Of a DNA stretch of 40,095 bases, positions 1-40,095 are shown piece after piece (the first letter of the stretch is position 1; every line of letters starts with the position of its first letter). Both the position numbers and the translations under genes were made by a program. The notes under the pieces are model-generated. The model had not been told where the DNA came from, made no database searches, and saw nothing but the letters and a program-made list of their open reading frames with translations. Source of the DNA: Rhodospirillaceae bacterium (GTDB taxonomy: Bacteria > Pseudomonadota > Alphaproteobacteria > GCA-2731375); the NCBI GenBank assembly GCA_018660265.1, contig JABJKS010000055.1, forward strand, positions 1 through 40,095. The letters are read 5' to 3'.

Positions 1-2430
1 CACATTTCCGGCCTTCATCTGGCCCGAGAAGGAATAGTCGCTGCCTTCAACACCCAAAGTCGTTTCCTTCAGGTTCGGCACGCGGTCGGAATAGACCATC
101 AACATATCGCCGCTTTCGATGCCGCGCGCTTTGGCATCGTCGGGATGCATTTCCACATAGTTGTCGGGCCAACGCTGCACGATGTAGGGCCGGCGACGAT
201 CATCAAAACCCGATTGCCAGCGTTCGTTGGTACGTCCGGAAGTGCACCACAGCTCATCTCCCTTCGGGCTCATCCACTCCCAATAGTCCGAGAACAGGGA
301 CCAAGGGGATTTCTGGATGTTGCAACGTCCCGTCTGGCTGTTGAAATGGGTCAGCTTCTTATTGAAGACATTGCCTGCTGCGGGTCCCGTTTCCGGTAAC
401 TTGCGGGTGGTGTCATGCAGGCGTTTGGTGCCGACCAAAGTGCCGTCGTCTTCCATATAGACGGGACCTTGAATGCCGTTGGTGCCGAATTCATCCATCT
501 TTTGATGCAAGGTTTTGCCCTCGCGGTGAGCGGCAACCTTGACCATGTTGAAGTCCTTACGGCTACCGCGGGAGAAACGAGCGGATTCCTCCGCCACATC
601 ATTGGCATTGTTCCAATCGAAACCATCAAAGCCCATGCGTTTCGCCAATTCGGCAATAATCCACCAATCCGGTTTCGCCTCACCCGGTGGATCATAGAAC
701 TTGTTGTACAGGCGCAGGCGGCGTTCGCCGTTGGCCCGCATGAAGGTTTCTTCGCCCCAGGTCGCCGCGGGGAAGATAATGTCGGCGTAACGGTTGCCGA
801 TGGGATCAACCAGATAGATATCCTGATTGATGATCACCATGCCGCCTGAATCCGCGCGTTTTTTCAGGGTATCGATAATGTCCTGCTTGTCGTAAGAGCG
901 GATTTGATGCGGGTTGGCGACCGTCATCTCTTCGAACCGTTTTGCCAATTGTTGGGATCCGCACATGGATTGGATCCACGTGGTACCGATGACATGGGCA
1001 AACCGGGTATGTCCGGACATGGTCCAGGTATCGGTATCCAGGGCCCGACGCCGACGTCCCGGCACCTTCATCGGCGATTTATTGCGCGGATATTTGCCGC
1101 CACGCTGGCCGCCACGCTGGTGACCACCGGCCCGACCGATAACCTGGCCCGGTCGCCCGCCCGCACCAACGATGATCCCCAAGGCGCTGATAGCCTGGGT
1201 ATTGCCGGTGTTATTGGACCAATAAAAGCCCTTTTCGATCATGATTGATGTCTTGGGCCGTTTACCGCCCTTCGGCTTGGCCATCCACTCGGCGGCGAGC
1301 CGGATTTTCTTGACGTCAATACCGGCGACCTCTGCCGCGTTTTCAGGTTTGAACTCATCCTGAGACAGCAGCCATTTCTTCCAGTCGTCATAGCCGTTGG
1401 TCTGGAATTTGCCCCAGGTCGTCCGCCATTGCCACGGCGTGTTGCGGGTGCCTTGGCCGAAACCAGAGGAGGAACCCCACTTGTTGTTGACCCAATTCTT
1501 GATCCATTCCGCATCCTGCCAGCCGTTTTCGGCAATGATCCGGGCAATCGCGTTGACCACCAGTAGATCCGTACCCAGATTGACATCCAGCCACAAACCG
1601 CCGTTTTTCTCGGCATAGGCCACACCGGCGGTTCGGCGCGGGTTCATCATGATGCATTTCTGACCGTTCTGAATGCCCTTCATGATCCACTGGGTCCACA
1701 GAATAGTCTTGGTCTCATAGGGATCCGTGCCGCAGATCAACAATGTCTCGGCATTCATCCAATCCTCGTACGCCGGTCCGAAATTATCGAAGCCCGCATC
1801 CCGGAAGCCCGGTGTGGACGAGACATCAGACGGTGTGTCGTGGAATGTGAAGTTCGCCGTGTTGACGTGACGCAGGGCGTATTTGGTAATGGCGTAGGTA
1901 TTTTCGATATACTGGTAAGAATAGGTCTTCACGCCGTATGCATTGGCACCATGCTTGGTGCGGACGTAGTTGCCCACTTCGGCGGCCACATCCAGGGCAA
2001 AATCCCAAGGCACCGGTTGCAGGATACCGTAGATCCGCATCATCGGTGATTTCAGGCGATCCCGGGTCGGGGTTTGCGGGTTATAGCATTTTTGTGCGAT
2101 GCAACCGCCGCGCAGAGAGCTATCGCCATCCGTATTGACGAACTTTGTATCCTTGTCGGGGATGATGACCACATGATGGGGGTTGCCTTTGTGGAGCACG
2201 ATATTGTGCTGATTGGGTGCAACCCAGGGGCCCAGGGTTTCGACGGGAAAATCGGCACCGAAAGCGTTTTCGTCCGCTTTCGGGCCGCCGTCATGTCCGC
2301 CTGCGACGGGCCAGCGATAGACTTTGTAACCACAGGCCACGATGCAGTAATCGCAGGCCGTGGTGATGACCTCTGCATTTTTGGGGGGCAGGGGCACGTT
2401 GGTTTCCGGAATGTAATATGGTGTCGTCAT
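1..2430 (-). CDS. idrA: Iodate reductase catalytic subunit, arsenite-oxidase-like molybdopterin protein (partial, C-terminus cut)
   Basis: Reading the minus strand from the ATG at 2430 gives 810 uninterrupted codons running off the left edge; the AioA family is about 826 aa or longer, so only the C-terminal tail is missing. The N-terminus has C26-x2-C29-x3-C33-G, the Fe-S motif of the arsenite oxidase group, and Ser105 sits where AioA has Ser99 rather than Cys, which suggests a 3Fe-4S cluster. The pterin-site R-A-G-G-H motif is present. There is no signal peptide, so periplasmic export would be by co-transport with the Tat-exported Rieske subunit, as in AioAB. A GGGAG ribosome site overlaps the stop of the Rieske gene 12 bp upstream. 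The two di-heme peroxidases in the same run of genes point to iodate reductase IdrA, not AioA. The family is clear; the substrate is inferred from context. Confidence 0.85.
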   Translation of the reverse strand, partial: MTTPYYIPETNVPLPPKNAEVITTACDYCIVACGYKVYRWPVAGGHDGGPKADENAFGADFPVETLGPWVAPNQHNIVLHKGNPHHVVIIPDKDTKFVNTDGDSSLRGGCIAQKCYNPQTPTRDRLKSPMMRIYGILQPVPWDFALDVAAEVGNYVRTKHGANAYGVKTYSYQYIENTYAITKYALRHVNTANFTFHDTPSDVSSTPGFRDAGFDNFGPAYEDWMNAETLLICGTDPYETKTILWTQWIMKGIQNGQKCIMMNPRRTAGVAYAEKNGGLWLDVNLGTDLLVVNAIARIIAENGWQDAEWIKNWVNNKWGSSSGFGQGTRNTPWQWRTTWGKFQTNGYDDWKKWLLSQDEFKPENAAEVAGIDVKKIRLAAEWMAKPKGGKRPKTSIMIEKGFYWSNNTGNTQAISALGIIVGAGGRPGQVIGRAGGHQRGGQRGGKYPRNKSPMKVPGRRRRALDTDTWTMSGHTRFAHVIGTTWIQSMCGSQQLAKRFEEMTVANPHQIRSYDKQDIIDTLKKRADSGGMVIINQDIYLVDPIGNRYADIIFPAATWGEETFMRANGERRLRLYNKFYDPPGEAKPDWWIIAELAKRMGFDGFDWNNANDVAEESARFSRGSRKDFNMVKVAAHREGKTLHQKMDEFGTNGIQGPVYMEDDGTLVGTKRLHDTTRKLPETGPAAGNVFNKKLTHFNSQTGRCNIQKSPWSLFSDYWEWMSPKGDELWCTSGRTNERWQSGFDDRRRPYIVQRWPDNYVEMHPDDAKARGIESGDMLMVYSDRVPNLKETTLGVEGSDYSFSGQMKAGNV

Positions 2431-2442
2431 GGTTCAGTCTCC

Positions 2443-3045
2443 CTATCCCTGCAAGTTGTCGTAGCGGCCAAAGATCAGTCCGAAGACGCCGACCGCATAA
2501 ATATCGTCGCCATCCAGCTCCAACAGCACTTGCGGCAGGCTTTGATAGGCCTGGCCGGAAATCAGAATGCCGTGGCGGGTCAGATCGTAGGTTGAAAGAT
2601 GCAGGGGGCAGGCACCCAGGGACTTTGTGTCGCCCTTGTAGGTGCCGGACAAATCACCGCCCTGATGGGTGCAAAAGTAGTTGAAGGCAACCACGTCTTT
2701 TTGTGGGCCGATGCCGCCACCGGCTTCCGTGCCCAGCTTAACCAGCATGGAAGAGGCGTAGGCACCCTCGTCGGGATATTCAAAGCCGATGGGCACATCC
2801 GCTTTCAGCTGGCTTAACTTGCCAATTTTCTTCCGGGGATATGTCGCGACCGTGGCTGGTATTTTGGCCGCTGCCGGATCGGCGCTCATTGCGACCATTA
2901 CCGTGGCCGTGGCCACGCCCGATGAGAACAGCATCTTGCGCCGTGACATCAGGCATTTGCCAGCTGGATGATCCTTCTTCGACGGCAGCTTCCGCGCCTC
3001 AGCCTCAACTGTCGGGGCTTCAGGCATCTGTATTTGCTTTGTCAT
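2443..3045 (-). CDS. idrB: Iodate reductase Rieske subunit with Tat signal
   Basis: A 200-aa Rieske [2Fe-2S] protein of the AioB/IdrB type, the electron-transfer partner of the molybdopterin subunit in the periplasm. The N-terminus carries a twin-arginine motif (S34-R35-R36-K-M-L-F) followed by a hydrophobic stretch ending near A-A-A-K at residue 61. Rieske ligands are C125-T-H127 and C146-P-L-H149. The two extra cysteines that form a disulfide in bc1-type Rieske proteins are replaced by Gly130 and Leu148. I chose the ATG at 3045 because AAAGG lies just upstream and the Tat motif follows about 34 residues later; an upstream in-frame start to 3150 would run into the preceding gene. It lies 13 bp after the second peroxidase gene and 12 bp before idrA. 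Confidence 0.88.
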   Translation of the reverse strand: MTKQIQMPEAPTVEAEARKLPSKKDHPAGKCLMSRRKMLFSSGVATATVMVAMSADPAAAKIPATVATYPRKKIGKLSQLKADVPIGFEYPDEGAYASSMLVKLGTEAGGGIGPQKDVVAFNYFCTHQGGDLSGTYKGDTKSLGACPLHLSTYDLTRHGILISGQAYQSLPQVLLELDGDDIYAVGVFGLIFGRYDNLQG

Positions 3046-3058
3046 TTTCAAGTACCCT

Positions 3059-4222
3059 TTAATTGGTCGCGGCCGGCAGGGGCGCATAGGGGGGAAGTTT
3101 TGGGGTTTGCATTTTGATTTCGGGACCGCTGAGAGATTCCAGGAAGGCAATCAAGTCAATCTTCTCTGCATCGCTCAGGCCCAGGGGTTTCAGCAGTTTG
3201 GTTTTGCTTTTCGCCCAGGAACCGTCGGTGAAGTCATTGCTGCCGCCACCGTCATTGTAGAAATCGACCACTTCGTCGAAATCAAAGAACTTGCCGTTGT
3301 GCATGTAAGGTGCGGTGTAGGCGGTGTAACGCAGGGGCGGTGTGCGGAATTTGCCCATGTCGGCTTTCTGCTTGGTGCGATAGTACAGGCCCGCATCATC
3401 CTTGATCTTGCGGTACATCTTCTCCGTCACGCCCTTGGCATATTGCTCGTAGCGGAAGGTGATCTGCGCCATGCCATTGTCTGACCATTCCTCGGCCCGT
3501 TCGAGGCCCAGGTTGTAATATTTCTGATCAGTCAGCAGGGGGCCGTTGTGACATTCGATGCAGTTGGCCTTGCCTTGGAAAAGCTTCAGGCCGCGGATCT
3601 GTTCGGCACTAAGAGCCTTCTTGTCACCGCGCATATACTTATCGAAGGGTGTGTTGTCGTGGATCAGGGTGCGTTCAAAGGCTGCCATGGCCTTCCAGAC
3701 ATTATTTACCTTGGGCCAATCATCGCCAAAGACCTCATTGAAACGCCTGACGTATTCAGGAATGAAGGCCAGGCGCGCCTCGACCATGTCCCGTTCGCCA
3801 TTACCCGAAACCCCACCCAGGGCGGCGCCCGGTGCCTGGGCTTCCAGGGATTTGGCGGCCCCAACCCAGAAAAGCTTGGCGAGGTAGGCGGAGTTGATGA
3901 CCGTCTGGCTGTTGCGCCAGTGGATTACGCCGGGATAGCCGCGGGAGATGGGGTCGTTGAAACCCCAGCCCTGCTTGGGCGCGTGACAATCAGCGCAGGA
4001 AACGGAGGCATCGCCGCCAATACGGCTATCAAAGAACAGCAATTTGCCTAATTCGACTTTTGCCGCGCTCTGCGGGTTGTCAGCTGGAACCGGCACCGGA
4101 CCAAGGGCGGCCAGAGGCGGGTTCATATCTGCCAGCGCGGTGGACGCCAGGCCAACACCTAGTCCCATCGTCACGACGATAGCCGACATGATGGCGGGGG
4201 GGAGGAATTTTCCCTGTTTCAT
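3059..4222 (-). CDS. idrP2: Di-heme cytochrome c peroxidase, MauG/CcpA family (IdrP-like)
   Basis: A 387-aa periplasmic di-heme c-type peroxidase. Residues 1-32 form a Sec signal peptide ending in A-L-A-D. Two heme motifs are visible, C76-A-D-C79-H80 and C221-I-E-C224-H225, spaced as in the CcpA/MauG family, and the C-terminal region has the PYMHNG segment typical of the group. In iodate reducers two such proteins are encoded with the reductase and are proposed to remove hydrogen peroxide or reactive by-products of iodate reduction. The start at 4222 has AGGAG 7 nt upstream and follows the previous gene's stop by 10 bp. The P1/P2 numbering is tentative, because I assigned it by gene order only. 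Confidence 0.82.
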   Translation of the reverse strand: MKQGKFLPPAIMSAIVVTMGLGVGLASTALADMNPPLAALGPVPVPADNPQSAAKVELGKLLFFDSRIGGDASVSCADCHAPKQGWGFNDPISRGYPGVIHWRNSQTVINSAYLAKLFWVGAAKSLEAQAPGAALGGVSGNGERDMVEARLAFIPEYVRRFNEVFGDDWPKVNNVWKAMAAFERTLIHDNTPFDKYMRGDKKALSAEQIRGLKLFQGKANCIECHNGPLLTDQKYYNLGLERAEEWSDNGMAQITFRYEQYAKGVTEKMYRKIKDDAGLYYRTKQKADMGKFRTPPLRYTAYTAPYMHNGKFFDFDEVVDFYNDGGGSNDFTDGSWAKSKTKLLKPLGLSDAEKIDLIAFLESLSGPEIKMQTPKLPPYAPLPAATN

Positions 4223-4232
4223 AGCCACGCTC

Positions 4233-5351
4233 CTAATTTTTCTTCTGCAACCAGTCGCTGATGGCGACATAGTTAACGTTGATTTTGTCTTTCCAGACAT
4301 GTTCGGGACCGGTCAGGGCATCGCCCGACAGCGCTTCCAGGAAGGCGACGAGGTTGTTGCGCTCCTGGCTGCTCAACCCCAAAGGTTTGATGCGGGGATC
4401 TTGATTGACATCATTGCCGCCGCCGCGATTGTAAAAGGCGACCACGTCGGCCAATGTTGCGATCATCCCGTTGTGCATATACGGCGCTGTCTGTTTCAGC
4501 TCCCGCAGGCTAGGGGTCATGAACTTGCCGATATCGGAGCCATCGGATTTGTGACTGCGAATATGGGCCCCGACATCGCGCCGGATATTCATATAGTTCT
4601 CGATACCCATGAACATGCTGAAGGCAACATATGTAATGTGGCGCAGGGGATTGGACCAGATTTCCGGATTATTCGGGACGCCGGTGTTGTAGGGCTGATC
4701 ATCGGTGAACCGAGAGCCGGAATGGCATTGGGCGCAACCGGCCTTGCCCTTGAATAGTTCAAAGCCGCGCTGGGCGGCGTCCGACATCTTGCCGCCGTCA
4801 AAGGCTGCACCGCGCGAAGTCAGGGTTTTCAGATATTCCGGTATGGCCTTACGTACGGAGCCATTGGATGGTTCGCCATAGCCGGCATCCTTGAACATCT
4901 TCACATAGATCGGATCCTGTTTGACGCGTTCCTGCATCAAACGCATGTCCATATTCATGGAATAGGTTTCGGTAATTGATTCCCGTGTGACATCGTTCAG
5001 ATTGGTGCCGATGCGGCCATCGTGGAACCAGGCAGCTTTTTGGGCTGCATTAATCAGGGTCGGGGTATTGCGAAAACCTTCCGATCCGGGATAGGCCTTG
5101 GCCAGGGCCAAGCCGTCAGAAAATCCTTTAGATGGGATATGACAGGTCGAACAGCTGATCGCGGCATCGCCCGAGAGGCGGGGATCAAAAAATAACCGTT
5201 TACCCAAGGCTGCCTTTTTGGCATCGACCTTCATGGATTTCACAGGCCCGAAGTCCGCTGCATCTGCCGGTGCGGTTGAGACGGCACTCACCCCTGCAGC
5301 AATGAGCAAGGCTATAAGCCAGGCAATTTTTGACGAGACATTTCTATACAT
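4233..5351 (-). CDS. idrP1: Di-heme cytochrome c peroxidase, MauG/CcpA family (IdrP-like), first gene of the reductase cluster
   Basis: A 372-aa di-heme peroxidase, paralogous to the next gene. A hydrophobic signal peptide covers residues 8-32 (cleavage near A-D-A-A). Heme motifs are C67-S-T-C70-H71 and C206-A-Q-C209-H210, and a PYMHNG segment lies near residue 300, as expected for periplasmic cytochrome c peroxidases. The ATG at 5351 is preferred: it has GAGAGG 8 nt upstream, while the longer version would need a TTG start at 5375. The gene is the first of four tightly packed minus-strand genes (peroxidase, peroxidase, Rieske, molybdopterin subunit), so a promoter should lie before it or before the 70-aa gene upstream. 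Numbering as P1 is by position only. Confidence 0.82.
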   Translation of the reverse strand: MYRNVSSKIAWLIALLIAAGVSAVSTAPADAADFGPVKSMKVDAKKAALGKRLFFDPRLSGDAAISCSTCHIPSKGFSDGLALAKAYPGSEGFRNTPTLINAAQKAAWFHDGRIGTNLNDVTRESITETYSMNMDMRLMQERVKQDPIYVKMFKDAGYGEPSNGSVRKAIPEYLKTLTSRGAAFDGGKMSDAAQRGFELFKGKAGCAQCHSGSRFTDDQPYNTGVPNNPEIWSNPLRHITYVAFSMFMGIENYMNIRRDVGAHIRSHKSDGSDIGKFMTPSLRELKQTAPYMHNGMIATLADVVAFYNRGGGNDVNQDPRIKPLGLSSQERNNLVAFLEALSGDALTGPEHVWKDKINVNYVAISDWLQKKN

Positions 5352-5423
5352 CGCTAAACCTCTCAATGTGATCAACTGAACCAGAAAAATCGCTCCAGTC
5401 GATTTCTCAGGCCGATCGTTCGG

Positions 5424-5636
5424 CTACGAGCTTTCCGGTTTCGTTGCATCCTCTGCCGGTAGGGGAATGCCGCTGATCCGCTCCAGAAATGCCTTCATTT
5501 CCGAGAGGCTCTGGAAATAACCCTCTTCTTCGCTCTGGACGTGTCGAATATGTCCACGCCAAGTTGGGTTATTCCCCGGTTCTCCTTCCAACCAGATACG
5601 GGCTACGAACGAACCCGGTGTTCCCGGTTCAACCAT
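5424..5636 (-). CDS. Small conserved hypothetical protein, 70 aa
   Basis: A 70-residue soluble protein with the pattern R-I-W-L-E near residue 13, W-R-G-H-I-R-H-V in the middle and a C-terminal helix rich in E, L and F. Short proteins with an 'RIWLE...RG.I.HV' layout are common hypothetical genes in proteobacteria; their role is unknown to me. There is no signal peptide or membrane segment. It is co-oriented with the iodate reductase genes and ends 72 bp before idrP1, so it may share their promoter, but nothing in the protein links it to iodine chemistry. The ribosome binding site is weak. It is called a gene because of the familiar pattern and its clear position. Confidence 0.6.
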   Translation of the reverse strand: MVEPGTPGSFVARIWLEGEPGNNPTWRGHIRHVQSEEEGYFQSLSEMKAFLERISGIPLPAEDATKPESS

Positions 5637-5716
5637 TTCGCATCTGCCATTACGTTATCTGCGTTTGCGTGTCCCACTCCGGCGGAGCAGGTTCGATGGC
5701 TAGCGAAACACGAACC

Positions 5717-5733
5717 GGTTACGCCCTGGTAAC
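5717..5733. promoter_or_regulatory. Inverted repeat GGTTAC-N5-GGTAAC, candidate operator
   Basis: GGTTAC at 5717-5722 and GGTAAC at 5728-5733 give a GTTAC/GTAAC inverted pair. It shares its core with the three GTAACAC direct repeats 60-90 bp away, which suggests one regulator bound at several sites. The function is inferred. Confidence 0.35.
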
Positions 5734-5792
5734 ATCCATCGAACTGACCCGTTTCAGGCCCACAGCAGGCGTTGCCAAAACATATGAAACCG

Positions 5793-5823
5793 GTAACACG
5801 ACGCAGTAACACGGCGGTAACAC
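5793..5823. promoter_or_regulatory. Three GTAACAC direct repeats, candidate response-regulator sites
   Basis: GTAACAC occurs at 5793-5799, 5806-5812 and 5817-5823, with start-to-start spacing of 13 and 11 bp (GTGTTAC when read on the minus strand of the downstream genes). Direct repeats at about one helical turn are typical of OmpR/PhoB-type regulators. The site lies between the sensor kinase gene and the reductase cluster. Confidence 0.4.
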
Positions 5824-5921
5824 AGCCCTGGGGCGTGGCAGACAAGGTGTGGGTATGGTTTTATACGGGCACTATTGTGCGATGCAGCCGGCGCAATAGG
5901 CGTGGGGAGATCAATGTAGAG

Positions 5922-5938
5922 GTACTACAAAATAGTAT
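5922..5938 (-). terminator. Weak hairpin downstream of the hybrid kinase gene
   Basis: GTACTA (5922-5927) and TAGTAT (5933-5938) pair around a 5-nt loop, just past the kinase stop codon at 5942. On the minus strand the loop contains a short T run. The stem is AT-rich and short, so termination is possible but not certain. Confidence 0.3.
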
Positions 5939-5941
5939 GGA

Positions 5942-8900
5942 TTAGGCGCGCTGATCCAATGCATTGCGCACCATTTTGGCCAGGGATTGCGCTTGGTAGG
6001 GCTTACTTAATACCGTTTCGCCCTCATCAACCTCTCCACTTTGATCCAGGGCTTCCCGGGCGTAGCCCGATGAATACAGGACGCCGGCAGTTGGGTACCT
6101 TTCGGAAAAAGCCTTGGCGACATCGCGCCCGCTCATCCCTCGGGGCATGATTACATCTGTCAGCAAAAGGTCGATATCGCCGGATGTTGCCATAACGTCT
6201 AGTGCCGCCGGGCCGTCCTCCGCCACGATGACGGTATAGCCAAAGTGCTTTAGGGCGCGCAAAAGGAAATCCCGTATGTCTATATCATCTTCGACCACGA
6301 GAATCGTTTCACAGCCCTTGGGGATTTCGCTTTTGGTTGCGGTTTGGATGTTTTCAGCGCTTGCCAGCTGAATGGCTTTAGGCAGGTAGATGTTGATCGT
6401 GCTGCCCTCGCCATCAACACTGTTAAGCGTGGCCAGCCCCCCGGATTGCTTGGCAAAGCCGAACACCATGCTTAGACCCAGGCCACTGCCGGCGCCAACT
6501 TCTTTGGTCGTGAAAAATGGTTCAAAGGCCCGTTTGCTAACCTGTTCAGACATCCCCGTGCCGTTGTCTTTAACAGCCACCTTGACATAGTCGCCGGGTG
6601 CCAGCTCTTGCTCCCCGTCAAGATTGTTCTCGTGCGCGGTCCAGTTAGTGGTCGTAATTGTAAATTGTCCGCCATTGGGCATGGCATCGCGCGCGTTGAT
6701 GGCAAGATTTAATAGCGCGTTTTCCAATTCGCCTGGATCAACCAAAACCGGCCACAGACCATCTGCGAGCTCCAAGCCAAATTCAATATTTGCACCGATC
6801 GTTCGTGTCGCCAGATCGCGGAAGGGTGGGAGTAGGTCATTGATGTTCGTGTCTTTGGCATCCAAAGGTTTTTGCCGCGAAAAGGCCAACAAACGGTCGG
6901 TCAATTCGGCACCGCGAAAAGCGGCGCGTAGGGCTATGGAGATACCTTCCTGGTCCATTTTATCTAAAGCACTGTCGCCGGTTTGAATGAGGTCCAGGTT
7001 GCCAATAATCGCGGCAAGAATATTATTGAAATCGTGGGCGACGCCGCCAGTTAACTGACCGATGGCTTCCATTTTCTGGCTCTGACGCAGAAGCTCCCCG
7101 GCTTGCTTAACTTCCGTGATTTCGGTGCGAATGCCGACCGTATATCCGTTTGCCGTTTTCCGATCCGTGCATAAAAGCCAACGTCCGTCCGGCAGCTCCT
7201 GCTCATGACTGCCCCGGCCCGTCGCCTGTTGTGTGAGGCGTACATTCATCCAATGATCGATGTTGTTGGCCGAGGCCTTGACGACACCCCGTTCAAACCC
7301 CAATCGTGCCACGTGCTTCAACTCAGCACCAGGAACGAATTCGTCCCGCATCAAGGGATAAAAATCTTTGTACTTTTCGTTGCACATGACCATACGATCG
7401 TTAGGGTCGTAAAGAACGAAGCCTTCGGAAATGCTTTCGATGGCGCTGGATAGATAAGCTTCAGTCTCGCGCAATTCCTGCGTACGCTCATCTATCAGGA
7501 TAACCAGTTCATCCTGATGCCGGGCCAACTCTTCTTCGGTCTGTTTCTTCTCGGTGATGTCGATGACGCTAATGGGGACGCTGCGGGCTTCTTCCATATT
7601 ACCGGGGACCGGCATTGTGACGATGACCCAGAGGTCTTCTCCTGTGAAGGATTTGTGCATTACCTCGGCACGATAGTTTGTTCTGCCCTCCCAAATCGCG
7701 ACCATCTCTTCGAGGAAAAGATTTTCGGCCCCCTCGGGCAGAATTTGATCGAGAGAACCCAATAACTCCTCTTCGCTTGCCGCGCCAAATAATCGTAACG
7801 TCGCTTCATTGACGTGATTAACTTTAATGCAATTGGCGAGGTCCCAAACATGGTCGGGATGTGCCATGAGGTGGCTGCGTAGATCCGTCAAACCGCCGTC
7901 GCGCAGATGCTGTAATCTTTTGTAGAGTTCCGAAAAATCCTCATCCCAGAGGCAGATATCCGCGGAATCAAATATTTGCCGATATCTGCGCTCCCGTTCC
8001 TGCAGGGCCTGCTCTGCCTGCTTCCGTTCCGTGATATCGACGCGCAAGCCTAAATGGCCACCATCATCTGTCGGACTATCAATTGTTTGTATCCAGCGGC
8101 CATCCGAAAACTGGTACTCCTTATTGGCCGCACCATTATGAAAGTCGGATATCAGATCCGTTGCCCACTGTTCCGACTGGTCCGGTTCAACATTGAATAC
8201 GCCACGCTCAGCACTCGCGCGGGCCAAATCCTCGAATTTTACGCCCTCAACTATTAGATCGGAGAAGCCGCTGGCGAAGTCACGGTATCTTTGGTTGCAC
8301 ATGACCAGGCGATCTTCGGCATCAAACAAGACGAATCCTTCTGGTATGCTTTCAATCGCTTTCGCCAGCAGGCTTTCCGCCCTACGGGCGTTTTGTTCTG
8401 CAACGACCAAATCTGTGATGTCGCGGCCTGTACCCCGATATCCTGTAAAGTTTCCTGCCGCATCGAAAATTGCCTTGCCATTGATGGACAGTGTAACAAC
8501 GACGCCGTCATCGAGGGTTCTGGGATGGCGAAAATCCCGAAAGGACCGCCTGGCCGCAAGATTGTCGAGATGCTCCTGCCAGACAGAGGGCTCAATATCA
8601 GGTATACCGGTCTCTTCCCGTGTCTTGCCAAATAGCATGGAGGGCAGGACGCCCGTTACCTTTTCGAATTGATCGGAGAAATAGGAAAACCTGCAATCCT
8701 GATCCATCTCCCAATGCCAATCGGATGATGCCTCCAAATAGTCATTCAGACGTTGCTGGCTTTCAAAAAGCTGTTTTTCCCGATGCTTTAGTTCCGAGAT
8801 ATCCACGCGCACGCCGACTGTGCCGCCGTCAGCGGTTTTCCGCTCATATACACGCAGCCACTGCCCATCAGAAAATTCCTGTTCAATAGGTTCGCCCGGG

Positions 8901-9256
8901 TTACGGAAAGCCTTCAATCGTTCCGCTACCCATGCTTCGTCCCGATGAAGCGCGTTCAAATGTTGGCCGCGCTGTGCGGCTGTACTGACAATGTCTGCAA
9001 TATGGACGCCAGGAACCAGAACGTCGGCAACCGCCGGGTGCAGTTCCAGATATTTGTTATTGGATAAAACCAACCGCTCGTCGGCATCAAAAATGGCTAA
9101 GCCATCCTGTAGTGCCTCGATCGCATCAACCATTGTGTTTCGGATGATTGGTGCCGTTTCGCCTTTGTCCGACCCTGCGATCAACATTTCCAGACGCTCA
9201 AGCTCAGCGATGAGCTCCGCCTTTGATTTATGCTGGTGTTTAGAACTGGCCGTCAT
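5942..9256 (-). CDS. Multi-PAS hybrid sensor histidine kinase with C-terminal receiver
   Basis: An 1104-aa cytoplasmic-type sensor with no obvious membrane segment. Five PAS-like domains lie at about 40-155, 170-285, 295-410, 420-570 and 600-715. The first, third and fifth share the pattern E/D-G-x-x-x-x-D-x-x-D-R-x-V-x-x-N, which suggests internal duplication. A short coiled coil is likely near 570-600. The HisKA domain has the HFN-type H-box with phospho-acceptor H741, followed by the N-box near 846-858, D897-N-G-T-G, F-E-P-F-F near 911 and G-S-G-L-G-L near 923. The receiver domain (about 985-1100) has acceptor D1034 and the L-S-K-P-Y segment. There is no output domain, so a separate DNA-binding regulator or phosphotransfer protein would be needed. 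It lies directly upstream of the reductase cluster on the same strand, but a functional link is only inferred. Confidence 0.92.
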   Translation of the reverse strand: MTASSKHQHKSKAELIAELERLEMLIAGSDKGETAPIIRNTMVDAIEALQDGLAIFDADERLVLSNNKYLELHPAVADVLVPGVHIADIVSTAAQRGQHLNALHRDEAWVAERLKAFRNPGEPIEQEFSDGQWLRVYERKTADGGTVGVRVDISELKHREKQLFESQQRLNDYLEASSDWHWEMDQDCRFSYFSDQFEKVTGVLPSMLFGKTREETGIPDIEPSVWQEHLDNLAARRSFRDFRHPRTLDDGVVVTLSINGKAIFDAAGNFTGYRGTGRDITDLVVAEQNARRAESLLAKAIESIPEGFVLFDAEDRLVMCNQRYRDFASGFSDLIVEGVKFEDLARASAERGVFNVEPDQSEQWATDLISDFHNGAANKEYQFSDGRWIQTIDSPTDDGGHLGLRVDITERKQAEQALQERERRYRQIFDSADICLWDEDFSELYKRLQHLRDGGLTDLRSHLMAHPDHVWDLANCIKVNHVNEATLRLFGAASEEELLGSLDQILPEGAENLFLEEMVAIWEGRTNYRAEVMHKSFTGEDLWVIVTMPVPGNMEEARSVPISVIDITEKKQTEEELARHQDELVILIDERTQELRETEAYLSSAIESISEGFVLYDPNDRMVMCNEKYKDFYPLMRDEFVPGAELKHVARLGFERGVVKASANNIDHWMNVRLTQQATGRGSHEQELPDGRWLLCTDRKTANGYTVGIRTEITEVKQAGELLRQSQKMEAIGQLTGGVAHDFNNILAAIIGNLDLIQTGDSALDKMDQEGISIALRAAFRGAELTDRLLAFSRQKPLDAKDTNINDLLPPFRDLATRTIGANIEFGLELADGLWPVLVDPGELENALLNLAINARDAMPNGGQFTITTTNWTAHENNLDGEQELAPGDYVKVAVKDNGTGMSEQVSKRAFEPFFTTKEVGAGSGLGLSMVFGFAKQSGGLATLNSVDGEGSTINIYLPKAIQLASAENIQTATKSEIPKGCETILVVEDDIDIRDFLLRALKHFGYTVIVAEDGPAALDVMATSGDIDLLLTDVIMPRGMSGRDVAKAFSERYPTAGVLYSSGYAREALDQSGEVDEGETVLSKPYQAQSLAKMVRNALDQRA

Positions 9257-9441
9257 TGACGTTCTCGATACAAAGGCGAATTATTCTGGGCCTAATTTCG
9301 CCGAAAGTTCCTACATGCCGCATGCATGTCCGAATCCGCACATAGGTTAGGCTTTAATAATATTAAAGAACATCCTAATTTGGCTTGGTTAATCCAAAAT
9401 GAACAAAAATCGCCTGAACCGGCAAATAAGTTGGTGCCAGT

Positions 9442-10341
9442 TTAAGGTGCTCCGGCAACAACCGGGCCGTCACCAACTATGGTCGCGCGATGCATGACAC
9501 GGCGCAGGCCTAAATCGTAAGGCGTCACCCGATGCATGGTGCAGCGATTGTCCCACATCACAATGTCATCGGGTGACCAGATGTGGCGATAAACAAACGC
9601 CTCGTCTTCTGCCAGTTCGGCCAACTCGGCGATTAATGCCAATGCCGCCTCATCGTCCATGCCTTCCACCGCATTATTATAGATGGGGGAGATGAACAGG
9701 GATTTTTGGCCGGTGACGGGATGTTGGCGGATCATCGGCTGCCAGACCGGGGGCATGGCCTCGCGCTCCGATGGGCTTAACGGTTTGATGGGGGCCAGGG
9801 TGGCAAGGTGGCCGAAATCATGGCAGGCCTTGCGCCCTTCGATCCGCCGACGCTGATCTGCGCTCAAGGCGTCATAGACTTTGTACATATTTGTAAACCA
9901 GGTCTGCCCCCCCTCCGCCGTGACTTCCAGGCCATGCAGGATGGAGCCCTTAGAGGGGACGGGACGAAAGGAGCTATCCGTGTGCCAGCGTTGGGCCAAC
10001 GAGATTTGCGCCACAGAGGCGTGATCGGGATCCATCAGCTTGCCGTCGTCTGTGACGTTGGAGACGCGAAAGATTTCCGGTGCTGAATTGGATCTGATGA
10101 TGTCCTGGTGGTGTACTTCCAAATCACCGAACTGTCGGGCAAAGGCTATCTGTTGCTCATCGCTGACGGCTTGGCGGGGAAAGACCAGCACCAGATGTTC
10201 CATCCAGGCCTGATGCAGAGCCTCGAATGTTTCCGGGGCCAATGGCTGGGCCAGATCAATACCCGTCACCGCCGCACCGAGGGCAGGATGCAGGGGGCGG
10301 ATGTCTAATTCAGGTGCCGCATTATTTTGGATATCTGACAT
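9442..10341 (-). CDS. TauD/TfdA family Fe(II)/2-oxoglutarate dioxygenase
   Basis: A 299-aa member of the TauD/TfdA family, non-heme iron enzymes that hydroxylate sulfonates, phenoxy acids and other small organic acids with 2-oxoglutarate as co-substrate. The iron triad is visible as H120-T-D122 and H270, and arginines near 280-285 are placed to bind 2-oxoglutarate. The ATG at 10341 is chosen because GGAGG sits 8 nt upstream; a longer reading to 10428 would cross a 12-bp tandem repeat. It is transcribed divergently from the DUF1028 gene across a 104-bp shared promoter region. The substrate cannot be told from sequence; taurine is one possibility, but no tauABC transporter is present. Confidence 0.9.
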   Translation of the reverse strand: MSDIQNNAAPELDIRPLHPALGAAVTGIDLAQPLAPETFEALHQAWMEHLVLVFPRQAVSDEQQIAFARQFGDLEVHHQDIIRSNSAPEIFRVSNVTDDGKLMDPDHASVAQISLAQRWHTDSSFRPVPSKGSILHGLEVTAEGGQTWFTNMYKVYDALSADQRRRIEGRKACHDFGHLATLAPIKPLSPSEREAMPPVWQPMIRQHPVTGQKSLFISPIYNNAVEGMDDEAALALIAELAELAEDEAFVYRHIWSPDDIVMWDNRCTMHRVTPYDLGLRRVMHRATIVGDGPVVAGAP

Positions 10342-10362
10342 CTGTGGGCCTCCACCGCTTTT

Positions 10363-10386
10363 TGAATTGGGTTCTGAATTGGGTTC
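10363..10386. repeat. Perfect 12-bp tandem duplication in a divergent promoter region
   Basis: The unit TGAATTGGGTTC occurs twice head-to-tail (10363-10374 and 10375-10386), upstream of the TauD-type gene and between it and the DUF1028 gene. It could be a double regulator site or a recent slippage duplication. Confidence 0.6.
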
Positions 10387-10445
10387 CAGTACCACACAGT
10401 GTATCCTAATCCGGGGAACGTCGTCCATTTCGATTGGAGATACTT

Positions 10446-11144
10446 ATGACCTATACCGTCACCGCTCGTTGCGCCCGTACAGGACAACTGGGCATCGGCA
10501 TTGCCACATATTCCTTGGCCGTCGGCGGCTATTGCCCCGCTATCCGCGGTGGCTTTGGCGCCGTATCGACCCAGGCCTTTGTCAATTTGAAATTGGGAAC
10601 CTTGGCATTGCGGTTAATGGAACAAGGCTATTCACCAAGCAAAGTCATGGCGGAGTTGTCCGATGATGATCCCGATTTCACCTACCGCCAAGTGGGCATT
10701 GTAGATGGCGATGGTCAGACGGCTGTTTACACGGGCGAAAACACCAGGCCCTGGTCAGGTCATGTCAGGGGGGATGGTTTTATTACCATGGGAAATGTCC
10801 TGGCCGGCGAGGGTGTGGTCACGGCGATGGCTGAGGCATTTGCGGCAAATGGCGCGGAGGATTTGGATGAACGCCTGCTGCGTACACTGGAGGCGGGCCG
10901 GGATGCGGGCGGCCAGCAAGCTGGCGACGGCACGCATCTTAATGAACGCTCGGCGGCGGTGATCACCCACAGCCATCGTGATTACGCCCACATGGATTTG
11001 CGCGTGGATGCCCATGACACGGCAGTTGAGGAACTGCGCCGGGTCCACAGCGTCTATAAACCGTTCGAGCCTTACTACCAGCTCCGCCACGTTGACCCGG
11101 CCAAAACCCCCGCCCAAGACGTCTGGGCACGGGATAATTTATAG
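10446..11144 (+). CDS. DUF1028 family protein
   Basis: A 232-residue reading from the ATG at 10446, which has GGAG about 8 nt upstream; the in-frame ATG at 10434 lacks such a site. The protein begins with a T-Y-T-V-T-A-R segment followed by G-x-L-G-I-G-I-A-T and G-G-x-C-P, and later G-N-V-L-A-G-E-G-V-V, the layout of the DUF1028 family, whose fold resembles Ntn hydrolases but whose reaction is not established. There is no signal peptide. DUF1028 genes often sit beside amino-acid or peptide catabolic genes. Here the neighbour is a divergent TauD/TfdA dioxygenase, so a shared catabolic role is possible but unproven. Confidence 0.85.
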   Translation: MTYTVTARCARTGQLGIGIATYSLAVGGYCPAIRGGFGAVSTQAFVNLKLGTLALRLMEQGYSPSKVMAELSDDDPDFTYRQVGIVDGDGQTAVYTGENTRPWSGHVRGDGFITMGNVLAGEGVVTAMAEAFAANGAEDLDERLLRTLEAGRDAGGQQAGDGTHLNERSAAVITHSHRDYAHMDLRVDAHDTAVEELRRVHSVYKPFEPYYQLRHVDPAKTPAQDVWARDNL

Positions 11145-11164
11145 TCAGAATTTGTGTTGCTTAT

Positions 11165-11172
11165 GTATATAC
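11165..11172. promoter_or_regulatory. GTATATAC palindrome and nearby TATAC repeat before brnT, candidate autoregulatory site
   Basis: An 8-bp perfect palindrome at 11165-11172 is followed by another TATAC at 11180-11184, just before the toxin start at 11192. BrnA antitoxins bind and repress their own promoters, so this is a sensible operator position. The assignment is inferred. Confidence 0.3.
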
Positions 11173-11191
11173 AAATGACTATACTTGACGC

Positions 11192-11481
11192 ATGAAAATT
11201 TTCGGCTTTGATTGGGATAGCGGGAATTGGCCGAAATGTGGAAAGCATGGCGTTACGAAAATAGAGGTTGAGGCTGTTTTTAAAAATACGCCAGCCATTT
11301 ACCCTGACCCGTTTCCCAGCGAGGCGCGTTTGCGGGCCATAGGCCGCAATGATGATGGCCGTTAATTTTCGCTGCTTTCATCATTCGTACTACAGATAGC
11401 GGTGATCGTATCAGGCCAATATCAGCTCGCTACATGCACAGAAAGGAGATTGTCAGCTATGAGCGCCAAAAAGAAACTTAA
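11192..11481 (+). pseudogene. brnT: BrnT-type toxin gene (DUF497) broken by a single-base frameshift
   Basis: From the ATG at 11192 the reading gives a BrnT-like start with F-D-W-D, K-H-G-V, and I-G-R-N-D-D-G-R, then stops at TAA 11363-11365. Moving to the frame starting at 11365 restores the expected BrnT C-terminus (I-F-A-A-F-I-I-R, then R-P-I-S-A-R-Y-M-H-R-K-E) and ends at 11479-11481, overlapping the antitoxin start by 23 bp as is normal for brnTA. One missing base near 11362-11364 explains both halves; with it restored, the protein would be about 97 aa. BrnT is a ribonuclease of the RelE fold. The break could be a real inactivation or a sequencing error; programmed frameshifting is unlikely, as no slippery heptamer is present. 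Confidence 0.75.
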
Positions 11482-11731
11482 GTCCTTGCCGGAACTGAAA
11501 ACAGATCAGGACGCCGAAGATTTTGTTGCGACGGCTGACTTGTCGGAATTTGATCTGTCGGGCTTTAAGCCGATGAATTTCGAGTTCGAAAACAAAAGCG
11601 CCACAATCAGCATGCGCCTACCGGCCAGCCAACTTGCAGCGGTTAAAGCAGAGGCCAAAAAACGCGGCATGCCCTATCAACGCTTCATGCGAGAAATGAT
11701 CCAACGCGGTATGCAGACGCTACAGACTTAA
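11459..11731 (+). CDS. brnA: BrnA family antitoxin
   Basis: A 90-aa antitoxin. The N-terminus is lysine-rich (S-A-K-K-K-L-K-S), the middle is acidic with D-L-S-E-F-D, and the C-terminal half has the ribbon-helix-helix-like stretch K-S-A-T-I-S-M-R-L-P followed by a helix with R-G-M-P-Y-Q-R-F-M, as in BrnA/CopG-type antitoxins. The ATG at 11459 has AAGGAG about 11 nt upstream and overlaps the end of the broken brnT frame. BrnA neutralises BrnT and represses the operon. The antitoxin is intact although its toxin is frameshifted, which fits decay of the toxin first. Confidence 0.8.
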   Translation: MSAKKKLKSLPELKTDQDAEDFVATADLSEFDLSGFKPMNFEFENKSATISMRLPASQLAAVKAEAKKRGMPYQRFMREMIQRGMQTLQT

Positions 11732-12027
11732 AATCCCTGAAAGACCATATCCAGGGCATTGGTGATTTCTGCGAATTCGTTGGCTAGGTTTTGCACCGGG
11801 TTTGCTAAAATGGATGCGGGAACGGACGCCAGGAATTGCGTTGCCATGACAACTTGCAGTCCTTCCACCTCAAAAATTGGATTGAGGCGCTTGGCTGGTT
11901 CCGGTGCCTCACTGATGGGCAGCAGGGGGACGACAATTCTTGTGTTCAATCCTTCCAGCAATTCCGTTTGGACATCCAGTAAATAACCCGCGCCACTTGG
12001 ATTGGGGAAGACGTCGTACTTTGCCAT
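11728..12027 (-). CDS. ccdB: CcdB family toxin
   Basis: A 99-aa CcdB-like gyrase toxin. The N-terminus M-A-K-Y-D-V-F-P-N-P, the L-L-D-V-Q segment, R-I-V-V-P-L, and the C-terminus ending F-Q-G-F (members commonly end W-G-F or F-G-F) all fit the family, as does the length. CcdB traps DNA gyrase on DNA and is neutralised by CcdA. The start overlaps the ccdA stop by one base, so translation should be coupled. The gene ends 4 bp into the end of the brnA gene (11731) on the opposite strand, so the two toxin-antitoxin loci are convergent and touch. The frame is intact. Confidence 0.88.
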   Translation of the reverse strand: MAKYDVFPNPSGAGYLLDVQTELLEGLNTRIVVPLLPISEAPEPAKRLNPIFEVEGLQVVMATQFLASVPASILANPVQNLANEFAEITNALDMVFQGF

Positions 12028-12266
12028 CAGAACCGGCGGTAACGATCAAGGGGCAAGCCATGGGTTTCGACCCATTTGTTGGAGCTCTCAATGGCGACGC
12101 TGTTTTCCGCTCGCCAAATTTCGGCCTTGGCACGGGCGATTTCCTGGCGCAAGCCAGCTTCGGCAGCCTGGGAAAGATTAACCTTCAACGCCTTTGCCTC
12201 AGCCAGCAGTGATTTATCCAAAGACAAATTGGTCGGTTTTTTCAATTGATTTGCGACAACCATCAC
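12027..12266 (-). CDS. ccdA: CcdA family antitoxin
   Basis: A 79-aa antitoxin with an N-terminal ribbon-helix-helix DNA-binding part (K-K-P-T-N-L-S-L-D, then L-L-A-E-A-K-A-L-x-V-N-L-S-Q) and a C-terminal toxin-binding tail with W-R-A-E-N and N-K-W-V-E-T-H-G-L-P-L, which is the CcdA signature. Two adjacent methionine codons (12266 and 12263) are possible starts; the first is given. The perfect 13-bp inverted repeat at 12275-12311 immediately upstream is the likely operator for CcdA-CcdB autoregulation. The last base overlaps the ccdB start codon. Confidence 0.88.
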   Translation of the reverse strand: MMVVANQLKKPTNLSLDKSLLAEAKALKVNLSQAAEAGLRQEIARAKAEIWRAENSVAIESSNKWVETHGLPLDRYRRF

Positions 12267-12274
12267 GGCATCTT

Positions 12275-12311
12275 ACATAAACATGCGCATAAAGTATACG
12301 CATGTTTATGT
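12275..12311. promoter_or_regulatory. 13-bp perfect inverted repeat, ccdAB operator/promoter
   Basis: ACATAAACATGCG at 12275-12287 and its exact reverse complement at 12299-12311 flank an 11-bp spacer. On the minus strand a TATACT -10-like hexamer (12293-12298) lies in the spacer, 27 bp before the ccdA start. CcdA and CcdB complexes repress their own promoters, so this is best read as an operator. There is no T run, which argues against a terminator for the Nudix gene upstream. Confidence 0.65.
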
Positions 12312-12330
12312 GGGGTGACCTTGAGCCGCG

Positions 12331-12981
12331 CTATCGCCAGGCCCAGACGGGCTCGCCTAGGTGGGCGACTTTTGTGGGGCGGCCATGCAGGCCGACCTCG
12401 CGAAATTGATAGACCATGGCTGCGGTCGGGGCATGCAGGCTATCGTCGTCACCCATCAACAGGCGGATCACGGGCCGCTCGCTTTCGGGGATGTCGTCGA
12501 ATTCCGGTGAATCCGGCCGGTTCAGTTCGCGAAAAGTAATGCGGTGAATTTTTGCCACCTCGTCCGGGTTGGCTGCCATTTCCGCCCTATCGCCGGCCCA
12601 GACCACGATGGGCGTAATCAGATAGCCCGATTGGGTCTGATAATCATCCAGCAGACCCAGAACTGCATCCGCCTCCAGATGCAAATTCACCTCTTCACGC
12701 AATTCCCGCAGTGCGCCTTCGATGGGTGTTTCACCTTCGTCGATGCGTCCGCCGGGCAGGGCGAATTGACCAGGATGGTTGTTCAGGCGGCCGGTGCGCC
12801 GGGTCAGCACATAGGCGCCTTCGCCCTTGTCGTCGCGGATCAACGTAATTGCGACGGCAGCATGCTTCAGGCCCTCGGCTGATGCCGGGGTGCGTTGGTA
12901 TGCCTTCAAATTGGCTGTGATCCGGGCCCGCATGTGGCCGTCATAGAGGTAGTGGTGATCATCCATGGCCGTTGAATTCAC
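12331..12981 (-). CDS. Nudix hydrolase, CoA pyrophosphatase type
   Basis: A 216-aa Nudix protein. The Nudix box reads G-G-R-I-D-E-G-E followed by R-E-L-R-E-E-V-N; the usual final Gly is Asn. Just before it, L-T-R-R-T-G-x-L-N-N-H-x-G-Q-F-A-L-P matches the NuCoA motif, so the likely reaction is cleavage of CoA or acyl-CoA to 3',5'-ADP and phosphopantetheine. The start given is a GTG sharing one base with the TAG stop of the upstream methyltransferase gene, so translation is probably coupled; an ATG at 12966 is the alternative. Neither has a strong ribosome site. It acts in the cytosol. Confidence 0.85.
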   Translation of the reverse strand: MNSTAMDDHHYLYDGHMRARITANLKAYQRTPASAEGLKHAAVAITLIRDDKGEGAYVLTRRTGRLNNHPGQFALPGGRIDEGETPIEGALRELREEVNLHLEADAVLGLLDDYQTQSGYLITPIVVWAGDRAEMAANPDEVAKIHRITFRELNRPDSPEFDDIPESERPVIRLLMGDDDSLHAPTAAMVYQFREVGLHGRPTKVAHLGEPVWAWR

Positions 12982-13559
12982 TACGCCCGGCCCGTCACAA
13001 AGCCGTGAAATTCATAGATGTCGTTATGGCTTTGCAGATCAGTGAACCCCGCATCCGTTAGCTGGGCGCGGATGCTGGCTTCGGGGACGCGGCGGCCCTT
13101 GGCGGGGCTTTTACCGTTGTCTTCATCTTTCCAATCAATAATCGCGATGGTGCCCCCCGGTGCCAACAGCCGGTGGCATTCGGCCATCAAAGGTTCCGGT
13201 GTGTCCAATTCGTGGTGCAGCTGTGCCATGACAATAAAATCCGCCGTGCCATCGGGCAGGGCAATTGCATTGGGTTGCATCAACAGCGCCTCAAGATTAC
13301 CCAGGCCCTGGTTGGCGGCATCTTCGGCCAGCAAGCCCACCATACCTTCCAGGATATCACAGCCATAGACCTTTGCGCCTGGATTGGCCTTGGCAAAAGG
13401 CAGGGTCAGGAAGCCAACGCCGGCACCGATATCCACCAACGTGCAATCGGCCCCGGTCTGCAATATGGGCCAGATCTTAGCTGGATCGAAATACGCCAAC
13501 CTGTCCGGGCTACGCAGTCGTTCAATACGCCCCGGATCCATTCCCAACATGTCTGCCAT
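12981..13559 (-). CDS. Class I SAM-dependent methyltransferase
   Basis: A 192-aa methyltransferase of the UbiE/COQ5-like Methyltransf_11 type. Motif I is V-D-I-G-A-G-V-G-F-L (about residues 42-51), followed by C-D-I-L-E in the acidic post-I loop and the A-D-F-I-V-M-A motif with L-H-H-E-L. The ATG at 13559 has AGGGGA about 9 nt upstream. It is followed by the Nudix gene with overlapping stop and start. The substrate is unknown; small-molecule methylation is most likely given the size and lack of extra domains. Confidence 0.85.
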   Translation of the reverse strand: MADMLGMDPGRIERLRSPDRLAYFDPAKIWPILQTGADCTLVDIGAGVGFLTLPFAKANPGAKVYGCDILEGMVGLLAEDAANQGLGNLEALLMQPNAIALPDGTADFIVMAQLHHELDTPEPLMAECHRLLAPGGTIAIIDWKDEDNGKSPAKGRRVPEASIRAQLTDAGFTDLQSHNDIYEFHGFVTGRA

Positions 13560-13693
13560 AAACTATTCCCCTAATGATCCTCGGTGTGATTCCCTGACGG
13601 GCAACTTAGCACAGAAAGAAACGATTTCAGGTGTTGCCTTGCACCGGGGTTAGGCGGGACAATGCGGGCAGGGAATTCAGGGAGTTTTATGCG

Positions 13694-15163
13694 ATGTCTA
13701 ATTTCGATCTGTTAATCCGCAACGGCACAATTGCCACTGCCGCCGATACATTTAAAGCCGACGTGGCGGTCAAAGATGGCCGCATTGTTGCCTTGGGCGA
13801 AGACCTTGGCGCGGCGGATCGAGAGATCGATGCGACGGGCAAGCTGGTGCTGCCGGGCGGCGTTGAGGGCCATTGTCATATTGAACAAATATCTTCGTCC
13901 CGGGTGATGACGGCGGATGATTTTTATTCCGGCACCGTATCTGCCGTGTTTGGCGGCACCACCACGGTAATCCCGTTTGCCGCGCAACAAAAGGGCGACA
14001 GCCTGCGCCAGACGGTCGAGGCCTACCACGCCTGCGCCGGGCCCAAGGCGGTGATCGACTACGGCTTTCACTTGATCATCTCGGACCCAACGGCCCAGGT
14101 CATTGGCCAGGAACTTCCCGCCATGATCAAGGACGGCATCACATCCTTCAAGGTCTACATGACCTATGACGACCTGCGCCTGGATGACTATCAAATGCTG
14201 GAAGTGCTGTCGGCGGCGCGGCGCGATGGTGCGATGGTCATGGTGCATGCGGAAAATCACGACATGATCCGCTGGCTCAGCGAGAAATTATTGGATGCCG
14301 GCCATTGGCAGCCGCAATATCACGCCATCAGCCATTCCCGCGCCGGTGAGGGGGAGGCAGCACACCGCGCTATTGCGTTGTCCCGCCTGATGGATCAACC
14401 GATTTTGGTGGTGCATGTCTCGTCCGAAGAGGCCATGGATGAAATCCGCCTGGCCCAGAACAAAGGTCTGAAGATTTTTGCCGAGACCTGTCCACAATAT
14501 CTGTTTCTCACCGCCGATGATCTAAAGCGCGACGGTATGGATGGGGCCATGTTCTGTTGCAGTCCGCCGCCGCGAAGTGATGCGGATCAGGAAGCCATGT
14601 GGCGCGGCCTGGCAAATGGTACCTTCAGCGTATTCTCGTCCGACCATGCGCCCTATCGCTTTGATGAAAGCGGCAAATTGGCCGCGGGGCCGGAGCCGAC
14701 GTTCAAGAAAATCGCCAACGGCGTGCCGGGGATAGAGCTGCGCCTGCCTCTGCTGTTTTCCGAAGGCGTGGGTAAGGGGCGCATCGACCTTAACCGCTTT
14801 GTCGCACTGACAGCCACGAATGTCGCCAAGCTGTATGGTCTGTCGCCACAAAAAGGCACCATTGCGATAGGTTCCGATGCCGATATCGCGATCTGGGACC
14901 CGGACCTGGAACAGACCATCGAACATGCGATGCTGCATGACAACGTTGGCTATACCCCCTATGCCGGTATCAAGATCAAGGGCTGGCCCACGACAGTTTT
15001 AAGCCGGGGCCGGGTGGTGGTGGAGAACAATACCCTGAATGCGGAACGGGGTAGCGGACAGTTCCTGCCACGGGCCGTTTCGGAAGCCTCCAAACCCTTG
15101 GGCCGGTTGGAGCCGGAGATGGACCCCGGTAGTAACTTTGGTGCGGAGTTGTTGGGCCGTTAG
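13694..15163 (+). CDS. hydA: Dihydropyrimidinase / D-hydantoinase family cyclic amidohydrolase
   Basis: A 489-aa binuclear-zinc amidohydrolase. Metal-site residues are all present: H60-C-H62, the lysine that is carbamylated at K153 (in S-F-K-V-Y-M), H185, H241 and D317 in S-S-D-H-A-P-Y. It should open cyclic amides such as dihydropyrimidines or hydantoins in pyrimidine or amino-acid salvage. The usual G-x-D-x-H-x-H start of the family here reads G-V-E-G-H-C-H. The ATG at 13694 is preferred over the upstream in-frame start because AGGGAG lies about 10 nt before it. The stop is 2 bp before the phnA start, so the two are co-transcribed. The exact substrate (dihydrouracil, hydantoin or another) is open. 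Confidence 0.9.
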   Translation: MSNFDLLIRNGTIATAADTFKADVAVKDGRIVALGEDLGAADREIDATGKLVLPGGVEGHCHIEQISSSRVMTADDFYSGTVSAVFGGTTTVIPFAAQQKGDSLRQTVEAYHACAGPKAVIDYGFHLIISDPTAQVIGQELPAMIKDGITSFKVYMTYDDLRLDDYQMLEVLSAARRDGAMVMVHAENHDMIRWLSEKLLDAGHWQPQYHAISHSRAGEGEAAHRAIALSRLMDQPILVVHVSSEEAMDEIRLAQNKGLKIFAETCPQYLFLTADDLKRDGMDGAMFCCSPPPRSDADQEAMWRGLANGTFSVFSSDHAPYRFDESGKLAAGPEPTFKKIANGVPGIELRLPLLFSEGVGKGRIDLNRFVALTATNVAKLYGLSPQKGTIAIGSDADIAIWDPDLEQTIEHAMLHDNVGYTPYAGIKIKGWPTTVLSRGRVVVENNTLNAERGSGQFLPRAVSEASKPLGRLEPEMDPGSNFGAELLGR

Positions 15164-15165
15164 GC

Positions 15166-16425
15166 ATGAGTGGACGGGGCGACATCCCGGATATCGAAGT
15201 TAACGGGCGAACCTATCCCTGGCCGGAACGCCCCGTGGTGGTTTTGTGCATTGACGGCTCGGAACCAGGTTATATTGAAGGGGCGATTGAGGCCGGGGTA
15301 GCGCCGTTCTTTGCCAAGGTGCTGGCTGCGGGCACCGCCCGCCTGGCTGATTGCGTTGTGCCCAGCTTCACCAATCCCAATAATCTGTCCATCATCACCG
15401 GCGCGCCACCCAGCGTCCATGGCATTTGCGGTAACTACTTCCTGGACCCCGATACCGGCGGGGAAGTGATGATGAATGAGCCGCGTTTTCTGCGCGCGCC
15501 CACATTGTTTCAGGCCTTTCAGGCTGCGGGCGCGACCATTGTCACGATTACTGCAAAAGACAAATTGCGCCGCCTGCTGAGCCATGGCTTGGAGATGGGC
15601 GCGCGGGGCATTGGCTTCTCCTCCGAACTCGCCGATCAGGCCAATATGGTCGAACACGGCATTGATGGCGTGCCGGAACTGGTCGATCTGCCGGTGCCCG
15701 ATGTCTATAGCGCGGCGTTAAGCGGCTTCGTCCTGGCGGCCGGCGTGAAGATCATGGGAAGCCGACGGCCCGAGATTATGTATCTCTCCACCACCGATTA
15801 TATTCAGCATAAACATGCACCGGGCACCCCGGTGGCGAATGATTTTTACGCCATGTTGGACGGATATCTGGGGCAACTGGATGCCATGGGCTGCACCATC
15901 GTCGCCACGGCGGATCATGGCATGAACGCCAAACATGACAAGGCCGGTGCACCGCGGGTGATTTATTTGCAAAGCCTGCTGGATGAGTGGCTGGGCCCGG
16001 ATCTGAAAAAGAACGGCGCCCGGGTGATCCTGCCCATCACCGATCCTTATGTGGTGCATCATGGTGCCCTTGGCTCATACGCCACCGCCTATTTGCCGAA
16101 CGGGGCGAATTTTGAAGACATTGCCGCTCGACTGCGCGCCATAAGCGGCATGGAATTGGTGCTGGACAAGGCAGCCGCCGCAGAACGATTTGAATTGCCC
16201 CCGGACCGCTTGGGCGATCTGGTCATGGTTTCGGTCCATGATCATGTTCTAGGCACCGCCGCTGAACGTCATGACCTTTCGGGGTTGACCGAACCCTTGC
16301 GCTCCCACGGCGGTATCTCGGAACAGCGGGTGCCGTTATTGATGAACCGCGCTACCGACTTGGTGGAAGGCCACGCCCTGCGAAATTTTGACGCCTTTGA
16401 TTTGGCTCTCAATCATGCGGTGTAG
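15166..16425 (+). CDS. phnA: Phosphonoacetate hydrolase
   Basis: A 419-aa alkaline-phosphatase-superfamily enzyme that splits the carbon-phosphorus bond of phosphonoacetate to acetate and phosphate. Residues matching the family include D30, the nucleophile T69 in S-F-T-N-P-N-N, the S-V-H-G-I-C-G-N-Y-F motif, D211 and H215, D250-H251 and H381. The match to characterised PhnA of Pseudomonas is strong around the T-N-P-N-N segment. There is no signal peptide, so it acts in the cytosol. Its start lies 2 bp after the stop of the dihydropyrimidinase gene and has no clear ribosome site, which suggests coupled translation. It overlaps the convergent LysR gene by 17 bp. In pseudomonads phnA is controlled by a LysR protein (PhnR). 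Confidence 0.9.
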   Translation: MSGRGDIPDIEVNGRTYPWPERPVVVLCIDGSEPGYIEGAIEAGVAPFFAKVLAAGTARLADCVVPSFTNPNNLSIITGAPPSVHGICGNYFLDPDTGGEVMMNEPRFLRAPTLFQAFQAAGATIVTITAKDKLRRLLSHGLEMGARGIGFSSELADQANMVEHGIDGVPELVDLPVPDVYSAALSGFVLAAGVKIMGSRRPEIMYLSTTDYIQHKHAPGTPVANDFYAMLDGYLGQLDAMGCTIVATADHGMNAKHDKAGAPRVIYLQSLLDEWLGPDLKKNGARVILPITDPYVVHHGALGSYATAYLPNGANFEDIAARLRAISGMELVLDKAAAAERFELPPDRLGDLVMVSVHDHVLGTAAERHDLSGLTEPLRSHGGISEQRVPLLMNRATDLVEGHALRNFDAFDLALNHAV

Positions 16426-17293
16426 ATGCCGTCTGTTGCTTTAACCAGCGCATGAAGATTTTTAATGCGGGCCGCAAGGGGCCGGGGCGGGTTTCGAGAT
16501 AAAAATTGCCCAACGCCGGGTCCGGGAACAATTCCACCAGTTGCCCGCTGGCAATTTCCCGTTCGACCCAGGGGCGCGCTGTATAGGTGATTCCATCACC
16601 GCGCCGGACCGCCTCCATAATCAGGTTGCCGGGCATATGGGTAATTATCAATGGCTGGGTTATCACCACACCATGGCGAGCCATCCAATCTGCCACTTCC
16701 TTGGTGCCCAATTCCTGCAACCATGGCAAATCGATCAGTTGGGACGGATTATCAATAGGGTTGTCGCCGATCAATGTGGGGGTGCCGACAACGACCATGT
16801 CGGCTACCAGCAGAATATCGCGGTCATCGACTGTGCTGCCGGCTTCGCTATAGCGGATGGCCAGATCGATACCTCCGGGCCTTAACTCCACCACTTCCGC
16901 TGTGGGATTTAGCATTAGGGTAATGTTTGGGTTTTGCGCTTGAAACGCCATGATCCGTGGCATCATCCAGCGCACCGCGAATGCAGGCGACATGGTCACC
17001 TGGACCGTGCTCTGATCCTCGACGGTAGCCAATCGCTCAACGCCGCCAAGGATGGTGGCAAAGCCGGCTGAAAGATCATGCGCCAATGCCTGCCCGTCCT
17101 CGGTCAGGGACATTCCCCGCCCTTCACGCACCACCAAGGCAACGCCAAACCAATTTTCCAAGGCTTTGACATGCTGGTTAATCGCGGCATGGGTGACGTT
17201 CAGGGTCGCGCCCGCCTTGGAATAGTTGCCTCGCTCCGCCATGACGGCGAAGGCTTTTAGGGCATTTAGGGGCGGTAATTTTGACCATTCCAT
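16409..17293 (-). CDS. LysR family transcriptional regulator, GcvA-like
   Basis: A 294-aa LysR regulator. The N-terminal winged helix covers about residues 5-65 (L-N-A-L-K-A-F, then A-I-N-Q-H-V-K-A-L-E), and the rest is a periplasmic-binding-protein-like effector domain. The P-P-L-N-A-L-K start and W-x-x-x-E-x-A-x-G-x-L-V segment are typical of the GcvA/AmpR branch. It is convergent with phnA and overlaps it by 17 bp, so it may respond to phosphonates, but LysR genes usually act on a divergent promoter. Divergent from it is the GFA-type gene, with a 140-bp AT-rich gap. The regulated gene is unknown. Confidence 0.9.
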   Translation of the reverse strand: MEWSKLPPLNALKAFAVMAERGNYSKAGATLNVTHAAINQHVKALENWFGVALVVREGRGMSLTEDGQALAHDLSAGFATILGGVERLATVEDQSTVQVTMSPAFAVRWMMPRIMAFQAQNPNITLMLNPTAEVVELRPGGIDLAIRYSEAGSTVDDRDILLVADMVVVGTPTLIGDNPIDNPSQLIDLPWLQELGTKEVADWMARHGVVITQPLIITHMPGNLIMEAVRRGDGITYTARPWVEREIASGQLVELFPDPALGNFYLETRPGPLRPALKIFMRWLKQQTASTPHD

Positions 17294-17433
17294 ATGAAAG
17301 TATTTCTAACAATATGTAAGTATTTATGATTCGCTTAGGTTCAAGATTATGTGAATTATAGTCACTAACGTAGTGGCATAGCTATATTCTAAGAGATCGA
17401 AATATAAGAAAATCTAAAAAGGGGTAAGGTCGA

Positions 17434-17841
17434 ATGAATGCCGAAACTAAGATTCATGAGGGCGGTTGCTTCTGCGGTGCTGTCCGCTATGCCTTAACTG
17501 GCCCATTGACCTATTCAGCCCATTGCCATTGCCGATCCTGTCAGCGGGCTATTGGCGCGGGCTTCGCTACCTGGGCCGCTGTGGCACCGAAAAATTTCGC
17601 CGTAACGTCCGGCGAGATGACGATATATAACTCCTCACCCGGCGTGCAACGCGGCTTCTGTTCCAAATGCGGCACGTCGTTGAGTTATGCCGGCGATGAC
17701 TGGACGGATTATGCCATCCTCGCCGCCACCCTGGACGATCCCGCTTTCGCTAAGCCGACGACCAACGTCTATTTGTCCCACCAACTCCCCTGGGTGGTGC
17801 TGGATGACGAGCTAAGAACCTATCAGCAATTTCCCGAATAA
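17434..17841 (+). CDS. GFA/CENP-V family zinc protein
   Basis: A 135-aa protein of the GFA (glutathione-dependent formaldehyde-activating) domain family. Seven conserved zinc-binding cysteines are seen: C12, C14, C31, C33, C36, C76 and C79. The family name comes from one member's proposed role with S-hydroxymethylglutathione, but most members have no known reaction, so no activity is assigned. The ATG at 17434 follows a GGGGTAAGG site. The 140-bp AT-rich gap to the LysR gene is a likely divergent promoter region. A DUF1059 gene follows 28 bp downstream. Confidence 0.88.
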   Translation: MNAETKIHEGGCFCGAVRYALTGPLTYSAHCHCRSCQRAIGAGFATWAAVAPKNFAVTSGEMTIYNSSPGVQRGFCSKCGTSLSYAGDDWTDYAILAATLDDPAFAKPTTNVYLSHQLPWVVLDDELRTYQQFPE

Positions 17842-17869
17842 TTTTTCAAAGCGAACGAGGAGATTAAAA

Positions 17870-18064
17870 ATGACCACCCACTATTCATATGCCTGCAAGG
17901 ACTATCCCGGGATGGAGGCCTGCCCCGGACTGGTCGTCGCAGAAACTGAAAGCGAAGTCTGGCAATTGATGGAGCTGCACGCAAAAGTGGCCCACGAAGA
18001 AGACCCCGCACAATGGAATGATGAAGACAGGGCACAGTTGAAAACCCTGATCAAGGCCGAATAG
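17870..18064 (+). CDS. DUF1059 family small protein
   Basis: A 64-aa protein with the DUF1059 pattern: Y-A-C-K-D near the start, a second Cys in E-A-C-P, E-T-E-S-E-V, and L-H-A-K-V-A-H-E-E. The ATG at 17870 has a GAGGAG ribosome site about 10 nt upstream. There is no signal or membrane segment. The function of the family is unknown. It is probably co-transcribed with the GFA gene 28 bp upstream. The next gene is 95 bp downstream, with nothing notable in that gap. Confidence 0.8.
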   Translation: MTTHYSYACKDYPGMEACPGLVVAETESEVWQLMELHAKVAHEEDPAQWNDEDRAQLKTLIKAE

Positions 18065-18159
18065 CCGAATTTGAACCGCCCTGATTGAGGTGGTGGATGA
18101 ACGTGAACGCATGTCTGGATTGGAAAAAGGACAAGCATCCAGATTAAATTCATGGTCCC

Positions 18160-18513
18160 ATGGCCGGTATGACAAAGCATGCATACCAGCGGCAACTAGA
18201 GGCATTGATCACCGCAACTGAAATACCCGGACGGTGCGAAATCACCTATAAATCGGTGTTTGGCGCGGTTGCTGCATATGCCGATGGCGAGATCTTTATG
18301 ACCTGTGGCAATTTTGGCCTGGCCTTAAAACTGCCCGGCGATGTCTGCGCCACCCTGATGGCGATGGGTACGGGCAGCCCGTTGAAGTATTTTGAAAAAG
18401 GTCATATCAAACGAAATTACGTCGTTCTTCACGATCATGCCCTCAATGACAGGGCGCGTATGAAGAGGTTATTGGATAATAGCCTCGCCTTCATTCAGGA
18501 TGGCCGCTCGTAA
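18160..18513 (+). CDS. TfoX N-terminal domain-like protein
   Basis: A 117-aa protein resembling the TfoX/Sxy N-terminal domain, seen as T-Y-K-S-V-F-G-A-V-A-A-Y-A-D-G followed by F-A-L-K-L-type strands and a D-x-x-x-L/M-x-x-x-L-D-x-S end. In E. coli Sxy works with CRP in competence, but free-standing TfoX_N proteins in alphaproteobacteria have no proven role. Starts at 18160 or 18169 are both possible. The stop codon overlaps the start of the FAD oxidoreductase by one base (TAATG), so they form an operon. Confidence 0.7.
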   Translation: MAGMTKHAYQRQLEALITATEIPGRCEITYKSVFGAVAAYADGEIFMTCGNFGLALKLPGDVCATLMAMGTGSPLKYFEKGHIKRNYVVLHDHALNDRARMKRLLDNSLAFIQDGRS

Positions 18514-19826
18514 TGTATCCGGGCCAGGATAGATACGCGAGCGATGAACATGGCTGGACGGAACTGTTACCGACGCGGCAGCCGCGCCCTGCTCTGACCG
18601 GCAGCCATCGTGTGCCATGGGTGGTGGTGGGGGCAGGCGTTACCGGTCTTGCCAGTGCCCGCCGGCTGGCTGAATTGCATCCTGACGAGGGGATCCTCCT
18701 TCTTGATGCGCGTAAGGTAGGGCAGGGGGCTTCGGCGCGTAGTTCCGGTTTTGCCGTGGCGGTCAGTCATTTCCCCGGTGGCTTTGCCGCCGATCAGGTG
18801 CCTGCCTACGCACGGGTTAACCGTATCAACCAGGCCGGATTGGATTTGCTGCGAATCCAGGTCAAAGAGGCCGCAATCGACTGCCAATGGCATGAACAGG
18901 GGCTCTATCATACAGCGGCTGATCGCGGATCGATTATTGAATGTGGTCATTTTCTGCAATATCTCGACGCAATGGGGATTGCCCATACCCCGCTTGATGC
19001 CGAGGCCTTGTCGGCCCGATTGGGCACAACCTTGTATCAGACCGGTGTTCACGTCCACGGGGGCGCATTGCTGCAACCGGCTGCACTGGTCCGTGGCCTG
19101 GCCGAAACCCTGCCCGTCAATGTCACCCTCTATGAACAAAGCCCGGTGCTCGGGATTAGCAAAGGCACAGCACTGACGCTCAACCTACCCCATGGAGAAG
19201 TGCAAACCAGCAAACTGATACTGGCAACAAACTACGAGGCCGCAAATCTGGGCTTCCTGCGCCGGCGTCTGGTTGGCAGCACATTGTCGGGCAGCTTCAG
19301 CCGTGTGTTGAGCCACGAAGAGCTTGCCGGCCTTGGCGATCTGTCGGAATGGGGCGGCCTGTCCCTTCATGGCGGCGGTGCGACTGTGCGACTAACCCGG
19401 GATCGACGGCTTTGTCTGCGCAACACGGCTGAATTCAATGGTGCCGCCCTGTTGTCGGACAGCCAGCTGGCGAAGCGGCAAAGCATCCATCGGCATTCGT
19501 TTGAGAGGCGCTTTCCAGGTCTGGCCCACGTGCCGTTTGAATTTGCCTGGTCCGGTGTTGAGGGGGTCAGCCGCAACGCCACCAACTTTTTTGGCCGGCA
19601 GGCTGACAGTATCTATTTCGCCGGTGGCTATAACGGCTCCGGCATCAGCCGGGGCACTGCCTTTGGCACGGCATTGGCCGAATATGCCAGCGGTGGACAT
19701 TCCACCTTGATCGATGATTGCCTGGCCTGTGCGCCCGCGGCATGGCTGCCGCCCAGGCCGTTCCTTGACCTTGGTGCCGCATTTGCCATTAAATCGCGCT
19801 TTCGCAATGTTGGCCAGGATCGGTAA
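18513..19826 (+). CDS. FAD-dependent oxidoreductase, DAO family
   Basis: A 437-aa flavoprotein of the D-amino-acid-oxidase family. The dinucleotide-binding motif is V-V-V-G40-A-G42-V-T-G45, then R-S-S-G-F-A near residue 72, and a C-terminal Y-N-G-S-G-I-S-R-G flavin-contact segment. The overall layout resembles gamma-glutamylputrescine oxidase or amino-acid oxidases. The substrate is likely an amine or amino acid, but the exact one cannot be read from sequence. There is no membrane segment. The start overlaps the stop of the TfoX-like gene, which suggests coupling. A clear ribosome site AAGGAG for the next gene (alpha/beta hydrolase) lies 38 bp downstream. Confidence 0.85.
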   Translation: MYPGQDRYASDEHGWTELLPTRQPRPALTGSHRVPWVVVGAGVTGLASARRLAELHPDEGILLLDARKVGQGASARSSGFAVAVSHFPGGFAADQVPAYARVNRINQAGLDLLRIQVKEAAIDCQWHEQGLYHTAADRGSIIECGHFLQYLDAMGIAHTPLDAEALSARLGTTLYQTGVHVHGGALLQPAALVRGLAETLPVNVTLYEQSPVLGISKGTALTLNLPHGEVQTSKLILATNYEAANLGFLRRRLVGSTLSGSFSRVLSHEELAGLGDLSEWGGLSLHGGGATVRLTRDRRLCLRNTAEFNGAALLSDSQLAKRQSIHRHSFERRFPGLAHVPFEFAWSGVEGVSRNATNFFGRQADSIYFAGGYNGSGISRGTAFGTALAEYASGGHSTLIDDCLACAPAAWLPPRPFLDLGAAFAIKSRFRNVGQDR

Positions 19827-19863
19827 GATACCGCCAAGAAATCTGTATAAGGAGACGCCTAAG

Positions 19864-20622
19864 ATGCCCTATCTGGATCGCGACAACGCCCGCCTGTATT
19901 ACGAAGATTCGGGTGGCGATGGCATGCCGGTTTTACTGACCCATGGCTTTGGCGCCGCGACCGGCAGTTGGGCCGGACAGGTCGCCGCATTCAAAGATCG
20001 TTATCGGATCATCGCGTGGGATATGCGCGGCCACGGTGCCACGGACTGTGCGGAGGATCTGGTTAATTTCAGCCAGGAATTGATTGAGCGGGACATGGCC
20101 GCCCTATTGGATCACCTGGGAATTGAAAAGGCTGTTATCGGCGGCCATTCCCTGGGCGGCTTTCTAAGCCTGGCCTTCAATGTGCGCTATCCGGAACGGG
20201 TGAAGGCTTTATTCCTGCAGGGCTGCGGACCCGGTTATCGCCGGGATGAGGCGCGGGAGACCTGGAACCTGCGGGCCGAAGACCGGGCCAAATCCCTGGA
20301 AGACGGTGGCCTCGCCGCCCTGGGCGGTGGCCCGGAAGTTCGCATCAGCCTGCAAAGATCGGCCACGGGTCTGGCGCTTGCCTCCCGCGGAATTTTAAGC
20401 CAGGTGGACGCGCGGGTGATCGACAGTCTGCCCGGTATCGATGTCCCCGTTTTGATTGTTATCGGGGATGGGGACAGCGACTATCTTGATGGCTCCCACT
20501 ACATGGCGGGACGTATTCCCGGGGCCATCAATGTCCTGGTCGCAGATGCCGGACATGGCGTGAATGTGGATCAGCCCGACGCCGTAAACAAGGCCCTGGG
20601 CGACTTTCTGGACAGCTTGTAA
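19864..20622 (+). CDS. Alpha/beta hydrolase
   Basis: A 252-aa alpha/beta-hydrolase fold protein. The oxyanion H-G-F-G segment is near residue 27, the nucleophile elbow is G-G-H-S96-L-G-G, an acid is likely D202 or D204 in I-G-D-G-D, and the catalytic histidine is H231 in D-A-G-H-G. The ATG at 19864 has AAGGAG about 9 nt upstream; longer readings overlap the FAD gene. The family includes esterases, haloperoxidase-like and lactone hydrolases; the substrate is not evident. It precedes the persulfide dioxygenase-like gene by 57 bp, so a link to thioester or thiol metabolism is conceivable but not shown. Confidence 0.85.
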   Translation: MPYLDRDNARLYYEDSGGDGMPVLLTHGFGAATGSWAGQVAAFKDRYRIIAWDMRGHGATDCAEDLVNFSQELIERDMAALLDHLGIEKAVIGGHSLGGFLSLAFNVRYPERVKALFLQGCGPGYRRDEARETWNLRAEDRAKSLEDGGLAALGGGPEVRISLQRSATGLALASRGILSQVDARVIDSLPGIDVPVLIVIGDGDSDYLDGSHYMAGRIPGAINVLVADAGHGVNVDQPDAVNKALGDFLDSL

Positions 20623-20679
20623 GGGCGAAATTAAACTGGTATCGCTAGCACTCAATGCTGTTTGGAGGTCTCGGAAATT

Positions 20680-21750
20680 ATGCTTTTTCGCCAGCTGTTT
20701 GATCCGCAATCGGGAACCTATACCTATCTTTTGGCGGACACCGATGCGGGTGAGGCTGTGCTGATCGATCCGGTCTATGAACAGGCCCGCCGGGATAGTG
20801 CATTGTTGAATGAGCTGGGGCTGAAGCTGCTCTATTCAATCGAAACCCATGTGCATGCGGATCATGTCACAGGCGGTTGGCTGTTGCGCCAGGGTACGGG
20901 CAGTGCGTTTTGTCTGTCTGCCGCTGGTGGCGCGGAAGGCGTGGACCGGCCACTGAACAATGGCGACAAAATAGAATTCGGCAGCCGGTACCTGACCGTC
21001 AGGTCAACGCCGGGGCACACATCGGGTTGCATCACCCTGGTCCTTGATACGGAAAAGATGGCGTTTACCGGCGATTGTCTTTTGATCCGGGGTTGCGGTC
21101 GTACGGATTTTCAGGGCGGCGATGCGGGCGAGATGTACCAATCCATTCACACGCAGATATTTACCCTGCCCGATGATTGTCTACTCTATCCCGGCCATGA
21201 TTATCGCGGTCTGACAACAACCAGTGTGGGTGAAGAAAAGGCATTTAACCCCCGCCTCGGTGGACAGCTAAGTCAAAGCGATTTTGTCGGCTTCATGAAT
21301 AATCTGGGCCTGGACCATCCGAAGAAAATGGCCATCGCCGTGCCCGCCAATCTGAAATGCGGCCGTCCCGAAAACGACGATATTCCCGAGGACGAACCGT
21401 CCTGGGCCAACCTGACTTATACCTTCGCCGGGATTTGGGAAGTACAACCCCATTGGTTGGAAGAAAACTTAAGCGCGGCACAGATTTTGGACGTACGCGA
21501 GGCGGATGAGTTTGATGGCCCCCTGGGCCGGATACCGGGCGCGACGCTGATCCCCCTGGGCGAGGTTGCCGAACGGGCGGGGGAACTGGATAAGAGCCGT
21601 CCCATCGTGGCCGTCTGCCGGGCCGGTGGACGATCCGCCCAGGCCACGGTGATCCTGCGCAAGGCCGGCTTTAGCGATGTTGCCAACCTGGCCGGCGGCA
21701 TGTTGCGCTGGCGGGCCCAGAATTGTGCTGTCGAAGGCGGTCGCGACTAA
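20680..21750 (+). CDS. Persulfide dioxygenase (ETHE1-like)-rhodanese fusion
   Basis: A 356-aa fusion. Residues 1-230 are a metallo-beta-lactamase fold of the ETHE1/persulfide dioxygenase type, with H57-V-H59-A-D61-H62, further ligands H113, D132 and H173, and G-C-G-R-T-D-F. Residues 260-350 form a rhodanese domain with active cysteine C313 in C-R-A-G-G-R-S. The combined protein would oxidise glutathione persulfide to sulfite and move sulfane sulfur, detoxifying sulfide-derived persulfides in the cytosol. I chose the ATG at 20680; GGAGG is 11 nt upstream and the longer form needs a TTG. It ends at a hairpin terminator shared with the convergent alcohol dehydrogenase gene. Confidence 0.9.
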   Translation: MLFRQLFDPQSGTYTYLLADTDAGEAVLIDPVYEQARRDSALLNELGLKLLYSIETHVHADHVTGGWLLRQGTGSAFCLSAAGGAEGVDRPLNNGDKIEFGSRYLTVRSTPGHTSGCITLVLDTEKMAFTGDCLLIRGCGRTDFQGGDAGEMYQSIHTQIFTLPDDCLLYPGHDYRGLTTTSVGEEKAFNPRLGGQLSQSDFVGFMNNLGLDHPKKMAIAVPANLKCGRPENDDIPEDEPSWANLTYTFAGIWEVQPHWLEENLSAAQILDVREADEFDGPLGRIPGATLIPLGEVAERAGELDKSRPIVAVCRAGGRSAQATVILRKAGFSDVANLAGGMLRWRAQNCAVEGGRD

Positions 21751-21751
21751 A

Positions 21752-21772
21752 GCGCATTTATTCTAAATGCGC
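21752..21772. terminator. Bidirectional hairpin between convergent genes
   Basis: GCGCATTT (21752-21759) and AAATGCGC (21765-21772) form a perfect 8-bp stem with a 5-nt loop, starting 2 bp after the persulfide dioxygenase stop and covering the stop of the alcohol dehydrogenase. The position fits a shared terminator for the two converging genes, though a long T run is absent. Confidence 0.6.
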
Positions 21773-22872
21773 GCCAGCTTTGGATCGCAGATCAACCCGG
21801 TTCTAATGGCGGCACCCTTGTCGGCCTCTGCGAATGCCGTGTTGATTTGATCGATGGGATACAGCTCCGATAAGATTTTTTCGAACGGGTAGCGGTCGGC
21901 GCCCCTATGCAACAGCTCCAACCCCCGGCGTAGAGCCCAGGCCTGATAACCCCCAACACCAACCATGCGCCGGTTGGAATGAACCAGCCACGCCGGGTTG
22001 AACGGTATTGTGTGCTTGCCGCTGATATTGCCGATCACCAAATAGCGGCCTTCGTTCCGGGCCATTTGCAGGCCTTCGGTCAGGGCAGCAGGGTGGCCGA
22101 CCAGTTCGGCAACCACATGGCCACCGCCGCCCGTCAGATCCTTGACCGCTTCAATGCGCTGTTCAGGGCTGTCGAAATCATCGACGTTCAGGACATGATC
22201 GGCGCCGAATTCGCGCGCCAGGGCCAGGCGGTCAGGCAACTTATCCAGCACAATGATATTGGTCGCACCGGCTTCCCTGGCCACGGCGGCGGCGTAAAGG
22301 CCCAGCCCGCCCGCACCTTGGATCACCACAGTTTCGCCGGCGCGCAGATTGACCTGATCCAGGCCATAGGTCACCTGGGCCAGGGCGCAGTTCAGGGGAG
22401 CGGTAACCCGGTCACTTAAGGCGTCCGGGGTGCGGAGGATGAAATGGCCGGGGCGAAGATAGAAATATTCCGCATAGGCACCCGTGAAATGGGGCGGTTT
22501 GTCGCTTTTTGATCGACCCGCACCAATCCGTCGGGAGTCGCAATGATGGCTGTCATTGGACAGACAGGGCTGACAATGATGGCAGGGGTAGAAATAGGAA
22601 TAGACGATGCGGTCGCCTTCCCGTAGTGCCTGCCCGGCGGCATCGGTATGGATGTTGCTGCCAAGGCGTTCGACCACGCCGGTCATCTCGTGGCCCATGA
22701 TGGTGATCGGTGCCCGCGGCGTGTCCCCATGCCAGCCATGCAGATCAGAGCCGCAGATGGAGCTGACCGTAACCCGCACCAGAATGCCATCGGCATCCAC
22801 CTCCGGCACCGGAAATTCCCGAATTTCAAACGGTTCATTGGCACCTGTATAAACGTAAGACCAGCCCTGCAT
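21763..22872 (-). CDS. Zinc-dependent medium-chain alcohol dehydrogenase
   Basis: A 369-aa MDR-superfamily dehydrogenase. Catalytic zinc ligands are C40 and H61-E62, the structural zinc site is C97, C100, C103 and C111, and the nucleotide-binding motif G-A-G-G-L-G-L-Y-A-A is near residue 190. The layout resembles threonine dehydrogenase or sorbitol dehydrogenase-like enzymes acting on secondary alcohols. The ATG at 22872 is chosen because GGGAGAA is about 8 nt upstream; a longer reading reaches 22950 without a good site. It is convergent with the persulfide dioxygenase gene. About 100 bp upstream lies the first 261-bp inverted-repeat element. Confidence 0.88.
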   Translation of the reverse strand: MQGWSYVYTGANEPFEIREFPVPEVDADGILVRVTVSSICGSDLHGWHGDTPRAPITIMGHEMTGVVERLGSNIHTDAAGQALREGDRIVYSYFYPCHHCQPCLSNDSHHCDSRRIGAGRSKSDKPPHFTGAYAEYFYLRPGHFILRTPDALSDRVTAPLNCALAQVTYGLDQVNLRAGETVVIQGAGGLGLYAAAVAREAGATNIIVLDKLPDRLALAREFGADHVLNVDDFDSPEQRIEAVKDLTGGGGHVVAELVGHPAALTEGLQMARNEGRYLVIGNISGKHTIPFNPAWLVHSNRRMVGVGGYQAWALRRGLELLHRGADRYPFEKILSELYPIDQINTAFAEADKGAAIRTGLICDPKLARI

Positions 22873-22970
22873 AATGTTTCTCCCATTGGATAGAATATCT
22901 GCTTTGCCTGGATTGTTGCACAAATTGGGGTGCCAGGAACAATTGAACATTTCCCATCACCTCATATAAT

Positions 22971-23231
22971 AGAGCGTGTCGCGGCTAATTTGATTCATTT
23001 GATGCCACAGCCAAGCCATTGGGGTAGGCGCGTGGCGTAGCGCGATGTGGGACATCGGGCAAGCTACGTAACGCCGCCCAATGGCTTGGCTGTGCCACCG
23101 CAGGCCGGTCCTCCAGGACCCGTGGCGGCGTTACGGTTCTTGGACGATGTCCCACATCGACCTGCAAACCGCGCCTACCCACGGGTCCTGGAGGACCGGT
23201 CAAATGGTTCAGATTAGCCGCGACACGCTCT
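22971..23231. repeat. 261-bp nested inverted-repeat element A
   Basis: Imperfect 30-bp terminal inverted repeats (22971-23000 and 23202-23231) enclose two hairpin units. Unit 1 has arms 23004-23023 and 23077-23096 (19 of 20 paired) around a 53-nt core, 23024-23076. Unit 2 has arms 23105-23125 and 23179-23199 (21 of 21 paired) around a 53-nt core, 23126-23178, which is the inverted form of the first core with about 42 of 53 positions matching. So it is an inverted dimer. No ORF of note is inside and no target-site duplication was seen. It lies between the divergent alcohol dehydrogenase and TauD-type genes. Confidence 0.9.
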
Positions 23232-23270
23232 CTAACCTTTGAATAGCGAACCGTTTGGGAGGACGCCGCG

Positions 23271-24119
23271 ATGACCCTGCAAATCAAACCTCTATGCGAA
23301 GCCTTGGGGGCCGAGGTAACCGGCCTAGATCTATCCAAGCCCATGGCGGGGGAGGAAGGACAGGCCGTACACGAGGCGTTTTTGAAACATCACCTGTTGT
23401 GTTTCCGCAGCCCGCCGTTAAGCCCGGCTGATTTCGCCGATGTCGCTGGCAAATTCGGCACATTGCAGCCCCAATTACTGCGCAGTCAACGGGATGGCGA
23501 GGTGCCGGAGGTTTCGATCCTTGATAGCACCTATGTTCGGGTCGAGGATAAGCCTGATGATATGCGCCAGATGCGTTTGACCGGCTGGCATACGGACGAT
23601 TCCTACCTTGAAGTTCCCGCCAAGGCGACTTTGCTGCAATCCATCGAAATTCCCAAAAGTGGCGGGCAGACATCTTTTTGCAATACCCAAGCCGCCTATG
23701 AAGATTTGTCCGAGGCGGAAAAACAGCGCCTTGACGGCTTGTTTGCCGTCCATCGCTATGACACGCCCCGCGCACCTGTACCGCCAAAGGCGCGGACCCA
23801 GGCTGAAATTGATGAGACGCCCGAGGTCGTGCACCCCCTGGTGCGCACAAACGAGGATACGGGGCAAAAGGCGCTGTATTTTAACGCTAATCGAACCGAC
23901 CGTGTGGCCGATGTCAGCCATGCCGAGAGCGAGGAAATCCTCAACCTCGTCTATGACTCTATGACGCAGGCGCGTTACCGTTATGATCATGAATGGCAGG
24001 TTGGGGATTTGCTGATCTGGGACAATCGTTGTCTGGTACATTCCGTGAATATGGATTTTCCCGTTGGCCAGCGCCGTTTGCATCAACGCATTCTGTTGCG
24101 CGGCGACCGTCCGGTCTAA
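23271..24119 (+). CDS. TauD/TfdA family Fe(II)/2-oxoglutarate dioxygenase
   Basis: A 282-aa dioxygenase. The iron ligands are H107-T-D109 in G-W-H-T-D-D-S-Y and H257 in C-L-V-H-S; R273 is placed to bind 2-oxoglutarate. The N-terminal L-G-A-E-V-T-G-L-D-L segment is the family signature. The ATG at 23271 has GGGAGGA about 9 nt upstream. It begins 39 bp after the right end of repeat element A, so its promoter must overlap or lie inside the element. A second, divergent TauD-like gene follows 35 bp downstream in the same direction. The substrate is unknown. Confidence 0.9.
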   Translation: MTLQIKPLCEALGAEVTGLDLSKPMAGEEGQAVHEAFLKHHLLCFRSPPLSPADFADVAGKFGTLQPQLLRSQRDGEVPEVSILDSTYVRVEDKPDDMRQMRLTGWHTDDSYLEVPAKATLLQSIEIPKSGGQTSFCNTQAAYEDLSEAEKQRLDGLFAVHRYDTPRAPVPPKARTQAEIDETPEVVHPLVRTNEDTGQKALYFNANRTDRVADVSHAESEEILNLVYDSMTQARYRYDHEWQVGDLLIWDNRCLVHSVNMDFPVGQRRLHQRILLRGDRPV

Positions 24120-24154
24120 TATTAGAAAATCGAATTGAGAAGAGAGGCTGGGTC

Positions 24155-25234
24155 ATGAACGGAATATCACTGGAACCGGTGCAGGACGCATCCGCCTGGT
24201 GTGGAGCGGATTTCGAGACGGATCGGACTTGGGAATATGTGCTGGATGATACCCATCGTCGGGAGCTCGATCTTGCCTTGGCCGGGGTCAAGGATCGCGG
24301 GCTGACGGTGGCTCAACTTTCCGCTGCCAATTTTCCTCTGCCGACCTTGTCGAAAATTGCCGCCGCCGTGGGGGAGGATGTGGGTACCGGGCGTGGTTTT
24401 GCCCTGTTGCGCGGGTTTCCCATTGACGGCTATGAGAATTCTGACCTGGAGTTGATGTATTACGGCCTGTGCCGGCACATCGGCACCGGCATGACCCAAA
24501 ACAGCGACGGCGGCCTGATCCACTATGTTACTGATGGCGTGTTGAAACCGAACCAGGGCAATCGCGCCGTTGGCTTTCCCAAACTCGTAAGCATGCATGT
24601 GGATCTGATGGACATTGTCACCCTGTTATGTGTACGCCAGGCAGGTGACGAGCCGGAAAGTTATTTGGCCAGCAGTATCACTATCTACAATGAGATCCTC
24701 AAACGGCGGCCGGACCTGATGCCGCGCCTGTTGGACGGGTTTGAATGGGATAGAATGGATGAACATGGAGATGACGAGAGTGCGACGTCGGGCTATCGAG
24801 TGCCATTGTTCAGCCTTGCCAACGGTCAGGTATCCTGCCGCTACAACCGTTCCTGGATGAAGGCGGCCAACGCTCGCAAAAGCCAGCCCATGTCGGCGGA
24901 GGACGAGGCCGTCTTGGATCTGATTGACGAGATCGCGGCAGAAACGCGCCTGGCATTCCCCTTCGGCAAGGGGGATATTCAATTCTGCAGCAACTACACC
25001 ACCCTGCATGGTCGGGATGCCCATGCCTTGGAACCGGTGGAAGATAAGAAACGCTTGCTGATCCGCATCTGGCTTAATGCGCCGAAATTCAGAGAGTTTT
25101 CCGACGAAGCTGTTGTGCGCTATGGCATTGGCTGCCATGGTAATCTCGGCTGGACGGCGGAACAGATGCTGGCAGGGGATAACTTGTCATCCCGTGCCAG
25201 ACGGGACGACGGTGCCGTAAGACTACAGCCGTAA
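24155..25234 (+). CDS. TauD/TfdA-like dioxygenase, divergent member
   Basis: A 359-aa protein of the TauD/TfdA superfamily. The metal motif is H148-V-D150 in S-M-H-V-D, with a distal H285 in T-T-L-H-G-R-D and R304 as the likely 2-oxoglutarate arginine. It is about 75 residues longer than the neighbouring TauD enzyme and differs much from it, so it is not a recent duplicate. The ATG at 24155 is chosen for the AGAGAGG site upstream; the longer in-frame reading from 23993 overlaps the previous gene. It is probably co-transcribed with the preceding dioxygenase. The substrate is not evident. Confidence 0.85.
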   Translation: MNGISLEPVQDASAWCGADFETDRTWEYVLDDTHRRELDLALAGVKDRGLTVAQLSAANFPLPTLSKIAAAVGEDVGTGRGFALLRGFPIDGYENSDLELMYYGLCRHIGTGMTQNSDGGLIHYVTDGVLKPNQGNRAVGFPKLVSMHVDLMDIVTLLCVRQAGDEPESYLASSITIYNEILKRRPDLMPRLLDGFEWDRMDEHGDDESATSGYRVPLFSLANGQVSCRYNRSWMKAANARKSQPMSAEDEAVLDLIDEIAAETRLAFPFGKGDIQFCSNYTTLHGRDAHALEPVEDKKRLLIRIWLNAPKFREFSDEAVVRYGIGCHGNLGWTAEQMLAGDNLSSRARRDDGAVRLQP

Positions 25235-25265
25235 GACAACAACAATAAGATTACAGCCATAAAAC
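25218..25265. repeat. Short imperfect direct repeat across the dioxygenase stop codon
   Basis: A 20-nt sequence at 25218-25237 recurs at 25246-25265 with 17 of 20 bases equal (core TACAGCC). The first copy contains the stop codon of the TauD-like gene at 25232-25234. It may be a small local duplication; no function is apparent. Confidence 0.5.
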
Positions 25266-25299
25266 CAGGCGTATAAGAGTATTTTTTGGGGGAATTGAG

Positions 25300-27612
25300 A
25301 TGACGCAGGACCAGCACCAGAACCAAAAGGCTGAGGATTTAAAGCGGGATGCGATTCATTTCCATCGTTGGCCCACCCCGGGCAAGATAGAGGTCACCCC
25401 CACCAAACCACTGGCCAACCAACGGGATTTGGCCTTGGCCTATTCCCCAGGCGTCGCCGCACCTTGTATGTTGATTGTCGATGATCCGGATGCTGCGGCC
25501 CAGGTGACGGCCCGGGGCAATCTGGTCGGCGTTATCACCAATGGTACTGCCGTGCTGGGCCTGGGCAATATTGGACCGCTCGCCTCAAAGCCGGTGATGG
25601 AAGGCAAGGGCGTTCTGTTTAAGAAATTTGCCGGTATCGATGTTTTTGATATCGAGATCGACGAGACCGATCCGGACAAGTTCATAGAGATCGTACGTGC
25701 GTTGGAGCCGACCTTTGGCGGCATCAACCTCGAAGACATCAAGGCGCCCGAATGCTTCAAGATCGAAAACGGTCTGAAGGAGCAGATGAATATCCCGGTT
25801 TTCCATGATGATCAGCATGGCACGGCTATTTGCGTCTGTGCCGCCCTGGTCAACGGCCTGCGCTTTGTGGGCAAGGATCTGGACAAGGTCAAGGTCGTGA
25901 CATCGGGTGCGGGCGCAGCCGCCATCGCCTCCCTCAACCTCCTCGTCAGCCTTGGCATGCCGGTGGCGAATATCTACATCACCGATCGTAAGGGTGTGGT
26001 CTATGCCGGGCGCGAAGGCAGTATTGATGCCTCCAAAAAAGTCTATGAAAAAGAAACCTCTGATCGGACCTTGGCCGATGCCATCGCGGGGGCTGATGTC
26101 TTCCTCGGCATGTCCGGCCCGGACGTGTTGGACGAGGCCATGGTCAAATCCATGGCTGATAAGCCGATGATCCTGGCGCTTGCCAATCCGAACCCGGAAA
26201 TCCTGCCGGAGGTGGCGCATGCCGCCCGTAATGATGTTGTCATGGCCACCGGGCGTTCGGATTATCCCAATCAGGTCAACAACGTCTTGTGTTTCCCCTA
26301 TCTGTTCCGCGGTGCCCTGGACTGTGGTGCTACGGAAATTAACGAGGAAATGAAACGGGCCACGGTCTATGCCATTGCCGATTTGGCAATGGCGGAGTCA
26401 TCCGAGGTCGTGGCACAGGCTTATATGGGTGAGAAACTGGCCTTTGGCCGGGATTATCTGATCCCCAAACCTTTCGATCCCCGCCTGATACTTGAAATTG
26501 CCCCGGCGGTGGCAAAAGCGGCCATGGACAGCGGCATCGCGAAACGCCCTATTGAGGATTTCGAAGCCTATCGGGAAACCCTGGAACGCTTTGTTTATAA
26601 ATCCGGCATGGCCATGAAACCGGTGTTTGAACAGGCCCGCGCCCAGGGGCAGGCGCGTGGTGGGCTTGCCAAAGTGGTCTATGCGGAGGGTGAGGATAAA
26701 CGTGTCCTGCGCGCGGCTCAGGTGCTGATCGATGACAAGGTCTGTCGGCCCGTTCTGGTCGGCCGCCCGGACGTGATCAATGATCTGACGAAAGAACTCG
26801 GCCTGCGAATGGAGGCGGGGTCAGATTATGAAATCCTCGACCCCGATCGCTACGCCCAATACGACGACTATTGGCCGATCTATCATGACCGAATGCAAAA
26901 TCACGGCGTCTCACCGGATGAGGCAGGCGTCATGGCGCGGCGGAACAGCACTATTATTGCCGCCTTGATGGTTGAGGCGGGCGATGCCGATGCCATGATT
27001 TGTGGCTCCGTCGGTCGCTACCAACAGCATTTGGAGCATGTGGAGGCGGTCATCGGCCATGGCGAAGGGGTTGACCGTCTGGCCAGCCTTAGCGTTCTGA
27101 TCCTGCCGCAGGGGCAAACGATTTTCCTGTGTGACACGCAAGTGGCCACCAACCCGAACCCACAGGAAATTGCCAACATGACCCTGCTGGCAGCTGCTCA
27201 GGTGCGCCGTTTTGGTAATACGCCGAAAGCGGCTTTGCTGTCGCATTCCAACTTTGGCTCTTCGGGTTCACGTTCAGCCAAAAAGATGCGGCGGGCCTTG
27301 GAATTGATCAATGATTTCGCACCGGATTTGGCCGTGGATGGGGAAATGCATGGTGATGCCGCGTTAAGCGAGGCCATTCGCAAGCGGCTCTATCCCAACA
27401 CGCGCTTTGACGGTACCGCCAATTTGCTGATCATGCCCGGCCTGGATGCCGCCAATATCACCTACAACGTGGTCAAAACCCTGACGGGGGCTACTTCAAT
27501 AGGCCCGATCCTTCTGGGTGCGGCGAAGCCGGTGCATATTGTCACCACTTCCGTTACCTCCCGCGGTATCGTCAATATTTCCGCCCTGGCTGTGGTGGAT
27601 GCCCAAGGTTAG
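25300..27612 (+). CDS. maeB: NADP-dependent malic enzyme with phosphotransacetylase-like domain
   Basis: A 770-aa MaeB. Residues 20-160 form the malic N-terminal domain (A-Y-S-P-G-V-A near 48, and [12 protein letters not shown]), and 165-420 the NAD(P)-binding domain with F-H-D-D-Q-H-G-T-A and the G-A-G-A-A-A-I segment. Residues 430-770 are a phosphate acetyl/butyryltransferase-like domain, often regulatory and responding to acetyl-CoA. It decarboxylates malate to pyruvate, giving NADPH. The length is typical of the family. The ATG at 25300 follows a purine-rich GGGGGAATTGAG stretch. It stands alone between the dioxygenase pair and the thiolase pair. Confidence 0.95.
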
Positions 27613-27628
27613 CCTATTAGCTTAGGCT
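27611..27628 (+). terminator. Short hairpin after maeB
   Basis: AGCCTA (27611-27616) and TAGGCT (27623-27628) pair around 6 nt, directly after the maeB stop. There is no T run, so a terminator function is only tentative. Confidence 0.3.
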
Positions 27629-27672
27629 AGATCATTGAGTGGTGTTTTAGCGAGTAGTTGAGGAGAGCTGTC

Positions 27673-28836
27673 TTGGCGAGTTCAATGCAGGACGTCGCGA
27701 TTGTCGGCGTCGCGGAATCCGATATCGGCGTGGTGCCCGACAAAAGCAAATTTCAGCTTTCGGCTGAGGCGAGCCGATTGGCACTTGAAGATGCGGGGCT
27801 GTCGATCAAGGACGTGGATGGCATCTTCACCAACATCATTACAGAAGGGGGGCAATTTTCCTCCATGATGATGGCGGAATATATGGGCATTACCCCGCGC
27901 TATACGGACTCAACCTCCATCGGCGGGTCGTCCTTTGTCGTTTATGTAGAGCATGCGGCAATGGCCATTGCGGCGGGCATGTGCGAGGTGGCGCTGATCT
28001 GCCATGGCAGCACGAATATCTCTGATCGTGGCGGCAAGGGCGGTCCGGTGTCGCAGGCCACGGACGTATTCGGTCCAACCCAGTTTGAAGAACCCTATGG
28101 CATCTCCACCGTTGGTGCCTACGCCCTGGCCGCCCAGCGTCATATGCATGAATACGGCACCACCTCTGAACAGCTAGCCGAAATTGCCGTGGCGACCCGG
28201 AAATGGGCCTGTCTGAACCCCAAGGCCCGGATGCAGGATCCCATCACCATCGATGACGTGATGAATTCCCGCGTCATTGCTTCACCCCTGCATTTGCTGG
28301 ATTGCTGTCTGGTCACCGATGCCGGCGGTGCGGTCGTGTTGACGTCGTTGGAACGGGCCCGGGATTTGAAAAAGGCACCTGTACAATTGTTGGGCTCCGG
28401 TGAGGCGCATACCCACCGGATGATCAGCCAGATGCCGGATCTGACACAAACAGCGGCGGCGATTTCGGGCAAGTTGGCGTTTGAGCGGGCCGGGCTGACG
28501 CACGGCGATATCGATGTTGCGGAGATCTACGATTCCTTCACCATAACCGTACTGCTAACCCTGGAGAGCCTGGGTTTTTGCGGTAAGGGTGAGGGCGGGG
28601 CGTTCGTGTCCAACCAACGTACGGCACCGGGCGGCGATTTTCCGATGAATACCCAGGGCGGCGCTCTCTCGTACACGCATCCGGGCATGTTCGGCATTTT
28701 CACCGTCATTGAAGCCGTACGCCAAATTCGTGGCGAATGCGGCCCCCGGCAGGTTCCCGATGCCCGCGTCGCACTCTGTAACGGCACCGGGGGCACCTTG
28801 TCGTCCACCGGCACCATTATTCTGGGGAGGGATTGA
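27673..28836 (+). CDS. Thiolase-like protein of the SCP-x/Ltp type
   Basis: A 387-aa thiolase-fold protein. The usual active-site cysteine position holds small residues (S-I-G-G-S-S near 82-87), which is typical of lipid-transfer-protein/Ltp2-like members, some of which act as retro-aldolases with a DUF35 partner. The C-terminal G-G-A-L-S-Y-T-H-P-G motif is present. The start is probably the TTG at 27673, because AGGAG lies 7 nt upstream; the first ATG (27685) is too far from it. The stop at 28836 is 2 bp before the start of the DUF35 gene. The pair likely forms one acyl-CoA processing complex; whether it is a thiolase or aldolase is not decided. Confidence 0.85.
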   Translation: MASSMQDVAIVGVAESDIGVVPDKSKFQLSAEASRLALEDAGLSIKDVDGIFTNIITEGGQFSSMMMAEYMGITPRYTDSTSIGGSSFVVYVEHAAMAIAAGMCEVALICHGSTNISDRGGKGGPVSQATDVFGPTQFEEPYGISTVGAYALAAQRHMHEYGTTSEQLAEIAVATRKWACLNPKARMQDPITIDDVMNSRVIASPLHLLDCCLVTDAGGAVVLTSLERARDLKKAPVQLLGSGEAHTHRMISQMPDLTQTAAAISGKLAFERAGLTHGDIDVAEIYDSFTITVLLTLESLGFCGKGEGGAFVSNQRTAPGGDFPMNTQGGALSYTHPGMFGIFTVIEAVRQIRGECGPRQVPDARVALCNGTGGTLSSTGTIILGRD

Positions 28837-28838
28837 TC

Positions 28839-29273
28839 ATGACGTCGTCAACGCTGCCACCATTGCCCCCATTGCCACGGCCTTATCAAGACACCGCTGC
28901 CTATTGGGAGGCGGCGCGGGAGCACCGCTTTATCATCCAAAAATGTAACAACTGCGGTGAGTACCAGTTTTATCCCCGCGGTGTTTGCAGCCATTGCCTC
29001 TCCTCCGATTTGGCGTGGCAGGATGCCTCGGGCCGGGGCGAAGTCTATTCCTTCTCTATCAATTATCGTGCGCCCCATCCGGGCTTTGCCGATAAAACGC
29101 CCTTTGTTCTGGCCCTGGTTACTCTGGCGGAAGGGCCGCGCATGATGACCAATATCGTTGATTGCGATCCTGATACCGTGCAGATCGGTATGGCTGTCAC
29201 TGTGACCTTTGATGACGTGACGGAAGAGATAACGTTGCCGAAATTCCGACCGGCTTATACCAAGGTGCGGTAA
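28839..29273 (+). CDS. Zn-ribbon/OB-fold (DUF35) acyl-CoA-binding protein
   Basis: A 144-aa DUF35 protein. The N-terminal rubredoxin-like zinc ribbon has C36-N-N-C39 and C50-S-H-C53, followed by an OB-fold with the Y-x-x-x-x-x-Y-R-A-P-H-P-G-F segment. Such proteins pair with thiolase-like enzymes, as in ChsH2 with Ltp2. The ATG at 28839 uses the GGAGG site inside the end of the upstream gene. The last 17 coding bases (29257-29273) are part of the left terminal repeat of element B, and the same sequence appears inverted 228 bp away. Confidence 0.87.
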   Translation: MTSSTLPPLPPLPRPYQDTAAYWEAAREHRFIIQKCNNCGEYQFYPRGVCSHCLSSDLAWQDASGRGEVYSFSINYRAPHPGFADKTPFVLALVTLAEGPRMMTNIVDCDPDTVQIGMAVTVTFDDVTEEITLPKFRPAYTKVR

Positions 29274-29517
29274 TAGAGACCCATATAGATCGTTTCAGGC
29301 GTGCGCCGGGTAGGAATGGAAGCGCAGGCGGTACTGGTACCTTCAAGCTTTCATGACGCCGCCGGCGCGCTCCTGAAACGACCGAATTCGGCGTTTTACG
29401 AAGGCTTTCGGCGGTGTCGCGCGCTGCTTGTGGTACCAGGCACCACGGCGCAACACGCTCCTACCCGAAAACCTTCGTAAAGCGTCTATATGGGTCTCTA
29501 TTACCGCACCTTGGTAT
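29257..29517. repeat. 261-bp nested inverted-repeat element B
   Basis: Perfect 33-bp terminal inverted repeats (29257-29289 and 29485-29517) enclose two hairpin units. Unit 1 has arms 29290-29309 and 29362-29381 (18 of 20 paired) around core 29310-29361. Unit 2 has arms 29392-29412 and 29464-29484 (18 of 21 paired) around core 29413-29463, which is an inverted, diverged form of the first. The total length and segment order equal element A, although the terminal repeats and arms have unrelated sequence. The left terminal repeat includes the 3' end of the DUF35 gene; the right one ends on the first base of the stop codon of the convergent SirB1 gene. Confidence 0.9.
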
Positions 29518-30350
29518 TAATTAAGGCTGCGGCTTAGCTTGGCCTTCAGGCTGGCAAGATGTTGGTCGTGGGTGGGATTGGGATTGCGGGAGTGAAAATC
29601 ATCAATGCGCCCAAGGGCTGATTTGATGCTGCCGACGGACGCTTCCAATAACGCCAGTTCCGTCAGTGTTTCCACATTACGCGGTATAAGCAGGGCTATG
29701 GTCTGCAATATTTCGATGCCGCGGTCCCGGTTACCCTCGTTCAACGCCCTGATCTTGATATTGTTTTGCAGTCGAACAAGAATTTCGCGGTCGGATACGG
29801 GGCGGATAAGATCAGCCTGTTGAGGCATTTGCTGGCCATGCAGGCGCATAAATATCTTTTGCATATCCCCCCCGCTCACCCGCCGCGCCTCATCGAACGG
29901 ATCTATGAAGGCATATTCGCCGGCGCTACCCAGGCGAAGTAGGAAATGTCCGGGAAAATTCAGGCCCGATACCTCCCATCCCACGGCCCGCCCCGCATGA
30001 ATGGCTAATATACCAAGTGCGACAGGTAGCCCTTTGCGGCGGTCCATGACCTGCATCAGATTGGCGTTCTGTGGGTCGTCATAGGTTTCCACATCGCCCT
30101 GATAAAGGTGCTGTCTGTAAAGGACATCGGACAGCACGGCTGCGCGATCAGCCAAGGTGTCGACATCTCGCGATGCGGCTTTCATGTCAGCGGCGATAAG
30201 GTCAAGTTGATCGCGATAGTCGGCAATGTTGTTCTCGGGCAAGTCCAGGGCGGCCAACAGCAAAGCGGCTTCGCCAATGTCAAAGGCGTCCGTGTCCTGG
30301 GCCCCGATGGCTTCCACGCGCGCCAGTATGTCTGATTTATTGAACGTCAT
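29517..30350 (-). CDS. SirB1 family protein (transglutaminase-like with TPR-like C-terminus)
   Basis: A 277-aa protein of the SirB1 type. The middle has the family pattern N-L-M-Q-V-M-D-R-R-K-G-L-P-V-A-L-G, V-S-G-L-N-F-P-G-H-F-L-L-R and the F-I-D-P-F-D segment; the C-terminus is helical, TPR-like. Related domains look like transglutaminases, but this family generally lacks a proven activity. The gene is 18 bp downstream of the VOC gene and is probably the last in the operon. Its stop codon overlaps the end of repeat element B. Confidence 0.85.
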   Translation of the reverse strand: MTFNKSDILARVEAIGAQDTDAFDIGEAALLLAALDLPENNIADYRDQLDLIAADMKAASRDVDTLADRAAVLSDVLYRQHLYQGDVETYDDPQNANLMQVMDRRKGLPVALGILAIHAGRAVGWEVSGLNFPGHFLLRLGSAGEYAFIDPFDEARRVSGGDMQKIFMRLHGQQMPQQADLIRPVSDREILVRLQNNIKIRALNEGNRDRGIEILQTIALLIPRNVETLTELALLEASVGSIKSALGRIDDFHSRNPNPTHDQHLASLKAKLSRSLN

Positions 30351-30368
30351 CGTTGGAAACTTTCGGGC

Positions 30369-30800
30369 CTACTCGTGAATTTTGCCCTTGAAGGTATCCC
30401 GCGTGATGCCTTCAGCTTCGGGGTCAAAGCCAAGTTCTATTTGCACGCCGTTCGGGTCGTGGAAGAAGACCTGAATGACCCGTCCGCCCCCCGCCAGACG
30501 TTGGCTGTATTCGATGCCGTATTTTTCCAAGACCGTCATCTGGGCCTCATAACCCGATCCCCACATGGCGAAATGGTCGAAACCTTTGCCCATGCCCTCA
30601 GGGTTGGTCCGGGGTGGGCTGTTCGGGTCCAGGGGGGATATATGGACAACAGGCATGTCGCCCGTATACATCCAATAACCGGGGTTGGGAAACGGCGGGC
30701 GGAAGCCATCCTCCAGGCCCAGTATCTGGGCATAAAAGTCCCGTGTGTCTTCAAGGTTGGTGGCGCGAATATTGACGTGGTTCAAATGATATTCGGACAT
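30369..30800 (-). CDS. VOC family protein (glyoxalase/dioxygenase fold)
   Basis: A 143-aa vicinal-oxygen-chelate protein. The expected metal ligands are His in L-N-H-V-N-I near residue 8, His in F-D-H-F-A-M near 75, and Glu in V-Q-I-E-L near 122. The ATG at 30800 has GAGGAAG upstream. It lies 24 bp after the F420-type oxidoreductase gene and 18 bp before the SirB1 gene. The family includes glyoxalases, ring-cleavage dioxygenases and resistance proteins; the substrate is not evident. Confidence 0.85.
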   Translation of the reverse strand: MSEYHLNHVNIRATNLEDTRDFYAQILGLEDGFRPPFPNPGYWMYTGDMPVVHISPLDPNSPPRTNPEGMGKGFDHFAMWGSGYEAQMTVLEKYGIEYSQRLAGGGRVIQVFFHDPNGVQIELGFDPEAEGITRDTFKGKIHE

Positions 30801-30824
30801 GCTGCTCTCTTCCTCAAATGAATT

Positions 30825-31676
30825 TTACCCAAGGCCCAGGCGTGCCGCTGTTTCCTCAACGAATTGTACCGCGCGCTCCGTCGGTCCACCCCGGCCTTTC
30901 GGCAGCAGCATTAACCGTTCGACCCCAAGGTCTTCGTAACGCTTGATGCTGTCTTTATCAACGGTGCCACGGGGCGTAACGGAAATCGATAGCTGTCCCA
31001 GGTGCGCCGGGCGCTCATTTTCCGTCTCTGCTGATCGAATGCCGGCGATAGACGCCGCAGCAGCCTCCAGATCCTGGTTAAAGCCGTACCAGCCGGAGCC
31101 GTGACGAACAGCCCGGCGATAAGCAGGTGCCGACATGCCGCCGATAATGATCGGCGGATGCGGCGTTTGCACTGGCGACGGCTTCGACTGTACGCCTGCA
31201 AAGGATGTGAACTTGCCTTTGAACACTGGTTTTTCCTGGGTCCATATGGCGCGCATGGCCTCGATATGATCATCAACACGGCCACCCCGTTCGCCGTAGG
31301 GAATGCCCAGGGCCTCAAACTCGCCTGCGATATAACCAACGCCCACCCCGACCAGCAAACGGCCCTGGCTCAGCACGTCGATACTGGCCAGTTCCTTGGC
31401 CAGGACCAATGGATTGCGCTGGGCCAGCAGGATGATGCCGGAGCCGAGCTTGATGCGCGAAGTGGCAGCGGCGGCAAATGAAAGTGCGGCCACCGTATCC
31501 AGCATGGGATGATCCGGCGCAATGGGTGAGGGCGGAACCTGTGGGTCGATGGCGATCACGTGCTCCCCGGTCCAGGCAGATTCAAAGCCGCATCGCTCAA
31601 CCGCGCCAAGGATTTCCCGTATCGCCTCCGGCACCCCAAGGGGGCCCATGTTGAAACCAAAATAGCCGATTTTCAT
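30825..31676 (-). CDS. LLM class F420-dependent oxidoreductase
   Basis: A 283-aa luciferase-like monooxygenase-fold protein of the F420-dependent branch (the TIGR03619 type by pattern). Visible features are the N-terminal G-P-L-G-V-P-E-A, W-T-G-E-H-V near 36, K-L-G-S-G-I-I-L-L-A-Q-R-N-P near 78-90, and R-L-L-V-G-V-G-V-G-Y. The fold binds F420 or FMN; F420 use is a guess from similarity. It lies 21 bp after a second LLM gene of the same kind and before the VOC gene, so the four minus-strand genes form one operon. Confidence 0.85.
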   Translation of the reverse strand: MKIGYFGFNMGPLGVPEAIREILGAVERCGFESAWTGEHVIAIDPQVPPSPIAPDHPMLDTVAALSFAAAATSRIKLGSGIILLAQRNPLVLAKELASIDVLSQGRLLVGVGVGYIAGEFEALGIPYGERGGRVDDHIEAMRAIWTQEKPVFKGKFTSFAGVQSKPSPVQTPHPPIIIGGMSAPAYRRAVRHGSGWYGFNQDLEAAAASIAGIRSAETENERPAHLGQLSISVTPRGTVDKDSIKRYEDLGVERLMLLPKGRGGPTERAVQFVEETAARLGLG

Positions 31677-31697
31677 CTGTCTAGATCTTTCTCTGAT

Positions 31698-32576
31698 TTA
31701 ACCAAGACGCTCCTGCACAGGGGCGATGACTTCCGCGGCGTATCGCTCCAGGCCGCCGTCGATATCCTTCCTGAACTGCGCCGACGGCACGACGACCCGT
31801 GAAACGCCCAACTCCGCCATGCGCAGGGCGGAACCTACGGGATCGTCCGCATCCAGGCCGGTGGTGATCTGGATCTGGTTGGCATCGCGGCCCGCTTTTT
31901 CCGCTTCCGCGCGCACTGTGGCCAGCAATGGTGCCAGATCGCCGGACCAGCCCGTGGCGGGGAAATAGCCGTTACCCAGACGACCGGCCCGACGGGCTGC
32001 AACCTGGGTATTGCCGCCGACGACAATGGGCATGGGGCTTTGTATGGGTTTCGGGTTACAGCTCATGCCTTTAAAGTTGGCGAACTCACCGTCATAGCTG
32101 GCATCATCGGTTGCCCACAGGGCACGCATGGCGGCGATATATTCGTCCGACCGTTTGCCGCGCTTAGCAAACGGTACGCCGATGCCCTCGAACTCCTCCT
32201 CCAACCAGCCCACGCCGATGCCCAGCTCCATCCGCCCACCGGACATATAGTCCATGGTGGCCAATTGTTTTGCCAGGACCACCGGGTTCCGTTGCGGCAG
32301 CACCAGCACGCCTGTCATAAAGCGCAATGTCTTGGTGCAGGCCGCCGCGTGGGTCATCCAGACCAGCGGGTCCGGCAACAAAGTGCTGGGATCGCCCGGC
32401 AGCCGTCCCGTGGGGGAATAGGGATACTTTGAGGTATATTCCGTGGGCCAGACCACATGCTCCACCGTGACGGCAAAGGTAAAGCCAAATCGTTCCGCCG
32501 CCTGGCAGAACGTCGCCGCCCGGCCCGGTTGTGGGTAAACCGTGTTGACGAAATGGACGCCGAATTCCATGCTCAT
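31698..32576 (-). CDS. LLM class F420-dependent oxidoreductase
   Basis: A 292-aa paralogue of the next gene, first in the minus-strand operon. Motifs include T-V-E-H-V-V-W-P near residue 38, T-G-V-L-V-L-P-Q-R-N-P-V-V-L, G-R-M-E-L-G-I-G-V-G-W-L, and P-I-V-V-G-G-N-T. The ATG at 32576 is used; a second ATG at 32570 is better spaced from the AGGAAGG site, so the start may be two codons shorter. It is divergent from the enoyl-CoA hydratase across a 98-bp promoter region. The substrate is unknown. Confidence 0.85.
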   Translation of the reverse strand: MSMEFGVHFVNTVYPQPGRAATFCQAAERFGFTFAVTVEHVVWPTEYTSKYPYSPTGRLPGDPSTLLPDPLVWMTHAAACTKTLRFMTGVLVLPQRNPVVLAKQLATMDYMSGGRMELGIGVGWLEEEFEGIGVPFAKRGKRSDEYIAAMRALWATDDASYDGEFANFKGMSCNPKPIQSPMPIVVGGNTQVAARRAGRLGNGYFPATGWSGDLAPLLATVRAEAEKAGRDANQIQITTGLDADDPVGSALRMAELGVSRVVVPSAQFRKDIDGGLERYAAEVIAPVQERLG

Positions 32577-32674
32577 GTTCCTTCCTGAAGAGCAGTGTCA
32601 TTTACCTTAGAATAGCCCGGTTGCCATCGCCCTGCGAACGGTTATCTTTGCGGTAACAGAGGGAGAGATAGATC

Positions 32675-33472
32675 ATGGCAACTGTAGAGACGGAAACCCA
32701 CGGGCAAATTCTGGTGATCAGGATGAACCGCCCCGAACGGCTGAACGCTCTGAACCATGAGATGCGCTGCGAGCTGGCGGATACCTGGAGCATGTTTCGC
32801 GAAAGCGCGGAATTGGAAGTGGCAATATTCACCGGTACCGGGCGCGGCTTTTGCGCTGGAGAGGATATGAAGGAATCCCTCGAGGATGGTGCGCCCGGTG
32901 GACGGCGACCGGCCCAGGCGGATCCCTTTATGGATGGTACATTGGAGAAGCCGGTTATCGCCGCCATCAACGGCTTTGCCATGGGTGGTGGCTTCATGCT
33001 GGTGGAAGGGACAGATTTACGCGTGGCGGTCGAGGACGCGGTGTTTGAAGTGTCGGAAGCCAAACGCTGGTTATTAGGTGGCTATAACCACGGGCATATC
33101 GCCAATCTGCCATATACGGTTGCCATGGAAATGGCCCTGGGCTATCGCTTCACGGCGCAACGGTTTTATGAAATCGGTTTTCTCAACAAGGTTGTAGCGG
33201 CGGATGACTTGCTGCCAACGGCGTTGCAGATGGCGGAGCATCTGTTGACCCTGCCGCCCGCATCCCGCGTCAACACGGTGCATATGATGCGGCAAATGCG
33301 ACCGTCAATCGCGCCCAATATGGAGCGTCTGGCGGATGCCCTGCATAAACACGGTGCCAAAAGCGACAGGATGGAATCCCGCGCGGCATTCGCTGAGAAG
33401 CGTAAGCCAAACTTTATTGGTTGGGACGACCCGGAAGACCGCTATCGCCTGCCCACTTTGGACACGGTTTAG
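32675..33472 (+). CDS. Enoyl-CoA hydratase/isomerase family protein
   Basis: A 265-aa crotonase-fold protein. The oxyanion-hole segments are G-R-G-F-C-A-G-E-D-M near residue 53 and G-F-A-M-G-G-G-F near 102, both typical. The second half has V-S-E-A-K-R-W in place of the usual E-x-x-x-G-L-x-P segment, so the catalytic glutamates are not obvious and the reaction may not be simple hydration. The ATG at 32675 has GGGAGAG about 8 nt upstream. It converges with the Sel1/ankyrin gene, 8 bp between stops. It acts on CoA thioesters in the cytosol. Confidence 0.85.
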   Translation: MATVETETHGQILVIRMNRPERLNALNHEMRCELADTWSMFRESAELEVAIFTGTGRGFCAGEDMKESLEDGAPGGRRPAQADPFMDGTLEKPVIAAINGFAMGGGFMLVEGTDLRVAVEDAVFEVSEAKRWLLGGYNHGHIANLPYTVAMEMALGYRFTAQRFYEIGFLNKVVAADDLLPTALQMAEHLLTLPPASRVNTVHMMRQMRPSIAPNMERLADALHKHGAKSDRMESRAAFAEKRKPNFIGWDDPEDRYRLPTLDTV

Positions 33473-33480
33473 CCGCCTGA

Positions 33481-34887
33481 CTATTGCGCGCCAGCGGCAA
33501 CCAAACGGGCCACTATACTGATTTCGTTTTGCGCCTTGGCGCGTTGCAATGCAGTGATCCCTTGATCATCAGCGGCGTTGACGTTGGCTTGATGCGCAAT
33601 CAATTCATCGACGATATCTTCGTGCCCATTCCAGGCGGCGCGCATCAAGGGGGTCAGACCGCTGTCATCCCGCACATCGACGGATACGAACTCCTGCAAC
33701 AGAAACCGGGCGATTTCCGGATAACCATTGATGGCGGCCCACGATAATGCGGTGCGGCCACGGAAATCGGCGGCATCGATATCCACACCGGTATCCAGCA
33801 AGGTTTGCAGAACACCGTAATGACCGCGCCAGGCGGCAACGATCAAGGCAGTGCGCCCTGCTTCATTGATGCCATTGGCATCAACACCGGCGGCCAACGA
33901 CGCTTTTATGATCTCCAGATCGCCTTGCGCGGCGGCTGCCAACAAAGCCGCTTCCTTCGAAGATAATTCAACCAGATCCATGTCGGGCATTTTGGCCCGC
34001 AGATCTTTTGCCCGTTTTCGGGCCTGTCCCAACTGGCTTTCATCCAGATGCGGGGCCAGCATGATTTTGGCTTGGGCGGCACCTCTGTTTTCGATGCTTG
34101 CGGCAATATAATAAAGCGCCTGGGCCTCGACCCTGTCTTCGGGCGTGCCAAGGCCGGCAAGATGCATCTCAGCCAGGCGCAACATGGCCGGTACGTTGCC
34201 TTGTTTGACCGCCTTCTTGAAATTTACAACGGCCTGTTTGTTGTCTCGCGCGGTGCCGCGACCCTCTGCCAGGGCGCGGGCGAGATTATACTGTGCCATA
34301 ACGTAACCTTGATTGGCGGCCCGTTTGTAGCGCGTCACGGCGCGTTCCGCCGCGCGATGATGTCGATCATCACCGGTTGCTGTCTGGCGCAAATCTTCGC
34401 GAACAATGCGTGGTTCGTGGGTCCTGACGGCTCGGATCGCCGCAGCTGCCGCAGGCTTGACCGGTCGATCCAGGTAAGGCACCCGATGATGCACAGCCTG
34501 ATGGGGGGTGGTCGGGCGAAATTCTTGTTTTTTTGGCCCCGCCAATAGGCCAGGTTTTTCGTGCTCAATCTGTTTCGGCACCGCCTTTTTTGGTTGTTTT
34601 TTCAGGGGCGCTTTTTTTGGTGCTGGTTCGATTTTTGCCAGGGTTTGATCCAAAACCACAGAGATTTCGATAGCCTTTGTCGATGGTTGGGCATCTTGCT
34701 CAAAGGAAGAACTGACGAGAAATGAGCCCAATAGAAACGCATGAATGACTACGCTTCCAAGTATGGCGCGCGACCATTCCGTGGAAATCGTACTTTGGCC
34801 GAATGGGCCAGTGCTATCCGCATGTGACATCGCGTTCGAACCCAGGTGTTTTGGCAGATTTTCTTTTCTGTACCAGCCCGCCGACAT
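33481..34887 (-). CDS. TonB-like N-terminal membrane anchor fused to Sel1 and ankyrin repeats
   Basis: A 468-aa protein with one membrane segment near residues 41-60, then a Lys/Pro-rich linker (about 65-135), as in TonB-type spanners. Sel1-type repeats occupy about 184-290 and four to five ankyrin repeats about 310-466 (G-R-T-A-L-I-V-A-A-W-R-G-H, then G-R-T-A-L-S-W-A-A and L-T-P-L-M-R-A-A-W-N-G-H). The repeats should face the periplasm if the anchor is oriented as in TonB. The ATG at 34887 has AGGAC about 6 nt upstream. It lies 24 bp after the fatty acid hydroxylase gene. Its role is unknown; both repeat types bind proteins. Confidence 0.8.
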   Translation of the reverse strand: MSAGWYRKENLPKHLGSNAMSHADSTGPFGQSTISTEWSRAILGSVVIHAFLLGSFLVSSSFEQDAQPSTKAIEISVVLDQTLAKIEPAPKKAPLKKQPKKAVPKQIEHEKPGLLAGPKKQEFRPTTPHQAVHHRVPYLDRPVKPAAAAAIRAVRTHEPRIVREDLRQTATGDDRHHRAAERAVTRYKRAANQGYVMAQYNLARALAEGRGTARDNKQAVVNFKKAVKQGNVPAMLRLAEMHLAGLGTPEDRVEAQALYYIAASIENRGAAQAKIMLAPHLDESQLGQARKRAKDLRAKMPDMDLVELSSKEAALLAAAAQGDLEIIKASLAAGVDANGINEAGRTALIVAAWRGHYGVLQTLLDTGVDIDAADFRGRTALSWAAINGYPEIARFLLQEFVSVDVRDDSGLTPLMRAAWNGHEDIVDELIAHQANVNAADDQGITALQRAKAQNEISIVARLVAAGAQ

Positions 34888-34911
34888 TGAAGTCCTGGGC
34901 GCAGGACGAAA

Positions 34912-35925
34912 CTATTTCAGGGCGGCGCGCCTTGTGCGCAGGCGTTCCCGTATGGCGGCATGCGCCTCATCCGTGCCATCGTGGAAAGTGCCGAATGCCT
35001 TGTCCAACGGCGTCAGGCTGCCGCCGTAATTGCATTCGAAATACTTATGATGCAGGTAGTGGAAGTGATTGCCGCCGTCGAGATCGAAGTCCTTGGTGAC
35101 CTTAAGCTTTTGAAAGCCGCTATGGCTCAACGCCGGTAAAAATGCTGCCAAGTGTATCTGGTACAGCGCGTTCACAGGATGCAGAGCCAACAGCCATTGC
35201 ACGACAACGGTGGAGAAATACAGAATATGCTCCACCGGGTGCATGGACAGGCCCGACCAGGGGCCGATCTCCACATTATGGTGATGCAGGGCGTGAACAG
35301 GCTTGTAAAGCAGCTTTGTATGCAGAAGCCGGTGGCCAAAATAGAAATGCAGGGAATGGATTATCGGTGCCAGAAACAGCAACAGAACAAACCAACCCCA
35401 GAATAGGACCTGACTGCCGCCAAAATCAAAGAGGCCCAGATAGCCATTCGCGAAGCCCCAATAGGTTAGTACCTCATAGGCTGTCATGGTCGGAACGCCA
35501 AAGACCAGGGTGTGGAACATGTTGTCATGTACTTGATTTTTGAAACGGAAACGGCGGCTGCCGGTAGAGAGGGGTTGCGCATTGAACTTCAATTCATCGC
35601 CCTGGCCCTTGAAGACATAGAAATAGAGGTGCAGGCCGCCGAACAACACGGTCACAAACGCCACATTTCGCCCTAACAGCAGGCCGACCCACCACAACTC
35701 CAACGTCGCCATACTGGCAAGGTCCGGTGTCAGAAAGGCCCAGGTTAAAGCCGCGAAACCAAGCCAAAAAGCATTGTAAGGCCAAATGTAGCCGGGAAAG
35801 CCAAACAGCCATTTCAACGTCGCCGCCGGTCGCGGCGGCCAGGTATTGATAGGAGCCAAAGTGATGGCGTTCGCAGGGCGCCATTCGCCTCGCGCATTGC
35901 GATCATCAAATGCTGTATCGGTCAT
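34912..35925 (-). CDS. Fatty acid hydroxylase/sterol desaturase family membrane protein
   Basis: A 337-aa integral membrane di-iron enzyme. Histidine clusters are visible: H-F-Y-F-G-H-R-L-L-H, L-H-H-H-N, H-P-V-E-H, and H-F-H-Y-L-H-H, as in the fatty acid hydroxylase superfamily. Several hydrophobic stretches precede and follow them. The likely reaction is oxygen-dependent hydroxylation or desaturation of a lipid; the substrate is not known. The ATG at 35925 (M-T-D-T-A-F-D-D) is preferred over the in-frame start at 35964. The Sel1/ankyrin gene follows 24 bp downstream in the same direction. Confidence 0.87.
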   Translation of the reverse strand: MTDTAFDDRNARGEWRPANAITLAPINTWPPRPAATLKWLFGFPGYIWPYNAFWLGFAALTWAFLTPDLASMATLELWWVGLLLGRNVAFVTVLFGGLHLYFYVFKGQGDELKFNAQPLSTGSRRFRFKNQVHDNMFHTLVFGVPTMTAYEVLTYWGFANGYLGLFDFGGSQVLFWGWFVLLLFLAPIIHSLHFYFGHRLLHTKLLYKPVHALHHHNVEIGPWSGLSMHPVEHILYFSTVVVQWLLALHPVNALYQIHLAAFLPALSHSGFQKLKVTKDFDLDGGNHFHYLHHKYFECNYGGSLTPLDKAFGTFHDGTDEAHAAIRERLRTRRAALK

Positions 35926-36018
35926 TTTCCGTATCCAACCCCCAACCCCAAGCCGCGACCTCATGAAGGCCGCAATAATGCCTGAACGGGTTCAATTTGC
36001 CAATATCCGATAATGTCT

Positions 36019-36687
36019 CTACTCGATTGGCGGAGATGACTTGGGGAAGCGGTGGGTCAGGCGTTCCTGGAATTCCTGGGTGCTGTTCGTGCGGGGGAAG
36101 GGCGTGTCCGGGATTGCCAAGCCCAGAAAATTACATAATGGTTCCCAGCCTTCAGCGACATCGAATTTCAGCAAACGGTCTTTAGGGACGCTTTCGGTAA
36201 CCTCTTTGATATTCCGGCGATAGGCGGCCAGCACATGTTCCCGGTCTTCCAGGATATTTTCAAAGACCTTTGTGACGATCAGATCCCGGGACATGCGCCG
36301 CATGCGCAGACGATCCGGGTTCGTGACCTCATCATCGGTTCTGAGCATATTGGCAAGAATGGTTTTTGACATGCTTTGCCACCATGCTTCTTCATCCCGA
36401 TAGGTCAGGATAACTTTGGCATCCCGATAATGTTCGCTCAACGGACGCCAAAAATAGGCGGCCGGCCAATCGACGCAGGATTGGTAGCCGGCCAGCATGT
36501 CGTCCCAATCCGCCGCCAAACCCCCATCTTGATTTTGCGCCGCATCGTACCAGGCATCGGCGTTTTCCGGGCGATTGATAACCTCCAGCATATGGTAGCA
36601 CGGCCCCAGTCCCAGTTGTTCCAATGCCGCCTTAAGCGATAGTGTGCCCGTGCGCCCAAAGCCCGCGCCGATTACTTTGATTGTCAT
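36019..36687 (-). CDS. Sulfotransferase family P-loop protein
   Basis: A 222-aa protein with an N-terminal phosphosulfate-type loop, G-A-G-F-G-R-T-G-T-L-S-L near residues 7-18, followed by K-A-A-L-E-Q-L-G-L-G-P-C-Y-H-M-L-E. The later I-L-T-Y-R-D-E segment is the usual 3'-phosphate-binding region. This layout is that of the cytosolic sulfotransferase-like family found in many bacteria; whether it transfers sulfate is not proven. The ATG at 36687 has AAGGAAG upstream. The amidohydrolase gene ends 20 bp before it, so both are likely in one operon. Confidence 0.85.
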   Translation of the reverse strand: MTIKVIGAGFGRTGTLSLKAALEQLGLGPCYHMLEVINRPENADAWYDAAQNQDGGLAADWDDMLAGYQSCVDWPAAYFWRPLSEHYRDAKVILTYRDEEAWWQSMSKTILANMLRTDDEVTNPDRLRMRRMSRDLIVTKVFENILEDREHVLAAYRRNIKEVTESVPKDRLLKFDVAEGWEPLCNFLGLAIPDTPFPRTNSTQEFQERLTHRFPKSSPPIE

Positions 36688-36707
36688 TACAGCTTCCTTG
36701 TTCCTTA

Positions 36708-37943
36708 TTAGGGTCGATGCAGTTCCGGTAGAATTTGCGAGAAACTATTGCGTCCCCGTTTGAAACCATGCAGAGGCCGGGCGATGGTCGCGACCGCCTC
36801 CGCCCCGCTGTGGGCATCCCAGACCACCAGATCGGCAGGCTTGCCCACTTCGATGCCGTAGTCTTCCCGGCGCAGCAGACGGGCTGAGCGATTTGTCAGC
36901 ATTTCGAATATTTCCGCCATCTCATCCTCGCCGCCCCGCTGGGCCACGTTGGCATATAGATTGGCGATGCGGATAAGAGAGCAATCACCAAACGGCGTAA
37001 ACGGATTGAGGACATTGTTGGTGGAGAGGGAACAATTGACGCCGCAGGCCAACAGGGCATTGGCGTCCGCTACGCCACGCATGACGCTGTGGTCCTGATG
37101 CCGGCCCATGACAAACAGATCCGTTGCCGGCAGCACGGTGACCGCAACACCAGTGTTGGCAAGGCGCGCACCCAAATCCCGCAGCTGGTCAGGCGGCAGG
37201 CAGGAATATTTCGTGCCATGGCCCACCGCCACCCGGCCGCCCCAACCAAACTGTTCGGTCAATTCACAAACCAGATGAATGTCCATGTCATCAACGGTGG
37301 GGCCGACGTCCAGGTGAATGTCTACGTCCACATCAAATTTCCGGGCCAGTTCGAATATGCGCCGGATCTGGCCGCCATGATCCGGGTCATAGCCCGGTGC
37401 GCCACCGATCACTGTTGCGCCGTTTTTCAAGGCTGCGACCAGGTTGGCATCGGTCTCGGGTACATTGGTCAGGCCTTCCTGGGCAAAGACACAAAGCTCT
37501 ATATCAATGGCCCAGCGGTAGTCTGCCGCCAGTTGCTTCAACGCCTCAAACCCGCGCAGGCCGCCGTTGGGGTCCAGCTCCACATGGGTGCGCATATGGG
37601 TGGTGCCGTTGACGACGCATTGTTCCACCGTTTCTTTGGCACGTGTATAGACGTCCTCCTGGCTGAAACCCGGCTTCACCGCCGATACACGGTGCATGTG
37701 ATCCGTGCCCCGATCAGGCGCGGCTGTGCAGCGGTCCATGATTCGGGATTTGTCCAGATGGATGTGGCTTTCGATCAAACCGGGGGAGACCAGGCGTCCG
37801 CTCATCTCCCACTCATTGCCGTCTGCTGCCAAATTGGGCTCAATGGCCGCGATGGTGTCCCCTTGAACCGCAATGTCCATTAATGGTGTGTCAGCTGCCG
37901 TGCCCGCGATACGTGCTCCGCGCAGGATCAGATCGAACGCCAT
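36708..37943 (-). CDS. CodA-like amidohydrolase family protein
   Basis: A 411-aa protein of the cytosine-deaminase-like amidohydrolase group. H60-I-H62-L-D-K65 and H210, H242 match metal and substrate residues, and the barrel layout fits. At the place where CodA has G-H-D-D-V (metal-ligand Asp), this protein reads S-T-N-N-V, and the following D-P is N-P, so three acidic residues are Asn. I recall close relatives with the same N-N-V-L-N-P-F-T-P-F-G-D pattern, so it looks like a family trait. The ATG at 37943 has GGGGGAG upstream. It is divergent from the OYE-type gene across 90 bp. The substrate and activity are open. Confidence 0.85.
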   Translation of the reverse strand: MAFDLILRGARIAGTAADTPLMDIAVQGDTIAAIEPNLAADGNEWEMSGRLVSPGLIESHIHLDKSRIMDRCTAAPDRGTDHMHRVSAVKPGFSQEDVYTRAKETVEQCVVNGTTHMRTHVELDPNGGLRGFEALKQLAADYRWAIDIELCVFAQEGLTNVPETDANLVAALKNGATVIGGAPGYDPDHGGQIRRIFELARKFDVDVDIHLDVGPTVDDMDIHLVCELTEQFGWGGRVAVGHGTKYSCLPPDQLRDLGARLANTGVAVTVLPATDLFVMGRHQDHSVMRGVADANALLACGVNCSLSTNNVLNPFTPFGDCSLIRIANLYANVAQRGGEDEMAEIFEMLTNRSARLLRREDYGIEVGKPADLVVWDAHSGAEAVATIARPLHGFKRGRNSFSQILPELHRP

Positions 37944-38033
37944 GGGTCTCCCCCTTTTTTTCTTATAGATGACGATGCCTCTACAATAGCTTAGCCTATC
38001 CGCGACGATCACCTAAGTAAGGAATTCCCCAAC

Positions 38034-39986
38034 ATGTCCGCTTATCCCAACCTTTTCTCGCCCCTGAAAATCGGAACGCGGGAAAGCCGCAACCGCGTTG
38101 CCGTACCCGCAACCCTGACGAATTTTGGCGTTGCCAACCGGATTACTGAAAAATGGGGCAACTACCTGATTGAGCGGGCCAGGGGCGGCGCTGGTTTGAT
38201 CGTCTCGGAAATAATCGCCGTGGATCCGGAGGCCATTGCCCACGGGGCCGTTGTCACCGGCTTTGATGACAGCAACGACGGGGGCTTTACGACCGTTGCC
38301 AAAGATGTCCATGCCGCCGGTGCCCTGTTGGTGGGGCAGCTATGGCACCCGGGCCGGCAGCAACTATGGCATCCCACAAAGACACCCATGGGTGTCTCGG
38401 AACAGCCCGATGCGTTAAGCTGGACCGTGCCCCATGTGATGTCGGGCGAACAGGTTGGCCGGGTGGCCGCGGCCTATATTGCCACTGCGGCACGGTTGGC
38501 CCGGTGCGGTTTTGCAGGCGTCGAACTTCATGGTGCCCATGGCTATCTGATCGGGCAATTCCTCTCGCCGTGGTCCAATACCAGGGACGATCAATATGGT
38601 GGCGATATTGAAGGACGAACCCGCTTTGCCAGGGACATCGCGCAAGGCATTCGGGCAGCCTGTGGTGCTGACTTTATCGTCGGCCTGAAAATGCCGGGCG
38701 ACGAAGGGGTCGCAGGCGGCATCGATGTAGATGAGGCGGCCTTGTTGACGGCGCGATTGTCGCAAACCGGTGACTTCGACTATTTCGCCTATGGCCAGGG
38801 TAATTTTTCCTTGTCCCTGGAAACCCATGTTCCTGATCTGCATTTCCGGCCCGGCCACTACATGGACATTCCAAAACGTATGCGGGCTGCCGCCAACGGC
38901 GTGCCGGTCATGGCCCTGGGCCGGATTGGGCAACCGGAACTGGCCGAACAAATCGTGACGGAAGGCTATGGCGATCTGGTTGGCATGTCCCGGGCCCATA
39001 TTGCGGATGCCGCCTGGGCCCGAAAGGCAGCGGCAGGACGATCGGAGGACATTCGCCCCACGGTCTTTGATAACTGGGCCTGGGGTGAAATTCATGCTGG
39101 TAAGCCCCTGGCGGAACACCACAATCCATATGTGGGTTTGGCGGGGGAGGCGGACATCGAACTGACGCCTAGTGCGACCGCCAAGACAATCGCCGTGGTT
39201 GGTGCCGGTCCCGGTGGCTTGGAAGCTGCCTGGATCGCTGCCGCGCGTGGGCACCAAGTGACGTTGTTCGGTGCGGGGGCGGATGTGGGTGGTAAATTGC
39301 GCCTGGATGGCACCCTGCCCGGACGGTCTGAGATGCATAAGATCATCGACTATCAAAAACGCATGGCGGAACGTCATGGCGTGAATTTCGTACTAGGGAA
39401 AAATGCCAGTGCTGAAGACGTCTTGGCGATTGAGCCTGATGCGGTGGTCCTGGCCACGGGGGCCGGTCTGCGCCGTCCCGCGAACCTTTCAGCCAGCGCC
39501 GATCCGGTCGTCGACGGCATGGCCTATATTCGCGAACATGCCGGGCAATCGGAAGCGCGGAAAGGTACTGTGCTGCTGTTCGATCAGGATCATGGGGTTA
39601 CGGTTTACGGCCTGGCGGACCTGTTGGCGGAACAATTTGAGAAGGTCATTTTGGTCACGCCACGGACAGCTATTGGACAGAACGTGAATTATTGCAGTGC
39701 TATCGGCGTGCATCGTCGCTTGCACCAGGGGGGCGTGGAAATCCTGCCCGCCCATGACCTGATCGATTATCGCGATGGTGCTGTGGTCTTGCGCAATGTC
39801 TTCACGGAAGGCAAGAAAACTCTGCCCGATATCATGCAGGTCATCTATGCCACCCCACGCTTGGCCAATGATGTCTTGGCGGATAGCTTTGGCAATGTCC
39901 CGGTGCATGCCATCGGTGATTGCCTATCGCCCCGCAACCTGATGGCAGCAATTCATGGCGGCCATATTGTTGGCACGACGCTATAG
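38034..39986 (+). CDS. OYE/2,4-dienoyl-CoA reductase-type flavoprotein lacking Fe-S cysteines
   Basis: A 650-aa two-part flavoenzyme. Residues 1-340 form an Old Yellow Enzyme FMN barrel (Q-L-W-H-P-G-R near 102, G-V-E-L-H-G-A-H-G-Y near 162, S-N-T-R-D-D-Q-Y-G-G near 181). Residues 385-650 form the NAD(P)/FAD part with V-V-G-A-G-P-G-G-L-E near 388. In FadH, trimethylamine dehydrogenase and relatives the segment between them carries C-x2-C-x3-C-x11-C for a 4Fe-4S cluster. Here residues 341-365 contain no cysteine at all: R-P-T-V-F-D-N-W-A-W follows where R-P-C-I-G-C is expected. The ATG at 38034 has AAGGAAT upstream. Electron transfer between the halves would have to work without the cluster. 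The substrate is unknown. Confidence 0.87.
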   Translation: MSAYPNLFSPLKIGTRESRNRVAVPATLTNFGVANRITEKWGNYLIERARGGAGLIVSEIIAVDPEAIAHGAVVTGFDDSNDGGFTTVAKDVHAAGALLVGQLWHPGRQQLWHPTKTPMGVSEQPDALSWTVPHVMSGEQVGRVAAAYIATAARLARCGFAGVELHGAHGYLIGQFLSPWSNTRDDQYGGDIEGRTRFARDIAQGIRAACGADFIVGLKMPGDEGVAGGIDVDEAALLTARLSQTGDFDYFAYGQGNFSLSLETHVPDLHFRPGHYMDIPKRMRAAANGVPVMALGRIGQPELAEQIVTEGYGDLVGMSRAHIADAAWARKAAAGRSEDIRPTVFDNWAWGEIHAGKPLAEHHNPYVGLAGEADIELTPSATAKTIAVVGAGPGGLEAAWIAAARGHQVTLFGAGADVGGKLRLDGTLPGRSEMHKIIDYQKRMAERHGVNFVLGKNASAEDVLAIEPDAVVLATGAGLRRPANLSASADPVVDGMAYIREHAGQSEARKGTVLLFDQDHGVTVYGLADLLAEQFEKVILVTPRTAIGQNVNYCSAIGVHRRLHQGGVEILPAHDLIDYRDGAVVLRNVFTEGKKTLPDIMQVIYATPRLANDVLADSFGNVPVHAIGDCLSPRNLMAAIHGGHIVGTTL

Positions 39987-39992
39987 CGTGCC

Positions 39993-40093
39993 AGAGCATT
40001 TCCGACTAGGAAATGCGCCGACTCTTAAGAATCGAGCAATTGTTCCAATCACATCGAATAGCAAAGCGATTCTCTTTAGACCGGAATTGCTCT
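39993..40093. repeat. AGAGCATTTCCG-type palindromic repeat element
   Basis: The 12-bp ends AGAGCATTTCCG (39993-40004) and CGGAATTGCTCT (40082-40093) are inverted repeats with one mismatch. Inside, GCATTTCC (39996-40003) pairs with GGAAATGC (40009-40016) as a hairpin, and a GAATCG...CGATTC pair sits in the middle. I recognise this as the kind of intergenic palindrome common in alphaproteobacteria. It begins 6 bp after the OYE-type stop codon. Confidence 0.7.
39996..40016 (+). terminator. 8-bp hairpin after the OYE-type gene
   Basis: GCATTTCC and GGAAATGC form a perfect stem with a 5-nt loop, 9 bp after the stop codon. It is part of the palindromic repeat and lacks a T run, so termination is only possible. 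Confidence 0.35.
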
Positions 40094-40095
40094 AG

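Follow-up and report, generated by a model that had tools for sequence, protein, structure and literature searches.

The closest described systems are the REP/BIME sequences, the mobile/repeat sequence candidates (MRSC), the QMITEs and the MITEs of the IS630 and IS1380 families. REP/BIME units measure 20-40 bp, carry terminal GTAG or CGTC tags and are either RAYT-linked or without a known transposase, and REPs are described as head-to-head hetero-dimers of convergent location whose repeats supply stop codons (PMC3733652, in the portion available). A survey of non-coding RNAs in 50 genomes gave 250 MRSC, multi-copy covarying hairpins judged to be selfish, with the choice between RNA and DNA left open; MRSC-65-2, a single long stem with UYCCGG, differs from the units reported here (PMC11109978, in the portion available). 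These units could be among the 250 MRSC; the comparison covers the described MRSC-65-2. QMITE1 and QMITE2 of Coxiella burnetii are strongly folded MITEs giving small RNAs; the elements reported here are likewise MITEs with strong predicted folds, and differ by description from QMITE1 (300-400 bp, 2-3 nt repeats) and QMITE2 (7-9 bp repeats) (PMC5896051, in the portion available). A literature search covering the motif, the sequences of its ends and IS630- or IS1380-related MITEs found no description of these elements, and the available portions of PMC8632094 and PMC3281130 contained nothing alike.

The window analysed (40,095 nucleotides of a Rhodospirillaceae bacterium) contains two elements, A and B, of 261 bp each with TIRs of 32-33 nt, located where the initial annotation had placed them; the pattern noticed there is more than chance. 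Element A (22971-23231) is a MITE that is bounded by TIRs and contains a pair of structured units in inverted orientation: the left TIR (22971-23002, plus strand), an IS630-like end beginning AGAGCGTGTCGCGGCTAATTTGATTC; unit A1 (23001-23099, forward on the plus strand; 87.5 bits with model R2, fold z -7.9); unit A2 (23103-23201, forward on the minus strand; 92.3 bits, z -10.0); and the right TIR (23200-23231, minus strand). Element B (29258-29516, locus L016) is a MITE flanked on either side by TTA direct repeats (29255-29257 and 29517-29519), and consists of the left TIR (29258-29289, plus strand; TACCAAGGTGCGGTAATAGAGACCCATATAGA), unit B1 (29288-29383, forward on the plus strand; 72.3 bits), unit B2 (29390-29486, forward on the minus strand; 79.5 bits) and the right TIR (29485-29516, minus strand). 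The terminal arms are 91% complementary in A (22971-23002/23200-23231) and 100% complementary in B (29257-29289/29485-29517), with inner inverted repeats in addition. In the ORF listing of the window, no frame of 100 aa or longer falls entirely inside either element. Element A lies between divergent genes, a zinc-dehydrogenase-like ORF starting at 22950 (minus strand) and a TauD-like ORF starting at 23271 (plus strand). Element B lies between two convergent genes; the stop codon of ORF 28833-29273 (29271-29273) comes from the left TIR, and the right TTA doubles as that of the minus-strand ORF 29517-30350.

All four units match the pattern GGGTAGG-N-CAAG-N-CRCCGCC at the sites first noticed (23022-23078 and 29308-29363 on the plus strand, 23124-23180 and 29410-29466 on the minus strand). 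The repeated unit had been proposed at about 93 nt; the model spans 96-99 nt in each unit of the window. The outer arms had been said to differ completely and yet to pair; pairing is indeed kept and the tips of A and B, which represent two subfamilies, are unrelated in sequence, but their inner arm ends are alike (B, GACCCATATAGA; A-type, GACCCATTTGA; window A, GATTCATTTGA).

Both elements are inserted sequences: A is absent from the same place in three sister genomes (G007, G002 and G008) and B from the same place in G007. Comparison with left ends gave 24 of 27 identical positions between the left TIR of A and the IS630-type locus L288 (genome G008; no more than 18 in any of 60 shuffles), and 25 of 31 between a B-type TIR and another such locus, L281 (genome G006; no more than 20 in any of 60 shuffles). 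The right ends match less (L288 16/20, measured against a related TIR; L281 14/20). Both loci contain DDE_3 and belong to other genomes of the genus; G000 and G005 yielded no autonomous element with B-type TIRs, facing TIRs there lying no more than about 290 bp from each other. The same module occurs elsewhere between IS1380-type ends and between other ends not assigned to a family: two of the four annotated IS1380 elements match the ends of module-bearing elements at 15-16 of 18 positions at both ends (12-15 of 18 for the other two), and the end of locus L268 is identical (20/20) to one end of an annotated IS630 element. Identical TTA or TAA stands on both sides of nine of the ten B-type copies read, window B included (the exception, L073, has TCA/TGA), and TA on both sides of 18 of the 19 two-ended A-type copies read; in window A the TA repeat is not intact. 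On the empty sites in sister genomes and the IS630-type ends, A and B are non-autonomous DNA transposons, that is, MITEs. Like the MITEs of IS630 and IS1380 they measure about 260 bp, have TIRs matching autonomous insertion sequences, many copies, a probable short target repeat and empty sites, and contain no ORF of 100 aa or more; unlike them, they have a conserved structured interior, common to unrelated ends and missing from the insertion sequence loci tested (no unit in 11 loci). Since the same module sits within the ends of unrelated transposase families, the fold looks like the conserved part.

Other origins were considered and rejected. For an IS5-type (DUF4096) origin the best end match was 17/24 among 12 loci of the order. 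An element with IS1380 ends in genome G299 proved to be a fragment (NCBIfam score 19.8 bits, where the cut-off is 180), and contigs ending in B sequence were assembly breaks. A Y1/RAYT origin was discarded because no unit occurs in the loci of the three Y1_Tnp genes of the host genome (motif scan and model, E up to 1). Searches of plasmids with A and B, and of phages with A, gave no match; of five TIR queries against plasmids, one was informative and four were not.

Neither of the outcomes named at the outset as speaking against the observation, a lack of further copies or of excess paired changes, occurred: copies are present in the host genome and in its relatives. In the 5.55-Mb host genome 18 sites fit the pattern and none fits it when reversed; the model gives 65 matches (E up to 0.1), corresponding to 55 places plus 10 opposite-strand echoes, and 44 of the 55 places form 22 inverted pairs. 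Among the 15 genomes of the order at least 14 carry units; draws from the class and from the phylum gave at least 38 of 385 and at least 33 of 398, with 18 of the latter in other classes, and one order of another class gave at least 47 of 250. These tallies are lower bounds because scoring was confined to first-look candidates, at most 150 per genome in the small draws and 10 or 16 in the large ones. The module spans two or more classes of Pseudomonadota, most often as a head-to-head pair. Genome G912, from another class, has near-identical copies that are probably recent. Cultured carriers include Roseibium aggregatum (locus L383) and Hoeflea poritis (L375). Some units of other classes (L308, L316, L321, L322 and L323) have no detectable element ends and sit between genes, so the module is more than a part of MITEs. 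Of 88 elements, with genes called by a longest-ORF rule, 32 lie between convergent genes, 26 between tandem and 15 between divergent ones, while 12 have an unclear placement and 3 fall inside an ORF; these are raw counts, and the convergent bias may be mere purging.

Each unit of the window is predicted to form one long hairpin (z -6.0 to -10.0; none of 200 shuffles as stable). The unit, of about 95 nt, consists in order of a variable outer stem, an internal loop, another stem, a small loop and, at the apex, a hairpin; the internal loop is conserved and non-canonical (5' AGG[A/C], 3' [G/A]ACG), and the outer arms differ freely between lineages. Covarying stems had been noted, and paired changes lie well above slid controls: among 107 units 94.6% of the cells are standard pairs (controls 38-44%) and 32 of 32 pairs have changed on both sides. 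The first, unfitted alignment gave 95.0% against 39-42%, and a set of 77 units, 75 of them from outside the class, 93.1% against 32-44% (all 77 rows counted, 74 distinct). Pair cells count sequences and not independent events, and A3-A6 are alignments fitted to the structure. At one non-canonical pair 64 units have A.G and 43 have C.A, accounting for 107/107; outside the class it is C.A in 61, A.G in 11 and other in 3 (n = 75, 72 of them A.G or C.A), giving A.G or C.A in 179 of 182 units overall.

The fold is constrained. That these are ordinary MITEs, whose palindromes are matched merely by template switching or gene conversion and whose structure has no function, is very improbable: palindromes can self-correct, and the outer arms do diverge freely between lineages, but correction would not keep two internal loops, would not couple A.G to C.A in every one of the 107 units and would not favour G.T over A.C. 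No Rfam family matched. At the gathering score Rfam had no match in the window and, across 20 loci, returned only suhB, outside the element; in E-value mode element A drew only microRNA precursors, the best scoring 29.2 against a gathering score of 88, which are chance matches to a long stem. The order of motifs or boxes does not fit the twister and twister-sister ribozymes, k-turn or attC, and reading by eye revealed no RYYYAAC/GTTRRRY pair, the R boxes of integron attC, bounding the units.

The bias towards G.T distinguishes the two strands. Cell counts of G.T:A.C were 65:3 and 111:3 in stem 2 and 93:21 and 61:30 in stem 1, leaving out rows without AGG at the expected place, which are mostly reverse-strand echoes (93 of 116 and 106 of 150 rows kept; alignment A4 comprises 150 of 173 matches). 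One-step events inside clusters numbered 66 for G.T and 26 for A.C (p 3.7e-5; by stem 36:22, 23:3 and 7:1), stem 1 alone giving a weak count (36 vs 22). Outside the class the ratios by stem were 63:7, 38:2 and 15:4; here, as for the non-canonical pair, two rows of the in-class genome G123 were left out (75 of 77 kept). The excess of G.U over A.C indicates that one strand is folded, namely the unit-forward strand, on which pairing is kept; together with the head-to-head layout, this means that reading from either side meets a forward unit first. The initial proposal, that an inverted dimer could yield one and the same folded RNA whichever strand is read, fits this asymmetry, the folded strand being RNA or single-stranded DNA.

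The units might instead act as single-stranded DNA hairpins, on the lagging strand or as cruciforms, that act during transposition or replication and recruit a host DNA factor for propagation, in the manner proposed for REP or IS200/IS605 hairpins, with no role as RNA. We regard this as a strong alternative, short of probable. A selfish element would keep what it needs in cis for its spread, as the motif is kept while the transposase-specific ends change; the long outer stems suit extrusion, the near-identical G912 copies would agree with recent spread, and G.T may beat A.C in DNA as well. On the other hand, IS630 and IS1380 are DDE families and need no single-stranded hairpin, the Y1 loci of the host genome contain no unit, and the units without detectable ends sit between genes. 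As to the earlier alternative of a structured RNA or a hairpin-processed mobile DNA, covariation and mobility (TIRs, empty sister sites, IS630-type ends) are both supported, and hairpin processing is not, because the ends and the TA-containing target sites point to a DDE transposase and the three Y1 (HUH) loci are without units.

It is improbable that the units form a large REP/BIME family, so far unrecognised, which MITEs have captured and a Y1 tyrosine transposase mobilises. Shared with REP/BIME are inverted hairpin pairs, often hetero-dimers, at gene ends, G.T pairs in the stems and repeats that furnish stop codons; a convergent location is described there as well (available portion of PMC3733652). 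GTAG also stands at the hairpin foot in the units of the window, and units without ends exist. The units here are nevertheless about 95 nt rather than 20-40, with a conserved internal loop, and most are TIR-bounded, unlike those in the same source. GTAG is not conserved among them (G 51% at position 23, T 72% at position 24), the TIRs match DDE elements, and the absence of units from the three Y1 loci weighs here too. Membership in the REP family fails.

We favour, as the rather probable explanation, that A and B are MITEs moved in trans by IS630-type transposases and that their internal-loop hairpin, as RNA, is bound by a widespread host factor. The IS630-type transposases whose ends match would mobilise both elements, and the host factor would bind the folded strand at the internal loop. 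Read-through from either neighbour would make the forward RNA hairpin first, so that either orientation would work and insertions at gene ends would stay tolerable. As to the outer stems, their length of about 20 base pairs exceeds what an RNA motif needs, which counts against the RNA version; long outer RNA stems might invite RNase III. More tentatively, the paired hairpin may itself be the selfish unit, repeatedly taking the TIRs of unrelated families (IS630, IS1380 and others) and borrowing whatever transposase is available, its internal loop binding one conserved host factor; such a unit would be old enough to have reached at least two classes of Pseudomonadota.

The usual view of bacterial MITEs is that they are insertion sequences in decay, with an interior of no importance, whereas here the interior is conserved and the ends vary. 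The motif is sharply defined, abundant and apparently recently active in G912, and its non-canonical covariation can guide structural work. With it, the question whether the hairpins of small mobile elements in bacteria act as RNA or single-stranded DNA, and by which host factor they are read, becomes testable.

Reading of the sequence and its inverted repeats bore out both the positions and the plan that the initial annotation had given for two 261-bp elements, A (22971-23231) and B (29257-29517), each bounded by terminal inverted repeats (TIRs) and carrying two head-to-head hairpin units. The pattern which it had proposed for a genome search (GGGTAGG, CAAG and CGCCGCC at set spacings) gave 18 matches in 5.55 Mb, and the reversed pattern 0. 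The four units of the window (A1, A2, B1 and B2) fold far more stably than shuffled sequences (z -7.9, -10.0, -6.0 and -7.0, respectively); no Rfam match at the gathering score and no tRNA were found in the window.

Both elements were absent from the sister genome G007, where the flanks of A and of B join directly, and A was also absent from the sister genomes G002 and G008. B is inserted at the end of a gene for a ChsH2-like OB-fold protein, which by eye ends in GCATAA in G007 and in the window runs into B, with its stop at 29271-29273. Identical TTA or TAA flanked both sides in 9 of the 10 copies read of the B-type subfamily, window B included (the exception, L073, has TCA/TGA); TA was present on both sides in 18 of the 19 two-ended A-type copies read, and the TA repeat at the window copy of A is not intact. 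At least 16 places were scored in genome G912, 11 of them with an identical score; the four copies aligned were near-identical across the whole element and unrelated outside it, with TA at both sides.

The following forms were seen at single loci: half a B-type element giving the last residues and the stop codon of an ORF, MFS transporter-like by eye (L161, G004:C46, approximately 22513-22588); nested MITEs, with the palindromic element CTAGAGCAACC... inside the apical region of a B-type element (L162, G009:C405:1-273); two unit pairs about 1.1 kb apart with different scores (L189, G317:C95); and elements reduced to 54 and 90 bp, in which two B-type TIRs face each other and the interior is lost (G005:C116:18120-18173 and G005:C7:10730-10819).

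A covariance model built from 18 units (R1) yielded 65 matches in the host genome at E up to 0.1, counted as 55 places plus 10 echoes on the opposite strand; 22 inverted pairs account for 44 of these 55 places. Units were found in 14 of the 15 genomes of the host order, host included; the sole genome without them, G014, has short hits to DUF4096 (IS5-type) on 22 contigs, located for the most part at the ends of contigs. In the large draws 10 to 16 candidates were scored per genome, so that carrier counts are lower bounds: at least 38 of 385 genomes sampled evenly across the class (host and three of the same genus included) and, under a second model (R2, from 107 units), at least 33 of 398 genomes in a draw from the phylum, 18 of these in other classes. 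At least 47 of 250 genomes carried units in the order of G745, a genome of another class. Under a stricter pattern, the named carriers among the matches listed included Roseibium aggregatum, Hoeflea poritis, Nitratireductor and Anderseniella. The paired arrangement was confirmed for R. aggregatum, H. poritis, Nitratireductor sp. XY-223, a Pararhizobium MAG and an uncultured Rhizobiaceae-group genome, and only one unit was found at the N. soli locus and at one further H. poritis locus; TIRs were present at three of the four loci tested.

The fold is conserved through paired changes. Counting cells, that is sequences and not events, the 107 units had standard pairs in 94.6%, against 38-44% when partner columns were slid by 1-3, and two-sided changes at 32 of 32 pairs. 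In a set of 77 units (75 outside the class) that had played no part in training the model used to find them, the figure was 93.1% (control 32-44%), and in the first alignment, unfitted to structure, 95.0% (control 39-42%). The internal loop adjoining the outer stem (5' AGG[A/C], 3' [G/A]ACG) also covaries: counted by unit, 64 of the 107 had A.G at its last 5' base and first 3' base and the other 43 had C.A, with 0 exceptions, in columns that the models treat as unpaired and on which they thus force no pairing. The neighbouring G.A was kept in 105 of 107, and in the 75 units outside the class the same pair was C.A in 61, A.G in 11 and others in 3. By eye, the second unit of the G912 element has lost its inner loop and apical hairpin and retains AAGGC/TAACG. 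The internal loop, kept even in this reduced unit, is thus the likely contact point.

If the palindromes mattered solely as double-stranded DNA, G.T and A.C should be equally frequent. In structure-fitted sets, where G.T may be somewhat favoured, G.T exceeded A.C in alignment A3 by 65 to 3 in stem 2, 93 to 21 in stem 1 and 14 to 1 in stem 3, and in A4 by 111 to 3, 61 to 30 and 35 to 2, respectively; outside the class the counts were 63:7, 38:2 and 15:4. Counted as one-step changes within clusters of related units the ratio was 66 to 26 (p 3.7e-5), clearest in stem 2 (23 to 3) and weak in stem 1 (36 to 22). We conclude from this excess that the unit-forward strand is the folded one. The stem 1 wobbles mostly pair a 5'-arm T with a 3'-arm G (A3, 86 to 7; A4, 46 to 15; by events, 25 to 11).

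IS630-type loci (DDE_3) of the host genus have ends similar to those of both subfamilies: 24 of 27 positions agree between the A end and L288 (best of 60 shuffles, 18), and 25 of 31 between a B-type end and L281 (best of 60 shuffles, 20), the right ends of L288 and L281 agreeing less (16/20 and 14/20). Ends of the type AGCCCGCATTTCTCACCA, or close to it, occurred in 9 of 385 genomes; two annotated plasmid-borne IS1380 elements (Bradyrhizobium, Pseudomonas) agree with them at both ends in 15-16 of 18 positions, and two others more weakly (12-15/18). A third end type (L268) is identical over 20 of 20 bases to one end of an annotated Cupriavidus IS630 element, the other end of which is weaker (19/29), and seven or more other end types were seen with no family assigned. 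In one batch of 20 loci, 11 had clear ends, 257-277 bp apart. One and the same interior thus occurs between ends of two IS families. An R2 search at E up to 1 found no unit in any of 11 IS loci, two of them overlapping; the interior is therefore not a remnant of those IS. Short repeats, AATTACGGTGACAGTGCACT or part of it, adjoin two of the three host Y1 (HUH) transposase genes (L020 and L021, G000:C26 and C64) and are perhaps the own end signals of these genes.

By raw counts, 88 distinct elements comprised 32 between convergent genes, 26 tandem, 15 divergent, 12 unclear and 3 inside ORFs, the convergent group having median distances to the gene ends of 10 and 4 bases. REPs are similarly placed (PMC3733652). 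Some units in other classes lack detectable ends (L308, L316, L321-L323), and of L316 and L308, judged by eye, one follows groEL and the other is close to rpsU; single units with inverted ends were also seen by eye (L312, L317).

MITEs and head-to-head REP dimers are already known, and the unit family may be among the 250 mobile/repeat candidates of PMC11109978. As far as our literature searches reached, they returned no description of a persistent structured interior with changing ends and a near-exceptionless non-canonical covariation. The insertion, the ends, the internal loop and a conserved fold specific to one strand are observed; beyond these, a transposase supplied in trans would move the elements and a host factor would read the folded unit, as one or other kind of nucleic acid. 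The folded unit might serve as DNA in the element's own spread, and since a selfish element is under selection for that spread, we hold this to be a serious, clearly less probable alternative. Our first choice for the folded form is read-through RNA, on account of the wobble pattern, the gene-end location and the head-to-head pair, through which read-through from either direction would yield the forward unit first.
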